Source: Rathayibacter sp. VKM Ac-2754 (GTDB taxonomy: Bacteria; Actinomycetota; Actinomycetes; Actinomycetales; Microbacteriaceae). Taken from it: a stretch of DNA of 64,000 bases. The notes under the pieces are model-generated. The model saw only the letters and a list, made by a program, of their open reading frames with translations. It searched no databases and was not told the origin of the DNA. Made by a program: the position numbers and the translations under genes. The DNA is taken from contig NZ_WUCC01000008.1 in the NCBI RefSeq assembly GCF_009807095.1, positions 62,001 through 126,000 of the forward strand, given 5' to 3'. Positions 1-64,000 of this stretch are shown piece after piece (within the stretch, counting starts at the first letter, position 1; every line of letters starts with the position of its first letter).

Positions 1-116
1 GGGGTCGACGTCGTGGGCTTCGGCTTCGACGGCTTCGACGCCGTCGGCTCCGTCTTCGGGGAGCTCTGCCTGGGGGCGCTGCCCGGGGCGGCGGGGCGGC
101 GGGGCGGACGGGCCAT
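1..116 (-). CDS. FtsB/DivIC-like septum formation initiator, N-terminus only
   Basis: Only the first 38 codons are inside the window. They encode a basic, proline-rich leader (MARPPRRPAAPGSAP...) followed by a Lys/Thr/Pro-rich stretch. In actinobacteria the gene just downstream of enolase is usually a septum formation initiator (FtsB/DivIC) with a charged, disordered cytoplasmic N-terminus before one membrane helix and a coiled coil, and this fits. The membrane and coiled-coil parts lie outside the window, so the call rests on composition and position. It follows eno in the same direction after about 100 bp. Confidence 0.6.
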   Translation of the reverse strand, partial: MARPPRRPAAPGSAPRQSSPKTEPTASKPSKPKPTTST

Positions 117-216
117 GGTGCCTCCTCTGGCGGGCAGCGGCTGGGGCGGGAACGGGAGCGGCCCCGGTGCCCGCAGCGCAGTGCTGGGGCTCCGGGGCCG
201 CTCCGGCGGGGAGAGA

Positions 217-1557
<1,341 letters not shown>

Positions 1558-1609
1558 CTGACCGCCCCGGACCGCGGGAGGAACAGTGGGGGTCGAACAG
1601 GAGCGCCCG

Positions 1610-1615
1610 TAGACT
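1610..1615 (+). promoter_or_regulatory. -10 box of the apt promoter
   Basis: TAGACT lies 38 bases before the apt GTG start, leaving a short leader that contains the GGAGG ribosome site. Confidence 0.45.
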
Positions 1616-1653
1616 CCCAGGGCCGTCCCGCGCCAGCCGACCGGAGGATCCCC

Positions 1654-2181
1654 GTGACCACGACCGCCGCCGCCCTCGTCGAGAGCCTCACCGAGGTCGT
1701 CCCCGACTTCCCGAAGCCCGGGATCCTGTTCCGCGATCTCACCCCCGTCTTCGGTGACGGACCGGCGCTGCGGGCGGTGGCCGACGCTCTGATCGAGCCG
1801 TACCTCGGCCGGATCGATGCGATCGCGGGGGTGGAGGCGCGCGGATTCCTGCTCGCCGCGGCCGCCGCCTACTCCGCGGGGCTCGGCGTCGTCACGATCA
1901 GGAAGCCCGGCAAGCTGCCCCGCGCGGTGCTGCGCGAGGACGCGACCCTGGAGTACGCGACCACGACGCTCGAGGTGCACGAGGACGCGATGCCCGCCGG
2001 CTCGCGACTCCTGCTCGTCGACGACATCCTCGCCACCGGCGGCACGCTCGACGCGAGCTGCCGTCTGATCGAGCGCGCCGGCTGGAGCCTCGAGGGCATC
2101 GCGGTCGTCATGGAGCTCGACGGCCTCGGCGGTCGCGAGCTGCTGGCGGGCCGCCGCATCGACGCGATCGTCACCGTCTGA
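1654..2181 (+). CDS. apt: Adenine phosphoribosyltransferase
   Basis: Makes AMP from adenine and PRPP in purine salvage. The product has 175 residues, typical for the family. It shows the VPDFPKPGILFRDLTP N-terminal motif, the GVEARGFL active-site loop and the PRPP-binding signature LLLVDDILATGGT. The GTG start is chosen because a CGGAGGAT ribosome site sits just before it and because the family begins here; the frame is open far upstream, but that part reads antisense to eno. Together with the adenine deaminase at 12.7 kb and prs at 31 kb it gives two fates for adenine plus the PRPP supply. Confidence 0.96.
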   Translation: MTTTAAALVESLTEVVPDFPKPGILFRDLTPVFGDGPALRAVADALIEPYLGRIDAIAGVEARGFLLAAAAAYSAGLGVVTIRKPGKLPRAVLREDATLEYATTTLEVHEDAMPAGSRLLLVDDILATGGTLDASCRLIERAGWSLEGIAVVMELDGLGGRELLAGRRIDAIVTV

Positions 2182-2204
2182 CGCGGGGCCACCCGTGGGG
2201 ATCC

Positions 2205-2273
2205 GCTCTGCGAGATGCCGATCGGGTGGGCGACACGCCGATGGCCGTGTTCCCGAGTGGCATCTCGCGGAGC
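2205..2273. terminator. Hairpin between convergent apt and ABC operon
   Basis: Arms at 2205-2219 and 2259-2273 pair over 15 bp with one G-T pair. The element fills the gap between the 3' ends of apt and the permease gene, so it could stop transcription from both sides. There is no T-tract. Confidence 0.55.
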
Positions 2274-2292
2274 AGGACGAGCGGGGCGGGGC

Positions 2293-3177
2293 TCAGGACA
2301 GCGAGAGCGACATCCGCGACAGGACGAGGGTCTCGATGACCTGGACGACCATGTAGAGGATCAGCGAGACGCCGGTCACGATCACGACGGCCGACCAGAT
2401 GTCGTCGAACCGGGCCTGCGCCGTCCAGCCGGCGATGCCGCCGCCGAGGCCGTTGCCGGTCGAGAGCCACTCGGCCAGGAGCGCTCCCGTGATCGCCCCG
2501 GGCACCGAGACGCGGATCGCGGCGAACAGCGAGGGAAGGGCGCCCGGGATGGCGACCTTGCGGATCGCGGTGAACGTCGAGCCTCCGTAGACCGAGACCA
2601 CGTCGAGCATCTGCGGCGAGGCGTTGTTGAGGCCGAAGGCGATGGTGACGAGCGCCGGGAAGAGCACCACGATGCCTCCCACCACCGCCACCGAGGCGAC
2701 CGTGCCCTGACCGAAGACCAGGATGATCAGCGGAGTCATCGCGATCAGCGGGACCGAGCGCAGCAGGAGCGCGAACGGCATCAGAGCGTGCTCGATGCCC
2801 TTCGAGAGGCGGAAGAGGATCGCGACGACGATCGCCGTGGCGAGCCCCGCCGCGAATCCGATGAAGGAGTCGCCCATCGTGACGGCGAAGAGCCCGCCGA
2901 GCTCCGCCCGGTGCTCGGCCGCGCTCTCGTCCGTGAACAGGTGCGCCCAGACGTCCCACGGGCCCTTGATCACGTACGGCGAGACGCCGCTGAACAGGAT
3001 GACGCCGATCCAGATCGCCAGGACGATGAGCACGGTCGACAGCGCGATCAGCGCGCTCTTGCGCAGGCTCTTGAGGGTGGCGCCGAGCGCCGCGTTGCGC
3101 AGCTGACGGCGCAGCTCGTCGACCGCGAGGATCGAGGTCTCGGTGGACTGGACGGTCCGATCGGTGGTCGTCGTCAT
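2293..3177 (-). CDS. ABC importer permease, SsuC/TauC family (second permease)
   Basis: Inner-membrane permease of an importer for a small organic solute. The 294-residue product has a charged N-terminal tail, a first membrane helix near residue 50 and about five more. The cytoplasmic coupling loop contains the EAA-type signature (VSVYGGSTFTAIRKVAIPGALPSLF). The ATG start at 3177 is two bases after the stop of the preceding permease gene, so the genes are translationally close. The operon encodes two different permeases with one ATPase and one binding lipoprotein, suggesting a heterodimeric channel. The substrate (sulfonate, nitrate-like anion or pyrimidine precursor) cannot be read from the sequence. 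Confidence 0.9.
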   Translation of the reverse strand: MTTTTDRTVQSTETSILAVDELRRQLRNAALGATLKSLRKSALIALSTVLIVLAIWIGVILFSGVSPYVIKGPWDVWAHLFTDESAAEHRAELGGLFAVTMGDSFIGFAAGLATAIVVAILFRLSKGIEHALMPFALLLRSVPLIAMTPLIILVFGQGTVASVAVVGGIVVLFPALVTIAFGLNNASPQMLDVVSVYGGSTFTAIRKVAIPGALPSLFAAIRVSVPGAITGALLAEWLSTGNGLGGGIAGWTAQARFDDIWSAVVIVTGVSLILYMVVQVIETLVLSRMSLSLS

Positions 3178-3179
3178 GG

Positions 3180-4012
3180 TCAGGCTCCCTTGCCGGAGGA
3201 CCAGGGGGCGACGAAGCGCCCGATCAGTCCCACGATCGCATAGCCGAGCAGCGCGACACCCGCGCAGAGGAGGAAGAGCGCCCACACGCGGGGCGAGTTC
3301 AGCGAGACCTGGGCGGCGACGAGGATCGGGCCGACTCCGGTCTCGATCTTGCCGAAGTACTCCCCCAGGATCGCGCCGAGGAAGGCGGCCGGCACGGCGA
3401 TCTGCAGGGCCGACAGGATGTTCGGCAGGGCCGCGATCAGGCGGACCTTGCGCAGCTGCGTGAGGCGCGTGCCTCCGTAGACCGTGACGACATCGAGAGA
3501 GGCCTTGTCGGCGGCCTTGAGGCCGAGCAGGCTGCCGACCACCGTGGTGAAGAAGACCGAGAGGCCGGCCAGGAAGATCGCGGTCGCGCTCGGCTGACCG
3601 GGGGCGTCGGCGCCGCCGAGGATCAGAAGGACGAGCGTGCCGATGGCGACGATCGGCACGCAGTAGGTGACGACCGCGAGCTGGGAGACGACGCCCTCGA
3701 GCCACGGCAGGACGAGCACGAGGGCAGAGAGCACCAGGGCGATGAGGTTGCCCCAGAAGTAGCCGACCGCCGCCTCGCCGATGGTCACCGAGAAGTTGCG
3801 CCAGTAGAAGCCGAAGCCGTCGTCGATCGCGACCTGGACGACCTGCGGAGGGGTCGGCACGGCCGCGTAGGTGGTGCCGGCCGCCGGAGCGGTGATCAGG
3901 GCGATGACCCACCAGACGGCGACGATGCCGACGACGCCGATCAGCCCGGAGGCCCAGGGCGGGAGGGAGAAGACGCGCCGCGCGGCGGGCGGGGCGCTGG
4001 TCGTGAGCGCCA

Positions 4013-4013
<1 letters not shown>
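3180..4013 (-). CDS. ABC importer permease, SsuC/TauC family (first permease)
   Basis: The 277-residue membrane protein has about six helices and the permease coupling-loop motif (VTVYGGTRLTQLRKVRLIAALPNIL), closely parallel to that of its downstream neighbour. Its ATG overlaps the TGA of the ATPase gene by one base (TGATG), which indicates coupled translation. With the adjacent permease it probably forms a heterodimeric pore. Confidence 0.9.
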
Positions 4014-4840
<827 letters not shown>

Positions 4841-4913
4841 GAGTGGTGCCCTTCGTGGAGGTGGATCAGGTTCCCGGTGGCGTCGGGTCCGGCGCCGCCG
4901 GGGTCAGGCGGCC

Positions 4914-6002
4914 TCAGGCCGAGTAGTCGACGAGCTCGGGGTTCTCCTCGTAGACCTCGGCGAGGAGGGACATGTCGAAGAGATCGGAGGCCTCGATGTC
5001 GATGCCGGCGCCCGCGAGGGAGGAGATGGTCTCGGACTGCAGCTCCTCCGAGATGGTGAAGAGGCCGTTGGCCGCGGTCTCGTCCGAGACGACGAGCTCC
5101 TCGGCCTGGATGGTCGCGCCCTGCTTGGAGGCGGCCTCGTCGAGACCGAGGTCCTTGCCGTAGGTCTCGACGGCGAGCATGGCGCCCGCCTCCGGGTCCT
5201 TGACCGCGTCGGTCCAGCCCTTGATCTCGGCGACGAGGAACGCCTTGACGGCGTCGCGCTTCTCGGCGATGGTCTGGTCGGTGACCGTGAAGGTCTCGGC
5301 GACGAACGGGAGGCCGTTGTCGGCGAACGGCAGGTTGACGACCTCGTAGCCCTCGTTCGCCACGACGATCGACTCGTTGGTCAGGTAGGCGATGAAGCCG
5401 TCGACCGTGCCGTTGATGAGCACCGACGGGTCGTACTCGACCGGGACGACCGTGAGGTCGGACTCGGAGAGGTCGTTGGCGGCGAGCAGCGCCTGGAAGA
5501 GCGAGGTGTTCGACGCCTGGACGCCGATCTTCTTGCCCTTGAGGTCGGCGGCGGTGGCGATGTTGCCCGCGGTCGCGATGGAGAGGACCGTGAAGGGGTT
5601 CTTCTGGTAGGTGGCGCCGATGATCTTCAGCGGTGCCTCCTGCTCGGCGATCACGGTGCCGACCGAGACCGCGTCGCTCAGCGCGACGTCGGCGGAGCCG
5701 GAGAGCAGCTCGGCGGTGCCGGTCGACGGGCCGGCGGTGAGCGTGACGCTCGAGAAGCCGGCGTCGGTGTAGTAGCCCTCGGAGTCGGCGAAGAACTCGC
5801 CCGAGAACTCCTCGTTCTTGATCCACGAGAGCTGGACCTTGAGGGTGCCGAGGTCGGCGCCGTCGGTGGAGCCGCCGGCAGCGGCGTCGGAGGAGCAGGA
5901 GGCGAGCACGGAGGCGCCGCCGATGGCGAGACCCGCCACGCCGGCCATGCGGAGAAGGCTGCGGCGGTCGAAGTTCGGCGTGCGGAAGGGCGACAGGGTC
6001 AA
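4914..6002 (-). CDS. Substrate-binding lipoprotein, SsuA/THI5 (NMT1) family
   Basis: Extracytoplasmic binding protein that delivers solute to the importer encoded downstream. Its N-terminus has a twin-arginine motif (DRRSLLRM, residues 12-19) and a lipobox ending LASC with the lipidated Cys at about residue 36, so a Tat-exported lipoprotein is likely. The mature part has the fold markers QLSWIKNEEFSGEFFADSEG and SGSADVALSDA. The start is taken as TTG at 6002-6000 because AGGAG lies 6-10 bases upstream. A -10-like TAGCGT at 6129-6134 would give a leader of about 120 nt. I looked for the conserved cores of TPP and FMN riboswitches and did not find them. Confidence 0.88.
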   Translation of the reverse strand: MTLSPFRTPNFDRRSLLRMAGVAGLAIGGASVLASCSSDAAAGGSTDGADLGTLKVQLSWIKNEEFSGEFFADSEGYYTDAGFSSVTLTAGPSTGTAELLSGSADVALSDAVSVGTVIAEQEAPLKIIGATYQKNPFTVLSIATAGNIATAADLKGKKIGVQASNTSLFQALLAANDLSESDLTVVPVEYDPSVLINGTVDGFIAYLTNESIVVANEGYEVVNLPFADNGLPFVAETFTVTDQTIAEKRDAVKAFLVAEIKGWTDAVKDPEAGAMLAVETYGKDLGLDEAASKQGATIQAEELVVSDETAANGLFTISEELQSETISSLAGAGIDIEASDLFDMSLLAEVYEENPELVDYSA

Positions 6003-6209
6003 GAGGACTCCTCGGGTAGGTGCGTCAGCGCTGAAGCGGTGATGCTGCTGTGATGCGGGTGCTGGGGTGCGCGGGTCGCGACGTGACGCCCGCCCGGGCG
6101 CGCCAAGCCGCGCCGATCGGGTGCCTCGACGCTATCCTCGGGAGATTTCTCAGGTGTGTCCGCAGATTTCGCGGGGATTAAGGCTCTCACGGATCGGACA
6201 ACTCTCGGA

Positions 6210-6239
6210 CCGATCCGCCGTCTCGTCCCGGCGGATCGG
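6210..6239. terminator. Hairpin downstream of hisS
   Basis: A perfect 11-bp stem (6210-6220 with 6229-6239) closes an 8-base loop just past the hisS stop codon. A competing 8-bp stem, 6190-6197 with 6210-6217, shares one arm. The rest of the gap (6003-6190) holds only the leader of the binding-protein gene. Confidence 0.55.
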
Positions 6240-6268
6240 GTGAGACGCCTCTCAGCTGGCGGGAGAGC

Positions 6269-7561
6269 TCAGCCGAGGGTCTTGAAGGTGAGCGCCTCGA
6301 TCGCCGAGGCGTCGCGCGGCACGAGGGCGAAGCGCGTGAAGCCCGCGGCCGCGGCGCGGTCGAGCAGCGGGGTCAGGTTCTTCGACCGGCGCTCGAGGCG
6401 CACGCGGGAGCCCTGGCCGATCAGCTCCTGCTTCAGCACCAGCAGCGTCTCGGGGGCGGCGTCGCGCTCGTGGACGAGGACGACCGCGTCCTGACGCTCG
6501 CGAGTGGGCACCTCGATCAGTTCGACGATGCGCTCGAAGCCGATCGAGAAGCCGCAGGCCGGGACGTCCTGGCCGAGGAACCGGCCAATCATCCCGTCGT
6601 AGCGTCCTCCCCCGCCGACGGACGAGCCGCTGGAGGGGTGCGCGATCTCGAAGATCGTCCCGGTGTAGTAGCCCATGCCGCGGACGAGGGTGGGGTCGAA
6701 GCGGAGCGAGACGCCCGCGGGCAGCGAGCGCAGCGACCGGGCGAGCGTCACGAGCGCGAGCACCGCCTCCTGATCGATGCCGTCGGGCAGGACGTCGAGG
6801 ATCGCCTGCTCCTCGAGCAGGACTCCCCCGGCGGCGACGGACTGCTCGATGCGCGCGAGGTAGCCGCCGAGGACCGCGGCCGAGTCGGCGCCGTCGGCCT
6901 CGAGCTCGGCGACGACCCCCGAGGCGCCGATCTTGTCGAGCTTGTCGATCGAGATGAGGGCGGGTCCGACGCGCTCGGGCGCGAAGCCGCAGTACTCGAG
7001 GATCCCGGTCAGGATCCGCCGGTCGTTGATGCGGATCGTGCAGTCGCGCAGGCCCAGGGTGTCGAGCGCGGCGGCGGTCGCGGTGATCAGCTCGACCTCG
7101 GCCAGCTGACCTGGCTCGCCGATGATGTCGATGTCGCACTGCACGAACTGGCGATAGCGGCCCTTCTGCGGGCGCTCGGCGCGCCAGACGGGGGCGATCT
7201 GCACGGAGCGGAACACAGCCGGCAGCTCGGCGCGGTGCGTCGCGTAGAAGCGGGCGAGCGGCACCGTGAGGTCGAAGCGGAGTCCCAGGTCGGCGAGCGC
7301 GGACGCGTCGTCGGCGTCGGCCGCCGCGGCGAGGTCGTCGTGCGAGATCCCGCGGCGCAGGACGCTGAAGGCGAGCTTCTCGTTGTCGCCGCCGAGGCCG
7401 GAGTGCAGGCGCTCGAAGTCCTCGACGACCGGGGTCTCGATCTCGTCGAAGCCGTGCGAGGAGTAGACGCGGCGGATGACTCCGAGCGCGTGCTCGCGCT
7501 TCGCCTTGTCGGCGGGGAGGAAGTCGCGCATGCCGCGGGGCGGGGTGATCGGGGAGGCCAT
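6269..7561 (-). CDS. hisS: Histidyl-tRNA synthetase
   Basis: Class II synthetase charging tRNA-His. The 430-residue product has the N-terminal PRGMRDFLP motif, class II motif 2 around RFDLTVPLARF (about residues 95-105), the histidine-A motifs (LVRGMGYYTGTIFEI and GGGGRYDGMIG) and motif 3 (ACGFSIGFERI). The C-terminal anticodon-binding domain is present. The ATG at 7561 matches the family N-terminus. Confidence 0.97.
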   Translation of the reverse strand: MASPITPPRGMRDFLPADKAKREHALGVIRRVYSSHGFDEIETPVVEDFERLHSGLGGDNEKLAFSVLRRGISHDDLAAAADADDASALADLGLRFDLTVPLARFYATHRAELPAVFRSVQIAPVWRAERPQKGRYRQFVQCDIDIIGEPGQLAEVELITATAAALDTLGLRDCTIRINDRRILTGILEYCGFAPERVGPALISIDKLDKIGASGVVAELEADGADSAAVLGGYLARIEQSVAAGGVLLEEQAILDVLPDGIDQEAVLALVTLARSLRSLPAGVSLRFDPTLVRGMGYYTGTIFEIAHPSSGSSVGGGGRYDGMIGRFLGQDVPACGFSIGFERIVELIEVPTRERQDAVVLVHERDAAPETLLVLKQELIGQGSRVRLERRSKNLTPLLDRAAAAGFTRFALVPRDASAIEALTFKTLG

Positions 7562-7670
7562 GAGGGCGATTCTTCCAGACCGGCGCGCGCGACTTCCGTG
7601 TCGGAGGGGTCGGCTAGGCTCGCGGCGCCCGCGGGATCAGGGGTCCGCGCGGGCGGACGGGGAGGGTCCG

Positions 7671-8618
7671 ATGGCTGTGCAGGAGAGACACGAGGGCATC
7701 GTCGCCGAGGGGGTCTCGCGCGCGTTCGGCTCCGTCCACGCGGTGCGGGACGCGAGCTTCGAGGCGCGACCCGGCGAGGTGACGGCGCTGATCGGCCCGA
7801 ACGGGGCGGGCAAGACGACGCTGATGCTCCTGCTGGCCACGCTGCTGCGGCCCGATGCGGGCGTCCTCCGGGTCGCGGGGCGCGATCCCGTCGAGGATCC
7901 GGCCGCCGTCCGGGCGGCCCTCGGCTGGATGCCGGACGTGCTCGGATCGTGGGCGTCGCTGACGTCCCGGGCAACCCTCCGCACCACGGGGCTGCTCTAC
8001 GGGCTCTCCCGCGACGCGGCCGAGGAGCGGGCGCTGCAGCTGCTCGCCGACGTCGACCTCCTGGAGTTCGCCGACCGGCCGACGCGGGTGCTCTCGCGCG
8101 GGCAGAAGCAGCGGCTCAGCCTCGCCCGGGCCCTCGTGCACGACCCGTCGGTGCTCGTGCTCGACGAACCCGCCTCCGGGCTCGATCCGGGCGCGCGGAT
8201 CGCGCTGCGCGACCTCGTCCTCCGGCTCGCCGGCGAGGGGCGCACCGTGCTGGTGTCGAGCCACGTGCTCGCCGAGCTCGACGAGATGGCGACGGCGGCG
8301 GTGTACCTCGACGCCGGCGCGACGGCCTCGAGCGAGGCGGTCGCCCGGGCGGCCCGGTCGCTCCGCGCCTGGCGGATCGATGCGGTCTCGCCGCGAGGGG
8401 CCGACCTGGCAGCCTCCGTCGAGAAGCTCACGGGGGTGCGGGTGCAGGTCGAGCGCGACGCGGTGCTCGTGCCGGTGGCCGACGACGCGTCCGCGGCCCT
8501 CCTGCTCGGCCGGCTGGTCGCCTCCGGAGTCGCGGTGAGCCGGTTCGCCCCGGCCGTCGGCGAGCTCGAGCACACCTTCTCGGATCTCACGCGCGCGAAC
8601 TCGGAGGAGGCACGATGA
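7671..8618 (+). CDS. ABC transporter ATP-binding protein (exporter type)
   Basis: The 315-residue ATPase has Walker A GPNGAGKTT at about residues 42-50, the signature LSRGQKQRLS, Walker B VLVLDEPASGLDP and the switch histidine in VLVSSHVLAE, followed by an extra C-terminal domain of about 100 residues. This layout is common in ATPases that pair with ABC-2 permeases. The signature reads LSRGQ rather than LSGGQ, a frequent variant. GGAGGG precedes the ATG, and a TAGGCT -10-like box is at 7615-7620. Its stop overlaps the start of the permease gene (ATGA). Substrate unknown; lipid, peptide or drug export are all possible. Confidence 0.9.
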   Translation: MAVQERHEGIVAEGVSRAFGSVHAVRDASFEARPGEVTALIGPNGAGKTTLMLLLATLLRPDAGVLRVAGRDPVEDPAAVRAALGWMPDVLGSWASLTSRATLRTTGLLYGLSRDAAEERALQLLADVDLLEFADRPTRVLSRGQKQRLSLARALVHDPSVLVLDEPASGLDPGARIALRDLVLRLAGEGRTVLVSSHVLAELDEMATAAVYLDAGATASSEAVARAARSLRAWRIDAVSPRGADLAASVEKLTGVRVQVERDAVLVPVADDASAALLLGRLVASGVAVSRFAPAVGELEHTFSDLTRANSEEAR

Positions 8619-9670
8619 CGGCCGTCGATGCCCGCCCGCTGCCGTTCCTCCGGGGCGTGCGGATCGTGCTGGGGCTCGAGCTCGCGCAGCGGGTCCGCGG
8701 AGCCTCGTCGTTCGTGCTGCTCGGGCTCTTCTTCGTGCTGGTCGGCGCCGTCACCGCGCTGCTCATCGTGGCGACCGGCGTCCTCTCGGGGAGCGGAGCG
8801 AGCGTCGGCGGCTGGATCTACTCGATCCTGATGTACTTCGTGCTGCTGCTCGGCAGCCTCGTGACTCCGGCGCTGTCGGGCACCGCCGTGAACGGCGACC
8901 GCGACGCCGGGACGCTCGCGACCACGCAGGTGACCCTCGTCACCACGACCCAGCTGGTGATCGGCAAGTTCGTCTCGGCCTGGCTCGTGGCGCTCGCCTT
9001 CCTCGCGAGCACGGTGCCGTTCCTCCTGATCGCGGTGCTCGTCGGCGGAGTGGCGCCCGCGTCGGCCGTCGTGTCGGTGCTCGTGCTCTCGGTGCAGCTC
9101 GGCGTGGTCGCGGCGATCGGAGTGGGGCTGAGCGGGATCCTCGACCGGCCGTTGATGTCGGTCGTGACGACCTACCTGCTGGTGGCCGCGCTGAGCGTCG
9201 GATCGCTGATCGCGTTCGGGCTGCTCACCGCGGTGACCCAGACCACGCAGCGGACGGTGTTCATCGGCTCGACTCCGGGCAGCGAGAACTACTGCGGTCA
9301 GAGCTACGAGACGCCGGTCGCCCGGGCGGATCTCTACTGGGGGCTGCTCGCCGTGAATCCGTTCGTCGTCCTCGCCGACGCGGTGCCGCCCGAGCTCGGT
9401 CAGTACGGCCAGCCGGAGGATCTGTTCGGGTCGATCTCGCTCCTCGTGCGCCAGGCCCAGATCGCACCGGAGGAGGTCGTCGAGATCGAGTGCCGCGACT
9501 ACTCCTCCTCAGCCGCGCGGACACCGGAGGAGGTGTTCGACGAGACCGTGCCGTCGTGGTTCGTCGGGCTCGCCCTGCAGCTCGTGCTGGGCGTGGGGCT
9601 GATCCTCGGGGCGATCAGGCGCACGGCGACGCCCGCGGCCCGGCTGCCGCGCGGGCGGCGGGTGGCCTGA
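8615..9670 (+). CDS. ABC-2 type permease partner
   Basis: The 351-residue polytopic protein starts inside the stop codon of the ATPase gene. About six helices are visible: one near residues 35-60, a pair near 70-100, a cluster from about 120 to 210, and a last one near 315-335. A long extracytoplasmic loop between the fifth and sixth contains two cysteines (ENYCGQSYE and EIECRDYSS) that could form a disulfide. The GDRDAGTL segment after the second helix is typical of ABC-2 permeases. Function beyond pairing with the upstream ATPase is not evident. Confidence 0.85.
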   Translation: MTAVDARPLPFLRGVRIVLGLELAQRVRGASSFVLLGLFFVLVGAVTALLIVATGVLSGSGASVGGWIYSILMYFVLLLGSLVTPALSGTAVNGDRDAGTLATTQVTLVTTTQLVIGKFVSAWLVALAFLASTVPFLLIAVLVGGVAPASAVVSVLVLSVQLGVVAAIGVGLSGILDRPLMSVVTTYLLVAALSVGSLIAFGLLTAVTQTTQRTVFIGSTPGSENYCGQSYETPVARADLYWGLLAVNPFVVLADAVPPELGQYGQPEDLFGSISLLVRQAQIAPEEVVEIECRDYSSSAARTPEEVFDETVPSWFVGLALQLVLGVGLILGAIRRTATPAARLPRGRRVA

Positions 9671-9679
9671 GGAGGGGTG

Positions 9680-9762
9680 CCGGTTCGGCTCGTCGGACGA
9701 GGTTCGGCTCGTCGTTCGAGTGGATTCCTGCGAGCCGAGCGTGAGTCCACGAGCCGGAGGTC
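9680..9762. terminator. Compound palindrome between convergent ABC and mazG genes
   Basis: GGTTCGGCTCG-type arms on the left pair with CGAGCCGAGC and CGAGCCGG arms on the right, giving a cruciform-like structure between the 3' ends of two convergent genes. Its right half is shared with the palindrome at 49151-49229. Likely a two-way terminator; no T-tract. Confidence 0.45.
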
Positions 9763-9796
9763 GATCGGAGGACTCCTGCCGTCCGGTGGTGAGCGG

Positions 9797-10450
9797 CTAC
9801 TCCTCGCGGCGGTCCTGCTCGACGGCGCGGATCTCGTCCTGCAGGTCGCGGACGGCAGTGCGGAGGGCGCGCTCGGCGTCGAGTCCGCGGGCGCGGGAGG
9901 AGGCGACGATCGCCAGCAGCAGCGGGCCGAGGTCGTCCTCGGAGTCGATCGGCAGCGGTCCCTCCCCCGCGTCGACGATGCCGAGGGTGGTCGCCTTGCC
10001 GATGACCTTGTCGGCGAGCGCGAGGGCGGGCATGCCCTGCGGGATGCCGTCGAGCACGCTCGTGCGGTGCGGCTTCTCGACCCTCTTCAGCTCGTCCCAG
10101 ACGGCGATGACGTCGTCGGCGGTCTCGGCGGTCGCGTCACCGAAGACGTGCGGATGGCGGCCGATCATCTTGGCGTTCATGTGCGCGGCGACGTCCTCGA
10201 TCGTGAACGGCTCCGGGCCGTCGGCGGCGAGATCGGCGTGGAACAGGACCTGGTATAGCACGTCACCGAGCTCCTCGACGAGGTCGTCGCGGTCGCCTGC
10301 CTCGATCGCGTCGACCAGCTCGTGCGACTCCTCGATCAGGTAGCGCACGAGCGACTGGTGGGTCTGCTCGGCGTCCCAGGGGCAGCCGCCCGGGGCGCGG
10401 AGGACGTGGACGGTGCGGATGAGCTCGTCGAGCCGGGGATGGGCGGTCAT
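9797..10450 (-). CDS. mazG: MazG nucleotide pyrophosphohydrolase
   Basis: Hydrolyses (d)NTPs to monophosphates and pyrophosphate, cleaning damaged nucleotides or modulating ppGpp. The 217-residue product opens with VLRAPGGCPWDAEQTHQSL and carries the metal-binding EExxE...ExxD pattern (LIEESHELVDAIE ... LVEELGDVLYQVLFHA). A second, weaker MazG-like half follows (ADKVIGKATTLG). The ATG at 10450 agrees with the family start. Confidence 0.94.
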   Translation of the reverse strand: MTAHPRLDELIRTVHVLRAPGGCPWDAEQTHQSLVRYLIEESHELVDAIEAGDRDDLVEELGDVLYQVLFHADLAADGPEPFTIEDVAAHMNAKMIGRHPHVFGDATAETADDVIAVWDELKRVEKPHRTSVLDGIPQGMPALALADKVIGKATTLGIVDAGEGPLPIDSEDDLGPLLLAIVASSRARGLDAERALRTAVRDLQDEIRAVEQDRREE

Positions 10451-10485
10451 CGGGACATCCTCGCATCCGCTCCCCGGCGCGCCGA

Positions 10486-11934
10486 TCACGCGCTCGCCAG
10501 TCGGCGGCGGGCCACGAGGAGGCAGCCGGCGGCGACGATCGGGGCGAGCGCGACCAGCGGAGCAGCGGCGACGACCGCGACGGCGGCTCCCGCGCTCACC
10601 ATCGGCGCGGCGAGGTTCCAGAGCAGCACCACCGCTCCCGCGCCGTCGCCGATCGGCAGCGGGACGGGCGAGAGCAGCGCCGGCGGGAGGGCGCCGCGAG
10701 TGGCGTCCATCGCGCGGGCGGCGACGGCGACCAGGGCCACGGCGACCGCAGGGGCGAGCGCGGCACCCGGGACGAGGGCCGCACCGAGCACGGCCAGCGC
10801 GACCGCCAGCACGAGGGGCAGCATCCCGTGCAGCAGGAGCAGCTCGAGCGGAGGCGGCGCGACGAACGCGGTCTGGCCGGCGGTCTCGGCGGCGTGCCGG
10901 AAGCCGTCGCTCCACACTCCCGCTCCGAGATAGGCGAGGACACCTGCCGCAGCCGCGGGGACCGCGAGCAGCGACGGCGGGGCGACGGCCGCCACCGCCA
11001 CCGCGACTCCGGCGGCGAGGAGGGCGAGGCCGGCCGCGGCGGAGCGGCCCGGAGTGCGCAGGGCGCCGATCGCGTCGCGCACCACGACCGTGAGGGCGAA
11101 GGGGCCGACCCGGACGGCGTGGACGCCCCGGTTGCGGCGAGGGAGCGAGCGGTAGCCGGAGAGAGAGTCGGCGATGTCTCCCGTGGCGGCGCCGGTCACG
11201 GCCGCACGCCAGCGTCGCGACTGCGCGAGGAGCGTCGGTCCCGAGGCGGAGTCGAGCAGCCGCGGCGCGACGGGCAGGACGAGGACCGCCAGGGCGACGA
11301 CCGCCAGAGCCGCACCGAGCGCCGCGGTCGGCGGTCCCGCGACGGCGAGCGCGACCAGCCCACCGGGGGTGATTCGGGCCGCTCCCGGAAGCAGGAGGGC
11401 GACGAGAGCGGACAGCGCGAGCCCGGCGGCGAGCGCCGCGGAGCGCGACGGGGCGAGGCACTGGCCCGCGAGGGCCGCCACCGTGACGGCCACGCCGAAC
11501 GCGGCACCGGCGAGCGCCGCCGGGAGCAGGGGCGAGCCGGAGGCCAGCGCCACCGCGACGGCGGCGAGCGCGACGCCGGTGAGGGCCACCGTGCCGGACA
11601 CGGCCACCGCACGCCGCAGGACCAGCCAGCGACGCGCCTCCGTCTCGAGGAGCAGCGCGATGGGATGGGGCTCGTCGACGGCCGGACCCCGCGCACGCCC
11701 GAGCACGACCGCGGCCGGCAGCGCGGCTCCCGCGACCAGCGAGACCAGAGCGACGAGGTCGGCCTCGGCGAGCGCCCGGCCGACCGCCGGGTCGACGAGC
11801 GCGAGGGCGATCGCCCGCGCCGTCGGCAGGACGACGACGAGCAGCAGCATCGCCGCGAGGTAGCCCGAGTAGGCGCCCGCACTCCGGCGTCCCGCTCGGG
11901 AGCGGTACGCCGAGTGGACGGCGGCGATCGTCAC
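10486..11934 (-). CDS. Polytopic ABC permease-like protein, family not recognised
   Basis: The 482-residue protein is very rich in Ala, Val and Leu and contains roughly twelve hydrophobic segments separated by short arginine-rich loops. I recognise no domain signature. It starts with GTG overlapping the stop codon of the upstream ATPase gene by four bases (GTGA), so it is probably the membrane partner of that ATPase. The composition is extreme even for this genome (long Ala/Val runs), and family assignment by eye is not possible. Confidence 0.78.
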   Translation of the reverse strand: MTIAAVHSAYRSRAGRRSAGAYSGYLAAMLLLVVVLPTARAIALALVDPAVGRALAEADLVALVSLVAGAALPAAVVLGRARGPAVDEPHPIALLLETEARRWLVLRRAVAVSGTVALTGVALAAVAVALASGSPLLPAALAGAAFGVAVTVAALAGQCLAPSRSAALAAGLALSALVALLLPGAARITPGGLVALAVAGPPTAALGAALAVVALAVLVLPVAPRLLDSASGPTLLAQSRRWRAAVTGAATGDIADSLSGYRSLPRRNRGVHAVRVGPFALTVVVRDAIGALRTPGRSAAAGLALLAAGVAVAVAAVAPPSLLAVPAAAAGVLAYLGAGVWSDGFRHAAETAGQTAFVAPPPLELLLLHGMLPLVLAVALAVLGAALVPGAALAPAVAVALVAVAARAMDATRGALPPALLSPVPLPIGDGAGAVVLLWNLAAPMVSAGAAVAVVAAAPLVALAPIVAAGCLLVARRRLASA

Positions 11935-12611
11935 GATCGGCCCAGCTCGAGCACGCGGGTCGCGACTCCGCCCGTGATGACGGAGCTGTGGGTCGCGATG
12001 ACGACGGCCCGGCCGGGCGCCGCCTCCCCGAGCACGTCGACCACGAGGGGCACCCGGTCGGCGTCGAGTCGCTGCTCGGGCTCGTCGAGCAGCAGCACAT
12101 CGGACGGACGGGCGAGGACGAGCGCGAGCGAGAACGACTGGCGCTGTCCGGAGGAGAGCTCGTGCGGGAAGCGGCGGGCGAGCGGTGCGAGGGCGAGGGA
12201 GGCGAGCCCGCGCGCGGCCTGTTCCCGCGCCTCCGGGGCTCTCGCTCCCCAGGACACCGCCACCATCGCGAGGTGCTCCTCGAGGGTGAGGTCGCGCTCG
12301 AGCGGCGGTGTCTGGACGAGGGCTGCCACCGCGCGGCGGTGCGAGGCCGTGCGCTCGTCGGCGGGACGGCCGGCGACCTGCGCGACGCCCGAGGTCGGCG
12401 GGAGGAGCCCCGCGATCACCCGGAGCAGCGTGGTCTTGCCGCTGCCGTTGGGTCCGGTGACCGCGACGACCTCGCCCGGCTCGACCTGCAGCGACACCGG
12501 GGCCAGCAGCGTGCCCTCGGCGGTCTGCACCGACACCTCCCGCAGGTCGATGAGCGGCCCGGCGACGGGCGGGACCGGGGCCGGACGGCGGGCGGCGAGG
12601 AGCGGAGGCAT
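11931..12611 (-). CDS. ABC transporter ATP-binding protein
   Basis: ATPase of about 226 residues with Walker A GPNGSGKTT, the signature LSSGQRQSFSL, Walker B VLLLDEPEQRLD and switch histidine in VIATHSS. The signature LSSGQ departs from LSGGQ. Two in-frame ATGs lie close together, at 12620 and 12611; the second is preferred because CGAGG is about 8 bases upstream of it but touches the first. It is translationally coupled to the permease gene. Unlike the pair at 7.6 kb it is a minimal ATPase with no C-terminal extension. Confidence 0.88.
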   Translation of the reverse strand: MPPLLAARRPAPVPPVAGPLIDLREVSVQTAEGTLLAPVSLQVEPGEVVAVTGPNGSGKTTLLRVIAGLLPPTSGVAQVAGRPADERTASHRRAVAALVQTPPLERDLTLEEHLAMVAVSWGARAPEAREQAARGLASLALAPLARRFPHELSSGQRQSFSLALVLARPSDVLLLDEPEQRLDADRVPLVVDVLGEAAPGRAVVIATHSSVITGGVATRVLELGRS

Positions 12612-12678
12612 GTCCACCATCCTCGGGGGTGCGAGAGCGCCCGCGCCGCCGACGACACCTCGCGGTCATCGGCGCGAA

Positions 12679-12698
12679 ACACGGCAGCGCTACCGTGT
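12679..12698. promoter_or_regulatory. 20-bp near-perfect palindrome between divergent genes
   Basis: ACACGGCAGCGCTACCGTGT is self-complementary apart from one base pair and lies between the ATPase gene (minus) and the adenine deaminase gene (plus). Its right half contains TACCGT, a plausible -10 box for the deaminase gene about 38 bases before its start, so it may be an operator. Confidence 0.4.
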
Positions 12699-12734
12699 CG
12701 GCGGGTGCGCCGTGCACCCAGGAACAGGATCATC

Positions 12735-13748
12735 GTGCCCGACACCATTTCTCCCGAGCGGGGCGCACCCCCGAGTGCTGAGCTGCACATCCACATCGAG
12801 GGGACCATCGAGCCCGAGCACATCGTCGAGATGGCGCGCCGCAACGGCGTCGCGCTGCCGACGGAGGATCTCGACGCCCTGCGGGCGCGCTACTCCTTCA
12901 CCGACCTCGGCTCGTTCCTCGATCTGCACTACTCGAACCTCACCGTGCTCAAGACCGAGCGCGACTTCTTCGAGCTCGCGACCGGCTACCTCGACCGCGC
13001 GAAGGTCGCCAACGTCCGCCGGGCCGAGATCTTCTTCGACCCGCAGACGCACCTGGGCAACGGGACCCCGCTCGAGGTGATCATGGGCGGGCTCACCCGC
13101 GCGCTCGGCGCGAGCGAGGAGACTCACGGGATCTCGACCGACCTCATCATGTGCTTCCTCCGCGACCTCGGCGCCGAGGCGGCCGACGAGATGCTGACCG
13201 CGATCCTCCCCTGGCGCGAGCACATCATCGGCGTGGGGCTCGACTCGAACGAGGTCGGCTTCGGTCCGGAGCTGTTCGTCGACGTCTACGCGCGCGCCGC
13301 CGCGGAGGGACTGCACCTCGTCGCGCACGCGGGCGAGGAGGGCGGACCCGAGACGGTCGCCCAGACGCTCGAGCTGCTGAAGGTCGAGCGGATCGACCAC
13401 GGGATCCGGGCGATGGAGGATCCGGCGGTCGTCGCGATGCTGCGCGTCGAGGGCATCCCGGTGACGGTCTGCCCGCTCTCGAACGTCGCGCTGCGCGCGG
13501 TCGACACGATGAAGGAGCACCCGCTGCCCGCGATGCTCGAGGCCGGGATGATCGCGACCGTGTCGAGCGACGACCCGCCCTACTTCGGCGGCTACGTCGA
13601 CGCGAACTACCGCGCGCTGGTCGAGGAGCTCGGGATGACCGACGCGCAGCTCGAGACGCTCGCGCTGAACTCCTTCGACGCGGCCTTCATCTCGGACGCC
13701 GACCGCGACCGCTGGAAGGCCGAGGTCCGGGCGCACTTCGGCCACTGA
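12735..13748 (+). CDS. Adenine deaminase (adenosine deaminase superfamily)
   Basis: Zinc-dependent deaminase, most likely turning adenine into hypoxanthine. The 337-residue product has the metal site ELHIHIEGT, FFDPQTH, GLDSNEVGF, the catalytic HAGEEGGPE, the LLKVERIDHG strand and the C-terminal SSDDPPYFGGYV. FFDPQTH, GLDS-EVG and SDDP-YFGGY are as I recall them from the adenine deaminase branch rather than classical adenosine deaminases, so I favour adenine; adenosine remains possible. The GTG start is used because the family N-terminus begins about 15 residues before HIHIEG. Confidence 0.88.
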   Translation: MPDTISPERGAPPSAELHIHIEGTIEPEHIVEMARRNGVALPTEDLDALRARYSFTDLGSFLDLHYSNLTVLKTERDFFELATGYLDRAKVANVRRAEIFFDPQTHLGNGTPLEVIMGGLTRALGASEETHGISTDLIMCFLRDLGAEAADEMLTAILPWREHIIGVGLDSNEVGFGPELFVDVYARAAAEGLHLVAHAGEEGGPETVAQTLELLKVERIDHGIRAMEDPAVVAMLRVEGIPVTVCPLSNVALRAVDTMKEHPLPAMLEAGMIATVSSDDPPYFGGYVDANYRALVEELGMTDAQLETLALNSFDAAFISDADRDRWKAEVRAHFGH

Positions 13749-13754
13749 GGCCCG

Positions 13755-13801
13755 CCGCGAGTCTCCCTCGGGGTTGCGTGCGCCCGAGCGGAGACCCGCG
13801 G
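13755..13801. terminator. Hairpin between adenine deaminase and the 52-aa gene
   Basis: Arms 13755-13772 and 13783-13801 pair over 18 positions with one bulge and one mismatch. It occupies the convergent gap and overlaps no codon. The right arm (from 13778) is repeated as a direct copy at 14053-14076. Confidence 0.55.
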
Positions 13802-13807
13802 GTCGGA

Positions 13808-13966
13808 TCAGTCGGTGTGGTCCTCGAGGTCGGGCTCGGCGCGGGCGATGTCGGCGACCTCCTCCTCGGGGCGCGGTGCGATCGTCTCGTCGGCCTCGAG
13901 CTCGGGGATGCTCGGCTCGTCGGGCGCGGGGACGTGCGGGGCGGGGGTCTCGTCGGGAGTCGACAT
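13808..13966 (-). CDS. Small acidic protein of 52 residues, function unknown
   Basis: The gene begins with ATG after an AAGGA ribosome site and encodes MSTPDETPAPHVPAPDEPS... ending in EPDLEDHTD. About a third of residues are Asp or Glu and most of the rest are Pro, Ala or Thr, so the product is probably disordered and soluble. I recognise no family. It lies just upstream of mfd on the same strand, separated by a hairpin-containing gap, and the frame shows the G/C-rich third positions of real genes here. Confidence 0.6.
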   Translation of the reverse strand: MSTPDETPAPHVPAPDEPSIPELEADETIAPRPEEEVADIARAEPDLEDHTD

Positions 13967-14052
13967 GCTGGTCCTTCGGTCGGCGGTCCGCTCAGCGTAG
14001 GCCTGCGCCGCCCCCGGGCGAGCTCCGCCCCGGCTCGGGACGGTCGGGTGCC

Positions 14053-14076
14053 GTGCGCCCGAGCGGAGACTCGCGG
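14053..14076. repeat. Second copy of the GTGCGCCCGAGCGGAGAC half-hairpin
   Basis: Repeats 13778-13801 with one base change (CCGCGG to TCGCGG). It can pair with CTCCG and CTCGGG segments 20-40 bases upstream, so it also sits in a hairpin at the 3' end of mfd. Confidence 0.45.
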
Positions 14077-14082
14077 AGGGGG

Positions 14083-17000
14083 TCAGCTCGCGACGGTCGC
14101 CGGCTCGGGGAAGAGGGCGTCGAGGAGGGTGCGCACCCACTCGATCAGGGCCCGGTCGCCGAGCGGCACCCCGTCGAGGACCGGCATCGGCACGACGACC
14201 GCGTTCGCCTGCTGGAGGTACTTGGCCGCCGGGTACATCCGGCGCAGTCGCACCTGGATGGAGTCGGCGAGGTGCGCCGGCGCCACGCGCACGTTCGAGC
14301 CCATGGCCACGACGTCGCTGAGGCCGGCGGCCTGGGCGCGCATGCGCAGGCGCGACACGAGGATCAGGTTCTCCACCGCCTCCGGGAGATCGCCGTAGCG
14401 GTCGGTGAGCTCCTCGACAACCAGATCGATGCTGCCCTCCTTCGCGTTCGGCGACGAGGCGGCCGAGAGCTTCTGGTACGCCTCGAGGCGCAGCCGCTCG
14501 CTGTCGACGTACTCCTCGGGGATCCGCGCGTCGACCGGCAGCTCGAGCCGCAGCTCGGGCTGCCCCTCGGCCACGTCGCCGCGGAAGGTGTCGACGGCCT
14601 CGCCGATCATCCGCAGGTAGAGGTCGAAGCCGACGCCCTGGATGTGCCCGGACTGCTCGCCGCCCAGCAGGTTGCCGGCGCCCCGGATCTCGAGGTCCTT
14701 CAGCGCGATCTGCATGCCGCCGCCGAGATCGGAGTTGGCGGCGAGGGTCTGCAGCCGGTCGTGCGCGGTCTCGCTGAGCGGCTTCATCTCGTCGTAGAGC
14801 AGGTAGGCGTAGGCGCGCTCGCGGCCTCGGCCCACGCGACCGCGCAGCTGGTGGAGCTGCGAGAGACCGTACTTGTCGGCGCGGTCGACGATGAGCGTGT
14901 TCGCGTTCGGAATGTCGAGGCCGGTCTCGACGATGGTGGTCGAGACCAGGACGTCGAACTTGCGCTCCCAGAAGTCGACGATGATCCGCTCGAGCTGCGT
15001 CTCGCTGAGCTTGCCGTGCGCGACCGCGATGCGCGCCTCCGGAACGAGCTCGGCCAGCTGCGAGGCGACCCGGTTGATGGTCGAGACGCGGTTGTGCACG
15101 AAGAAGACCTGCCCCTCGCGCAGCAGCTCGCGACGGATCGCGGCCGAGATCTGCTTCTCGGAGTACGGGCCGACGAAGGTCAGGATCGGGTGCCGCTCCT
15201 CGGGCGGGGTGGCGAGCGTCGACATCTCGCGGATGCCCGTCACCGCCATCTCGAGCGTGCGCGGGATCGGCGTGGCGCTCATCGAGAGGATGTCGACGTC
15301 CTTCTTCAGCGCCTTGAGCTTCTCCTTGTGCTCGACTCCGAAGCGCTGCTCCTCGTCGATCACGAGCAGGCCCAGGTCCTTGAAGGCGATGTTGTCGGAG
15401 AGGAGGCGGTGGGTCGCGATGACCATGTCGACCGTGCCGTCGGCCAGGCCGTCGATCGTCTCCTTCGACTCCTTGGGCGTCTGGAAGCGGCTGAGCGCGC
15501 GGAGGTGCACCGGGAATCCGGCGAAGCGCTCCTGGAACGTCTCGAGGTGCTGGCGCACGAGCAGGGTCGTCGGGACGAGCATCGCGACCTGCTTGCCGTC
15601 CTGGATCGCCTTGAAGGCGGCGCGCACGGCGACCTCGGTCTTGCCGAAGCCGACGTCGCCCGAGAGGAGGCGGTCCATCGGGATCGGCCGCTCCATGTCG
15701 GCCTTCACCTCGTCGATCACGGTGAGCTGATCGGGGGTCTCGGCGAAGGGGAACGCCTCTTCGAGCTCGCGCTGCCACGGGGTGTCGGGCGGGAACGCGT
15801 GCCCGCGCGACGCCATCCGCGCCGAGTAGAGCTTGACGAGTTCGACCGCGATGTCGCGGACGGCTCGGCGCGCCTTGCTCTTGGCCTGCGCCCAGTCGCT
15901 GCCGCCCATCTTGCTGAGCGCCGGGGCCTCGCCTCCGACATAGCGGGAGAGGAGGTCGAGCTGGTCGGTCGGGACGAGGAGCTTGTCGCCCGGGAAGCCG
16001 CGCTTGCTGGGCGCGTACTCGAGCACGAGGTACTCGCGGCGGGTCTTGACGGCGTTGCGCCCGCCGCTCGAGACCTCGCGCTGCGAGAGCTCGACGAACC
16101 TGCCGATGCCGTGCGTGGCGTGCACGACGTGGTCGCCCGGCGAGAGCTGCAGCGGATCGACGACGTTCTTGCGCCGCGAGGCGAGCTTCTTGACGGCGCG
16201 CGAGTCGTAGCCGGCCGCGCGCCCGTAGAACTCGGTGTCGGTGAGCAGGGCGAGCTTCGCCTCCGCCACCTCGAAGCCGTGGTCGACGGACGCCTGCAGC
16301 ACGTACGCGAGACCGGCATCGAGGGAGCCGGGCAGGTCGGGGACGATGCGGGCGGCGACCTCGTGCTCGGCGAGCACCTGGTCGGTCCGCTCGACGGTGC
16401 CGGGGCCCGGCGCGGTGAGGACGACGGTCCAGCCGTCGGCGAGGCGCGCGCGGACGTGCGCGAGCGCGCCCTCGACGCTGCCGCCGAAGCCGGGCACGGG
16501 CTCGCCCTCGACGCGCACGGCGAGGATCTCGTCGATCCCCAGGTCTTCGGGGAGGACCTCGGCCTCGCCCGCCGCGGGGCCCTGCCGGAAGGTGCTCATG
16601 GTCCACCAGGGGTGGTCGGGGGCGTCGGCCCCAGGGGCGCTGAACTTGACGGCGTCGCGCAGGGCGCCGAGCGAGATGAACTCGCCCGAGGCGAGGTCGA
16701 TCGGAGCCTCGGCACCGGCGGTCGCGGCGCTCCACGCGGCCTGGAGGAACTCGCGGTTCGTCTCGGCGAGGCTGATGGCGCGGGTCGCGACGCGCTCGGG
16801 GGCGAGCACGGCGACGGCCGCGCCGGCGGGCAGGTAGTGCGAGATCGGCACGAGCCGCTCGAGCAGCGCCGGGGCGAGCGACTCCATGCCCTCGACCGGG
16901 ATGCCCTCGGCGATCTTGGCGAGCAGGCCCGAGAGGCTGGGGAACTCGTGCAGCATCTCGCGGGCGCGCTGACGCACCGCCGGCACCAGGAGCAGCTCGC

Positions 17001-17700
17001 GGCTCGGCGGCAGGACGACCGAATCGGCCTCGCCCGGCAGCGAGCGCTGATCGGCGACCGAGAAGCCGCGGATCGAGTCGACCTCGTCGCCGAAGAAGTC
17101 GACGCGGCTCGGGTGCTCGGCGACCGCGGGGAAGACGTCGAGGATGCCGCCGCGGACCGCGAACTCGCCGCGGCGGGTGACCATGTCGACGCGCGCGTAG
17201 GCGAGGTCGACGAGTTCGGCGGAGATGCGGCCGAGGTCGTACCCGCGGGTGCCCTTCACCAGGCGGATCGGCTCGATGTCGGCGAGATTGTCGGCGACGG
17301 GCTGCAGGGCGGCGCGCACGGAGGCGACGACGACCAGCGGGCGCTCCCCCGTCCACTGCTTCATCCGGCGGAGCGCGTCGAGGCGGCGCCCCACGATCTC
17401 GGCGCTCGGGCTCAACCGCTCGTGCGGCAGCGTCTCCCACGCGGGGAACTCGACCACCTCGGCCTCGGGCAGCACGCAGCTGAGGGAGGCGCGGACGTTC
17501 TCGGAGTCGCGGCCCGTCGCGGTGACGACCAACGCAGCCTGCGGGCGTCCGGCCTCGGCCCGGCGCTCGAGGAGCCCGGCGAGCAGGGGGACGCGGAGCC
17601 CGTCGGCCACGGAGAAGTCGGCATCGCGCACCGAGTACCCGAGAGCGTCGTCGAACGTGGAGGCGCGCGAAAGCGCCGAGATGATCTCGTTGAGGGGCAC
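14083..17700 (-). CDS. mfd: Transcription-repair coupling factor
   Basis: Removes RNA polymerase stalled at DNA lesions and recruits UvrA. The 1205-residue product has the UvrB-like N-terminal module, the polymerase-interaction domain around VDPLQLSPGDHVVHATHGIG, RecG-like helicase motifs (Walker A SGDVGFGKTEVA; DEEQ box VIDEEQRFGVEHKE; SATPIPRTLEMA; VSTTIVETGLDIP) and the C-terminal TRCF domain. The start is taken as GTG at 17700 (VPLNEIISAL...); an upstream in-frame ATG would add 35 low-complexity residues and run through a long hairpin, so it is rejected. Confidence 0.95.
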   Translation of the reverse strand: MPLNEIISALSRASTFDDALGYSVRDADFSVADGLRVPLLAGLLERRAEAGRPQAALVVTATGRDSENVRASLSCVLPEAEVVEFPAWETLPHERLSPSAEIVGRRLDALRRMKQWTGERPLVVVASVRAALQPVADNLADIEPIRLVKGTRGYDLGRISAELVDLAYARVDMVTRRGEFAVRGGILDVFPAVAEHPSRVDFFGDEVDSIRGFSVADQRSLPGEADSVVLPPSRELLLVPAVRQRAREMLHEFPSLSGLLAKIAEGIPVEGMESLAPALLERLVPISHYLPAGAAVAVLAPERVATRAISLAETNREFLQAAWSAATAGAEAPIDLASGEFISLGALRDAVKFSAPGADAPDHPWWTMSTFRQGPAAGEAEVLPEDLGIDEILAVRVEGEPVPGFGGSVEGALAHVRARLADGWTVVLTAPGPGTVERTDQVLAEHEVAARIVPDLPGSLDAGLAYVLQASVDHGFEVAEAKLALLTDTEFYGRAAGYDSRAVKKLASRRKNVVDPLQLSPGDHVVHATHGIGRFVELSQREVSSGGRNAVKTRREYLVLEYAPSKRGFPGDKLLVPTDQLDLLSRYVGGEAPALSKMGGSDWAQAKSKARRAVRDIAVELVKLYSARMASRGHAFPPDTPWQRELEEAFPFAETPDQLTVIDEVKADMERPIPMDRLLSGDVGFGKTEVAVRAAFKAIQDGKQVAMLVPTTLLVRQHLETFQERFAGFPVHLRALSRFQTPKESKETIDGLADGTVDMVIATHRLLSDNIAFKDLGLLVIDEEQRFGVEHKEKLKALKKDVDILSMSATPIPRTLEMAVTGIREMSTLATPPEERHPILTFVGPYSEKQISAAIRRELLREGQVFFVHNRVSTINRVASQLAELVPEARIAVAHGKLSETQLERIIVDFWERKFDVLVSTTIVETGLDIPNANTLIVDRADKYGLSQLHQLRGRVGRGRERAYAYLLYDEMKPLSETAHDRLQTLAANSDLGGGMQIALKDLEIRGAGNLLGGEQSGHIQGVGFDLYLRMIGEAVDTFRGDVAEGQPELRLELPVDARIPEEYVDSERLRLEAYQKLSAASSPNAKEGSIDLVVEELTDRYGDLPEAVENLILVSRLRMRAQAAGLSDVVAMGSNVRVAPAHLADSIQVRLRRMYPAAKYLQQANAVVVPMPVLDGVPLGDRALIEWVRTLLDALFPEPATVAS

Positions 17701-17716
17701 TGTGCGATGGTACTGC

Positions 17717-17757
17717 GGACCTCTGACATCGGCCCTGTGGGCCGCTGTCGGAGGTCC
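17717..17757. terminator. 41-bp hairpin just upstream of mfd
   Basis: Arms 17717-17735 and 17739-17757 pair over 19 bp with two mismatches around a 3-base loop. It ends 17 bases before the mfd GTG, so on the minus strand it is either the terminator of pth or a structure in the mfd leader. Confidence 0.55.
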
Positions 17758-18067
17758 TCCGTCTGCGCCGGTCCCCGCCCGGCGCAGCGCAGTCGGCTCG
17801 CTCACGTGGTGCGTTCCGCAGAGCGGGGTGCGTCGGCTGCTCCGAATCGCTTGGCACGCGATTCGGAGTCGCGCCGCTGCCTCACGAGTGCGGCCGTCCG
17901 GTTGGCGCGCGTGGTGCAGGCCCCTCGCTCGCTTCCTGGGGAGTGGAGCGTTCCCTTCGCCGCGAAGGGTCGGGTCGAGGGAGCTGAGGCGACCATTCGC
18001 GACGATTCGGAGGCGCGATCAGGCGGGTGGAGTCGGCCAGACGGGTCGGGCCTTCGAACGCCGGCGG
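17758..18067. other. Non-coding gap between pth and mfd with two more hairpins
   Basis: No convincing gene is seen. A perfect 11-bp stem with a 7-base loop lies at 17840-17868 (CTCCGAATCGC with GCGATTCGGAG), and a 7-bp stem (CCCTTCG with CGAAGGG, loop CCG) lies near 17952-17968. With the hairpin next to mfd this makes three stems in 370 bp. Confidence 0.5.
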
Positions 18068-18652
18068 CTACGCGCTGGTGTGGAACTTCAGCTGCGCGGC
18101 CGAGAGGCCCGACTCGGCGATGAGCTCGACCGCGTCGGCCGCATCGGCGACCAGGATCGGGAGCGTCTCGCGCTCGGGGCCGGCGAAGTCCTTCAGCACG
18201 AAGTCGGCGGCGCTCTGCCGGCCGGGCGGGCGCCCGATGCCGACGCGCACGCGGAGGAAGTCGGCTCCGCCGGTGGAGGCGAGGATGTCGCGGATGCCGT
18301 TGTGGCCGCCGTGGCCGCCGCCCTGCTTGAGGCGGAGGGTGTCGAACGGGATGTCGAGCTCGTCGTGCACCACGATCAGGCGAGCAGGCTCGAGGGAGTA
18401 GAAGTCGAGCAGCTGCGCCGTCGGGCCGCCCGAGAGGTTCATGAAGCTGTTCGGCTTGCCGAGCACCAGCTTCGGCCCGCCGGGGCGGAGGAAGCCCTCG
18501 GCGACGACCGCGTTCGCGCGGTTGTGGCGGCGGAACGATCCGCCGATCCGCGTCGCGAGCTCGTCGAGCACCATCTGGCCGACGTTGTGCCGGTTGCGGG
18601 CGTACTGCGCGCCCGGATTTCCCAGACCGACGACCAGCCAGGTGTCACCCAT
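18068..18652 (-). CDS. pth: Peptidyl-tRNA hydrolase
   Basis: Recycles peptidyl-tRNA released prematurely by ribosomes. The 194-residue product has [20 protein letters not shown] with the catalytic histidine, [20 protein letters not shown] and [13 protein letters not shown], all hallmarks of the family. It follows rplY, the usual bacterial neighbour. Two weak termination hairpins flank it. Confidence 0.97.
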
Positions 18653-18706
18653 GTCGTTCCCTCTCGTGGACAGAGCTCTCTTAGTGGCGCCCGGAGCCCG
18701 GACGCG

Positions 18707-18741
18707 GAACGGGCCCGCACGCGATCGCGGCGGGCCCGTTC
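18707..18741. terminator. Hairpin between rplY and pth
   Basis: A perfect 12-bp stem (GAACGGGCCCGC with GCGGGCCCGTTC) encloses an 11-base loop. It lies just past the rplY stop codon and before the pth start. Confidence 0.55.
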
Positions 18742-18760
18742 GAGCGGGTGGTGTCGCCGA

Positions 18761-19372
18761 CTACTCGGCGGACTCGGCGACGACGTCGCCGGTGGCGGGC
18801 GCCTCGTCCTCGCCCTCGCCCAGGTCCTGCTCGACCTCGGCGGTCACGTTGACCACGAGCGCCTCGGGGTCGGTGAGCAGCGTCGCGTTGTCGAGGAGCT
18901 CGATGTCCTTCGCGAGGATCTGGGTCCCCTCCTCGAGGCCCTCGACCGACACCACGATGTTCTGCGGGATCTTGGTGGCGTCGACCTCGAGCGAGAGCGT
19001 GTTGGCCTCGAGCGAGACGAGCGTGCCGGGAGCGGCCTCGCCCTCGACGTGCACGGGGATGTCGACGACGACCTTCTCGCCGAGCTTGATGACCACGAGG
19101 TCGATGTGCTCGATGATCTGGCGCACCGGGTCGCGCTGGATGTCCTTGACCAGCGAGGTCTGCGCGACGCCGTCGATGTCGAGCTCGAGGATCGCGTTCG
19201 CCTTGCGGGTCAGCAGGAGGATCTGGTGGCCGGGCAGCGTGACGTGCTGCGGCTCGGTGCCGTGGCCGTAGAGCACGGCGGGGATCTTGTTCTGGGCGCG
19301 GATCTTGCGGGCCGCTCCCTTGCCGAACGAGGTGCGGACCTCGACGACGACCTTGTTGGTCAGTTCAGCCAT
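18761..19372 (-). CDS. rplY: 50S ribosomal protein L25/general stress protein Ctc
   Basis: Binds 5S rRNA in the large subunit. The 203-residue product is the long CTC form: an N-terminal L25 domain (FGKGAARKIRAQNKIPAVLYGHG) followed by the TL5-type C-terminal domain and an acidic tail (EVEQDLGEGEDE). The ATG at 19372 is preceded by GAGGAGAAC. The frame is open upstream, but that part has no family similarity. Confidence 0.95.
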   Translation of the reverse strand: MAELTNKVVVEVRTSFGKGAARKIRAQNKIPAVLYGHGTEPQHVTLPGHQILLLTRKANAILELDIDGVAQTSLVKDIQRDPVRQIIEHIDLVVIKLGEKVVVDIPVHVEGEAAPGTLVSLEANTLSLEVDATKIPQNIVVSVEGLEEGTQILAKDIELLDNATLLTDPEALVVNVTAEVEQDLGEGEDEAPATGDVVAESAE

Positions 19373-19619
19373 GATGTTCTCCTCGGCAGCGCAGTGCGCC
19401 ACCTGATCGGGTCGTGGCCTGCGGCCACGGACGGGGTTTCGACTCGAACGCATGTCAGCGTGAGGAAAAGTCCGGGGCGACCCTCTCGGGGCGCTTCGCC
19501 TGCTTCCACCGCGTCGATCACGGATGCACTCGCGCATCCCTCGCCGAAGTTCAGCTGCTCACACTACCGGTCGACGTGCGCTCCCGCCACCGCTCCGCCG
19601 AGCACCCAGCCGCGGTCGC

Positions 19620-19625
19620 TAGCGT
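19620..19625 (+). promoter_or_regulatory. Leaderless-type -10 box of the reductase gene
   Basis: TAGCGT is followed by exactly six bases and then the ATG at 19632, so transcription would start at or next to the start codon. No ribosome site fits in between. Confidence 0.55.
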
Positions 19626-19631
19626 GCGGGC

Positions 19632-20648
19632 ATGACGACTGACGACTTCGGCTCGTACGTGGAGAAGAACGGCTTCCACCGCGACACCAACTACATCCCG
19701 ACGCGCATCACGGCCGACGGCCGCGACGGCTTCCCGGTCGAGGCCGGCCGATACCGACTCGTGGTCGCGCGCGCGTGTCCGTGGGCGAACCGCGCCGTGA
19801 TCGTGCGCCGCCTGCTCGGCCTCGAGGACGCGCTCTCCATGGGGATCTGCGGCCCGACGCACGACAAGCGCAGCTGGACCTTCGACCTCGATCCCGGCGG
19901 CGTGGATCCGGTGCTCGGCATCCCCCGCCTGCAGGACGCGTTCCTCAAGCGCTTCCCCGACTACCCGCGCGGCATCACCGTGCCGGCGATCGTCGACATC
20001 CCGACCGGCGAGGTCGTCACCAACGACTACCCGGTGATGACGCTCGACTTCTCGACGGAGTGGACCGCGTTCCACCGCGAGGGCGCTCCGGACCTCTACC
20101 CCGAGAAGCACCGCGACGAGATCGACGAGGTCGCCGAGCTCGTCTTCCACGACGTGAACAACGGCGTCTACAAGTGCGGCTTCGCCGGCTCGCAGAAGTC
20201 GTACGAGCGCGCCTACGACCGGCTCTGGGCCCGCCTCGACTGGCTCGAGGAGCGCCTGTCGACGCAGCGCTACCTCGTCGGCGACACGATCACCGAGGCG
20301 GATGTGCGCCTCTTCACGACGCTCGCGCGCTTCGACGCCGTCTACTACAGCCACTTCAAGGCCAACCGGAACCTGCTCTCGGCGATGCCGGCGCTCTGGG
20401 GCTACGCGCGCGACCTGTTCGCGACTCCGGGATTCGGCGACACGATCGACTTCAGCCACATCAAGTCGCACTACTACGAGGTCCAGCGCGACATCAACCC
20501 GACCGGAGTGGTGCCCAAGGGCCCAGATCTGTCGGGCTGGCTCGTGCCGTCAGGCCGCGAGGAGCTCGGCGGCCGCCCGTTCGGCGACGGCACTCCTCCC
20601 CCGCCCCCGATCGAGTCGGAGCGCGTGCCCGCCGGACACGGAGCCTGA
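19632..20648 (+). CDS. Xi-class glutathione transferase-like quinone reductase (YqjG/ECM4 family)
   Basis: Thioredoxin-fold reductase that removes thiol adducts from hydroquinones. The 338-residue product has the active-site segment ARACPWANR with catalytic Cys at about residue 49, VPAIVDIPTGEVVTNDYPVM after the fold's cis-proline, and the helical C-terminal domain with YLVGDTITEADVRLFTTLARFD. Length and motifs match the xi class. Actinobacteria generally use mycothiol rather than glutathione, so the natural thiol may be mycothiol (inference). The proline-rich C-terminal tail of about 25 residues looks disordered. Confidence 0.9.
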   Translation: MTTDDFGSYVEKNGFHRDTNYIPTRITADGRDGFPVEAGRYRLVVARACPWANRAVIVRRLLGLEDALSMGICGPTHDKRSWTFDLDPGGVDPVLGIPRLQDAFLKRFPDYPRGITVPAIVDIPTGEVVTNDYPVMTLDFSTEWTAFHREGAPDLYPEKHRDEIDEVAELVFHDVNNGVYKCGFAGSQKSYERAYDRLWARLDWLEERLSTQRYLVGDTITEADVRLFTTLARFDAVYYSHFKANRNLLSAMPALWGYARDLFATPGFGDTIDFSHIKSHYYEVQRDINPTGVVPKGPDLSGWLVPSGREELGGRPFGDGTPPPPPIESERVPAGHGA

Positions 20649-20651
20649 CGC

Positions 20652-20719
20652 CGAGGGGACCCCGGACCGTCGAGACAGCCTGCCCTCGAGGGCGGCCTCG
20701 ACGGTCCGGGGTCCCCTCG
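20652..20719. terminator. Long hairpin, copy 1 of the GGACCGTCGAG family
   Basis: Perfect 23-bp inverted arms (20652-20674 and 20697-20719) enclose a 22-base loop that itself contains the palindrome GCCCTCGAGGGC. It follows the reductase gene and precedes gnd. A second copy with identical 23-22-23 geometry is at 41728-41795. Confidence 0.65.
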
Positions 20720-20827
20720 CCGCACAGCCGTGCGCCGCGATCGCGACGGACGTGCGCCGCGACCCGGGCACCGCGGAGGGGCGCGGCGATAGCCTGGAGA
20801 TCCTGAACGCGTACGTCGAGGAGAACC

Positions 20828-22285
20828 GTGTCTGACAAGCCCACCGCCACCGCCAACATCGGAGTCGTCGGTCTGGCGGTGATGGGCTCGAACCTCGCCC
20901 GCAACCTCGCCAGCCGCGAGGGCAACACCGTCGCCGTCTTCAACCGCTCCTACGGGCGCACCGAGACGCTGATCACCGAGCACCCCGAGGCCGGCTTCGT
21001 CGCCTCGGAGACGATCGAGGACTTCGCCGCCTCGCTCAGCACCCCGCGCACCGCGATCATCATGGTCCAGGCGGGCCGCGGCACCGACGCCGTGATCGAG
21101 CAGCTGACGAAGGTGTTCGAGCCCGGCGACATCATCGTCGACGGAGGCAACGCCCTCTTCACCGACACCATCCGCCGCGAGAAGACGGTCCGCGAGACCG
21201 GCATCCACTTCGTCGGCACCGGCATCTCGGGCGGCGAGGAGGGCGCGCTGAAGGGCCCGTCGATCATGCCAGGCGGCTCGGTCGAGTCGTACAAGACGCT
21301 CGGCCCGATCCTCTCCTCGATCGCCGCGGTCGCCGAGGGCGAGCCCTGCGTCACGCACATCGGCACCGACGGCGCCGGCCACTTCGTCAAGATGATCCAC
21401 AACGGCATCGAGTACGCCGACATGCAGCTCATCGCCGAGGCGTACGACCTGCTCCGCACCGTCGGCGGCCACGAGCCCGCCGCGATCGCCGAGGTCTTCG
21501 ACGCGTGGAACAAGGGCGACCTCGAGTCGTACCTGATCGAGATCACCGCCGAGGTCCTCCGCCAGGTCAACGCCGACACCGGCAAGCCCTTCATCGACGT
21601 CGTGCTCGACCAGGCCGGCTCGAAGGGCACCGGAGTCTGGACCGTGCAGAACGCGCTCGACCTGGGCGTGCCCGTCGGCGGCATCGCCGAGGCCGTCTTC
21701 GCCCGCGCCGTCTCCTCGAAGCCCGAGCAGCGCGCCGCCGTGCAGAAGCGCGTCACCTCGCGCCCGACCCCCGTCGCCCTCTACGACGGCTTCGAGGACG
21801 ACGTCCGCGCCGCCCTCTACGCCTCGAAGGTCGTCGCCTACTCGCAGGGCTTCGACGCGATCATCGCCGGTGCCGAGAAGTACGGCTGGGAGATCGACAA
21901 GGGCGCCGTCGCGAAGATCTGGCGCGCGGGCTGCATCATCCGCGCCCAGTTCCTCAACCGCATCGTCGACGCGTACGCCGAGGACGCGAGCATCACCACG
22001 CTCCTCGAGGACCCGTACTTCGCCGAGGCCGTCGCCAACGGCGAGGCCGCCTGGCGCCGCATCGTCTCGACCGCCGCGCTCTCGGGCGTCCCGATCCCCG
22101 GCTTCGGCGCGGCGCTGTCGTACTACGACTCGCTCTCGTCGGTGCGCCTCCCCGCAGCGCTCGTGCAGGGCCAGCGCGACTTCTTCGGCGCGCACACCTA
22201 CCAGCGCGTCGACAAGGAGGGCACCTTCCACACGCTGTGGTCCGGCGACCGCACCGAGGTCGAGCAGGACCCCTCGACCCACTAG
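20828..22285 (+). CDS. gnd: 6-phosphogluconate dehydrogenase, decarboxylating
   Basis: NADP-dependent oxidative step of the pentose phosphate pathway giving ribulose 5-phosphate and CO2. The 485-residue product has the dinucleotide fold GVVGLAVMGSNLARN near the N-terminus, GTGISGGEEGA, the catalytic-lysine motif GAGHFVKMIHNGIEY and the C-terminal IPGFGAALSYYDS...QGQRDFFGAH. The GTG start follows a GAGGAGAAC ribosome site, and a TAGCCT -10-like box is about 40 bases upstream. The long tetrameric form (about 480 residues) fits. Confidence 0.97.
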   Translation: MSDKPTATANIGVVGLAVMGSNLARNLASREGNTVAVFNRSYGRTETLITEHPEAGFVASETIEDFAASLSTPRTAIIMVQAGRGTDAVIEQLTKVFEPGDIIVDGGNALFTDTIRREKTVRETGIHFVGTGISGGEEGALKGPSIMPGGSVESYKTLGPILSSIAAVAEGEPCVTHIGTDGAGHFVKMIHNGIEYADMQLIAEAYDLLRTVGGHEPAAIAEVFDAWNKGDLESYLIEITAEVLRQVNADTGKPFIDVVLDQAGSKGTGVWTVQNALDLGVPVGGIAEAVFARAVSSKPEQRAAVQKRVTSRPTPVALYDGFEDDVRAALYASKVVAYSQGFDAIIAGAEKYGWEIDKGAVAKIWRAGCIIRAQFLNRIVDAYAEDASITTLLEDPYFAEAVANGEAAWRRIVSTAALSGVPIPGFGAALSYYDSLSSVRLPAALVQGQRDFFGAHTYQRVDKEGTFHTLWSGDRTEVEQDPSTH

Positions 22286-22298
22286 TCGGCGACACGGC

Positions 22299-22334
22299 GA
22301 AGGCGCTCCCGCACCGAGGTGCAGGGGCGCCTTC
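22299..22334. terminator. Two-way terminator hairpin between gnd and the glucosidase gene
   Basis: Arms 22299-22314 and 22319-22334 form a 16-bp stem with two mismatches and a 4-base loop, in the short gap between two convergent genes. Confidence 0.6.
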
Positions 22335-22358
22335 GTCGTCGCGGTCAGCGCAGTCCGG

Positions 22359-24008
22359 TCAGCGCAGCCAGACGGTGGTGTCCGGAGGCAGCACGCCGTC
22401 GAGCGGTCCGCTCGCCAGGAGCACCTCGCCCTCGGGCAGCGCGGCAGCGGTGTCGCCGAAGTTCGTCACCGAGCGCCAGCCGTTGGGGCGCGCGAAGTGC
22501 AGGACGCCCTCCTGGCCGTCCCGCCACTCCAGCTGCTCGTCGGTCTGCAGCGCGTGCCGGAGCGCGAGGGCGCGGCGGTAGAGCGACAGGGTCGACTCCT
22601 CCCGCAGCTCCTCGGCCTCGACGGAGGCGTCGGCGAACCAGGTGGGCTGCGGCAGGTGCGCGCCGCCCGGACCGAAGCCGAAGGAGGTGCCCGTCGACTC
22701 CCACGGCAGCGGCACCCGGCAGCCGTCGCGACCGACGTCGGTCCCGCCGCTGCGGAAGAAGGTCGGGTCCTGGCGCTCGGCGTCGGGGATGCCGGCGACC
22801 TCGTGCAGGCCCAGCTCCTCGCCCTGGTAGAGGTAGGCCGATCCCGGCAGGGCCAGCAGGAGGAGGGTCGCGGCACGGGCGCGGCGGAGCCCCTTCTCGC
22901 GGTCGAGGGCCGGCTCCTCCCCTCCGCTCAGCAGCCACTGCTTCGCGGGGGCGACCGGAGCCTCGCCCTGCGCGGGCAGGCCGTAGCGGGTCGCGTGCCG
23001 CACCACGTCGTGGTTCGAGAGCACCCACGTGGTCGAGGAGCCCGACTCCGCGGCCAGCTCGAGGTTGAACGAGATCAGGCGGCGCACGGTGTCGGCGTCG
23101 AAGTCGGCCTCGAGCAGGTCGAAGTTGAAGGCCTGGCCGAGTCCTTCGGGGCTCGCGTAGCGGGCCCGCCTCGACGCGTCGACCCACGCCTCCGCCACCG
23201 CGGTGCGCGGCGGATCGTAGGAGTCGAAGAGCGCCCGCCACTCGGCGTACACCTCGTGCACCTCGTCGCGGTCCCAGAAGGGGTGGCTGCCGTCGAGGCG
23301 CTGCTCGACGAGCTCGGCGGAGGCGGCGAGCGGCTCGGTCAGATCCTTCACCAGCGAGTGCGCGACGTCGATCCGGAAGCCGTCGACCCCGCGGTCGGAC
23401 CAGAAGCGGAGAGTCCGGAGGAAGTCGTCGCGGATCTCGCGGTTCGCCCAGTTCCAGTCGGGCTGCTCCCTCGCGAACAGGTGCAGGTACCACTGTCCGT
23501 CACCGACCGGCTCCCAGGCCGGGCCCCCGAAGACCGACTCCCAGTCGCTCGGCGGCAGGGCTCCGTCGGTGCCGCGGCCGTCGCGGAACACGTAGCGCTC
23601 CCGCTCGGGCGATCCCTTCGGGGCGGCGAGCGCCTCCTGGAACCACGGGTGCAGGTCGGAGGAGTGGTTCGGCACGATGTCGACGATCACACGGAGGCCC
23701 GCCTCGTGCAGCAGCGCCGTCATCTCGTCGAACTCGGCGAGCGTCCCGATCCGCGGGTCGACGTCGCGGTAGTCGGCCACGTCGTAGCCGCCGTCGGCGA
23801 GCGCCGACGGGTAGAACGGGCTGAGCCAGACCGCGTCCACCCCGAGCTCCCTCAGGTACGGGATGCGCTGGATGATCCCCGCGAGATCCCCGATCCCGTC
23901 CCCGTTCGCATCCGCGAAGCTCCGCGGGTAGATCTGGTACACCGCCGCCTGCCGCCACCACAGCGCGTCGTCCTTCGTCCCGCTCCTCGTGAGCACCGTG
24001 TCTGTCAC
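22359..24008 (-). CDS. GH13 alpha-glucosidase (oligo-1,6-glucosidase-like)
   Basis: Retaining alpha-glucosidase acting on short alpha-glucosides; cytoplasmic, with no signal peptide. The 549-residue product has conserved region I DIVPNHSSD (about residues 110-118), region II GFRIDVAH with nucleophile Asp214, region III AVAEAWVD with acid/base Glu273 and region IV LSNHDVVRH with Asp334. The N-terminal DALWWRQAAVYQIYPRSFAD and the QPDWNW motif place it with alpha-glucosidases of the oligo-1,6-glucosidase/GH13_30 type. The importer and ROK regulator genes just upstream suggest that it hydrolyses the imported sugar. Confidence 0.92.
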   Translation of the reverse strand: MTDTVLTRSGTKDDALWWRQAAVYQIYPRSFADANGDGIGDLAGIIQRIPYLRELGVDAVWLSPFYPSALADGGYDVADYRDVDPRIGTLAEFDEMTALLHEAGLRVIVDIVPNHSSDLHPWFQEALAAPKGSPERERYVFRDGRGTDGALPPSDWESVFGGPAWEPVGDGQWYLHLFAREQPDWNWANREIRDDFLRTLRFWSDRGVDGFRIDVAHSLVKDLTEPLAASAELVEQRLDGSHPFWDRDEVHEVYAEWRALFDSYDPPRTAVAEAWVDASRRARYASPEGLGQAFNFDLLEADFDADTVRRLISFNLELAAESGSSTTWVLSNHDVVRHATRYGLPAQGEAPVAPAKQWLLSGGEEPALDREKGLRRARAATLLLLALPGSAYLYQGEELGLHEVAGIPDAERQDPTFFRSGGTDVGRDGCRVPLPWESTGTSFGFGPGGAHLPQPTWFADASVEAEELREESTLSLYRRALALRHALQTDEQLEWRDGQEGVLHFARPNGWRSVTNFGDTAAALPEGEVLLASGPLDGVLPPDTTVWLR

Positions 24009-24060
24009 GTGTTTCCTTCCCTTGATTGGTCTGTTTCGTTCACGCCACCCCGCTGAGGAC

Positions 24061-24102
24061 GTGGACCTCGTTACGCCCGCTGCGCGGCCTACTCGATCAG
24101 CA
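24061..24102. repeat. Fragment (one arm) of the REP-pair element
   Basis: About 42 bases matching the complement of the left arm of the 123-bp element, with its GCCCGC-TGC-GCGGGC-type core degraded to CGCCCGCTGCGCGGCC. The other arm is missing. Confidence 0.6.
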
Positions 24103-24117
24103 GAGGCTGCCCCTGCG

Positions 24118-24195
24118 GCTCACGCGCAGCGCGGCCTTCCCCTGCTCGCGCACAGCGCGGCTTTCCCTGGCTCGCGCGCAGCGCGGCCCACCGCC
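24118..24195. repeat. Tandem repeat, three units of 26 bp
   Basis: Units of the form GCTCGCGC-CAGCGCGGC-TTTCCCT start at 24118, 24144 and 24170; the third is incomplete at its end. All three frames of the region look non-coding. Confidence 0.6.
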
Positions 24196-24220
24196 TACCG
24201 CGTCCCCCGGAGCTGAGCCC

Positions 24221-24318
24221 GCGGGTCTCGGGGTGGTCAGCTGCAAGGCGGAGGAGGGCGCGATACCGGCGGTATCGCAACCGACGACAACGCCGCAGAT
24301 GGCCGCCCCGAGGCCCGC
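24221..24318. repeat. Gene-end structured element, copy 1
   Basis: Outer arms 24221-24238 and 24301-24318 pair over 18 bases (three G-T pairs). The inner hairpin is GCGATACC-GGC-GGTATCGC. The element stops five bases from the stop codon of the permease gene that ends at 24324. Copies 2 and 3 are at 30855-30952 and 37135-37236. Confidence 0.7.
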
Positions 24319-24323
24319 GTGCC

Positions 24324-25223
24324 CTACTTGATGGCGCCCTGAGTAACGCCGGACATGACCCAGCGCTGGGTGAAGAGGTAGACGATGATCGCCGGCGCCA
24401 TCGCCATCAGGTAGGAGGCGAAGGCGACGTTGTAGTCGTTGCTGAACTGGGTCTGGAAGATCTTCTGCAGCACCGGCAGCGTCTGCAGCGACGGGTCGGA
24501 GGTGATCAGCGACGGCATCATGAAGTCGTTCCAGGAGGCGAGGAAGGCGAAGATGCCGACCGTCGCGCTCATCGGGGCGAGCAGCGGGAACACCAGCCGC
24601 CAGAACACCTGGTTCGTCGACGCCCCGTCGAGGCGGGCGCTCTCCTCGAGCTCCTCCGGCAGCGAGCGGAGGAACGCGGTGAACAGCATCACGCTGAACG
24701 AGAGCTGGAACATCACGTGCAGGATCGCGACGCCGATCGGGTTGTCGAGGCCGACGAGCCCGGTGAGCGACACCTGCGAGAGCGCGAGCACCGGGAACGG
24801 CAGGAACATCGCGGCCAGCAGGTAGAAGAACGACCAGCGGTAGAAGCGCTTGTCCCAGTTGCGCGAGATGGCGAACGCGGCCAGCGCGCTGAGGACGATG
24901 GTGCCGCCGACCGTGATCGCCGACACGAGCACCGAGATCGCGAAGCCGCGCGGGAAGTCGGTGAGGTTCCACGCCTGCACGAAGCCGTCGACCGAGAACG
25001 GCAGCGGGATCGAGAAGGCGTTGCCGTCGACCGCCTGCGCCGTGGTCTTGAAGGCCATCGTGAGCGTGACCCAGAGCGGGCCGATCACCGAGAGGGCGCA
25101 GATCGCGAGCACGATCGTGAGGAGGAGGCTGGAGCGCTTCCGCCGGGCGCCGCGGCGGGCGTCGGCGTTCACCGCCGGCCGGGTTCCGGGGAGGGACGGG
25201 GCGAGGGGGACCTGGCTGGTCAT
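24324..25223 (-). CDS. Carbohydrate ABC permease, MalG type
   Basis: Inner-membrane subunit of a sugar importer. The 299-residue product has six predicted helices, a large periplasmic loop after the first, and the EAA coupling loop ELEESARLDGASTNQVFWRLVFPLLAP. Its ATG overlaps the stop of the MalF-type gene (TGATG). With the MalF-type protein and the binding lipoprotein it forms a CUT1-family importer. No ATPase gene is nearby, so the system probably shares an MsiK-like ATPase encoded elsewhere (inference). Confidence 0.93.
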   Translation of the reverse strand: MTSQVPLAPSLPGTRPAVNADARRGARRKRSSLLLTIVLAICALSVIGPLWVTLTMAFKTTAQAVDGNAFSIPLPFSVDGFVQAWNLTDFPRGFAISVLVSAITVGGTIVLSALAAFAISRNWDKRFYRWSFFYLLAAMFLPFPVLALSQVSLTGLVGLDNPIGVAILHVMFQLSFSVMLFTAFLRSLPEELEESARLDGASTNQVFWRLVFPLLAPMSATVGIFAFLASWNDFMMPSLITSDPSLQTLPVLQKIFQTQFSNDYNVAFASYLMAMAPAIIVYLFTQRWVMSGVTQGAIK

Positions 25224-26155
25224 CAGAAGGCCGCCTTTCCGCGCGAGACGCGCAGTTGCACGAGCGCGATCACGAGCGCGATGAGGAAGAAGATCGTGGC
25301 GTTGGCCATCTGGTAGGCGTAGTCGCCGCTGGTGAAGCCCGAGAAGATCGTCATCGCGACGCTGCGGGTCGAGGTTCCGGGGCCGCCGTCGGTGAGGCCG
25401 ACGATGATGTCGTACGAGTTGAGGAAGTTCTTGAAGCCGATCACGAGGTTGATCACGACGTAGCCCGCGACGAGCGGGAGGGTGATCGAGCGCAGCTGAC
25501 CCCAGGCGGAGGCGCCGTCGAGCGATGCGGCCTCGTAGACGTCTCCGGGGATGGAGAGCACCCCGGCGATGTAGATCAGCAGGGCGGAGGGGACCGCCTG
25601 CCAGGCGGTCACGATCACGATCGCGAGCCACGCGAGGTTCGGGTCGGCCAGCATGCTGCTGGCGAGCGGCGTGAAGGCGATCGACTCGGCGAAGGCGGGC
25701 AGCGAGTTCGAGAACAGGAAGTTGAAGACGAACGCGATGATGATGCCCGAGACGACCATCGGCAGCACGAACACGGCGCGGAGGGCGACCTTGCCGCGGA
25801 TCTGCGACGTGAGAGCGATCGCGAGCAGGAACGCGACGACGTTCACCGCCACGACGGTGACCAGGGCGAGCAGGACCGTGAAGCCGTAGGAGGCGGCGAT
25901 CGCCGGGTCCGAGAACAGTGCGACGTAGTTCGTCAGTCCGATGAAGGACCACTCGCCGAAGCCGATCGAGTCGGTGAAGCTGAAGAAGACGCCCATCGCC
26001 GCGGGCAGGGTGATCGCGAGCGTGAAGAGCACGAGCGCGGGCAGCAGATACAGGAGGAAGGTCCTGTCGGTGCGCTGCCGGCGCCGTTGCGGGGCGGCCG
26101 GGCGGGGCGCCTCGGTCGGGCGCGCCTCCGCTCGGGTGGGGGCCTGGAGTGCCAT
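25223..26155 (-). CDS. Carbohydrate ABC permease, MalF type
   Basis: The 310-residue membrane protein has an N-terminal cytoplasmic tail rich in Arg and Pro, six helices, and the coupling loop DVYEAASLDGASAWGQLRSITLPLV. It ends with ALVQLRVSRGKAAF. The ATG start is at 26155, about 40 bases after the binding-protein gene. It is the middle gene of the importer operon. Confidence 0.93.
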   Translation of the reverse strand: MALQAPTRAEARPTEAPRPAAPQRRRQRTDRTFLLYLLPALVLFTLAITLPAAMGVFFSFTDSIGFGEWSFIGLTNYVALFSDPAIAASYGFTVLLALVTVVAVNVVAFLLAIALTSQIRGKVALRAVFVLPMVVSGIIIAFVFNFLFSNSLPAFAESIAFTPLASSMLADPNLAWLAIVIVTAWQAVPSALLIYIAGVLSIPGDVYEAASLDGASAWGQLRSITLPLVAGYVVINLVIGFKNFLNSYDIIVGLTDGGPGTSTRSVAMTIFSGFTSGDYAYQMANATIFFLIALVIALVQLRVSRGKAAF

Positions 26156-26193
26156 GGGTGTCTCGTCTCTGAGAGGTGGTGGGAAGCGGGGGG

Positions 26194-27477
26194 TCAGGAG
26201 CGGAACGCGATGCGCGCCCAGTCGGCGTCGACGGTGCGCAGCGTCGACGCGGGGTCGGAGCCGAGCACGATGCCCTGGAGGTAGTTCTGCAGCGGGATGT
26301 TCTGCGGCACGAGCTGCGAGGCCCCGAGGCTGAACGCGGCGCGGTCGTAGAACTCCTGCAGCTCGACGAGGGTCGGCTGCGTCACCGGGGGCGCGTCGGT
26401 CGTGACGCCGAACGCGTTGTTGTCGGCGTTGTACGCGTCGATGATCTCGGGCTGCATCAGGAAGGCCAGGAACTCGCGCGCCGCCTCCTTCTTCTCGGAG
26501 GCCTCGGGGATCCAGAGGGCGAGGTCGACGTTGACCCGCACCCGGCGGTCGTCGGGATCGTCGGTCATCGGCAGCGGGAACGCGCCGATCGAGAGGTCGG
26601 GCGCCGTCTTGGCGATCTCGCTCAGCGCCCACGGACCCTGGAACAGCATCGCGGCCTCGCCGTTCGAGAACGCGAGGTTGCCGTCTCCGTAGGCGCGGCT
26701 CGCCGCGTTGGGGTTCGAGTACGCGGCGACCTGCAGCATCTGGTCGACCGGGGCGGCGAAGTCCTTCTCGAACGACACCGGGGAGCCGGCTCCGACGTCG
26801 GCGCCCTGCTCCTTCAGCTGCGAGAAGAAGGCCTCGAGGTCGACGGTGCCGCCGACGGAGTAGTCGAACAGGCCCTGCGCGACCGTCCACGGATCCTTGT
26901 AGGTGCCGTAGATCGGGGTGATGCCCGCGGCGGTGAGCGCCTCGCAGACCGCGAGGAACTCGGTCCACGTCGTCGGCACCTCGAGCCCCTGCGCCGCGAA
27001 GATCTCGCGGTTGTAGAGCACCGCGGCCATCATCAGCGAGTACGGCAGGACGCTCGTGCGATCCGGGTAGGCCGCGGTCTGCTCGATCAGCGGCTGGATC
27101 GCGGGATTGATCCGCTTCGCCTCCGGCATGTCGGACAGATCGCTGAGGGCGCCCCGCTCGACGAAGCGCGCCACCTCGAAGTTGTAGTTGAGGCAGCCGA
27201 GGTCGGGCGGGTTGCTCCGCACGAAGCCGGCCGAGAGGTTCGAGGAGAAGTCGTGGACGACGCGGATCCGCGACTGCGACGCGTGGAAGCGGTCGATCAC
27301 GTCGCCGAAGTAGCCGATGACCTCGGGCTTGGACTGGAAGAAGGTGATCTCGGTCACGCCGCCCGAGGAGCCGGGCGAGGCGCAGGCCGACAGGCCGAGC
27401 GCCGCGGCGCCGGCTCCCGCGGCCGCGAGGAGGGCGCGCCGGCTGAGTCCGCCGGCGGTGGAGGGTGAAAGGGGCAC
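26194..27477 (-). CDS. Sugar-binding lipoprotein, family 1 solute-binding protein
   Basis: Captures sugar outside the cell for the importer. The 427-residue product has a twin-arginine-like LSRRALLAAAG and a lipobox LSAC with Cys at about residue 32. The mature part shows family features (ITFFQSKPEVIGYFGDVIDRFHASQ; GEAAMLFQGPWALSEI; KKEAAREFLAFLMQPE). The start is GTG after a GGGAG ribosome site. First gene of the operon, divergent from the ROK regulator gene. Confidence 0.93.
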   Translation of the reverse strand: MPLSPSTAGGLSRRALLAAAGAGAAALGLSACASPGSSGGVTEITFFQSKPEVIGYFGDVIDRFHASQSRIRVVHDFSSNLSAGFVRSNPPDLGCLNYNFEVARFVERGALSDLSDMPEAKRINPAIQPLIEQTAAYPDRTSVLPYSLMMAAVLYNREIFAAQGLEVPTTWTEFLAVCEALTAAGITPIYGTYKDPWTVAQGLFDYSVGGTVDLEAFFSQLKEQGADVGAGSPVSFEKDFAAPVDQMLQVAAYSNPNAASRAYGDGNLAFSNGEAAMLFQGPWALSEIAKTAPDLSIGAFPLPMTDDPDDRRVRVNVDLALWIPEASEKKEAAREFLAFLMQPEIIDAYNADNNAFGVTTDAPPVTQPTLVELQEFYDRAAFSLGASQLVPQNIPLQNYLQGIVLGSDPASTLRTVDADWARIAFRS

Positions 27478-27510
27478 GTCGTCGTCTCCCGTGGATCGTG
27501 GATAAGTTGC

Positions 27511-27554
27511 TGTGTCGACTAAATCTAATGAGAAAATCTAGTACGCGATGTACT
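27511..27554. promoter_or_regulatory. AT-rich operator region between importer operon and ROK gene
   Basis: In otherwise GC-rich DNA this stretch holds a direct repeat AAATCTA at 27521-27527 and 27534-27540 and the inverted repeat AGTAC-GCGAT-GTACT at 27540-27554. It lies between divergent genes and is the likely binding region of the ROK regulator. Confidence 0.5.
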
Positions 27555-27596
27555 GTTGCAGCCGATCCGCCCGGGGTCAAGAGGGAGGTGCAGCGG

Positions 27597-28832
27597 ATGT
27601 CCGAGGTCACCACGTTCTCGTTCCAGCGGCGCCGCAACGCCCTCGAGGTCCTCGGGCAGGCCTGGAGCGGAGCGCCCCTCACCGCCTCCGATCTCATCGA
27701 GCGCACCGGACTGACCCGCTCGACCGTGATCGCCGTCTGCGACGACCTCATCGAGCTCGGCTGGCTCCAGGAGCTCGAGAACCAGCGCGCCGCCGGCGAC
27801 TACGTCAAGGGGCGACCGGCCCGCCGGTACTCACTCCGGCGCGACGCAGGGGTGGTCGTCGGCGTCGACGCCGGTCAGCACAGCGTCGGGGTCTTCGTCG
27901 CCGACCTGCTCGGCGAGACCGTCGCCCGGCGCACCGAGCCGGTCGCGCACGAGCACGTCGAGGACATCCCCCGCGAGCACCGCATCGCCGACATCGAGCG
28001 GGTCCTCGACCGCACCCTCGCCGAGGCGGGGATCAGCGACTCCGGTGTCCTCGCGATCACGTTCGGCGTCCCCGCACCGGTCGACGCCCGCGGTCGCTCG
28101 CCCGAGGGCGACAACGACTTCTGGGGCGTGATGAACCCCGGGCTCGCCGACCGGTTCGCCGACCGCGGCTGGGAGGCGGTGGTCGACAACGACGCCAACC
28201 TCGCCGCCCTCGCCGAGGGGTGGCGCGGAGCGGCCGTCGATGCCGACGACTACCTCGCCCTGCTCTCCGGCGAACGGCTCGGCGGAGGCGTCGTCCTGGG
28301 CGGACGCCTGCTGCGCGGTGCCCGCGGACTCACCGGCGAGATGCGCTACCTCGACCTGGTCGAGGGCGTCGGCTCGGCCGAGGGCATCGCGGCGCTCGCC
28401 CGGCACTGGGCGCACGAGGCGCTGGCCGTCCCCGGGCATCCCGCATCGCTCCTCGATCGGAGGGACGCTCCTGGAGCGGAGCAGGTCTTCGCCGCCGCGG
28501 AGGCGGGCGACCCGCTCGCTCAGGAGGTCGTCGACCGGCTCGCCGAGCGCCTGACGAACGTGGCCGCGACCCTGGCGAACCTGCTCGACGTCTCGCTCAT
28601 CGTCGTGGGCGGCGCACTCGCCGCCTCCGCTCAGCCGCTGCTCGCCGACGTGGCACGGCGGCTGGTCGGCCGAGTGCACGCCCCGGCGCCGCGGATCCTG
28701 GCCTCCACACTCGGCGACCAGGCCGTCGCGCTCGGCGCTGTGCGCTCCGGTCTCGACCGGGTGCGAGCGGATCCGCTGTCGCTGCGACTCCCGGGCCGCG
28801 CCCTCGACGAGGTGTCGGGCGCCGGACGCTGA
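27597..28832 (+). CDS. ROK-family transcriptional regulator
   Basis: Probable sugar-responsive regulator of the divergent importer operon. The 411-residue product has an N-terminal winged helix-turn-helix (LTASDLIERTGLTRSTVIAVCDDLIELGWL) and a ROK sugar-kinase-like domain (VVGVDAGQHSVGVFVADL; VVDNDANLAALAEG; RLGGGVVLGG). The CxCGxxGCxE zinc motif of ROK kinases is absent, the region reading RGLTGEMRYLDLVEGVGSAEGI without cysteine, so sugar kinase activity is unlikely. The start is ATG after GAGGGAGG. Confidence 0.9.
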   Translation: MSEVTTFSFQRRRNALEVLGQAWSGAPLTASDLIERTGLTRSTVIAVCDDLIELGWLQELENQRAAGDYVKGRPARRYSLRRDAGVVVGVDAGQHSVGVFVADLLGETVARRTEPVAHEHVEDIPREHRIADIERVLDRTLAEAGISDSGVLAITFGVPAPVDARGRSPEGDNDFWGVMNPGLADRFADRGWEAVVDNDANLAALAEGWRGAAVDADDYLALLSGERLGGGVVLGGRLLRGARGLTGEMRYLDLVEGVGSAEGIAALARHWAHEALAVPGHPASLLDRRDAPGAEQVFAAAEAGDPLAQEVVDRLAERLTNVAATLANLLDVSLIVVGGALAASAQPLLADVARRLVGRVHAPAPRILASTLGDQAVALGAVRSGLDRVRADPLSLRLPGRALDEVSGAGR

Positions 28833-28836
28833 GCGG

Positions 28837-29946
28837 TCAGCGCCGGAACGCGCGGACGATCAGGAGCCCCGCGAGCACGATGGCCACCGCGGCGGCCGTC
28901 GCCGAGGGCAGGGCCAGCAGGAGCAGCAGCGCCATCGCGGCCCAGACGACCGCGGCCCAGGACACTCCCCTCGCGCCCCGGTCGAGGCGGCGGAGGGTCG
29001 ACGCGACCAAGGCCGCGCCGATCGCGAAGGCGAGCAGCGCATCCGCGTCGAGGATCACCACGGCGAGCACCGAGACGAGGCACACCACGAGCTGGACCGC
29101 CGACGGCACGCCGGTCCGGCGGTTGCGGGCGGCGAACGGCCGGGGGATCTCGCCCTCGTCGGCGAGGCGCACCAGCGCCGAGGCGTCCCGTCTCGCCAGC
29201 ACGACGAGCGCGAGGAGGGAGGCGACCACCGCCGCGATCGCGACCGGCACCTCCGCCGCCGTCCCCGCCACGGAGGCGCGCAACGGGGCCGCGGCCGCCG
29301 CGAGCGTCCCGGGCCCCACGAGGAGCAGGAGCCCGGTGCCGATCAGCGCGGCGAGCACGGCGGTGACGGCGATGCGGATCAGCGAGCCGCCGGTCCTCGA
29401 TCCGGGCGCCGCCGTCGGGAAGAGGAGGAGCAGGAAGGCGGCCGCCGAGACCGCCCCCTCGGGACCGCCGAGGATCAGATCGGACGACGCCGCGCTCGGA
29501 GGGGTGACCAGCACGATCACGACCGCGGCGAGGAGGAGGAGTCCGACGAGCGCACCGAGGGTCACCGCCAGGCGCTGGCGGAGCACTCCCCCGCGCACGA
29601 CGAAGAGCGTGACCGCGACCAGGAGGAGGATCGCGACCGGGCGAGCGCTCGCGCCGACCACCGACTCGGCGGCCGTGAGCGCGAGGGCGGCGGAGCCGAG
29701 CGCCCGGCCCGCGAGCCCCAGCCACTCCCCCGTCGGCCCGTCTTCCGCGGCCCGGCCTGCGTCCGCGAGGACGCCGAGGATCGCCGCGACCGTCGCGATC
29801 GCGAGCCCGAGGAGCAGCCACCAGCCGGCCTCGAGCGCCGCGGGCGACCAGACGAGGAACAGCCCCGCGAGCCCCACCACCCACACCGGCTCTCGCGGCG
29901 CACGCTTCGGACCCCCCGTCCGGGTCTGATCCGATCGCACAGCCAC
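28837..29946 (-). CDS. APC-superfamily (amino acid permease-like) membrane protein
   Basis: The 369-residue protein has about eleven hydrophobic segments. The loop LVRLADEGEIPRPFAARNRRTGVPSAVQL matches the conserved cytoplasmic loop after helix 8 of APC-type amino acid permeases (the usual form is MARDG-LP--F---N-RT--P). It is about 100 residues shorter than typical APC permeases, and the substrate-binding GSG-type start of helix 1 is not evident, so transport may be lost or altered. It has a leaderless-type promoter and ends four bases from the convergent ROK gene. Confidence 0.7.
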   Translation of the reverse strand: MAVRSDQTRTGGPKRAPREPVWVVGLAGLFLVWSPAALEAGWWLLLGLAIATVAAILGVLADAGRAAEDGPTGEWLGLAGRALGSAALALTAAESVVGASARPVAILLLVAVTLFVVRGGVLRQRLAVTLGALVGLLLLAAVVIVLVTPPSAASSDLILGGPEGAVSAAAFLLLLFPTAAPGSRTGGSLIRIAVTAVLAALIGTGLLLLVGPGTLAAAAAPLRASVAGTAAEVPVAIAAVVASLLALVVLARRDASALVRLADEGEIPRPFAARNRRTGVPSAVQLVVCLVSVLAVVILDADALLAFAIGAALVASTLRRLDRGARGVSWAAVVWAAMALLLLLALPSATAAAVAIVLAGLLIVRAFRR

Positions 29947-29952
29947 TCGCTC

Positions 29953-29958
29953 ACCCTA
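29953..29958 (-). promoter_or_regulatory. Leaderless-type -10 box of the APC-like gene
   Basis: TAGGGT on the minus strand, then six bases, then GTG. Confidence 0.5.
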
Positions 29959-30066
29959 GCGATCGCCCACCTCGTCGGTCCCGCCGTGGCCGGGAGGCGA
30001 GAGCGGAGCGAAGGTCCCCTCCTCGCCGATCGGCCCACCTCGTCGATGGAGCCCACCCTCTCCTCG

Positions 30067-30822
30067 CTGATCGAGTAGCCCGCGCAGCGGGCGTATCGAG
30101 ATCCACATCCGTCAGAAGGGCAGGGCTGAAGCCTGGTCTGCTGACGCCGGTGGGTCTCGATACGCCCCTGCGGGGCTACTCGACCAGCATGCTCGGCGCC
30201 GGCTTCTCCTGCCGCCCTCCGCGCTGATCGAGTAGCCCGCGCAGCGGGCGTATCGAGATCCACATCCGTCAGAAGGCCGGGACTCAAGCCCGATCTGCTG
30301 ACGCCGGTGGGTCTCGATACGCCCCTGCGGGGCTACTCGACCAGCAGGCTCGGCACGGACGCCGACTTCTCCCGCCGCCCGCTCGCTGATCGAGTAGCCC
30401 GCGCAGCGGGCGTATCGAGATCCACGTCCGTCAGAAGGGCAGCCGAAGCCTGATCTGCTGACGCCGGTGGGTCTCGATACGCCCCTGCAGGGCTACTCGA
30501 CCAGCATGCTCGGCGCCGACTTCTCCCGCCGCCCGCTCGCTGATCGAGTAGCCCGCGCAGCGGGCGTATCGAGATCCACATCCGTCAGAAGGGCAGCCGA
30601 AGCCTGATCTGCTGACGCCGGTGGGTCTCGATACGCCCCTGCGGGGCTACTCGACCAGCAGGCTCGGCACGGACGCCGACTTCTCCCGCCGCCCGCTCGC
30701 TGATCGAGTAGCCCGCGCAGCGGGCGTATCGAGATCCACATCCGTCAGAAGACAAGGGCCGAAGCCTGATCTGCTGACGCTAGTGGGTCTCGATACGCCC
30801 CTGCGGGGCTACTCGACCAGCA
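30067..30822. repeat. Tandem array of five REP-pair (BIME-like) elements
   Basis: Five copies of a 121-123 bp element lie at 30067-30189, 30224-30346, 30386-30506, 30540-30660 and 30700-30822, spaced 154-162 bp start to start with similar spacers (TTCTCCCGCCGCCCGCTCG in most). Each copy has two inverted arms of about 40 bases that match at all but about five positions. Each arm has its own hairpin core: GCCCGC-GCA-GCGGGC on the left, GCCCC-TGC-GGGGC on the right. The roughly 43-base middle has GTCAG and CTGAC boxes. No gene is seen between 29947 and 30951. Confidence 0.85.
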
Positions 30823-30854
30823 GGGCGGAGCCACTCCACGCCCGAAGCCGCTGA

Positions 30855-30952
30855 GCGCGCCTCGGGGCGGTCGATCGCAAGGCGGACGAGGAAGCGATAC
30901 CGGCGGTATCGCGACCGAGGACAACGCCGCAGATGGCCGTGCCGAGACCCGC
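30855..30952. repeat. Gene-end structured element, copy 2
   Basis: Same core as copy 1 (GCGATACC-GGC-GGTATCGC, then GACAACGCCGCAGATGGCC) with weaker outer arms (30855-30872 and 30935-30952). It abuts the prs stop codon directly and lies 33 bases from the REP-pair array. Confidence 0.7.
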
Positions 30953-31929
30953 TACGCGTCGCCGTCGAACATGGAGGTGACGGAGCCGTCATCGAAGACC
31001 TCGTGGATCGCCCGCGCGAGCAGCGGGGCGATGGGGAGGATCGTGAGGCGGTCCCAGCGCTTCTCCTCGGGGAGGGGGAGGGTGTCGGTGACGACGACGG
31101 AGTCGATGAACTCGGAGCTGAGCAGCTCGCGGGCCGGGTCGGAGAAGACCGCATGGGTCGCGGCCACGACGACTCCGACGGCGCCGGCGGCCTTGAGGGC
31201 CTCGGCCGCCTTGGCGATGGTGCGGCCGGTGTCGATGAGGTCGTCGACGAGGAGGCAGACGCGGCCGGCGACCTCTCCGACGATCTCGTGGACCGAGACC
31301 TGGTTGGCGACCTTGGGGTCGCGGCGCTTGTGGATGATCGCGAGCGGCACGCCGAGCTTGTCGCTCCAGATGTCGGCGACGCGGACGCGGCCCATGTCGG
31401 GCGAGACGATGGTGAGGGTCGACGGGTCGAGCTTCTCGCGGAAGTGCTCGAGGAGCACCGGCATGGCGAAGAGGTGGTCGACGGGCCCGTCGAAGAAGCC
31501 CTGGATCTGCGCGGCGTGCAGATCGACCGACATGATCCGGTCGGCTCCGGCGGCCTTGAAGAGGTCGGCGACGAGGCGGGCCGAGATCGGCTCGCGGCCG
31601 CGACCCTTCTTGTCCTGCCGGGCGTAGGGGTAGAACGGTGCGACGACCGTGATGCGCTTGGCCGAGGCGCGCTTGAGCGCGTCGACCATGATGAGCTGCT
31701 CCATGAGCCACTCGTTGATCGGCGAGGTGTGCGACTGCATGACGAACACGTCGCCTCCGCGGACGCTGTCGCCGTAGCGCACGTACAGCTCGCCGTTGGC
31801 GAAGGTGCGGCCCTCGGTGTTCACGAGCTCGGTGCCGAGCTCGGCGGCGACCTGCTCCGCCAGCGCCGGGTGCGCCCTCCCCGAGACGAGGACCAGGCTC
31901 TTCTTGTTGCTGGCGGTAATGGCCGTCAC
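30952..31929 (-). CDS. prs: Ribose-phosphate pyrophosphokinase
   Basis: Makes PRPP from ribose 5-phosphate and ATP for nucleotide, His and Trp synthesis and for the Apt reaction. The 325-residue product has the SGRAHPALAEQVA start, FANGELYVRY, the APFYPYARQDKK catalytic loop, SVDLHAAQIQGFF and the PRPP site VCLLVDDLIDTGRT. The GTG start overlaps the glmU stop by four bases (GTGA), so translation is coupled. Confidence 0.97.
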   Translation of the reverse strand: MTAITASNKKSLVLVSGRAHPALAEQVAAELGTELVNTEGRTFANGELYVRYGDSVRGGDVFVMQSHTSPINEWLMEQLIMVDALKRASAKRITVVAPFYPYARQDKKGRGREPISARLVADLFKAAGADRIMSVDLHAAQIQGFFDGPVDHLFAMPVLLEHFREKLDPSTLTIVSPDMGRVRVADIWSDKLGVPLAIIHKRRDPKVANQVSVHEIVGEVAGRVCLLVDDLIDTGRTIAKAAEALKAAGAVGVVVAATHAVFSDPARELLSSEFIDSVVVTDTLPLPEEKRWDRLTILPIAPLLARAIHEVFDDGSVTSMFDGDA

Positions 31930-33398
31930 TGTGCTCCGCTTCCTCCGGTGGCCGGCTCGGTGCCCGTGGGCTCCGACGCCAGGGCTGCCTCGGCGGCGGT
32001 GGCCGACGCGGTTCCCGGGCGGTGGGTCTGCACCCATCCGGCCATGTTGCGCTGCGGAGCGACGGTGATCCCGAGGGCTCCGGCTGGGATGTCCTTGCGG
32101 ATGACCGTGCCGGCGCCCGTGTACGCTCCGTCGCCGATTCTAACCGGGGCGACGAAGACGTTGTGCGACCCGGCCCGCACATGGGACCCCACTATCGAGG
32201 CGGCCTTGGTCACTCCGTCGTAGTTGGCGAAGATCGAGCCGGCGCCGATGTTCGACTCCTCGCCGATCGTCGCGTCGCCGACGTACGAGAGGTGGGGCAC
32301 CTTCGAGCCGGCGCCGATGGTGGCGTTCTTCGTCTCGACGTAGGTGCCGATCTTGCCGCGGGCGCCGAGGACGGTGCCGGGACGGAGGTAGGAGAACGGC
32401 CCGACCTGGGCGCGGGCGCCGATCACGGCGAGGGTGGCGTCGGAGCGCTTCACCACGGCGTCCTCGCCGATCTCGCACGCGTCGAGGGTGGTGTCGGGGC
32501 CGATGATCGCGCCGGAGGCGATGACGGTCGGTCCCTTGATCTGGGTGCCGGGGAGGATCTCGACGTCGGGTGAGAGGACGGCGTCCACGTCGATCCAGGT
32601 GGTCGCCGGGTCCTGGATCGTGACCCCGGCGAGCTGCCAGCGCCGCACGATGCGGGCATTGAGCTCGAGCGCCGCGTCGGCGAGCTGGGCGCGGTCGTTG
32701 ATGCCGGCGACGAGCCAGCGGTCCTGCACGGGGACGGCCTCGATGGCGCGACCCGCTGCCTTGAGCGCGGCAGCGGCGTCCGTCAGGTACTTCTCGCGCT
32801 GGGCGTTGTCGGTGCCGATCGCGCCGATCACCGAGCGGAGGGCGGCGGCGTCGAACGCGTACACCCCGGCGTTGGTCTCGGTGAGGGCGAGCTCGGCGTC
32901 GCTCGCGTCCTTCTGCTCGACGATGGAGGCGAATCCGCCGTCGCCCGCGCGCACGATGCGCCCGAACCCGGTCGGTTCCTCGAGCACGCACGAGAGCATC
33001 GTCAGCGCGTTCGCAGCGGCGAGGTGCTCGTCGACGAGGCGGCGGAGGGTCGTGGCGTCGAGGAGGGGGACGTCGGCGCTGAGCACCACGACCGTCCCGT
33101 CGAAGTCGTCGGGCAGCGCCGCGAGGCCGAGCTCGACCGCACGGCCGGTGCCGGGCACCTCGTCCTGATCGACCACGAGGGCCGCGGGGGTGTGCTCGAG
33201 GACCGCCTCCGCCACCCGCGCGCGCTCGTGGCGGACGACGGTGACGACGTGGGCGGCGTCGAGGGAGGCCGCGGTGTCGAGGACGTGCCCGAGCAGCGGG
33301 CGACCCGCCAGCCGGTGCAGGACCTTCGGGGTGCGGGACTTCATCCGGGTGCCCTGACCGGCGGCCAGGATCACGACCGCGAGCGTGCTGTCGACCAT
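31926..33398 (-). CDS. glmU: Bifunctional N-acetylglucosamine-1-phosphate uridyltransferase/glucosamine-1-phosphate acetyltransferase
   Basis: Makes UDP-GlcNAc for peptidoglycan. The 490-residue protein has the N-terminal nucleotidyltransferase motif VVILAAGQGTRMKSRTPK and a C-terminal left-handed beta-helix acetyltransferase of hexapeptide repeats (IGEDAVVKRSD; SYVGDATIGEESNIGAGSIFANYDG). The ATG at 33398 is chosen because GGAGGAGAACGAGAC lies immediately upstream; an upstream start would add 17 unrelated residues. A Pro/Thr/Ala-rich tail of about 30 residues follows the enzyme. Confidence 0.96.
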   Translation of the reverse strand: MVDSTLAVVILAAGQGTRMKSRTPKVLHRLAGRPLLGHVLDTAASLDAAHVVTVVRHERARVAEAVLEHTPAALVVDQDEVPGTGRAVELGLAALPDDFDGTVVVLSADVPLLDATTLRRLVDEHLAAANALTMLSCVLEEPTGFGRIVRAGDGGFASIVEQKDASDAELALTETNAGVYAFDAAALRSVIGAIGTDNAQREKYLTDAAAALKAAGRAIEAVPVQDRWLVAGINDRAQLADAALELNARIVRRWQLAGVTIQDPATTWIDVDAVLSPDVEILPGTQIKGPTVIASGAIIGPDTTLDACEIGEDAVVKRSDATLAVIGARAQVGPFSYLRPGTVLGARGKIGTYVETKNATIGAGSKVPHLSYVGDATIGEESNIGAGSIFANYDGVTKAASIVGSHVRAGSHNVFVAPVRIGDGAYTGAGTVIRKDIPAGALGITVAPQRNMAGWVQTHRPGTASATAAEAALASEPTGTEPATGGSGAQ

Positions 33399-33440
33399 GT
33401 CTCGTTCTCCTCCGGGGCCGACCCGCGCGGGTGGACCCTG

Positions 33441-33512
33441 CTCCGCCACCAGGATTCGAACCTGGACCGGACAGCTCCAAAGGCTGCCGTGCTGCCGTTA
33501 CACCATGGCGGA
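33441..33512 (-). tRNA. tRNA-Gln (anticodon TTG)
   Basis: A 72-nt cloverleaf reads TCCGCCATGGTGTAACGG at its 5' end. The acceptor arms TCCGCCA and TGGCGGA pair fully, with discriminator G. The anticodon arm is GCAGC-CTTTGGA-GCTGT, giving anticodon TTG (Gln, CAA/CAG codons), and the T arm contains GGTTCGAATCC. CCA is not encoded. It is upstream of glmU on the same strand. Confidence 0.95.
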
Positions 33513-33590
33513 CCGCGCTCGCGCGCGCCGTCCATCCTGCCATCCGCCCGCGCTCGACCCGCACTCCGCGGCGCCGGGCGGGAGGGTCGA

Positions 33591-33788
33591 GTCCCCCACC
33601 TCCGTCGCCGCGCGGACCGCGATGCGGTGCTCGAGGGCGGCGAGGCCGTCGACGTGCTCGTACAGCGACGGGTTCCCGACCCCGAGCCGATCGGCGACGG
33701 CGCTCGTGCTGAGCCGGCCGAGCCCCCGCTCGTCGGCGAGGGCCGCGCCGGCCTCCGTGACGATCGCGGCGTCGAGCCCGGCTCTAGG
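33591..33788 (-). pseudogene. Truncated TetR-family regulator (DNA-binding part only)
   Basis: Between the hydrolase stop and the tRNA, one frame reads PRAGLDAAIVTEAGAAL... then LSTSAVADRLGVGNPSLYEHVDGL and EHRIAVRAATEVG, a clear TetR helix-turn-helix domain of about 66 residues. The codon before PRAGLD, where homologues have ATG, is GCG. The ligand-binding domain is missing; the frame goes on into non-homologous residues and stops inside the tRNA. The hydrolase TAG stop lies out of frame over its first codons. Probably a relic left by deletion or recombination beside the tRNA gene. Confidence 0.65.
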
Positions 33789-34629
33789 CGCGGCGCGTGG
33801 CGGCGAGGGTCCTGCCGAGGAAGGGCAGGAGCAGTCGGAGCAGCTCGTCGGGGGTCTCGGTGTGCGGGTAGTGGCCGGCGCCGTCGATGACGGCGAGCTC
33901 GCCGAGGCCGGCGGGCAGGTCGGCGAGGATCCGCTCGCCCTCGGCGCGCGGGTCGGCCCAGTCGGGGTCGGCGCCGCCCTCGACGATGAGCACCGGGCAC
34001 GTCACGTTGCCCAGCTGGGCTCCGGCGTCGGCCGGAGTGGTCGTGGTCATGGCCTTCAGCACGCGCATCCGCTCGGGGCGGCTCAGGCTCGTCTCGATCC
34101 GGGCGCGCTCGCGGGCCCAGTCGACGGGCTTCGTGGGGATCGCCAAGTCGAGGTAGGCGAGCCACCCCTTCAGGCTGCCGGTCATCATGACCTTCGCCAG
34201 CTCGATCGTGCCGGCGCGGTGCTTCTTCACCCGCAGGAGCCCCCCGAAGTCCATCGACTGCTTGCGCGTGAAGGGAGCGAGCTCGGCGAGGCCGACGACG
34301 AGGTCGGGCGCCGTGGCGGCGGCGATCGTCGCCGCACCGCCGCTGATCGACTGGCCGACGAGGACGGCCGGGCCGCCGAGGTGGCGGACGAGGGCGACCA
34401 GGTCGCCGGCGATGTCCGTACGGCTGTAGCCCTTCCAGTCGACGCTGGACTCGCCGCATCCGCGGAGGTCGACGTTGGCGACGCGGTAGCCCGCGGCGAC
34501 GAGGGCCGGGACGATGAAGCGGTAGGAGTGGCGGCTGTCGCCCATGCCGTGGGCGAGCACCACGAGGGGTCCCTCTCCCGTCAGGTCGTACGCGATGGTG
34601 CCTTCGTCCAGGGTCAGGAACTCGGTCAT
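33784..34629 (-). CDS. Alpha/beta hydrolase
   Basis: The 281-residue hydrolase has the oxyanion segment VVLAHGMGDSRHSYR, the RVANVDLRGCGES strand, nucleophile elbow LVGQSISGGAA, the acid in VEGGADPDW and the catalytic histidine in DGAGHYPHTE. The elbow reads G-Q-S-I-S where G-x-S-x-G is usual, a mild departure. The ATG at 34629 is used because GGAGGACGAC lies right before it. Substrate unknown. It is divergent from a MarR gene and has a strong, apparently regulated promoter, so induction by a small compound is likely. Confidence 0.9.
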   Translation of the reverse strand: MTEFLTLDEGTIAYDLTGEGPLVVLAHGMGDSRHSYRFIVPALVAAGYRVANVDLRGCGESSVDWKGYSRTDIAGDLVALVRHLGGPAVLVGQSISGGAATIAAATAPDLVVGLAELAPFTRKQSMDFGGLLRVKKHRAGTIELAKVMMTGSLKGWLAYLDLAIPTKPVDWARERARIETSLSRPERMRVLKAMTTTTPADAGAQLGNVTCPVLIVEGGADPDWADPRAEGERILADLPAGLGELAVIDGAGHYPHTETPDELLRLLLPFLGRTLAATRRA

Positions 34630-34662
34630 GTCGTCCTCCAGTCGGCTAATGCGGATAGCCAC

Positions 34663-34691
34663 AAGCTAGAGGCTATAGCCGTTGATGTCAA
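34663..34691 (-). promoter_or_regulatory. Hydrolase promoter with operator palindrome in the spacer
   Basis: On the minus strand TTGACA (34691-34686), a 17-base spacer and TAGCTT (34668-34663) form a textbook promoter, unusual in this window. The spacer contains the perfect palindrome GGCTATAGCC (34671-34680). The -35 box is inside another palindrome, GTTGA-TG-TCAAC (34681-34692). A related GGCTA...TAGCC pair lies at 34644-34660. Confidence 0.75.
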
Positions 34692-34730
34692 CAGCGGTCG
34701 CCGCCGGCACGACGGAGGGCGTCCACCCGC

Positions 34731-34736
34731 CAGAAT
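34731..34736 (+). promoter_or_regulatory. Leaderless-type -10 box of the marR gene
   Basis: CAGAAT, then GGAGGG, then the GTG start at 34743. The six intervening bases look like a ribosome site, but the spacing also fits a transcript starting at the GTG. Confidence 0.45.
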
Positions 34737-34742
34737 GGAGGG

Positions 34743-35234
34743 GTGAGTGCGAATGACGAGGTCGACGGGATCGTCGACGCCTGGGTGCGCGAGCGGCCCG
34801 ACCTCGACTTCACTCCCCTGCAGGTCTTCTCGCGCATGCGGAGGCTCGCCAAGCAGCTCGAGCGCGCCCGCGGCATCGCCTTCGGCCGCTCCGAGCTCGA
34901 GACGTGGGAGTTCGACGTCCTCTCGGCGCTCCGCCGCGCCGGCGCTCCCTACCGGATGAGCCCCAAGCAGCTGCTGCAGGCGACCATGGTCACCAGCGGC
35001 ACCATGACCAACCGCATCGACCGCCTGGTCGAGCGCGACCTGGTCGAGCGCCTCGACGACCCGAACGACGGCCGCGGCGTGCTCGTGCAGATGACGCCGT
35101 CCGGGCTCGCCCGCGTCGACGCCGCGATCACCCGCCTGGTCGACGCCGAGCAGGAGCTGCTGGGCGCGCTCACGCACGCGCAGCAGGAGCGGCTCGCGCA
35201 GCTCCTCCGGAAGCTCTCACTCGACTTCGGCTGA
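34743..35234 (+). CDS. MarR-family transcriptional regulator
   Basis: The 163-residue winged-helix protein has the core ELETWEFDVLSALRRAG, the recognition region LLQATMVTSGTMTNRIDRLVERDLVER and the wing DPNDGRGVLVQMTPSG, in standard MarR order, with dimerisation helices at each end. It is divergent from the alpha/beta hydrolase gene, and the palindromes in the shared gap are its likely targets. The GTG start gives a normal-length N-terminus. Confidence 0.93.
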   Translation: MSANDEVDGIVDAWVRERPDLDFTPLQVFSRMRRLAKQLERARGIAFGRSELETWEFDVLSALRRAGAPYRMSPKQLLQATMVTSGTMTNRIDRLVERDLVERLDDPNDGRGVLVQMTPSGLARVDAAITRLVDAEQELLGALTHAQQERLAQLLRKLSLDFG

Positions 35235-35250
35235 GCGCGACGTCAGCCAG

Positions 35251-35288
35251 GAGTTCCGCTCGCGCACCATGGCGCGCGAGCGGAACTC
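35251..35288. terminator. Two-way hairpin between marR and the ABC-F gene
   Basis: Perfect 15-bp arms (35251-35265 and 35274-35288) enclose ACCATGGC between convergent genes. The central CTCGCGCAC-ATGGCGCGCGA is shared with the hairpin at 57672-57733. Confidence 0.6.
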
Positions 35289-35309
35289 TGAGCCGATGGT
35301 GCGCGGGCC

Positions 35310-37094
<1,785 letters not shown>

Positions 37095-37102
37095 AGGGAT
37101 CC

Positions 37103-37108
37103 AGCCTA
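37103..37108 (-). promoter_or_regulatory. Near-leaderless -10 box of the ABC-F gene
   Basis: TAGGCT on the minus strand, eight bases before the ATG. Confidence 0.4.
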
Positions 37109-37134
37109 GGCGCTCCAGCAGGGCCGGCATCACT

Positions 37135-37236
37135 GAGCGGGCCTCCGCGCGGTGGGATGCAAGGCGGAGGAGGGAGCGATACCGGCGGCATCGCGACCGA
37201 CGACAACGCCGCAGACCGCCCTGCGGAGGCCCGCTC
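37135..37236. repeat. Gene-end structured element, copy 3
   Basis: The outer arms pair perfectly over 14 bp (37135-37148 and 37223-37236) and then imperfectly for about eight more. The inner hairpin is GCGATACC-GGC-GGCATCGC. The right arm overlaps the stop codon of the molybdoenzyme gene ending at 37235. The arm sequence differs from copies 1 and 2, yet pairing is kept. Confidence 0.7.
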
Positions 37237-38770
37237 AGGCCACGGTGATCGTGCGCATGTGCCAGCCGGAGGCTCCGTCGGGGGCGGGGGGCGCCTCCTC
37301 CGAGGTCTGCACCAGGCCCTCGGAGTCGGTCGCGCGGACCAGGAGGACGTGGTCGCCGGCGATCGCCTCCCACTCGTAGACCCACTGGATCCAGGTGTCG
37401 GCGGTGACGGCCTCGGCGAGGCGCGCGGGCTGCCACACGCCGCCGTCGACCTGCACCTCCACGCCTGCGATGCCGGTGTGCGGCGCCCAGGCGACTCCGG
37501 CGACCGCGACGGTGCCGGCGGCGACCGCCTGGCCCTGCCGTGGCACGTCGATCCGGGACTCGATCTTGATCGGGCCGCGCTCGGTCCAGCCGCGAGTCGA
37601 CCAGTAGGCGACGTCGTCGGCGAAGGTCGTGACCTTGAGCTCGGTGACCCACTTCGTCGCCGAGACGTAGCCGTAGAGCCCGGGCACGACCAGGCGCGCC
37701 GGGAAGCCGTGCTCGACCGGGAGCGGCTCGCCGTTCATCCCGACCGCCACGATGCTCGGCCGGCCCTCGTCCTGCAGGACCTCGAGCGGGCTGGAGGCCG
37801 TGAATCCGTCGACACTGCGCGAGAGGACCATGTCGGCGCCCGCGAGCGGCCGGGCGCGGGCGAGGAGGTCGCGGATCGGGTAGCCGAGCCAGAGAGCGGT
37901 GCCGATCAGGTCGCCGCCGACCTCGTTCGAGACGCACGAGAGGGTGACCAGGTGCTCCTCGAGCGGGAGGGCGAGCAGCTCGTCCCAGGTGATCGTCACC
38001 TCCTCCTCGACCATGCCCGTGATGCGGAGCGACCAGTCGGCCGGGTCGACGGACGGCACCGAGAGCGCGGTGTCGATCCGGTAGAAGTCGGCGTTCGACG
38101 TCAGGTAGGGCGTGATCCCCTCGATGTCGTCGAGCATCGCCGCGGCTGGGACGGCGGGCGCGGTGCTCGCGGGGGCGGGCAGCTTCACGGCCTCCCGCAC
38201 GGCGGTCACGGCGGCGGAGGCGGCGGTCACCATCCGGGCACCGACGCCCACCACGACGGCGGCGGCGCCGGCGATGCCGACCAGGCGGAGGAAGGAGCGG
38301 CGGTCGGTGCCGCCGCGCGCGGGCTCCTCCTCCCAGCCGCGGAGGCGGGCGGCGGCGGCCCGCAGGAACGCGGCGCCCACGACCATGCCGGCGACGCTGG
38401 GGGCGGCGGCGAGACCCGACGCGCCCTCGCGGGTGACGGCGGCCAGGGCGCCCAGGCCCGCGACGGCGGCGAGCACGAGCACGCCTAGCGGAGGCCTGCG
38501 GTACTCGAGCAGTCCGGCCGCGACCGCGAGGAGCGCGACGGCGACGCCCACCGACACCAGCAGGACGACCTTGTCGCCCGTGCCGAACAGCGCGATGACG
38601 GTGTCCTTGACGCCGGGCGGCACGATGTCGATGACGAAGCCGCCGACGGCGACGAGCGGGCTGCCTCCCGCGCCGGTGAACACGGCCACGAGCTCGGCGC
38701 TCGCAAGGGCGACTGCGGCGGCGACGATCCCCGAGAGGATCGCGAGGAGTGCGGCTCGTCTGGGGGACAT
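37235..38770 (-). CDS. Membrane-anchored sulfite oxidase-family molybdoenzyme
   Basis: Mo-cofactor oxidoreductase working at the outer face of the membrane. The 511-residue protein has four or five N-terminal membrane helices (residues 5-140), then a twin-arginine segment TDRRSFLRLVG (about 155-165) with another hydrophobic stretch, then the molybdopterin domain with the Mo-ligand cysteine at about residue 279 (HLVTLSCVSNEVGG), FPARLVVPGLYGYVSATKWV, and a C-terminal immunoglobulin-like dimerisation domain. No electron-transfer partner gene is adjacent, and the substrate is unknown. The ATG at 38770 is favoured over an upstream in-frame GTG because a TAGAGT box is seven bases before it. Confidence 0.9.
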   Translation of the reverse strand: MSPRRAALLAILSGIVAAAVALASAELVAVFTGAGGSPLVAVGGFVIDIVPPGVKDTVIALFGTGDKVVLLVSVGVAVALLAVAAGLLEYRRPPLGVLVLAAVAGLGALAAVTREGASGLAAAPSVAGMVVGAAFLRAAAARLRGWEEEPARGGTDRRSFLRLVGIAGAAAVVVGVGARMVTAASAAVTAVREAVKLPAPASTAPAVPAAAMLDDIEGITPYLTSNADFYRIDTALSVPSVDPADWSLRITGMVEEEVTITWDELLALPLEEHLVTLSCVSNEVGGDLIGTALWLGYPIRDLLARARPLAGADMVLSRSVDGFTASSPLEVLQDEGRPSIVAVGMNGEPLPVEHGFPARLVVPGLYGYVSATKWVTELKVTTFADDVAYWSTRGWTERGPIKIESRIDVPRQGQAVAAGTVAVAGVAWAPHTGIAGVEVQVDGGVWQPARLAEAVTADTWIQWVYEWEAIAGDHVLLVRATDSEGLVQTSEEAPPAPDGASGWHMRTITVA

Positions 38771-38777
38771 GAGCGGC

Positions 38778-38783
38778 ACTCTA
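38778..38783 (-). promoter_or_regulatory. Leaderless-type -10 box of the molybdoenzyme gene
   Basis: TAGAGT, then seven bases, then ATG on the minus strand. It overlaps an upstream in-frame GTG at 38779, which decides against that GTG as the start. Confidence 0.5.
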
Positions 38784-38836
38784 GGCCACGAGTCCGGGCC
38801 TTGACTGCGGGTCGGGGCTGCGAGCGCGGACCGCGA

Positions 38837-39781
38837 CTAGCCGGAGACGATGCGCGCGCCGTGCACCGGACCGGTCACGCGGACGGCCCGCAGGCGCGCG
38901 CCGGTCAGCTCGCGGTGCAGATCCTCGGCGGCGTCGGCGTCCGGCGCCAGGAAGGCCACGGTCGGCCCGGAGCCGGACACGAGGCCGCCGAGGGCTCCGC
39001 GCCCCTCCCCCAGCTCGAGGATCCGCGCGAGACCCGGCTGCAGGTGCAGCGCCGGGGCCTGCAGGTCGTTGTGCATCGCGTCCGCGAGCATCGCCGCGTC
39101 TCCCGCGCGCAGGGCCTGCAGCACGTTCGGGTCGATGCTCGGGGTCGCCGCGATCGGGCGGAAGTCGCGCAGGTGCCGCTCGCGATGGCGGTCGAGCTCG
39201 CTGTACACCTCGGGGGTCGACAGGCCCTGCTCCGACAGCACGAGGACCCACTCGAAGCGGCCCTTCGCCAGCGCGGGGCTCAGCTCGTCGCCGCGACCGA
39301 CGCCGATCGCGGTGCCTCCGGTGAACGAGAACGGCACGTCGGCGCCGAGGCTCGAGGCGATGCCGAGCAGCTGCTCACGGGTGCACGCGGTGCCCCAGAG
39401 CGCGTCGCAGGCGAGGAGGGTGGCGGCGGCGTCGGCCGAGCCGCCTCCCATGCCCCCGGCGATCGGGACGTTCTTCTCGATCGCGAGGTGCACGCCTCCG
39501 CGGTACCCGGTCGCCCTGGCGAGCGCACGGGCCGCCTTGATCGCGAGGTTCGATCCGTCGGTCGCGAGATCGTCGGTGTCGATCGAGCCCGAGAACTCGA
39601 CCGAGAAGTCGGGGGCGTCGCTCGCGTAGACGTCCTCGTAGAGCGACAGCGACTGGAACGCGGTCGCGAGCTCGTGGTACCCGTCGTCGCGGACCGCGCC
39701 CACCTTGAGGTAGACGTTGATCTTGCCTGGCGCCCGCGCGTGGACCCGGGTCGACGTCGCGCGAGGGGCCATGGCCTCCAC
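38837..39781 (-). CDS. ispE: 4-diphosphocytidyl-2-C-methyl-D-erythritol kinase
   Basis: GHMP kinase of the MEP isoprenoid pathway. The 314-residue product has [13 protein letters not shown], the ATP loop [17 protein letters not shown] and the C-terminal [11 protein letters not shown]. It follows rsmA on the same strand with a gap of one base if the GTG at 39781 is used, or ten bases from the ATG at 39772; the N-terminus is ambiguous by three residues. Clustering of tatD, rsmA and ispE is common in actinobacteria. Confidence 0.95.
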
Positions 39782-39782
39782 G

Positions 39783-40772
39783 CTACAGGGTGGCGGAGCG
39801 GGTCTCGTCCCGGTCGGAGGGCGCCTCGTCGTCGGTCTCGTCGTCCAGGTCGTCGTCGGTCGCGGGCGGCACCGAGCCGCCCCTGATCGGCACGCGCGCC
39901 GGGTCGAGCGAGCGTCCGAGAGCGACGAACTCGTCGACGCCGAGCTCCTCGCCGCGCGCCGTCTGCGGCACGCCCGCGGCCTCGAGCGCGGCGATGGCGG
40001 CGGCGCTGTCGCCGAAGAGCGACGAGAGCGACTGGCGGAGCATCTTCCTCCGCTGGGCGAAGGCGGCGTCGACCACCGCGAACACGGCCCGGCGCAGGGT
40101 CTCGTCGCCCGGCTCCTCGCCGCGCTCGAAGCCGACCAGCACGCTGTCGACGTTGGGGACCGGCCAGAAGACCTGGCGCGAGACGGTGCCTCCGGTCGTG
40201 AACGAGCCGAACCAGGCCGCCTTGACGCTCGGACCGCCGTAGACCTTGGAGCCGGGTGCGGCGGCCAGGCGGTGCCCGACCTCGGCCTGCACCATCACGA
40301 CACCCGAGCGGATGCTCGCGAAGTGCTCGAGGAAGTGCAGGAGGACCGGCACCGAGATGTTGTACGGGAGATTCGCGACGAGCCGCGCCGGCTCGCCCGG
40401 CAGGTCGAGCACGCGCATCGCGTCGGCGTGCACCACCTCGAGCTCGGCGCCGGGAGCCATCAGCTCGACCGTGCGGGGCAGCTGCTCGGCGAGGCGGCCG
40501 TCGATCTCGACCGCGACGACTCCGGCGCCCGCCTCGAGCAGGCCCAGGGTCAGCGAGCCGAGGCCCGGGCCGATCTCGACCACGGTCTCGCCGGCCTGCA
40601 CCCGCGCCAGCTTCACGATGCGGCGCACCGTGTTGGCGTCGTGCACGAAGTTCTGGCCGAGCTTCTTGGTCGGCGTGACGTCGAGGATCTGCGCGAGGTC
40701 GCGGATCTCGGCCGGGCCGAGCAGTCGCGGAACGCTCGCGATCGACGGCTCGGCGGCGTGGCGTCCGCTCAT
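39783..40772 (-). CDS. rsmA: 16S rRNA dimethyladenosine transferase (KsgA)
   Basis: Dimethylates two adjacent adenines near the 3' end of 16S rRNA during small-subunit maturation. The 329-residue product has [21 protein letters not shown] motif [10 protein letters not shown], catalytic NLPYNIS and [13 protein letters not shown]. The C-terminus carries an acidic extension of about 30 residues ([20 protein letters not shown]) not needed for the fold. The ATG overlaps the tatD stop by four bases. Confidence 0.96.
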
Positions 40773-41692
40773 GCGAGCGGTCCGACGGGCTCCGTCGGCT
40801 CGGAGCCGACCTCTCCGCCCCACTCGCCGTAGACCTGCTCGGTGTTGGAGGCGATCGTCGCGGCGAGGTGTCCGACGTCGGTCTCGAGGTACTCGGCCAT
40901 CGCGCGCACCGTGTGCGGCATGAGATACGGCGCATTGGGGCGGCCGCGGAACGGACTCGGCGTGAGGAACGGCGCGTCCGTCTCGACCAGGATCAGGTGC
41001 CGCGGAGTGACCGCGAGCGCCTCGCGCAGCGCATCCGCGTTCTTGAAGGTCACGTTGCCGGCGAAGGAGAGGTACCAGCCCTCCTCCGCGCACATCCGCG
41101 CCATCTCGGCGTCGCCGGAGAAGCAGTGGAAGACGGTGCGCTCGGGGGCGCCGACGCGGCGGAGGGTGTCCATCACCTCGCGGTGCGCGTCGCGGTCGTG
41201 GATCTGGAGCGCGACCCCGGTCTCCTTCGCGATGCGGATGTGCTCCTCGAACGAGCGGTACTGGGCCGGACGACCGCTCTCTCCGGTGCGGAAGAAGTCG
41301 AGCCCGGTCTCGCCGACGGCGCGGACGCGCGGCTGGGTCGCGAGCTCGGCGATGACGGCGAGCGCGTCGTCGAGCTCGCCGCGCGCGTCGAGCTCGGGCG
41401 CCTCGTTGGGGTGGATCGCGACGGCGGCGAGCATCCGCGGCTCGGAGGCGGCCATCTCGGCCGACCAGCGGCTGGTCTCGACGTCCGTGCCGACCTGGAC
41501 GACTCCGCGGACGCCGACGGTGGAGGCGCGGTCGAGCTGCTCGCGGTAGTCGAGGGGCTCGAGGCCGTCCGCGATCTCGAGGTGCGTGTGGTTGTCGTAG
41601 ACGGGGACCACGAGCGCTTCGGGCAGCGGCGGGTACGTCAGGTCGCGGCCCGAGGTGTTCTCGCGGGCGCGGACGTGCTGGCTGTCGGTCAT
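40769..41692 (-). CDS. tatD: TatD-family metal-dependent nuclease
   Basis: The 307-residue TIM-barrel hydrolase has metal ligands in VYDNHTHLEIAD, GETGLDFFR, LQIHDRDAHREV, VFHCFSGD and LVETDAPFL. TatD proteins are 3'-5' DNases linked to DNA damage or oxidative stress. It is the first gene of tatD-rsmA-ispE and has a leaderless-type promoter. The first 30 residues before VVPVYDNHTH are extra compared with short homologues. Confidence 0.94.
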   Translation of the reverse strand: MTDSQHVRARENTSGRDLTYPPLPEALVVPVYDNHTHLEIADGLEPLDYREQLDRASTVGVRGVVQVGTDVETSRWSAEMAASEPRMLAAVAIHPNEAPELDARGELDDALAVIAELATQPRVRAVGETGLDFFRTGESGRPAQYRSFEEHIRIAKETGVALQIHDRDAHREVMDTLRRVGAPERTVFHCFSGDAEMARMCAEEGWYLSFAGNVTFKNADALREALAVTPRHLILVETDAPFLTPSPFRGRPNAPYLMPHTVRAMAEYLETDVGHLAATIASNTEQVYGEWGGEVGSEPTEPVGPLA

Positions 41693-41699
41693 GCGCTCC

Positions 41700-41705
41700 A
41701 GGCTA
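41700..41705 (-). promoter_or_regulatory. Leaderless-type -10 box of the tatD operon
   Basis: TAGCCT, then seven bases, then ATG on the minus strand. Confidence 0.5.
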
Positions 41706-41727
41706 GCGGGGTGCTCCTGACGGTTCG

Positions 41728-41795
41728 CGAGGGAACCCCGGACCGTCGAGGCCGCCCGGTGGTGCCGGCTCCCTCGACGGTCCGGGGTTCCCTCG
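41728..41795. terminator. Long hairpin, copy 2 of the GGACCGTCGAG family
   Basis: Perfect 23-bp arms (41728-41750, 41773-41795) with a 22-base loop. Compared with copy 1 at 20652-20719, one base pair has changed on both sides (GGGGACC to GGGAACC, matched in the other arm), so pairing is preserved. It lies past the metG stop codon. Confidence 0.65.
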
Positions 41796-41821
41796 ATGCC
41801 GATCCGACGGCACCGCCGGGG

Positions 41822-43399
41822 TCAGACGGCCGGCACCTCGATGCGCGGGAAGAGGGGGGCGAGGGCCCCGACCGTCGTGCCGACGGGCAGCTGGCCCCAC
41901 TCCCCCGCCTCGCGGAGGCGCTGCGCGGTGAGCGCGCCGAGGGACTCCTCGACGCCGAGCGCCTCCCAGAGCAGGGTCGTCGCGCGGGGCACGACCGGCG
42001 AGAGCAGCACGGCGAGGGCGCGCAGCCCCTCCGACGCCGTGTAGAGCACGGTGCCGAGGCGCTCGCGGTCGCCCGCCTTCGCCAGTGCCCACGGCTCCTG
42101 CTCGGTGATGTAGCCGTTGAGCTCGTCGACGATGGTCCACACCGCCGTGATGGCGTCGTGGATCGCGAGTGCGTCGATCGCGCGGTCGGCCGTGGTCGCC
42201 GCCTCCGCGACGGTGCGCCGGACGCGCTCCTCCGCCTCGGTCGGCGCGCCCGACTCGGGGACGACGCCGTCGTAGTAGCGGTGCAGCATCGCGATCACCC
42301 GGGAGGCGAGGTTGCCGAAGCCGTTCGCGAGCTCGGCCTGGTAGCGGGCCGACAGGTCCTCCCACGAGAACGAGCCGTCCTGCCCGAAGGTGATCGCGCG
42401 CATGAAGTAGTAGCGGAACGCGTCGGAGCCGAAGGTGTCGGTGATCTGCTCGGGCGCGATGCCGGTGAGCTTCGACTTCGACATCTTCTCGCCGCCGACG
42501 AGCAGCCAGCCGTGGCCGAAGACCTGCTTGGGCACCTCGAGCCCGGCGGCCATCAGCATCGCGGGCCAGATCACCGCGTGGAAGCGGAGGATGTCCTTGC
42601 CGACGATGTGGGTGGCGGGCCAGCGGCGCTCGAACTCGGCCTCGTCCTGGCCGTAGCCGACGGCGGTGATGTAGTTGAGCAGCGCGTCGAACCAGACGTA
42701 GACGACGTGCGAGTCGTCCCACGGCACCTTGACGCCCCAGTCGAAGCTCGAGCGCGAGATCGACAGATCGGCGAGACCCGCGCGCACGAAGCTGACGACC
42801 TCGTTGCGCGCCGACTCCGGCTGGATGAAGTCGGGGCGCTCCTCGTAGAGCGCGAGCAGGCGCTCGGTGTACTGGCTCATCTTGAAGAAGTAGTTCTTCT
42901 CCTTGAGCAGCTCGACAGGCTTCGAGTGGATCTTGCAGACGTACTGCCCGATGTAGTCGCCGGTGCCCTCCTCGAGGTCCGAGAGCTGCTTGTACTCCTC
43001 GCAGCCGACGCAGTAGTAGCCCTCGTACTCGCCGGTGTAGACGGCGTCCTCGTCGTAGAGCTTCTGCAGGAAGCGCTGCACGTTGACCTCGTGGCGCTCA
43101 TCGGTGGTGCGGATGAAGTCGTCGTTGGCGATGTCGATGGTCTCGAGCAGCGGCTGCCAGGCGGTCTGCACGAGGCGGTCGGCCCACTCCTTCGGCGTCG
43201 TGCCGTTCGCGGTCGCCGTGCGCAGGATCTTCTGGCCGTGCTCGTCGGTGCCGGTGAGCAGCCAGGTGTCGTCACCCGCCTGGCGGTGCCAGCGCGTCAG
43301 CACATCGGCGGCGACCTCGGTGTACGCGTGCCCGATGTGCGGGACGTCGTTCACGTAGAAGATCGGGGTCGTGAGATAGAAGGAGGCGCCGTCGGACAT
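41822..43399 (-). CDS. metG: Methionyl-tRNA synthetase
   Basis: Class I synthetase charging tRNA-Met and initiator tRNA. The 525-residue product has FYLTTPIFYVNDVPHIGHAYTEV (HIGH motif), a zinc-knuckle-like CVGC...VCKIH insert, the WFDALLNY segment and EKMSKSKLTG (KMSKS). It lacks the C-terminal tRNA-binding domain, as in the short form. The ATG at 43399 is chosen over one nine bases upstream because a TAGGAT -10 box (43407-43412) overlaps the earlier codon. Confidence 0.97.
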   Translation of the reverse strand: MSDGASFYLTTPIFYVNDVPHIGHAYTEVAADVLTRWHRQAGDDTWLLTGTDEHGQKILRTATANGTTPKEWADRLVQTAWQPLLETIDIANDDFIRTTDERHEVNVQRFLQKLYDEDAVYTGEYEGYYCVGCEEYKQLSDLEEGTGDYIGQYVCKIHSKPVELLKEKNYFFKMSQYTERLLALYEERPDFIQPESARNEVVSFVRAGLADLSISRSSFDWGVKVPWDDSHVVYVWFDALLNYITAVGYGQDEAEFERRWPATHIVGKDILRFHAVIWPAMLMAAGLEVPKQVFGHGWLLVGGEKMSKSKLTGIAPEQITDTFGSDAFRYYFMRAITFGQDGSFSWEDLSARYQAELANGFGNLASRVIAMLHRYYDGVVPESGAPTEAEERVRRTVAEAATTADRAIDALAIHDAITAVWTIVDELNGYITEQEPWALAKAGDRERLGTVLYTASEGLRALAVLLSPVVPRATTLLWEALGVEESLGALTAQRLREAGEWGQLPVGTTVGALAPLFPRIEVPAV

Positions 43400-43406
43400 G
43401 GCGACC

Positions 43407-43412
43407 ATCCTA
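43407..43412 (-). promoter_or_regulatory. Leaderless-type -10 box of metG
   Basis: TAGGAT, then seven bases, then ATG on the minus strand. Confidence 0.5.
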
Positions 43413-43462
43413 TTCTTCGCGCGGGACGCCTCCCGGTATGTGACGCCGGGGCCGCGCAGCGC

Positions 43463-44284
43463 TCAGGCGCGGCGGGAGGCGAGCGCCGCCTCGTAGAGGG
43501 CGCGGCGCGAGAGGCCGGTGTGCTCGGCGACCTCGGCCGACGCCTCCTTGAGGCGGTCTCCCGCCGCGACCCGCTCGAGGACGGCGAGCAGGGCGTCCTC
43601 GAGCGACGCCTCCCGCACAGGGGCGCCCTCGACCACGAGGCAGATCTCGCCGCGCAGCCCGCCGGCGGCCCACTCGGCCAGCTCGGCGGCCGGGCCGCGG
43701 CGCACCTCCTCGAACATCTTCGTCAGCTCGCGGCAGACGACGACCCGGCGCTCGGGGCCCATCACCTCGACGAGATCCGCGAGCGCGTCGCCGATGCGGT
43801 GCGGCGACTCGAAGAAGACCATGGTGCGGCGCTCGTCGACCAGGGCGCGGAAGGTCGAGATCCGCTCCCCGTGCTTGCGGGGCAGGAAGCCCTCGAAGCT
43901 GAAGCGGTCGGTCGGCAGGCCCGAGACGGCGAGCGCCATCAGAACCGCCGAGGGCCCTGGCAGCGCGGTCACGGCGACACCCGCGGCGACCGCGGTCTCG
44001 ACGAGGTGGTAGCCCGGGTCGGACACCGTGGGCATGCCCGCGTCGCTGAGCACGAGGAGGTCCTCCTCGCGGGCGAGCTCGACCAGCTCGGCCGAGCGCT
44101 CGCGCTCGTTGTGGTCGTGCAGGGCGTAGAGGGTCGGCCGGTTCTCGATGCCGAGGGCGCGCAGGAGCTGGATCGTGACGCGGGTGTCCTCGGCCGCGAT
44201 GTGCTTCGTGGTCGAGAGCGCCTCCACCAGCCGCCTCGAGGCGTCGCCGAGGTTTCCGATGGGCGTGCCGGCGAGGATGATCAT
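43463..44284 (-). CDS. rsmI: 16S rRNA 2'-O-methyltransferase (C1402)
   Basis: The 273-residue SAM enzyme of the tetrapyrrole-methylase fold starts with MIILAGTPIGNLGDASRR and has IAAEDTR, VLSDAGMPTVSDPGYHLV, LPGPSAVLMALAVSGL and FEGFLPRK, all typical of RsmI. A helical C-terminal domain ends in SRRALYEAALASRR. A GAGGATGG ribosome site precedes the ATG. It is divergent from pmt. Confidence 0.96.
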   Translation of the reverse strand: MIILAGTPIGNLGDASRRLVEALSTTKHIAAEDTRVTIQLLRALGIENRPTLYALHDHNERERSAELVELAREEDLLVLSDAGMPTVSDPGYHLVETAVAAGVAVTALPGPSAVLMALAVSGLPTDRFSFEGFLPRKHGERISTFRALVDERRTMVFFESPHRIGDALADLVEVMGPERRVVVCRELTKMFEEVRRGPAAELAEWAAGGLRGEICLVVEGAPVREASLEDALLAVLERVAAGDRLKEASAEVAEHTGLSRRALYEAALASRRA

Positions 44285-44414
44285 GCGGCCATCCTCCCAG
44301 CCGGGAGTCTCGCGGGGGCCCTGGGCCGAGTCGCCGCCGCGGCCCGCTCGGCCGGATGTCGACGGATCCGGCCGATCCGCGCGATCTCGCGGAGGGCGGG
44401 TGTCGCCGCCCGGT

Positions 44415-44420
44415 TAGCAT
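44415..44420 (+). promoter_or_regulatory. Leaderless-type -10 box of pmt
   Basis: TAGCAT, then GGCCGA, then the GTG at 44427. Confidence 0.5.
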
Positions 44421-44426
44421 GGCCGA

Positions 44427-46103
44427 GTGACGGACCGACCGCAGCGCGACTTCGACGACCTGCTCCTCGACTCCGCCGGATCGACGCGATCGGTACCGCT
44501 CGATCCCGCCGAGACCGCGGCGTCGACCCCGCGGGTGCGCCCCGACGTGCCGCGCGGCTCGTGGTTCGACGACGTCTTCGGGCGCCTCGTCACCACCCCC
44601 GGACGACGCCGGCTCTACGACCTGGGGCTCCCGCTGCTGGTCGTCGTGGTCGCCGCGGTCCTGCGGCTCTGGAACCTCGGCCACCCCCGCACGCTCGTCT
44701 TCGACGAGACCTTCTACGTGAAGGACGCCTGGACGCTCTGGAACCTCGGCTTCGAGGGCGCCTGGCCCGAGAACTCCGACCCCGGCTTCGCGACCGGCAC
44801 CGTCGACGTCTTCACCGGCGCTCCCTCGTTCGTGGTGCACCCGCCGCTGGGCAAGTGGATCATCGGGCTCGGCATGGGCGTGCTCGGTGCCGACGACAGT
44901 GTCGGCTGGCGGATCTCGACGGCGTTCGTCGGGATCCTCGCGGTCGCCCTGGTCATCGTCATCGCGAAGCTGCTCTTCCGCTCGACGCTGATCGCCTCTC
45001 TCGCCGGCCTCTTCCTCGGGCTCGACGGCCACGCGATCGTGATGTCGCGGGTGTCGCTGCTCGACGGCATCCTGATGTTCGTGGCCCTGTGCGGAGTCGC
45101 GGCCGTCCTCCTCGACCGGCGCTGGGCCGAGCTGCGGCTGGCCGAGAAGGTGGCGGCCGGCGCCCTGCCGACCTGGGGGCCCGTGCTCTGGTGGCGGCCG
45201 TGGCTGCTCACCGCCGGTGTCTTCTTCGGCCTCGCCGCCGGGGTGAAGTGGACCGGGATCTACTTCCTCGCCGCCTACGGCCTCTACTCGGTCCTGGTCG
45301 ACGCGATGATGCGCCGCCGGGCGGGCGTGCCGTTCTGGGGCAGCGGCGCGGTCCTCAAGCAGGGGCCGGTCACCTTCCTCCTGGTGGTGCCGATCGCGCT
45401 CGTGGCCTACCTCGCGACCTGGCTCGGCTGGCTGCGCACCTCCGGCGGCTGGGCGCGGCAGTGGGCGACGGAGGCCCCGGGCAACGCCTGGACGGGCGCC
45501 CTCGCGTGGGTGCCCGACTGGGCTCAGAGCCTCTGGCACTACCACGTGCAGATGTACGACTACTCGATCAACCTGCGGGCCACGCACCCCTACCAGGCGA
45601 GCCCGCTGACGTGGCTGCTGATGCAGCGCCCGACGAGCATGTACTTCGTCGACCAGGCGACCGGGGTCGACGGCTGCGCGGCGGCGCGCTGCGACGAGGC
45701 GATCACCTCGGTGGCGAATCCGCTGATCTGGTACGCCGGAGTGATCGCCCTCGGCTACCTGCTCTACCGCTTCGCCCGCTACCGCGAGTGGCGCGCCGGC
45801 TTCGTGCTGATGGGGATCGTCGCCGGCTACCTGCCGTGGATGCTCTACCTCGACCGCACCGTCTTCCAGTTCTACTGCGTGGTCTTCGAGCCCTACATGA
45901 TGCTCGCGCTCGCCCTGACGGCTGGGATCGTGCTCGGCTCCCCCGGCGACGAGAGACGCAGGCGCACCACGGGGATCGTGGTCGTCGGAGTCTTCGTCGT
46001 GCTCGCAGCGGCGCTGACGGCCTACTTCTATCCGCTCTGGACGGGTCAGCAGACCTCGTTCGCGTTCTGGCAGGCGCACATGTGGCTGCCGTCGTGGGTC
46101 TGA
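44427..46103 (+). CDS. Dolichyl/polyprenyl-phosphate-mannose protein mannosyltransferase (GT39)
   Basis: Membrane enzyme that O-mannosylates exported proteins using polyprenyl-phosphate mannose. The 558-residue product has a cytoplasmic tail of about 60 residues, the DE motif in RTLVFDETFYVKDAW just after the first helix, SFVVHPPLGKWIIGLGMG, and about ten further helices; the C-terminal part has WMLYLDRTVFQFYCVVFEPYM. Domain order and length match actinobacterial PMT. pmt next to and divergent from rsmI is a familiar actinobacterial arrangement. Confidence 0.94.
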   Translation: MTDRPQRDFDDLLLDSAGSTRSVPLDPAETAASTPRVRPDVPRGSWFDDVFGRLVTTPGRRRLYDLGLPLLVVVVAAVLRLWNLGHPRTLVFDETFYVKDAWTLWNLGFEGAWPENSDPGFATGTVDVFTGAPSFVVHPPLGKWIIGLGMGVLGADDSVGWRISTAFVGILAVALVIVIAKLLFRSTLIASLAGLFLGLDGHAIVMSRVSLLDGILMFVALCGVAAVLLDRRWAELRLAEKVAAGALPTWGPVLWWRPWLLTAGVFFGLAAGVKWTGIYFLAAYGLYSVLVDAMMRRRAGVPFWGSGAVLKQGPVTFLLVVPIALVAYLATWLGWLRTSGGWARQWATEAPGNAWTGALAWVPDWAQSLWHYHVQMYDYSINLRATHPYQASPLTWLLMQRPTSMYFVDQATGVDGCAAARCDEAITSVANPLIWYAGVIALGYLLYRFARYREWRAGFVLMGIVAGYLPWMLYLDRTVFQFYCVVFEPYMMLALALTAGIVLGSPGDERRRRTTGIVVVGVFVVLAAALTAYFYPLWTGQQTSFAFWQAHMWLPSWV

Positions 46104-47092
46104 GCACGGCGCTCCGTCGCCTCGGACCGGGAGTCGCGGTCTGCGCGCTCGCGGCGCTGATCGCGTCCGCGGTGCACGCGGCGTTCCCCGCGGTGCCGAT
46201 GCTGACGGCGGCGGTGGCGCTCGGGATCCTCGTGGGGCAGCTCCCCGCCGCCCGGGCGGCGCTCGGCCGCCTCGCCCCGGGGCTGAAGTTCTCGTCGCGC
46301 ACCCTGATGCGCACGGGGATCGTGCTGCTGGGGCTCAAGCTCTCCCTCGTCGACATCGCCGGGCTCGGCGCGGGGGCGATCCTCGTGGTCGTCGGGATCG
46401 TGCTCGCCACCTTCGCGTTCACCTACGCCCTCGGGCGGGCGCTGCGGCTGCCCGGCAAGGAGCCGCTGCTGCTGGCCGCGGGGTTCTCGATCTGCGGCGC
46501 GTCCGCGATCGGCGCGATGGCGGGAGCGACGCGGGCGAAGGAGGAGGAGCAGGCCACTCCGATCGCGCTGGTGACGCTCTGCGGGACCCTCGCGATCGCC
46601 GTCCTGCCGGCGCTGCAGCAGCCGCTCGGCCTCTCGGACGTCGCGTACGGGCACTGGGTCGGTGCCTCGGTGCACGACGTGGGGCAGGTGGTCGCGACGG
46701 CTCAGGTCGCCGGCGCCTCGGCGCTCGCGATCGCCGTCGTCGTCAAGCTGACGCGGGTCGTGATGCTCGCGCCGATGGTCGCGGTCGCGGCGGCGCTCTC
46801 CCGGCGCGCGGGCGACGGCGGCACCGGGGCGCGACCGGCGATCGTGCCGCTGTTCGTCGTCGGGTTCCTCGCCGCCGTGCTGGTGCGCTCGTTCCTCCCG
46901 GTGGCACCCGAGATCCTCGCCGCCGCCGATGTCGCGCAGACCTGGCTGCTCGCCGCCGCGCTGTTCGCGCTCGGGAGCGCCGTGCGGCTCCGGTCGCTGG
47001 TGACGACCGGATGGCGCGCGCTGGTCGTGGCGTTCGCGTCGTGGACGGCCATCGCGGCAATGGCGCTGGCGGCGGTGCAGGCGGCGGGCTGA
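46082..47092 (+). CDS. YeiH-family (UPF0324) membrane protein, putative sulfate exporter
   Basis: The protein of about 335 residues has around ten membrane helices. The segments FSSRTLMRTGIVLLGLKLSL, LLLAAGFSICGASAIGAMAGA and YGHWVGASVHDVGQVVATAQVAG are the recognised hallmarks of the YeiH/UPF0324 family. Two in-frame GTG codons (46082, 46094) could be the start, both inside the 3' end of pmt, so the exact N-terminus is uncertain. Overlap with pmt suggests co-transcription. It lies next to a sulfur amino acid gene, mildly in keeping with the sulfur-export annotation. Confidence 0.85.
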   Translation: MAAVVGLSTALRRLGPGVAVCALAALIASAVHAAFPAVPMLTAAVALGILVGQLPAARAALGRLAPGLKFSSRTLMRTGIVLLGLKLSLVDIAGLGAGAILVVVGIVLATFAFTYALGRALRLPGKEPLLLAAGFSICGASAIGAMAGATRAKEEEQATPIALVTLCGTLAIAVLPALQQPLGLSDVAYGHWVGASVHDVGQVVATAQVAGASALAIAVVVKLTRVVMLAPMVAVAAALSRRAGDGGTGARPAIVPLFVVGFLAAVLVRSFLPVAPEILAAADVAQTWLLAAALFALGSAVRLRSLVTTGWRALVVAFASWTAIAAMALAAVQAAG

Positions 47093-47171
47093 TCCGGCGT
47101 CCTCGAGTGGGGGCGGCGCGTTCTGTTACGGGATGCGACGCTCCCGGCCCGGAGGTGTCGGTAGCGGCGGC

Positions 47172-47177
47172 TAACGT
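47172..47177 (+). promoter_or_regulatory. Leaderless-type -10 box of metY
   Basis: TAACGT, then seven bases, then ATG at 47185. There is no room for a SAM riboswitch after this start point. Confidence 0.5.
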
Positions 47178-47184
47178 CGATCCC

Positions 47185-48549
47185 ATGGCAGATCGCGAGT
47201 ACGGCTTCAAGACGCGTGCGATCCACGCGGGCAACATCCCCGACCCGGTGACCGGAGCGCGCGCGCTGCCGATCTACCAGACGAGCGCGTTCGTCTTCGA
47301 CGACACCTCCGACGCGGCGGCGCGCTTCGCCCTGCAGAAGTACGGCAACATCTACTCCCGCCTGTCGAACCCGACCGTCGCCGCGTTCGAGGAGCGGGTC
47401 GCGAGCCTCGAGGGCGGCCTCGGAGCCGTCGCGACCGCCTCCGGCCTGTCGGCGCAGTTCGTCACCTTCGCGGCGCTCGTCGGAGCGGGCGATCACGTCG
47501 TCTCCTCCGCGAACCTCTACGGCGGGTCGATCACGCAGCTCGACGTGACGCTGCGGCGCTTCGGAGTCGACACCACGTTCGTGCAGTCGAGCGACCCGGC
47601 CGACTACGCCGCGGCGATCACGGACAAGACCAAGGTGCTCTACGCCGAGACCATCGCGAACCCCTCCGGCGAGATCGCCGACATCGAGGGCCTCGCCGCG
47701 GTCGCGCACGCCGCGGGCATCCCGCTCATCATCGACTCGACCGTCGCGACGCCCTACCTGGTGAGGCCGATCGAGTGGGGCGCCGACATCGTCATCCACT
47801 CGGCGACCAAGTTCCTCGGCGGGCACGGCACGACCCTCGGCGGCGTCGTCGTCGAGTCGGGCCGCTTCCACTACTCGCACGAGAAGTTCCCGCTGCTGCA
47901 CGACGCCGTCGCCTCCTACGGCGGGCTCTCGTGGGACGGCAACTTCGGCGAGTACGGGTTCCTCACCCGGCTGCGCGCCGAGCAGCTGCGCGACATCGGA
48001 CCGGTCCTCGCGCCGCACTCGGCCTTCCTGCTCGCGCAGGGCGTCGAGACGCTGCCCTACCGGATCCAGGCGCATGTCGACAACGCCCGCCGCGTCGCGG
48101 AGTGGCTCGACGCCGACGAGCGGATCGAGGCGGTCTACTGGGCGGGCCTCCCCGAGCACCCGCACCACGCCCGCGCCCAGAAGTACCTGCCCAAGGGGCC
48201 GGGCTCGGTCTTCAGCTTCGTCGTCAAGGGCGGCCGCGACGTCGGCCAGACCTTCATCGAGTCGGTCGACCTCGCCAGCCACCTGGCGAACATCGGCGAC
48301 GCCAAGACGCTGATCATCCACCCCGCCTCGACCACGCACGCGCAGCTCACCGAGCAGCAGCTGCTGCACGCCGGCGTCCTGCCCGGTCTCGTGCGCCTCT
48401 CGGTCGGCATCGAGGACGCGGACGACATCATCTACGACCTCGACCAGGCGCTGACCCGGGCGGTCGAGAAGCACGGCACCCCCGATGCTCCGACCGAGCT
48501 CCCCGACGACGTCTCGGTCACCGTCGACTCCCCGACCGTGGAGGTCTGA
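47185..48549 (+). CDS. metY: O-acetylhomoserine sulfhydrylase
   Basis: PLP enzyme making homocysteine (or methionine) from O-acetylhomoserine and sulfide or methanethiol. The 454-residue product has [34 protein letters not shown], the PLP lysine in [17 protein letters not shown], and [13 protein letters not shown] near the C-terminus. Length and the [13 protein letters not shown] form favour MetY over cystathionine gamma-synthase, which is about 390 residues. The CoA-binding gene follows three bases later. Confidence 0.92.
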
Positions 48550-48552
48550 GCC

Positions 48553-49128
48553 ATGACCACGACCGATGACACCGTCGTCGCGCAGCTGACCAACGGGCTG
48601 AGCTGCTCCGTGCCGGCGAACTCGCCGCTCGCGAAGCTGCTGAAGTCGCAGCGCACCTGGGTCGGGCCCGACGCGAAGCAGCGGCTCGACATCCTCCGCC
48701 GCGCGAAGACCGTCGCGATCGTCGGAGCGTCGCCGAACCCCGCGCGCTCGTCGTACTTCGTGTCGACCTACCTGCAGCAGTCGAGCGACTACGAGCTGTT
48801 CTTCGTGAACCCGAACGCGACCGAGATCCTCGGGCAGCCGGTCTACAGGAGCCTCGCCGATCTGCCCGTCGTGCCCGACATCGTCGACGTGTTCCGCAAG
48901 GCGAGCGACATCCCCTCGGTGATCGACGACGTGGTCGCGATCGGCGCGCCGACGGTCTGGGTACAGCTCGGCATCTGGAACCAGGAGGCGGCCGAGTACG
49001 GCGAGTCGAAGGGCCTGACGGTCGTGATGGACCGCTGCATCAAGGTCGAGCACGCGCGCTTCCACGGCGGGCTGCACCTCCTGGGCTTCGACACCGGCCA
49101 GATCACGGCGCGCAAGACGATCCGCTGA
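48553..49128 (+). CDS. CoA-binding domain protein
   Basis: The 191-residue protein is a single Rossmann-type CoA-binding domain (TVAIVGASPNPARSSYFVSTYLQ; ELFFVNPNATEILGQPVYRSLADLP; VDVFRKASDIPSVIDDVVAIGAPTVWVQLGIWN), with CIKVEHARF near the end. It has the YccU-like architecture with an N-terminal extension of about 45 residues. It starts three bases after metY and is very likely co-transcribed, which hints at a sulfur or acyl-CoA link, but its activity is unknown. Confidence 0.9.
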   Translation: MTTTDDTVVAQLTNGLSCSVPANSPLAKLLKSQRTWVGPDAKQRLDILRRAKTVAIVGASPNPARSSYFVSTYLQQSSDYELFFVNPNATEILGQPVYRSLADLPVVPDIVDVFRKASDIPSVIDDVVAIGAPTVWVQLGIWNQEAAEYGESKGLTVVMDRCIKVEHARFHGGLHLLGFDTGQITARKTIR

Positions 49129-49150
49129 CCCGGCCGGGCCGCCGCCGGCA

Positions 49151-49229
49151 CCTCCGGCTCGCAGAATCGCGTTCGGCTCGCGGGAATCCTCGATTCCCGC
49201 GAGCCGAACGTCGTCTCACGAGCCGGAGG
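49151..49229. terminator. Nested palindrome between CoA-binding and rtcB genes
   Basis: An outer 11-bp pair (49151-49161 with 49219-49229) encloses a perfect 18-bp hairpin (49171-49188 with 49192-49209, loop CTC). It lies between convergent genes. The right side resembles the palindrome at 9680-9762. Confidence 0.6.
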
Positions 49230-49258
49230 CGCCTCCGACCGCCGCGCGAGGAGGCGCG

Positions 49259-50428
49259 TCAGTCGCCCTTCACGTTGACCAGCTGCCGGAGCGTGCGGCG
49301 CACCTCGACGAGATCCGCCGCGTCGGCCATCACCCGGTCGATCGGCTTGTAGGCCGCCGGGATCTCGTCGACGAAGGCGTCGGTGTCGCGGTACTCGATG
49401 CCCGCCATCGCCTCTCGCAGCTGCTCGTGCGTGAAGGTGCGCCGCGCCGCCGACCGCGAGTACTCGCGTCCCGCCCCGTGCGGCGACGAGTTCAGCGACA
49501 CCGCGTCACCGCGCCCGACCACCACGTAGGAGGCGGTGCCCATCGACCCCGGGATGAGCCCGGGTCGCCCCGCATCGGCCTGGATCGCGCCCTTGCGGCT
49601 CACCCAGACCTCCCGGCCCCAGTGGCGCTCCTTCTCGGTGAAGTTGTGGTGGCAGTTGATCCGCTCGGCCTCCACCACCGGCGACCCGGTCCACTCCGCG
49701 AGCTGGCGCACGACGCGGTCCATCATCTCCTCGCGGTTGAGCAGGGCGAACCGCTGAGCCCAGCGGAGCTCGGCGATGTAGCGGTCGAACTCGGCCGTCC
49801 CCTCGACCAGGTAGGCGAGATCGGGGTCGGGGAGGCCGATCCAGTGCCGCGCGCAGTACTCCCGCGCGACCTCGATGTGCGCACTCGCGATCCGGTTGCC
49901 CACGCCCCGCGATCCGGAGTGCAGGAACAGCCACACCGCGCCCGTCTCGTCGGCGCTGACCTCGATGAAGTGGTTGCCGCTGCCGAGAGTTCCGAGCTGC
50001 AGCGCCCACTGCTTCGAGTAGCGGGCTGGATCGAAGCCCGCCTCGGCGGCGAGCGCCTCCAGCTCGGCGATGCGCGGCGCCGCGGTGGCGACGATCTTCC
50101 GGTTCGACGCTCCCGCCGACAGCGGGACCGCCCGCTCGATCTGGCGACGCAGCTCGCCGAGGTCGAGGCCGGCCAGGTCGTCGCGCGTGAACTGCGTGCG
50201 GACGGCGATCATGCCGCAGCCGATGTCGACTCCGACCGCCGCCGGGATGATGGCGCCGAGCGTCGGGATGACCGAGCCGACGGTCGCCCCGCGCCCGAGG
50301 TGCGCGTCGGGCATCAGCGCCAGGTGGGGGAAGATGAACGGCATCTCGGAGGCCGTGAGGGCCTGCTGCCGCGCGCTGTCGTCCAGGATGCTGGCCCAGG
50401 ACACGAGCCGCTTCGTGATTCTCTGCAT
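49259..50428 (-). CDS. rtcB: RNA-splicing ligase RtcB
   Basis: GTP- and Mn-dependent ligase that joins 2',3'-cyclic phosphate (or 3'-phosphate) RNA ends to 5'-OH ends. The 389-residue product has AAVGVDIGCGMIAVR, GSGNHFIEV, FLHSGSRGVGN, INCHHNF, GSMGTASYVVVG and the guanylated-histidine motif NSSPHGAGR, so all metal ligands and the nucleophile are present. The ATG at 50428 follows GAGGAAGG. No RtcA or RtcR gene is beside it. The gene may follow the small GTG frame upstream on the same strand. Confidence 0.95.
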   Translation of the reverse strand: MQRITKRLVSWASILDDSARQQALTASEMPFIFPHLALMPDAHLGRGATVGSVIPTLGAIIPAAVGVDIGCGMIAVRTQFTRDDLAGLDLGELRRQIERAVPLSAGASNRKIVATAAPRIAELEALAAEAGFDPARYSKQWALQLGTLGSGNHFIEVSADETGAVWLFLHSGSRGVGNRIASAHIEVAREYCARHWIGLPDPDLAYLVEGTAEFDRYIAELRWAQRFALLNREEMMDRVVRQLAEWTGSPVVEAERINCHHNFTEKERHWGREVWVSRKGAIQADAGRPGLIPGSMGTASYVVVGRGDAVSLNSSPHGAGREYSRSAARRTFTHEQLREAMAGIEYRDTDAFVDEIPAAYKPIDRVMADAADLVEVRRTLRQLVNVKGD

Positions 50429-50602
50429 GGTCCTTCCTCTCGTGAAGGCCCGGCGGACGCCGGGATAGGGGGGAGACGCGTTCGGGGCGGCGGGATGCCG
50501 CGAGCCGGTCACGCGTCGACTCCCCTGCAGAGGAGGACGACGGGGAGGGCCCTGGAACCGATGGCGCCGAAACCGATGTCGTCCGGGGCCGTCGGCGGAT
50601 GC

Positions 50603-50737
50603 CTACGGGTGCCGGACGACTCCGGGCTGGAGGTGCGCCTGAGCGCGCTTCGAGCATTCGAGCTCGACCGCGCCGGAGAGAGCGCGGAGGCGGTCGGCGT
50701 CGAGCAGCGCGGGGCGGGTCGATCGATTCGCGGTCAC
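50603..50737 (-). CDS. Possible 44-residue protein upstream of rtcB
   Basis: A GTG preceded by AAGGAGCAGCCC opens a frame reading VTANRSTRPALLDADRLRAL and then SGAVELECSKRAQAHLQPGV before TAG. Its third codon positions are nearly all G or C, as in real genes here. It has one cysteine and no recognisable family. It may be a small protein or a translated leader of rtcB. The evidence is the ribosome site, codon bias and a promoter-like sequence ahead; it could also be chance. Confidence 0.35.
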   Translation of the reverse strand: MTANRSTRPALLDADRLRALSGAVELECSKRAQAHLQPGVVRHP

Positions 50738-50790
50738 GGGCTGCTCCTTCCGGGCGTCGGGGTGGCGCGCTCCGGCGGCGCGCCCGGGCG

Positions 50791-50820
50791 AAACTAGCAG
50801 CCCGGGCGTGTCGCGTGCAA
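50791..50820 (-). promoter_or_regulatory. Candidate promoter for the small frame and rtcB
   Basis: On the minus strand TTGCAC (50820-50815), an 18-base spacer and TAGTTT (50796-50791). The 13-bp direct repeat CCCGGGCGTGTCG flanks and overlaps the -35 box, so regulation is possible. Confidence 0.45.
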
Positions 50821-51060
50821 CCCGGGCGTGTCGGACCGCAGTTCCTCAGCGGAGAAGCGTCCTCCGCCTCGACGGCGAGCACCTCCCCCTCGAGTCGCAG
50901 AGTCCTCCGCATCCCGTGCACGGTGTCTGGGCGACCCCTCCGTATGCGGAGGCGTCGCCCGTCGCAGGAGTAGGCAGGACGGGCAAGGGACAACGGCGAC
51001 TCCGCCGATCGTGACAACGAATCAGGCCGTCTCGACGGCCGCGAAGAGGTGTACGCAACG

Positions 51061-52074
51061 ATGAGAACCTTCACTTCCACTCCGCCCACGACGACCGCTC
51101 GACGGCCCGTCCGGCGACTGCTGATAGCCGGGGCCACGTGCGGTGCCCTGGCCTTCGGGTCGTTCGCCGCGGCGCCGGCGGCCTTCGCGGCCGACCCTCC
51201 GGTCGCTGTGCAGGCGACCTCCGCGGCCGCCTGGACCGTCGTGGCCGAGGGCGAGAACAGCGCCAACGCGCAGACGGTGCAGCACCTGCTGAACGCCGCC
51301 GGGTACCCCGTCGACGCCGACGGCGTCTTCGGCCCCGCCACCGCCGCCGCGGTCACGTCGTTCCAGACCGACCGCGGTCTCTCGGCCGACGGCATCGTCG
51401 GCGAGCAGACCTGGTCGGCCCTCATCACGACGCTCTCCTCCGGCGACACCGGCGAGGCCGTCTCCGGGCTCCAGGTGCAGCTCGACAAGACCGGCGCGGG
51501 GATCACCGTCGACGGCTCCTTCGGACCCGCCACCCTCTCGGCGGTGCAGAGCTTCCAGTCGGCGGCCGGGCTCACGGTCGACGGCGTCGTCGGCCCGCAG
51601 ACCTGGCAGTCCCTCGTCGGCTCCGGATCGGGGACCACGCCCGAGCCCGGTCAGCCCGGCGAGACCTTCGCCACCCTGAGCGAGGAGCAGCTCACGAACG
51701 TGCGCGTCATCATCGCCGAAGGGAAGACCGCGGGCGTCCCCGAGTACGGCTGGGTGGTCGCGATCGCCACGGCGATGCAGGAGTCGCGACTGCGCAACCT
51801 CTCGGGCGGCGACCGCGACTCGGTCGGGCTGTTCCAGCAGCGCCCGTCGGCCGGCTGGGGAGACCCCGCCGCCCTCGTCGACCCGGTGTACGCCTCGCGG
51901 GCGTTCTACGGAGCGGCGAACAGCCCCACCTCGAACACGGGCCTCACGGACGTGGCCGGGTGGGAGTCGATGTCGGTGACCGAGGCGGCGCAGGCCGTGC
52001 AGGTCTCGGCGTACCCGGACGCCTACGCCCAGTGGGAGACGCTGGCGCGCGAGGCCGTCGCGAGCGAGGGATGA
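51061..52074 (+). CDS. Secreted protein: two peptidoglycan-binding repeats plus lysozyme-like domain
   Basis: The 337-residue protein has a signal peptide (hydrophobic to about residue 40, likely cleavage after AAFA), two PG_binding_1 repeats (VDADGVFGPATAAAVTSFQ and VDGSFGPATLSAVQSFQ), a Gly/Pro/Thr linker and a C-terminal domain with VAIATAMQESRLRNL and GLFQQRPSAGWGDP. That C-terminal pattern, with the glutamate of QES in catalytic position, is seen in actinobacterial lysozyme-like transglycosylase domains; activity is inferred. The ATG at 51061 is favoured over a GTG 12 bases upstream that touches the ribosome site. It is coupled to the next gene. Confidence 0.88.
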   Translation: MRTFTSTPPTTTARRPVRRLLIAGATCGALAFGSFAAAPAAFAADPPVAVQATSAAAWTVVAEGENSANAQTVQHLLNAAGYPVDADGVFGPATAAAVTSFQTDRGLSADGIVGEQTWSALITTLSSGDTGEAVSGLQVQLDKTGAGITVDGSFGPATLSAVQSFQSAAGLTVDGVVGPQTWQSLVGSGSGTTPEPGQPGETFATLSEEQLTNVRVIIAEGKTAGVPEYGWVVAIATAMQESRLRNLSGGDRDSVGLFQQRPSAGWGDPAALVDPVYASRAFYGAANSPTSNTGLTDVAGWESMSVTEAAQAVQVSAYPDAYAQWETLAREAVASEG

Positions 52075-52079
52075 GGACC

Positions 52080-53099
52080 ATGACCATGACCACTCTGGAT
52101 CACACCACCACCACCACCGCACCCGTCGCCGCAACGCCGGCGCGGAGCCTCCGATCGCGCGTTCTCGCCGTCGTCACGGCGGTGCTGCTCGCCCTCGGCG
52201 TCGTCGTCGGCGGTGCGACGAGCGCGCAGGCCGCCGACTGGCCCGTTCTCTCCTCCGGCTCGAGCGGCGAGGACGTGACCACCGCGCAGTACCTGCTGCG
52301 CGCCTCCGGCCAGTCGCTCGATGTCGACGGCGCCTTCGGACCGGGCACGCAGTCGGCCACCACCTCGTTCCAGTCCGGCAAGGGCCTCGCGGCGGACGGC
52401 GTGATCGGCGCGGCGACCTGGAGTGCGCTGACCGTGACCGTGCAGAGCGGCAGCTCGGGTGACGCGGTGAGCGCAGCGCAGACGCAGCTGAACGCGAACG
52501 GAGCCTCGGTCGCGGTCGACGGCGCCTTCGGGGCCGCGACGACCGCTGCCGTGCAGAGCTTCCAGAGCTCGGCCGGCCTGACCGCCGACGGCATCGTCGG
52601 ACCCGCCACCTGGAAGGCGCTCATCGCGGGCACCGGAGGCGGCACCACGCCTCCCCCGAGCGGTGACGCCGCGGCGACGGCGCAGGCGATCCTCGACAAC
52701 CCCGGCATCGAGCTGTACGAGCTGAGCCCGGACGCCGCCTCGACGTCGCTCGCGAACATCCGCGACACCGCTGCCGGGCAGCCGGCGAAGACGAGCCCGG
52801 AGAGCGATGTCGGTGTCACGTCGGTCGCGCTGAACCCCGCCATGCTCGACGCCCTGCTCAAGCTCAACACGCAGTACGGGCACACCCTGCGGGTGACCTC
52901 CATCGCCGGCGAGGACCACTCGTCGACGTCGGGCCACTACACCGGCGACGCGGTCGATATCGACCTCATCGACGGCGTGCGGGTCTACGAGGGCGCCGAT
53001 CACCAGGCTATCCAGAACGCCTGCGACGAGATGGGTGCGACGCTCACCCTCGGCCCCGGCGACGCGGGCCACTCGGACCACGTGCACTGCGAGTTCTGA
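52080..53099 (+). CDS. Secreted protein: two peptidoglycan-binding repeats plus peptidase M15-like domain
   Basis: The 339-residue protein starts with a Thr-rich tail, a signal helix ending SAQA-AD, two PG_binding_1 repeats (VDGAFGPGTQSATTSFQ, VDGAFGAATTAAVQSFQ), a Pro linker and a C-terminal domain with SSTSGHYTGDAVDIDL and GHSDHVHCEF. The H-x6-D and H-x-H pattern is that of zinc D-Ala-D-Ala carboxypeptidases (M15). Several ATGs lie in frame: 52071 overlaps the upstream stop (ATGA); 52080 has GAGGG at good distance and is used. A strong hairpin follows. Confidence 0.88.
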   Translation: MTMTTLDHTTTTTAPVAATPARSLRSRVLAVVTAVLLALGVVVGGATSAQAADWPVLSSGSSGEDVTTAQYLLRASGQSLDVDGAFGPGTQSATTSFQSGKGLAADGVIGAATWSALTVTVQSGSSGDAVSAAQTQLNANGASVAVDGAFGAATTAAVQSFQSSAGLTADGIVGPATWKALIAGTGGGTTPPPSGDAAATAQAILDNPGIELYELSPDAASTSLANIRDTAAGQPAKTSPESDVGVTSVALNPAMLDALLKLNTQYGHTLRVTSIAGEDHSSTSGHYTGDAVDIDLIDGVRVYEGADHQAIQNACDEMGATLTLGPGDAGHSDHVHCEF

Positions 53100-53107
53100 T
53101 CCCGTGA

Positions 53108-53154
53108 CGACGACGGGGGCGGGCGCCTGGACAGGGCGCCCGCCCCCGTCGTCG
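53108..53154. terminator. Strong hairpin terminator after the secreted-protein pair
   Basis: A perfect 20-bp stem (53108-53127 with 53135-53154) has a 7-base loop nine bases after the stop codon. No T-tract. It ends ten bases before the -10 box of the next gene. Confidence 0.75.
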
Positions 53155-53163
53155 TGGGCGGCG

Positions 53164-53169
53164 TAGTCT
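53164..53169 (+). promoter_or_regulatory. Leaderless-type -10 box of sdaA
   Basis: TAGTCT, then six bases, then ATG at 53176. Its -35 region would fall inside the preceding terminator stem. Confidence 0.5.
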
Positions 53170-53175
53170 CGGGTC

Positions 53176-54555
53176 ATGAGCGCCTACGTCTCCGTCCTCG
53201 ACCTGTTCAGCGTCGGGATCGGGCCGTCGAGCTCGCACACCGTCGGTCCGATGCGGGCCGCGCTGGCGCTCGCGGAACGCCTCCGCTCGGCGGGTCTGCT
53301 CGGCCGCGTGAGCCGGATCGGCTGCACCCTCTACGGATCGCTCGGCTCGACCGGCATCGGACACGGAACCCCCGACGCGGTGGTCGCCGGGCTCTCGGGG
53401 CTCGCCCCCGAGACCTGCGATCCCGACGCGGTGCGCGGAGCCTGGCGGCGGCTCGACGAGCTCGGCGAGATCCTGCTCGCGGGCGAGCAGCGCCTCCCGA
53501 TGACGCGCGACGACGTCGCCTTCGAGCCGCGGACGCGGCTGCCCGAGCACCCCAACGCCCTGACCTTCAGCGTCTGGATCGGCGACGACGCCCTGCCGGA
53601 GCGCGAGGAGACGTACTACTCCATCGGAGGCGGGTTCATCCGCCGGGCCGGCGAGCGTGCCGATCTCGCGGCGCTGGCGCCGCATCCCTACCCCTTCGTC
53701 TCGGCGCTCGACCTGCTCGCGACCTGCGACCGGACCCGCTCGAGCATCGACGAGATCGCGGCGGCGAACGAGCGCGCGCTGCACCCCGACCAGGATGTCG
53801 ACGCGCGCCTCGACGGGATCTGGGACGCGATGGCGGCCTGCGTCGAGCACGGCCTCGAGACCGAGGGAGTCCTCCCCGGCGGCCTCGAGGTGCGCCGGCG
53901 CGCCTCCCTGATGCGCGAGCGGCTCGAGGCCTTCGAGGTCGATCCGCTCGACCGCGCCCGCGCCACCTCGGTCGAGTGGCTGCACGCCTTCGCCCTCGCC
54001 GTGAACGAGGAGAACGCCGCGGGCGGGCGCGTCGTGACCGCTCCGACGAACGGCGCGGCGGGGATCATCCCGGCCGTCGCGCACTACTACCTCCGCTTCG
54101 TGCCGGGCGCCGACCGCGCAGGGATCCGGCGGTTCCTCCTCACGGCGACGGCGATCGGCTCGCTCTGCAAGACGAACGCGTCGATCTCGGGCGCGGAGGC
54201 GGGCTGCCAGGGCGAGGTCGGCTCGGCGTGCGCGATGGCCGCAGGAGCGCTCTGCGCCGTCCTCGGAGGCACCCCTCGGCAGGTCGAGAACGCCGCCGAG
54301 ATCGCGATGGAGCACCATCTCGGCCTCACCTGCGACCCGGTCGGCGGGCTGGTGCAGATCCCGTGCATCGAGCGCAACGCCATCGCGGCCTCGACGGCCG
54401 TCAGCGCCGCCCGTCTCGCGCTGCACGGAGACGGCGTCCACCGGGTCTCGCTCGACACGGTCATCGAGACGATGCGGCAGACCGGCATCGACATGTCCTC
54501 GAAGTACAAGGAGACCAGCGAGGGCGGCCTCGCGGTCAACGTCATCGAGTGCTGA
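53176..54555 (+). CDS. sdaA: L-serine dehydratase (iron-sulfur, single chain)
   Basis: Deaminates L-serine to pyruvate using a 4Fe-4S cluster. The 459-residue product joins beta and alpha parts in one chain: the N-terminal [20 protein letters not shown] and the C-terminal [36 protein letters not shown] and [18 protein letters not shown], which supply the cluster cysteines. Single-chain length and motif order are normal. Confidence 0.97.
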
Positions 54556-54707
54556 AGGTGGATCGCCGCGACTGGTGAGCCTCGGTTCGGCGCTTCTCGC
54601 CCACACCGGCGACGCAGAGCGGCAGATCTCGTCGAAGCCGCACGTCCCGTTGGACCCGCACATCGCGTCGAGCCCGAGACGACCTCCTCCGCATGGTCCC
54701 CTCCTCG

Positions 54708-54830
54708 CTGATCGATCAGCCCGCGCAGCGGGCGTATCGAGATCCACCAGCGTCAGAAGGCGAGGGCAGAAGCCTGATCTGCTGACGGACGTGGGTCTCG
54801 ATACGCCCCTGCGGGGCTACTCGACCAGCA
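54708..54830. repeat. Single copy of the REP-pair (BIME-like) element
   Basis: A 123-bp copy with the same two inverted arms and middle section as the array at 30067-30822. The left arm has ATCGATCAG in place of ATCGAGTAG. The middle differs at several positions, while the hairpin cores are intact. Confidence 0.8.
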
Positions 54831-54889
54831 GGGAGGCGGCCGCGTGAAGCAGAGTTACGCGCCCAGGTGCGGGTGTCGGGGGTGCGGCC

Positions 54890-54895
54890 TAGCGT
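54890..54895 (+). promoter_or_regulatory. Leaderless-type -10 box of the sulfurtransferase gene
   Basis: TAGCGT, then GACGTC, then ATG at 54902. Confidence 0.55.
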
Positions 54896-54901
54896 GACGT
54901 C

Positions 54902-55783
54902 ATGACCAGCTCGCCCTACCTCACCCGGCCGATCGTCTCGACGCAGTGGCTCGCCGACCACCTCGGTCGCGAGAACCTGGTCGTGATCGACGCGAGCGTG
55001 CTCTTCGTGCCCGGATTCGACGGCCGCTACCGCTACCTCAGCGGAGAGGACCAGTACCTCGTCGAGGGCCACGTGCCCGGAGCCGTCTTCGCCGACCTGA
55101 TCGAGCACCTCTCCGACGCCGAGGGCGCATATCCGTTCGGCCGGCTCGATCCCGAGCGCTTCGCCGCCGCGGTCGGCGCCCTGGGCATCGGCGACGACTC
55201 GGTCGTCGTGGTCTACGACTCCGCGGTGGGGCAGTGGGCCTCCCGTCTCTGGTGGCTGCTGCGCGCGGCGGGTCACGCCGCCGTCGCCGTCCTCGACGGC
55301 GGGCTCACCGCCTGGCGGCAGGAGTCGCGCCCGCTCGAGACCGGGCACGTCGCTCCGGTGTCCGGGGCGGGCATCACCGTCCGCGCCGAGCGCCCGCTCT
55401 GGATCGACAAGGCGGGGGTCGAGAGCATCCTCCGGGGCGAGGCTCCCGGCACGCTCGTCTGCGCGGCGCCGCCGAAGGAGTTCACCGGCGAGGCGGGCCA
55501 GCGTCCCCGACGCGGGCACCTGCCCGGCTCGGTGAGCGTCCCGGCCGCGCGCCTCGTCGACCGCGAGACCCACGTGCTCCTGCCGCAGGCGCGCCTGCGC
55601 GAGCTGTTCGCCGACGTCCTCGGTGCCGAACGCCTCGTGCTGTACTGCGGAGGCGGCATCGCTGCCGCCGCCGACGCGCTGGCGCTGACACTGCTCGGGA
55701 GGGACGACGTCGTGATCTACGACGGCTCGCTGAACGAGTGGGCGGCCGACCCCGAGGCGCCGCTCGTGGTCACGGCCGCCTGA
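54902..55783 (+). CDS. Thiosulfate/3-mercaptopyruvate sulfurtransferase
   Basis: The two-domain rhodanese of 293 residues transfers sulfane sulfur to cyanide or thiols. The N-terminal inactive domain has [28 protein letters not shown] and [19 protein letters not shown]. The C-terminal domain has [17 protein letters not shown] and the catalytic cysteine in [16 protein letters not shown]; the active loop CGGGIAA differs slightly from the usual CGSGVTA. The 3' end overlaps the convergent DUF255 gene by 14 bases. Confidence 0.92.
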
Positions 55784-57617
55784 CGACGATCGACGGCAGG
55801 GTCGTCGTCGGCAGGGCGCAGACGAACGCCTCGCAGGAGTACGCGGTCGGCCGTCCGTCGCGCGAGACTCGACCCTCGAACAGCTCGAAGCCGGCCTCCG
55901 TCCAGTCGCGAGCGGCGTCGTCCGACACAGCGACGGCGATCCCCAGATCGGTCGTCCGCGCGCCCTCGAGCAGCGCGACGGCGCTGTCGGGAGCGACGAG
56001 CACCAGCTGGGTGACGGGCCGCGCCAGCCTCGTCGCCAGGGCGAGCACCGCACCGAAGCCCATCGGCTGCGACACCGCACCGGGAGCGACCGCGGCGACT
56101 ACCGCCTCCGCCGCCTCGCGGTAGCGCAGCTCGCCCGTCAGGAGGTAGAGCTCGTGCGCCGCATCGGCCGTCGCCGACAGGCCCGACGGGTAGGCGCCCT
56201 CCGAGGGGTCCGCGGCGAGGAGCAGCCCTCGCGCGGCGAGCGCCGGGTCTCCGCCGCCCGGCAGCGCGAACGGCGGCCACGCCTCCGCCGCGTCGAGCGC
56301 CCCGTCGATCAGCGCCCGCGCGACGCGCGCGTAGCGGGGCGAGCCCTCGGCGACGGCGAGGCGCAGGAGTCCACCGGCGAGCATCCCGAGGTCTTCGAGC
56401 GCGGGGCGCGCGGCCGAGACCGCGTCGCCCAGGGAGGCCCGGACCACGAGCACGCCGTCGACCAGGTGCCGGTCGATCAGCAGGTCGGCGGCGCGTCGGG
56501 CCGCGTCGATCCAGTCCTCGCGGCCGAGCGCCCGGCCGGCCCGGGCGAGGGCCTGGATCGCCAGGCCGTTCCAGCCGGTGACCACCTTCTCGTCGAGCGC
56601 CGGGGGCTCGAGGCCGCCGCGGTCCTCCGCGAGGTAGTAGCCGCCCTCGGACCGCCGACCGTCGACGATGCTCTCCGAGTCCTGCGCGCTGGCGAACCCG
56701 CCGCTCGGACGCTGGAGCGTGCCGAGCAGGAAGGAGGCGATCCCCTCGGCGACCGCGGTCAGCGCCGCGGTGTCGGTGCCGTCGCGGCCGAGCAGGACGG
56801 CGGCGACGTCGAGGAGCAGCGCGTTGTCGTAGAGCATCCGCTCGTAGTGCGGGTCGCTCCAGTCGGCGCGGGTGGCGTAGCGGAAGAAGCCGCCGTCGCG
56901 GTCGCGCAGCGGCGAGCGGGCGAGGGTGAGGAGCGTGCGCTCGGCCAGCTCGGCGCCCGACGCCCGGGACGCGAGGAAGCCCAGCACCGGCGCGACCGGG
57001 AACTTCGGGGCGCCGCCGAAGCCGCCGTGCTCGCGGTCCTCCTCCTCGGCCAGCCACCGGACGGCGCCGTCGAGGGCCGCGTCATCCGGCAGGCCGGTCG
57101 ACGTCGGGCGTTCGGCGGTCGCCTCGCGGAGCGCCGTCGCGAGCGAGCCGGCGGTGGCGTGCACCTCGTCGCGGCGCAGGCGCCACGCCTCCGACACGGC
57201 GTCGAGCACGTCCGAGAAGGCGGGCGTGCCGCCGACCGCGCGGGGCGGGAAGTAGGTGCCGGCGTAGAACGCCTCGCCGCCCGGGGTGGTGAAGACGGTG
57301 AGCGGCCAGCCGAGGTTCCGCGTGAAGGCGCTGGCGGCGGTGAGGTAGGCGGTGTCGACGTCGGGGTGCTCCTCGCGGTCGACCTTCACGGCGACGAAGC
57401 CGTCGTCGAGGCGCGCGGCGAGCACCGGATCCGAGAACGACTCCCGGGCCATGACGTGGCACCAGTGGCAGGTCGCGTAGCCGATGGAGACGAGCACGGG
57501 CACGTCGCGGCGCGCGGCCTCGGCGAACGCCTCCTCGCCCCAGGGGAACCAGTCGACGGCATTGTCCGCGTGCGAGCGGAGGTAGGGGCTGACACTCGAG
57601 CGCAGTCGTTCGGCCAT
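55770..57617 (-). CDS. DUF255 (YyaL/SSP411-like) thioredoxin-fold protein
   Basis: The 615-residue cytoplasmic protein has an N-terminal thioredoxin-like domain opening [21 protein letters not shown] with a CHWC motif at about residues 50-53 ([16 protein letters not shown]), then [23 protein letters not shown], then an alpha/alpha six-barrel domain ([40 protein letters not shown]). It matches the YyaL/spermatogenesis-associated 20 family, whose role is unsettled. It is about 50 residues shorter than many members, at the C-terminus. Leaderless-type promoter. Confidence 0.92.
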
Positions 57618-57623
57618 CCCTCC

Positions 57624-57629
57624 ACGCTA
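57624..57629 (-). promoter_or_regulatory. Leaderless-type -10 box of the DUF255 gene
   Basis: TAGCGT, then GGAGGG, then ATG on the minus strand. Confidence 0.5.
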
Positions 57630-57671
57630 GCCCGGGGTGGCCGGGCCGTCAGGGGGTTGTCGGGCGCGCAC

Positions 57672-57733
57672 AACGTCGGCGGAGAGCGCCTCTCGCGCAC
57701 GATGGCGCGCGACGAGCACTCTCAGCCGACGTT
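57672..57733. terminator. Hairpin at the 3' end of the MFS gene
   Basis: The outer arms AACGTCGGC (57672-57680) and GCCGACGTT (57725-57733) pair perfectly; the inner part pairs imperfectly around CTCGCGCACGATGGCGCGCGA. The right arm includes the last codons and stop of the MFS gene. Related to the hairpin at 35251-35288. Confidence 0.5.
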
Positions 57734-58915
57734 CTGCAGCGACTCCTCGTGCCGGGGCGAGGGAACGAGCGGCAGCGCGACCACGGGCGCGAGGGCGACC
57801 ACCGCGAAGGCGAGCGGATATCCCACCAGCCCGATCAGCGCCCCGATCGCCGGAGCAGCCACGGCCGCCGTCGCGAACTGCCCGGTGTTCTGCGCGCCGA
57901 GCGCCCGGCCCGACCACGAGGGGCCCGCGATCTCGGCGACGGAGGTGAAGGCGAGCCCGTTGTCGGCGACCGAGATCGTGGTGGCAGCGACGAAGAGGAC
58001 GGCGGCCACCGCGACTCCGGCGTGCAGCGCGCTCGTGCCGGCGAGCAGGAGCAGGGCGACGACTCCGGCGACGGCCACCCAGCGCAGCGGAGCCAGGCGC
58101 GAGCCGACCCGGTCGCTGAGCACGCCCACCGCGATGCGACCGAACGCGCCCGCGAACTGGGCGACGGCGATGAGGACGCCCGCCGCGGCCGGATCCCAGC
58201 TCTGATCGACGATCAGCCAGACGAGGCCGAAGGTCGAGAGGGTGAACTGCGGCACGACCAGCAGCGCCGAGACGCCGTGGATGCGCCAGAGCGCGGCGTT
58301 CTCGCGGTAGGGATTGCGGGCGGGAGCCGCCGCGCTCCGGGGCGCCCGGGGCGGATCGATGATGCCGATCGCGCAGGCGACCGCCAGCACCGCGAGCAGC
58401 ACGGCCGGCACGGCGAGGGCGGCCGGGATGCCGGCCGCGGCGGCGAGCGGCGGGATGCTCAGCGACGCGGCGGCGACTCCGAGCGGCTGGCTCATCTGCC
58501 GGACGCCCATCGCCAGACCCCGGCGGTGGCGCGGGAACCAGCCGATCACCACGCGTCCGCTCGCGGCGTTGACGCTCCCCGAGGCCATCCCGCCGAGGAG
58601 GAGGAAGACGGCGAGCGCGATCAGGTCGCCGCCCGTGAGCATCGCCGCGACCGCGCTGAGGGCCGTCGCGCCGACTCCGATCGCGATCACGATCCGCTCG
58701 CCGTAGCGGTCGGCGAGAGCGCCCCACGCGACGAGGGTCAGCACGAGTCCGACGTTGGGGGCGGAGGCGAGCAGGCCGGCCTCGGCGAGCGAGTAGCCGT
58801 ACTCGGTGTGCAGCAGCGGGATCAGGAACGGCGGCACCGACACGAAGACGGTCGTGGCGGCCTGCGCCGCGACGCCGAGCGCGAGCATCAGCCACGGGCG
58901 TGGAGTGCGGGACAC
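57722..58915 (-). CDS. MFS transporter
   Basis: The 397-residue protein has twelve hydrophobic segments and the MFS motif A loop WGALADRYGERIVIAIG between helices 2 and 3, with a related loop VGVLSDRVGSRLAPL in the second half. The loop GWFPRHRRGLAMGVRQMSQPLG is typical of organic-anion/cyanate-type MFS proteins. GTG start after AGGAGG. No partner gene or regulator is adjacent; substrate unknown. Confidence 0.9.
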   Translation of the reverse strand: MSRTPRPWLMLALGVAAQAATTVFVSVPPFLIPLLHTEYGYSLAEAGLLASAPNVGLVLTLVAWGALADRYGERIVIAIGVGATALSAVAAMLTGGDLIALAVFLLLGGMASGSVNAASGRVVIGWFPRHRRGLAMGVRQMSQPLGVAAASLSIPPLAAAAGIPAALAVPAVLLAVLAVACAIGIIDPPRAPRSAAAPARNPYRENAALWRIHGVSALLVVPQFTLSTFGLVWLIVDQSWDPAAAGVLIAVAQFAGAFGRIAVGVLSDRVGSRLAPLRWVAVAGVVALLLLAGTSALHAGVAVAAVLFVAATTISVADNGLAFTSVAEIAGPSWSGRALGAQNTGQFATAAVAAPAIGALIGLVGYPLAFAVVALAPVVALPLVPSPRHEESLQNVG

Positions 58916-58967
58916 GATCCTCCTCGGGGAGCGCTCAGGAGCGGGGACTCCGGAACCCTAGCGCCGG

Positions 58968-59207
58968 TCAGCGCTCGAAGAACCAGCCGCTCGGGCGCTC
59001 GGGGCGCGCGACGTCGGTGCCGCCGGAGCCGCGACCGCGCCTGCCGAGCACGAGGTAGGCGATGCTGCCGAGGAACGGCGCGATGACGATGAAGGCGACC
59101 CAGCCGACCTTCGCGACCTTCGAGAGGCGGTGGTTCGAGAGCACGCCCTGGATCGCGAAGAGCAGCAGGACGATGTTGAGCACGACGAGCAGCGACTGCG
59201 GATTCAC
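58968..59207 (-). CDS. Small membrane protein with PLDc_N-type domain
   Basis: The 79-residue protein has two membrane helices (about residues 6-24 and 33-54) separated by SNHRLSKVAKVG, followed by GRRGRGSGGTDVARPERPSG and an aromatic end. The second helix WVAFIVIAPFLGSIAYLVLGR is the familiar PLDc_N (phospholipase D nuclease N-terminal, membrane-only) pattern. GTG start. Function unknown. It is divergent from hrpA. Confidence 0.8.
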   Translation of the reverse strand: MNPQSLLVVLNIVLLLFAIQGVLSNHRLSKVAKVGWVAFIVIAPFLGSIAYLVLGRRGRGSGGTDVARPERPSGWFFER

Positions 59208-59275
59208 TCGGGCCCTCTCTGCTCGACGAGCCCGTCGGATTTCTCGAGGGGACAGGGCATTCTCGCACGCGGCCG

Positions 59276-59281
59276 TAGGAT
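59276..59281 (+). promoter_or_regulatory. -10 box of hrpA with a very short leader
   Basis: TAGGAT lies nine bases before the ATG. The intervening GGAGGG could serve as a ribosome site if transcription starts within it. Confidence 0.4.
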
Positions 59282-59290
59282 GGAGGGCTC

Positions 59291-62200
59291 ATGTCAGACG
59301 CCCTCAGCATCCGCTACCCGCCCGAACTGCCCGTGTCGGCGCGTCGCGACGACATCGCGGCAGCGATCCGCGACAACCAGGTCGTGATCGTCGCGGGGGC
59401 GACGGGATCCGGCAAGACGACGCAGCTGCCGAAGATCCTGCTCGAGCTGGGGCTCGGGAGCATCGCGCACACGCAGCCCCGCCGCATCGCCGCGCGCACG
59501 ATCGCCGAGCGCATCGCGGAGGAGCTCGACGACGAGGTCGGCGGGATCGTCGGCTACCAGGTCCGCTTCACCGACAAGGCGAGCGCCTCGACGCGGATCA
59601 AGCTGATGACCGACGGCATCCTGCTGAACGAGATGAACCACGACCGGATGCTCAGCCGGTACGACGCGATCATCATCGACGAGGCCCACGAGCGCAGCCT
59701 CAACATCGACTTCCTGCTCGGCTACCTGCACCGCCTGCTGCCGCAGCGACCGGAGCTGAAGCTCGTCATCACCTCCGCGACGATCGACCCCGCCAGCTTC
59801 GCGAAGCACTTCTCCGACGCCGAGGGGAAGCCCGCGCCGGTGATCGAGGTGTCGGGCCGCACCTTTCCCGTCGAGATCCGCTACCGCCCGCTGGTGGCCG
59901 AGGAGCCGGAGGAGGACGACGACACCGACACCCCCGACGCGACCGCGGGCAGCCGCGACCTGATGACAGGCATCGCCGACGCGCTCGCCGAGCTCGCCCG
60001 CGAGGATCCGGGCGACGTGCTGGTCTTCCTCTCGGGCGAGAACGAGATCCGCGACGCGGAGGACGCGATCCGCGGGCGGAACCTGCCGGGCACCGAGGTC
60101 CTCCCCCTCTACGGCCGTCTGTCGGCCGCCGACCAGCACCGCGTCTTCGAGCGCTCCCGCACCCCGGGCGTGCGCCGGCGCGTGATCCTCGCCACCAACG
60201 TCGCCGAGACGAGCCTCACCGTGCCCGGCATCCGCTACGTGATCGACGGAGGAACGGCGCGCATCTCGCGCTACAGCGCGCGCTCGAAGGTCCAGCGCCT
60301 GCCCATCGAGGCGGTCTCGCAGGCCTCGGCGAACCAGCGCTCCGGGCGCTCGGGCCGCACCAGCGCGGGCATCGCGATCCGGCTGTACTCGGAGGAGGAC
60401 TACCTCCGCCGCCCCGAGTACACCGACCCCGAGATCCTGCGCACGGGGCTCGCGGCGGTCATCCTGCAGATGATCTCGCTCGGCCTCGGCGACATCGCCT
60501 CCTTCCCGTTCCTGACGCCTCCGGACTCGCGCGGCATCAAGGACGGTCTCGACCTGCTCACCGAGCTCGGCGCGATCCGCGCCCAGGGCGAGTCGAGCAC
60601 ACGCGCCACGCCGGCCGCGCCGCAGCTGACGCGCATCGGCCGAGACCTCGCGCGCCTCCCGATCGACCCGCGCTTCGGGCGGATGGTGATCGAGTCGCGC
60701 ACGCACGGCGTGAGCCGCGAGGTGATGGCGATCGTCGCCGGACTCACCATCCAGGACGTCCGCGAGCGGCCCCTCGAGCGCCGCGCGCAGGCCGACCAGC
60801 AGCACGCCCGCTTCGTCGACCCGACCAGCGACTTCCTCACCCTGCTCAACCTCTGGAACTACCTCGAGGAGAAGCAGGCGGAGCTCTCGTCGAGCGCGTT
60901 CCGCCGGCTGTGCAAGGCCGAGTACCTCAACTACCTGCGGGTGCGCGAATGGCAGGACGTGTTCCGGCAGCTGCGCCAGCTCGCCCGCCCGCTGAAGCTC
61001 GAGATCGGCGACCCCAAGGTCGACCCCGACGGCATCCACCGCTCGCTGCTCGCGGGCCTGCTCTCGCACCTCGGCATCAAGGACACCACCTCGCAGCAGG
61101 CTCAGCGCGCGGCCAAGAGCCGCGAGCGCCAGAGCGTGCAGTACGTCGGCGCCCGCAACGCCAAGTTCTCGATCTTCCCGGGCAGCGCGCTCGCCAAGAA
61201 GCTCCCCGACGCCGTGATGAGCGCCGAGCTCGTCGAGACGAGCCGGCTCTTCGCGCGCTCGAACGCCGCGATCGATCCGGCCTGGGCGGAGGCGATCGCC
61301 GGCGACCTCGTGAAGCGCCAGTACAGCGAGCCGCACTGGGAGAAGGCGCAGGGCGCCGCCGTCGCGTACGAGAAGGTCACGCTCTACGGCGTGCCGATCA
61401 TCGCCCGGCGCCGAGTGCAGTTCTCGCGCATCGACGCCTCCTACGCCCGCGAGCTGTTCATCCGGCACGCCCTGGTCGAGGGCGAGTGGGAGTCGCGGCA
61501 CGCGTTCGACCGCAAGAACCGCGCCCTGCGCGCCGAACTCGAGCGGCTCGAGGAGCGCACTCGGCGCCGCGACCTGCTCGTGGACGACGAGGCGGTCTTC
61601 GACTTCTACGACCGCCGTCTCCCCCGCGACATCCACTCGGTCCGCTCGTTCGACTCCTGGTGGCGCACGGCGCAGCACGACGAGCCCGACCTGCTGACGA
61701 TGACGCAGCAGACCCTGCTGCCCGAGGACGCGGAGGAGATCGACGAGACCGCGTTCCCGACCCAGTGGCGCCAGGCCGACCAGCGCTTCCGCCTCTCGTA
61801 CCGGTTCGAGCCCGGCACGGAGGAGGACGGCGTGACCGTCCACGTGCCCCTGGCACTCCTGCCGCGCGTCTCGCCGCTCGGCTTCGACTGGCTGGTCCCT
61901 GGGCTCCGCGACGAGCTCGTCGCCGCGATGATCAAGGCGCTGCCCAAGCACCTGCGGCGCAACGTCGTCCCGGCGAACGACTGGGCCCGCCGGCTCACGT
62001 CCGCGCTCCCCCACGACGTGCCGAACCCGCCGACGGAGTCGTTCGCCGCGACCCTCGCGAGCGCCATCCAGCACGAGGCGGGCGTCGTGGTGAAGGCCTC
62101 CGACTTCGAGCTGGAGCGGATCCCCACGCATCTGCGGGTGACCTTCGCGATCGCGGATGAGCGCGGCCGCACGATCGCCGCCGGCAAGGAGCTCGCGCCT

Positions 62201-63139
62201 CTGTCCGAGCGGCTGCGCGGCCGGGTCCGCGACGAGGTCGCCCGCGTCGTCGAAGCGCGCGTGCCCGACGCGCTCGAGCGCCGGGGCCTGAAGACCTGGG
62301 ACATGCCCGAGCTCCCCCGGGTGACCGACACCCGGCAGGGCGGCAACACCATCCGCGCCTACCCGGCTCTCATCGACGACGGCGACTCCGTGTCGATCCG
62401 CCTGCTCGCGACGCCGGAGGACCAGGCCCGCGAGCACCCGCGCGGAGTGCGGCGCCTCCTGCTGCTCGCGACCCCCAGCCCGGTCGCCTACGTGCAGCAG
62501 CACCTCACCTCGCACGAGAAGCTCGTGCTCGCGCAGAGCCCGTACCAGAACACGACCGCGCTGTTCACCGACTGCCTGCTCGCCTGCGTCGATGCGGTGC
62601 TCTGGCGGATGAAGCCCGACGGGATGCTGTTCCTCCGCGCCGAGTTCGACGCCGTGCGCGACCGGGTCTCGGCGAGCGTCATGGACTCGATGTTCGAGAC
62701 CGTGAAGACGGTGACCACGATCCTGACCACGGCCCGCGGTGTCGAGAAGGCGCTGAAGACGTCCTCGAGCATGGCCCTGCTGCCGGCGCTGACCGATGCG
62801 CGCGAGCAGCTCTCGGGTCTCGTCTACCCGGGATTCGTCTCGGCGACCGGAGTGGAGCGCCTGCGCCACCTGCCCCGCTACCTCGCGGCGATCACCGAGC
62901 GCTTCGGCAAGATCGGCGAGAACGTCGGTCGCGACCGCGTGTGGCTGAACGAGGTTCAGGCGGCGCAGGAGCTGTACCGCACGGCAGGAGGGGTGCGGCC
63001 CCTCCCGCCGCACGCCCCCGAGAACCTCGCGCGCGCTCGCTGGATGATCGAGGAGCTGCGGGTGAGCTTCTTCGCGCAGGGCCTCGGCACGGCCGAGAGC
63101 GTCTCACTGCAGCGCATCCGGAAGGTGCTCGCCGGCTGA
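59291..63139 (+). CDS. hrpA: ATP-dependent RNA helicase HrpA (DEAH box)
   Basis: The 1282-residue DEAH/RHA helicase has Walker A GATGSGKTTQ at about residues 36-45, TQPRRIAARTIAERIAEEL, DEAH box IIDEAHERSLNIDFLLGYL, ITSATID, VFLSGENEIRD, ATNVAETSLTVPGIRYVIDGG and QRSGRSGRT, then winged-helix, ratchet and OB domains and the long DUF3418-type C-terminus seen in bacterial HrpA. Full length. HrpA resolves stalled ribosomes in E. coli; the same role here is inference. Confidence 0.95.
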   Translation: MSDALSIRYPPELPVSARRDDIAAAIRDNQVVIVAGATGSGKTTQLPKILLELGLGSIAHTQPRRIAARTIAERIAEELDDEVGGIVGYQVRFTDKASASTRIKLMTDGILLNEMNHDRMLSRYDAIIIDEAHERSLNIDFLLGYLHRLLPQRPELKLVITSATIDPASFAKHFSDAEGKPAPVIEVSGRTFPVEIRYRPLVAEEPEEDDDTDTPDATAGSRDLMTGIADALAELAREDPGDVLVFLSGENEIRDAEDAIRGRNLPGTEVLPLYGRLSAADQHRVFERSRTPGVRRRVILATNVAETSLTVPGIRYVIDGGTARISRYSARSKVQRLPIEAVSQASANQRSGRSGRTSAGIAIRLYSEEDYLRRPEYTDPEILRTGLAAVILQMISLGLGDIASFPFLTPPDSRGIKDGLDLLTELGAIRAQGESSTRATPAAPQLTRIGRDLARLPIDPRFGRMVIESRTHGVSREVMAIVAGLTIQDVRERPLERRAQADQQHARFVDPTSDFLTLLNLWNYLEEKQAELSSSAFRRLCKAEYLNYLRVREWQDVFRQLRQLARPLKLEIGDPKVDPDGIHRSLLAGLLSHLGIKDTTSQQAQRAAKSRERQSVQYVGARNAKFSIFPGSALAKKLPDAVMSAELVETSRLFARSNAAIDPAWAEAIAGDLVKRQYSEPHWEKAQGAAVAYEKVTLYGVPIIARRRVQFSRIDASYARELFIRHALVEGEWESRHAFDRKNRALRAELERLEERTRRRDLLVDDEAVFDFYDRRLPRDIHSVRSFDSWWRTAQHDEPDLLTMTQQTLLPEDAEEIDETAFPTQWRQADQRFRLSYRFEPGTEEDGVTVHVPLALLPRVSPLGFDWLVPGLRDELVAAMIKALPKHLRRNVVPANDWARRLTSALPHDVPNPPTESFAATLASAIQHEAGVVVKASDFELERIPTHLRVTFAIADERGRTIAAGKELAPLSERLRGRVRDEVARVVEARVPDALERRGLKTWDMPELPRVTDTRQGGNTIRAYPALIDDGDSVSIRLLATPEDQAREHPRGVRRLLLLATPSPVAYVQQHLTSHEKLVLAQSPYQNTTALFTDCLLACVDAVLWRMKPDGMLFLRAEFDAVRDRVSASVMDSMFETVKTVTTILTTARGVEKALKTSSSMALLPALTDAREQLSGLVYPGFVSATGVERLRHLPRYLAAITERFGKIGENVGRDRVWLNEVQAAQELYRTAGGVRPLPPHAPENLARARWMIEELRVSFFAQGLGTAESVSLQRIRKVLAG

Positions 63140-63164
63140 TCGCCGAGTCGCCTCCGCGGGCCGC

Positions 63165-63170
63165 TAGTGT
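63165..63170 (+). promoter_or_regulatory. Leaderless-type -10 box of the last MFS gene
   Basis: TAGTGT, then CGTCCG, then the GTG at 63177. Confidence 0.5.
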
Positions 63171-63176
63171 CGTCCG

Positions 63177-64000
63177 GTGGGCAGCTACACCGAACTCCTG
63201 AAGACCCCTGGCGTGGGTCGGATCATCGCGGCGCAGCTCACTGCGCGGTTCCCGTTCGGGATGCTCTCGCTGGCCTTCCTCCTGCACGTCGAGCGCGTGC
63301 ACGACTCCTACGCCGCCGCCGGTCTGGTGCTCGGCTCGATGTCGATCGGCCAGGCGATCGCGGGCCCGCTGACGAGCCGCCTGATGGGCCGCCTCGGCAT
63401 GCGCCGGGTGCTCACGCTGACCCTGATCGTCTGCGCCGCCGCCATCATCGCGATGGCGCTGCTCGAGCTCGAGATCTGGCAGTTCGTGGTGATCGCGATG
63501 ATCGCCGGGCTGAGCATGCCTCCCGTGCAGCCGGCCGTGCGCACCATCTACCCCAAGATGGTCACCAGCTCGCAGCTCACTCCGCTGTTCTCGCTCGACG
63601 CCTCGGCGCAGGAGATCATCTGGGTGCTCGGCCCGGTGCTGACCACCTTCGTGTCGATCCAGATCTCGACGGTCGCGGGCATCCTCACGGCGGCGGCGTT
63701 CCTGATCGGAGGCGGCATCTGGTTCATCGCGTCGCCCGAGGTCGGCCGCGTGCGCATCCCGCGCTCCAAGCGCAAGCTCGGCGTCGTGCTCTCGAAGCCG
63801 CCGGTGCTGCTGGCGACCGTCGTGGGCTTCCTGCTGGTCGGCGCGTGCGCCGCGGTCGAGGCGGGGGTCGTCGCCGTGTTCGGCGAGGGCGGTGTCGAGT
63901 CGGGTGTGGTCCTCGCGATCTTCGCGGCCGGATCCCTGGTCGGCGGTCTGACGCTCGGGCACATCCCGATCAGCCGCTGGGCGACCGCGCGGCGCATGCT
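63177..64000 (+). CDS. MFS transporter, 3' end outside the window
   Basis: A GTG start opens a frame that stays open to the window edge (about 274 codons). It reads MGSYTELLKTPGVGRIIAAQ, then several membrane helices, with a short motif-A-like loop TSRLMGRLGMRRVLTLTLIV after helix 2, PVQPAVRTIYPKMV, and a basic central loop RIPRSKRKLGVVLSKPPV before the second half. This is an MFS protein with at least eight helices seen. The opposite strand is also open here, but with poorer codon bias. Substrate unknown. Confidence 0.85.
   Translation, partial: MGSYTELLKTPGVGRIIAAQLTARFPFGMLSLAFLLHVERVHDSYAAAGLVLGSMSIGQAIAGPLTSRLMGRLGMRRVLTLTLIVCAAAIIAMALLELEIWQFVVIAMIAGLSMPPVQPAVRTIYPKMVTSSQLTPLFSLDASAQEIIWVLGPVLTTFVSIQISTVAGILTAAAFLIGGGIWFIASPEVGRVRIPRSKRKLGVVLSKPPVLLATVVGFLLVGACAAVEAGVVAVFGEGGVESGVVLAIFAAGSLVGGLTLGHIPISRWATARRM

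What the first reader, a model, noticed from the sequence alone, without database searches (positions are those of the whole stretch)
24221..37236. Structured ~100-bp element placed exactly at the 3' ends of three unrelated genes
Copies at 24221-24318, 30855-30952 and 37135-37236 share a core (GCGATACC-GGC-GGTATCGC hairpin, then CGACAACGCCGCAGA) and have outer arms that differ in sequence but keep pairing, especially copies 1 and 3. All three have the same orientation and begin within 5 bases of, or overlap, the stop codon of a minus-strand gene (sugar permease, prs, molybdoenzyme). Identical placement at genes with no shared function suggests a 3'-UTR module: terminator, mRNA stability element or protein-binding site, possibly mobile. 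I know no named family for it.
Basis: seen in the sequence. Interest (0 to 1): 0.75.

Follow-up and report, generated by a model that had tools for sequence, protein, structure and literature searches.

The report
Antisense-folding hairpin at gene 3' ends
A roughly 106-base hairpin with a fixed core, related to small mobile palindromes in other bacteria, sits at the stop codons of many genes in this genus, but the strand built to fold is the one opposite the gene's message, so it does not look like an ordinary terminator.

Summary
BLAST finds 15 strong copies in this genome, and a covariance model matches 15 of 15 Rathayibacter genomes. Covariation is extreme. In 85 of 112 copies analysed the right edge lies within 10 nt of the stop of an opposite-strand gene; the mirror placement occurs in 2. 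The same genes carry it across species while both arms change together.

The interpretation needs changing. The strand that folds is antisense to the gene: outer-arm wobble pairs favour it 239 to 27, it is more stable in 98 of 98 copies, and its 'loop' is two tandem G-A motifs. Ordinary local 3' hairpins show no such bias.

The core recurs in other Actinobacteria, in Firmicutes and in two betaproteobacterial contigs. In Streptomyces it is the centre of 166-bp palindromes bounded by CTAG; an empty site has one CTAG, as for miniature transposons (MITEs).

Best reading: a MITE-related element, domesticated at gene 3' borders, acting through the antisense strand, perhaps against antisense transcription. 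Function is inferred. Rfam and eight paper searches gave no name.

The parts
24215..24324 (+). copy 1 of the element; outer arms 24217-24239 / 24300-24322
24243..24296 (+). copy 1 core: GCAAGGCG, tandem-GA strand GAGGAGG (24251-24257), apical hairpin 24260-24278, CCGACGACAA (24281-24290), CGCCGC
   Evidence: invariant positions in A1
24324..25223 (-). ABC transporter permease gene whose stop (TAG) begins just beyond copy 1
30849..30958 (+). copy 2 of the element (imperfect arms; has the C-G form of the pair between the two tandem G-A motifs)
30952..31929 (-). prs gene; stop codon (TAG) lies inside the right arm of copy 2
37131..37240 (+). copy 3 of the element; fills the gap between two minus-strand genes
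37235..38779 (-). molybdopterin oxidoreductase gene; stop codon (TGA) lies inside the right arm of copy 3
35310..37133 (-). ABC ATPase gene; its called start is at the left edge of copy 3

Best explanation
The element is a ~106-nt palindromic module: a 23-bp outer helix of nearly free sequence, a mostly purine-purine mismatch, 4 bp, an AA bulge, GGCG/CGCC, a CAA bulge with two tandem G-A motifs around one G-C pair, GG/CC, and an 8-bp apical hairpin. It shares its core with MITE-like palindromes of other Actinobacteria and with palindromes in Firmicutes and betaproteobacteria. In Rathayibacter, and in some loci of at least six other actinobacterial genera, it lies at the stop codons of genes in one polarity; in Rathayibacter it is kept at orthologous genes. 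Shown: anatomy, folding strand, polarity, retention with compensatory change, and insertion of the Streptomyces form at CTAG. Inferred: it acts in cis as a structure on the strand antisense to the gene, most likely in RNA made when transcription from beyond the gene runs back into its 3' end, where the hairpin stops or marks that antisense transcript at the gene border. This would explain why polarity follows the right-hand gene and not the left-hand one, and why the arms are selected on the + strand.
For: Covariation, 0 of 500 shuffles. Arms: 239 + wobble pairs against 27 on the other strand, 98 highest-scoring of 112 copies; + excess in 23 of 24 ortholog groups, one group of a single copy tied 1:1; + more stable in 98 of 98 with both energy sets. 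Control hairpins 49 against 48. The four G-A positions are kept in 91, 93, 87 and 93 of 95 copies that could be parsed (of 98); the G-C between them swaps to C-G in 5 and the next G-C to A-U in 6. In 117 wide-set loci the two G-A positions not both fixed by the search pattern are kept in 110 and 110. Polarity 109 of 112 with left gene 58 + / 51 -. The 109 right-hand genes fall into 24 families, 20 with two or more copies. MITE link. Among 52 loci that are neither Streptomyces, Rathayibacter, Firmicutes nor betaproteobacteria by my sorting (31 of them with titles not shown), a stop falls in the right arm in 11 and in the left arm in 1.
Against: No conserved promoter-like left flank for a + transcript was seen. 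No U-tract can follow on the + side, since coding sequence begins there. 35 of 99 left flanks hold another stem (5 of 99 in a mononucleotide-shuffled control), some with terminator-like tails, so the element may often lie inside the gene's own 3' UTR. No transcript data were available. In the Firmicutes and betaproteobacterial loci the fixed-register wobble bias is absent (23:19 and 4:6), though + folded better in 11 of 12 of those loci with flanks. Three of 112 copies have a + strand gene on the right. Stops are also near the elements in Streptomyces without strict polarity (right 23, left 12 of 46).
Confidence: 0.35

Rival explanations
1. A gene-sense 3'-UTR module: terminator, ribosome-release or mRNA-stabilising hairpin.
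For: Position at stop codons and polarity relative to the gene; the gene-sense strand still folds strongly, e.g. -65.1 kcal/mol for copy 1.
Against: Wobble asymmetry favours the other strand in 23 of 24 groups, one tied; tandem G-A becomes T-C on the gene-sense strand; no U-tract on that side; 37 of 58 ordinary hairpins start 8-20 nt after the stop and the set shows no strand bias.
Confidence: 0.2
2. A selfish mobile palindrome whose copies survive only where harmless; the folded single strand serves its own transposition, and orientation reflects what the gene tolerates.
For: MITE-like form with CTAG ends and an empty site in Streptomyces; shortened derivatives; 2 to 25 matches per genome in 10 other genomes; + wobble bias also in Streptomyces, 161 against 16.
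Against: In Rathayibacter copies persist at the same genes across species with arms re-matched by compensatory change, which abandoned copies should not show. TAG/TAA stops are not clearly enriched at Rathayibacter copies (31 of 92 against 74 of 282 called genes), so a CTAG target does not explain stop placement there.
Confidence: 0.3
3. A single-stranded DNA structure: hairpin on the template strand of the gene, used by a recombinase or by replication, as in attC sites or REP elements.
For: DNA energy parameters also favour + in 98 of 98; attC sites also lie at cassette 3' ends and fold on the antisense strand (recalled); 41 of 44 loci in five genomes have leading-strand orientation (read by hand); 4 of 8 other element-bearing genomes searched do have a Y1 transposase.
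Against: No Y1 transposase in any of 8 Rathayibacter genomes searched; ends variable and centre conserved, the reverse of attC (definition recalled); the two gene groups that contain the lagging-strand cases keep the + bias (10:0 and 9:1).
Confidence: 0.15

Closest known systems
Bacterial MITEs (RUP, Correia/NEMIS, ERIC, QMITE2)
   Same: ~100-200 bp, palindromic, stable stem-loop transcripts, TA at the ends, mostly intergenic; QMITE2 mainly in 3' untranslated regions (passages of PMC2229807 and PMC10969869)
   Different: Here the centre is conserved across phyla and the ends vary; in Rathayibacter no terminal repeat beyond the arms or target duplication was seen, and copies lie in one polarity at stop codons
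REP / BIME elements with RAYT transposases
   Same: Short bulged hairpins in many copies, often at gene 3' ends (recalled)
   Different: Longer, fewer copies, no Y1 transposase in 8 Rathayibacter genomes
Integron attC sites
   Same: Imperfect palindrome at gene 3' end, folded on the antisense strand, largely free sequence (recalled)
   Different: Conserved inner core and variable outer arms (the reverse), ordinary chromosomal genes
Intrinsic transcription terminators
   Same: Strong hairpin after a gene
   Different: No U-tract, overlaps or abuts the stop codon, folds best on the other strand

Membership tests
MITE | short non-coding element with terminal inverted repeats | tested here: met
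   Streptomyces 166-bp form; in Rathayibacter only the ~23-bp arms
MITE | target duplication / empty site (Streptomyces form) | tested here: met
   one locus: 30 of 30 fetched relatives lack the element; L350 has a junction of the same length with one CTAG
MITE | empty site or target duplication in Rathayibacter | tested here: inconclusive
   prs: 4 of 15 genomes have it, 11 lack it, intergenic DNA too diverged to see the junction
MITE | ends shared with an autonomous insertion sequence | tested here: inconclusive
   no IS-length pair of ends seen among listed matches in three Streptomyces genomes; no transposase in two annotated plasmid stretches, a third had no annotation
REP/RAYT | Y1 (PF01797) transposase in the genome | tested here: not met
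   0 of 8 Rathayibacter genomes; 4 of 8 other genomes had one
Intrinsic terminator | U-tract after the hairpin on the gene-sense strand | tested here: not met
   left flanks of 99 copies are C-rich on +, with no T-run on -
Known RNA family (Rfam 15) | match to a covariance model | tested here: not met
   only a tRNA in the window at gathering scores; nothing at E up to 1 for 24150-24400
Kink-turn | 3-nt bulge 5' of the tandem G-A on the bulged strand | tested here: not met
   order here is GA, then CAA bulge, then stem (read; definition recalled)
Integron attC | conserved R and L boxes at the outer ends | tested here: not met
   outer arms vary most, centre is conserved (definition recalled; no attC model was run apart from Rfam)

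The most novel reading that the evidence does not exclude
A phylum-crossing family of structured single-stranded elements, spread as palindromic transposons and repeatedly domesticated at stop codons, where the structure works on the antisense strand as a border that keeps antisense transcription out of the gene.
Probability: 0.25. Interest if true: 0.85.

Novelty: new variant of a known kind. Interest (0 to 1): 0.62.

Why it matters
It is a structured element with near-perfect covariation that Rfam 15 does not hold, shared between Actinobacteria and Firmicutes. Its folded strand is opposite to the gene it marks, which standard 3'-end mechanisms do not predict. It offers a natural series of orthologous copies for studying how a mobile palindrome becomes a host element, and a testable case for antisense-strand function at gene ends.

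Tried and rejected
Insertion of the core into ready-made terminator hairpins: rejected as the general origin, because the arms share a loose consensus with Streptomyces arms (by eye) and no ready hairpin is visible by eye at the empty prs sites. Short Streptomyces palindromes as the ancestors: rejected; they look like internal deletions of the 166-bp form. Replication-strand mutation bias as the cause of the wobble asymmetry: disfavoured, since the gene groups with lagging-strand cases keep it. CTAG/TA targeting as the cause of stop placement in Rathayibacter: not supported by stop usage. Y1 transposase: absent from 8 Rathayibacter genomes. Phage carriage: no match in phage records, one viral contig. 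Autonomous partner: not found. First covariance model R1 and count used a misregistered structure and were discarded for R2. The insertion-sequence family (IS630- or IS5-like) is recalled from target types and is not established.

Full report
Observation. In the whole genome of the window (3.97 Mb, 24 contigs) BLAST finds 15 strong copies. The covariance model gives 19 matches there, of which the 15 listed are these copies; a palindrome can match on both strands, so 19 may count some twice. The 15 copies align almost without gaps. With the structure read from the fold, 92.9% of cells are standard pairs, 31 of 42 pairs change on both sides, and the covariation score is 0.541 against 0.178 in shuffles. 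An earlier count with a misregistered structure was an error of mine and is discarded.

Spread in the genus. Of 60 genomes searched, 18 have matches: all 15 of the genus (187 matches by the per-genome counts, double-strand matches possibly included) and 3 of 45 others. The genus is Rathayibacter: two titled contigs have the lengths of G014:C2 and G007:C1. I fetched 80 regions around listed matches, some already held, and ran the model over 100 loci: 119 matches, of which 7 were the same palindrome read on the other strand and were dropped, leaving 112. The listed matches are the best ones, so weak copies are under-sampled.

Placement. With a codon-usage gene caller of my own trained on the window, the right-hand gene is on the minus strand in 109 of 112; the left-hand gene is + in 58, - in 51 and missing in 3. 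The right edge is within 10 nt of a minus-strand stop in 85 of 112; the mirror case, left edge at a plus-strand stop, occurs in 2. Distances of about 83-237 nt are mostly outer copies of tandem arrays. The three exceptions with a + right gene are L088 (2366), L097 and L090. The 109 genes fall into 24 families (single linkage, over 55% identity); 20 have two or more copies. Names such as response regulator, GreA-like, HU-like and GuaA-like were read by eye from C-terminal ends; only the window genes were tested. Within families most genes printed are over 85% identical (lowest 68%), while both arms change together.

Folding strand. In the outer 23 pairs of the 98 highest-scoring of 112 copies there are 1928 Watson-Crick cells, 239 wobble on +, 27 wobble on the other strand and 60 others. 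Of 24 families, 23 show the + excess and one single-copy family is tied 1:1. All 98 fold better on +, by a mean 12.8 kcal/mol with RNA and 6.8 with DNA parameters. As a control, 58 ordinary hairpins found near 224 stops gave 49 against 48; 37 of the 58 start 8-20 nt after the stop. The supposed internal loop is two tandem G-A motifs around a G-C pair: in 95 copies that could be parsed, 91, 93, 87 and 93 keep G-A or A-G, the middle pair is G-C in 88 and C-G in 5, and the next pair is G-C in 83 and A-U in 6. In the wide set most of these bases were fixed by the search pattern; the free ones keep G-A in 110 and 110 of 117. The mismatch next to the 4-bp stem is A-G or G-A in 57 of the 100 distinct wide-set cells shown. 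Replication does not explain the bias: in five genomes 41 of 44 loci have leading-strand orientation (my reading, origin taken at dnaA, terminus assumed opposite), and the two gene groups with lagging-strand cases keep the bias, 10:0 and 9:1.

Wider family. I sorted L228, L249 and L250, whose titles are not shown, with the Firmicutes by composition and sequence. Ten such genomes have 2 to 25 matches each. Nine Streptomyces plasmid records match; no phage record and one viral contig do. On arms in a fixed register, 111 distinct sequences are 77.2% paired against 54.0% shuffled (maximum 56.3%), with 366 + against 79 - wobbles; Streptomyces gives 161 to 16, the Firmicutes loci 23 to 19 and the two betaproteobacterial loci 4 to 6. 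In 12 Firmicutes and betaproteobacterial loci folded with flanks, + is better in 11.

MITE form. In Streptomyces the core lies at the centre of a longer palindrome bounded by CTAG or a near form. In 30 loci from three genomes I read 25 distinct elements: 7 of 166 bp with the core, and 18 of 48-91 bp, of which one keeps part of the core and the rest lack it. For an element between two convergent genes that both end at CTAG, 103 of 121 genomes matched the flanks; all 30 of the 30 fetched lack the element, and one has a junction of the same length with a single CTAG. Elsewhere ends are TAA, TTA or CTAA types. The target type recalls IS630- or IS5-like transposons (recalled), but no autonomous partner was found. 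In 46 Streptomyces loci a stop lies 13-60 nt beyond the right arm in 23 and beyond the left arm in 12, and none lies inside the arms. In 52 other loci (21 titled other Actinobacteria, 31 with titles not shown) the stop lies in the right arm in 11 and in the left arm in 1; the titled ones are of six genera: Nocardioides, Actinocatenispora, Actinopolymorpha, Pseudonocardia, Sphaerimonospora and Marmoricola. So the one-sided stop-codon mode is not confined to Rathayibacter.

Empty sites in the genus. At prs, 4 of 15 Rathayibacter genomes carry the element and 11 do not; intergenic DNA is too diverged to see the junction, and by eye no ready-made hairpin stands there. Stops at the element are TGA 61, TAG 25 and TAA 6, against 208, 56 and 18 for all called genes in those loci, so a CTAG target does not explain placement here.

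Mechanism. Shown: structure, strand, polarity, retention at orthologous genes with compensatory change, and insertion of the related Streptomyces form. Inferred: selection in cis through the antisense strand. I lean to RNA over ssDNA because no Y1 transposase is present in 8 Rathayibacter genomes (4 of 8 other genomes have one) and tandem G-A motifs are common in RNA (recalled; they are stable in DNA too). No + promoter was seen, and 35 of 99 left flanks hold another stem, so the element may often lie between the stop and the gene's own terminator. The question of RNA or DNA is open.

Literature. Searches by sequence words and by topic gave no description; I saw the listings, and passages of PMC2229807 and PMC10969869. 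One expected paper was not held.

None of these changes the odds.

Noticed in passing
window 24100-24180 and left flanks of many Rathayibacter copies (e.g. L063, L141): Arrays of small hairpins of the form GCTCG-N-GCA-N'-CGGCC whose stems also seem to change in a matched way; a second repeat family in the same intergenic regions.
   Followed up: no
window 30787-30822 and left flanks of L013, L083, L118: Another dispersed palindrome, about GGTCTCGATACGCC...GGGCTACTCGACCAGCA, next to several elements and some empty prs sites.
   Followed up: no
window 20652-20719 and 41728-41793: Two copies of a long palindrome about CGAGGGRACCCCGGACCGTCGAG... after gene ends; a similar one lies beside L016 and L038.
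   Followed up: no
L017/L018, L019/L020, L093, L098, L121, L125: Tandem copies in which arm plus core is repeated; suggests duplication through the hairpin.
   Followed up: partly
L295, L305, L316 (Marmoricola genome G065): The three matches in this genome sit at 3' ends of genes that look by eye like rpsI, groES and tsf, with the same polarity as in Rathayibacter.
   Followed up: partly
L379, 711-762: The only viral contig with an exact core match; not examined further.
   Followed up: no
window 37131-37240: Copy 3 occupies the gap between the stop of one minus-strand gene and the called start of the next, so it would also be the leader of the downstream gene.
   Followed up: no
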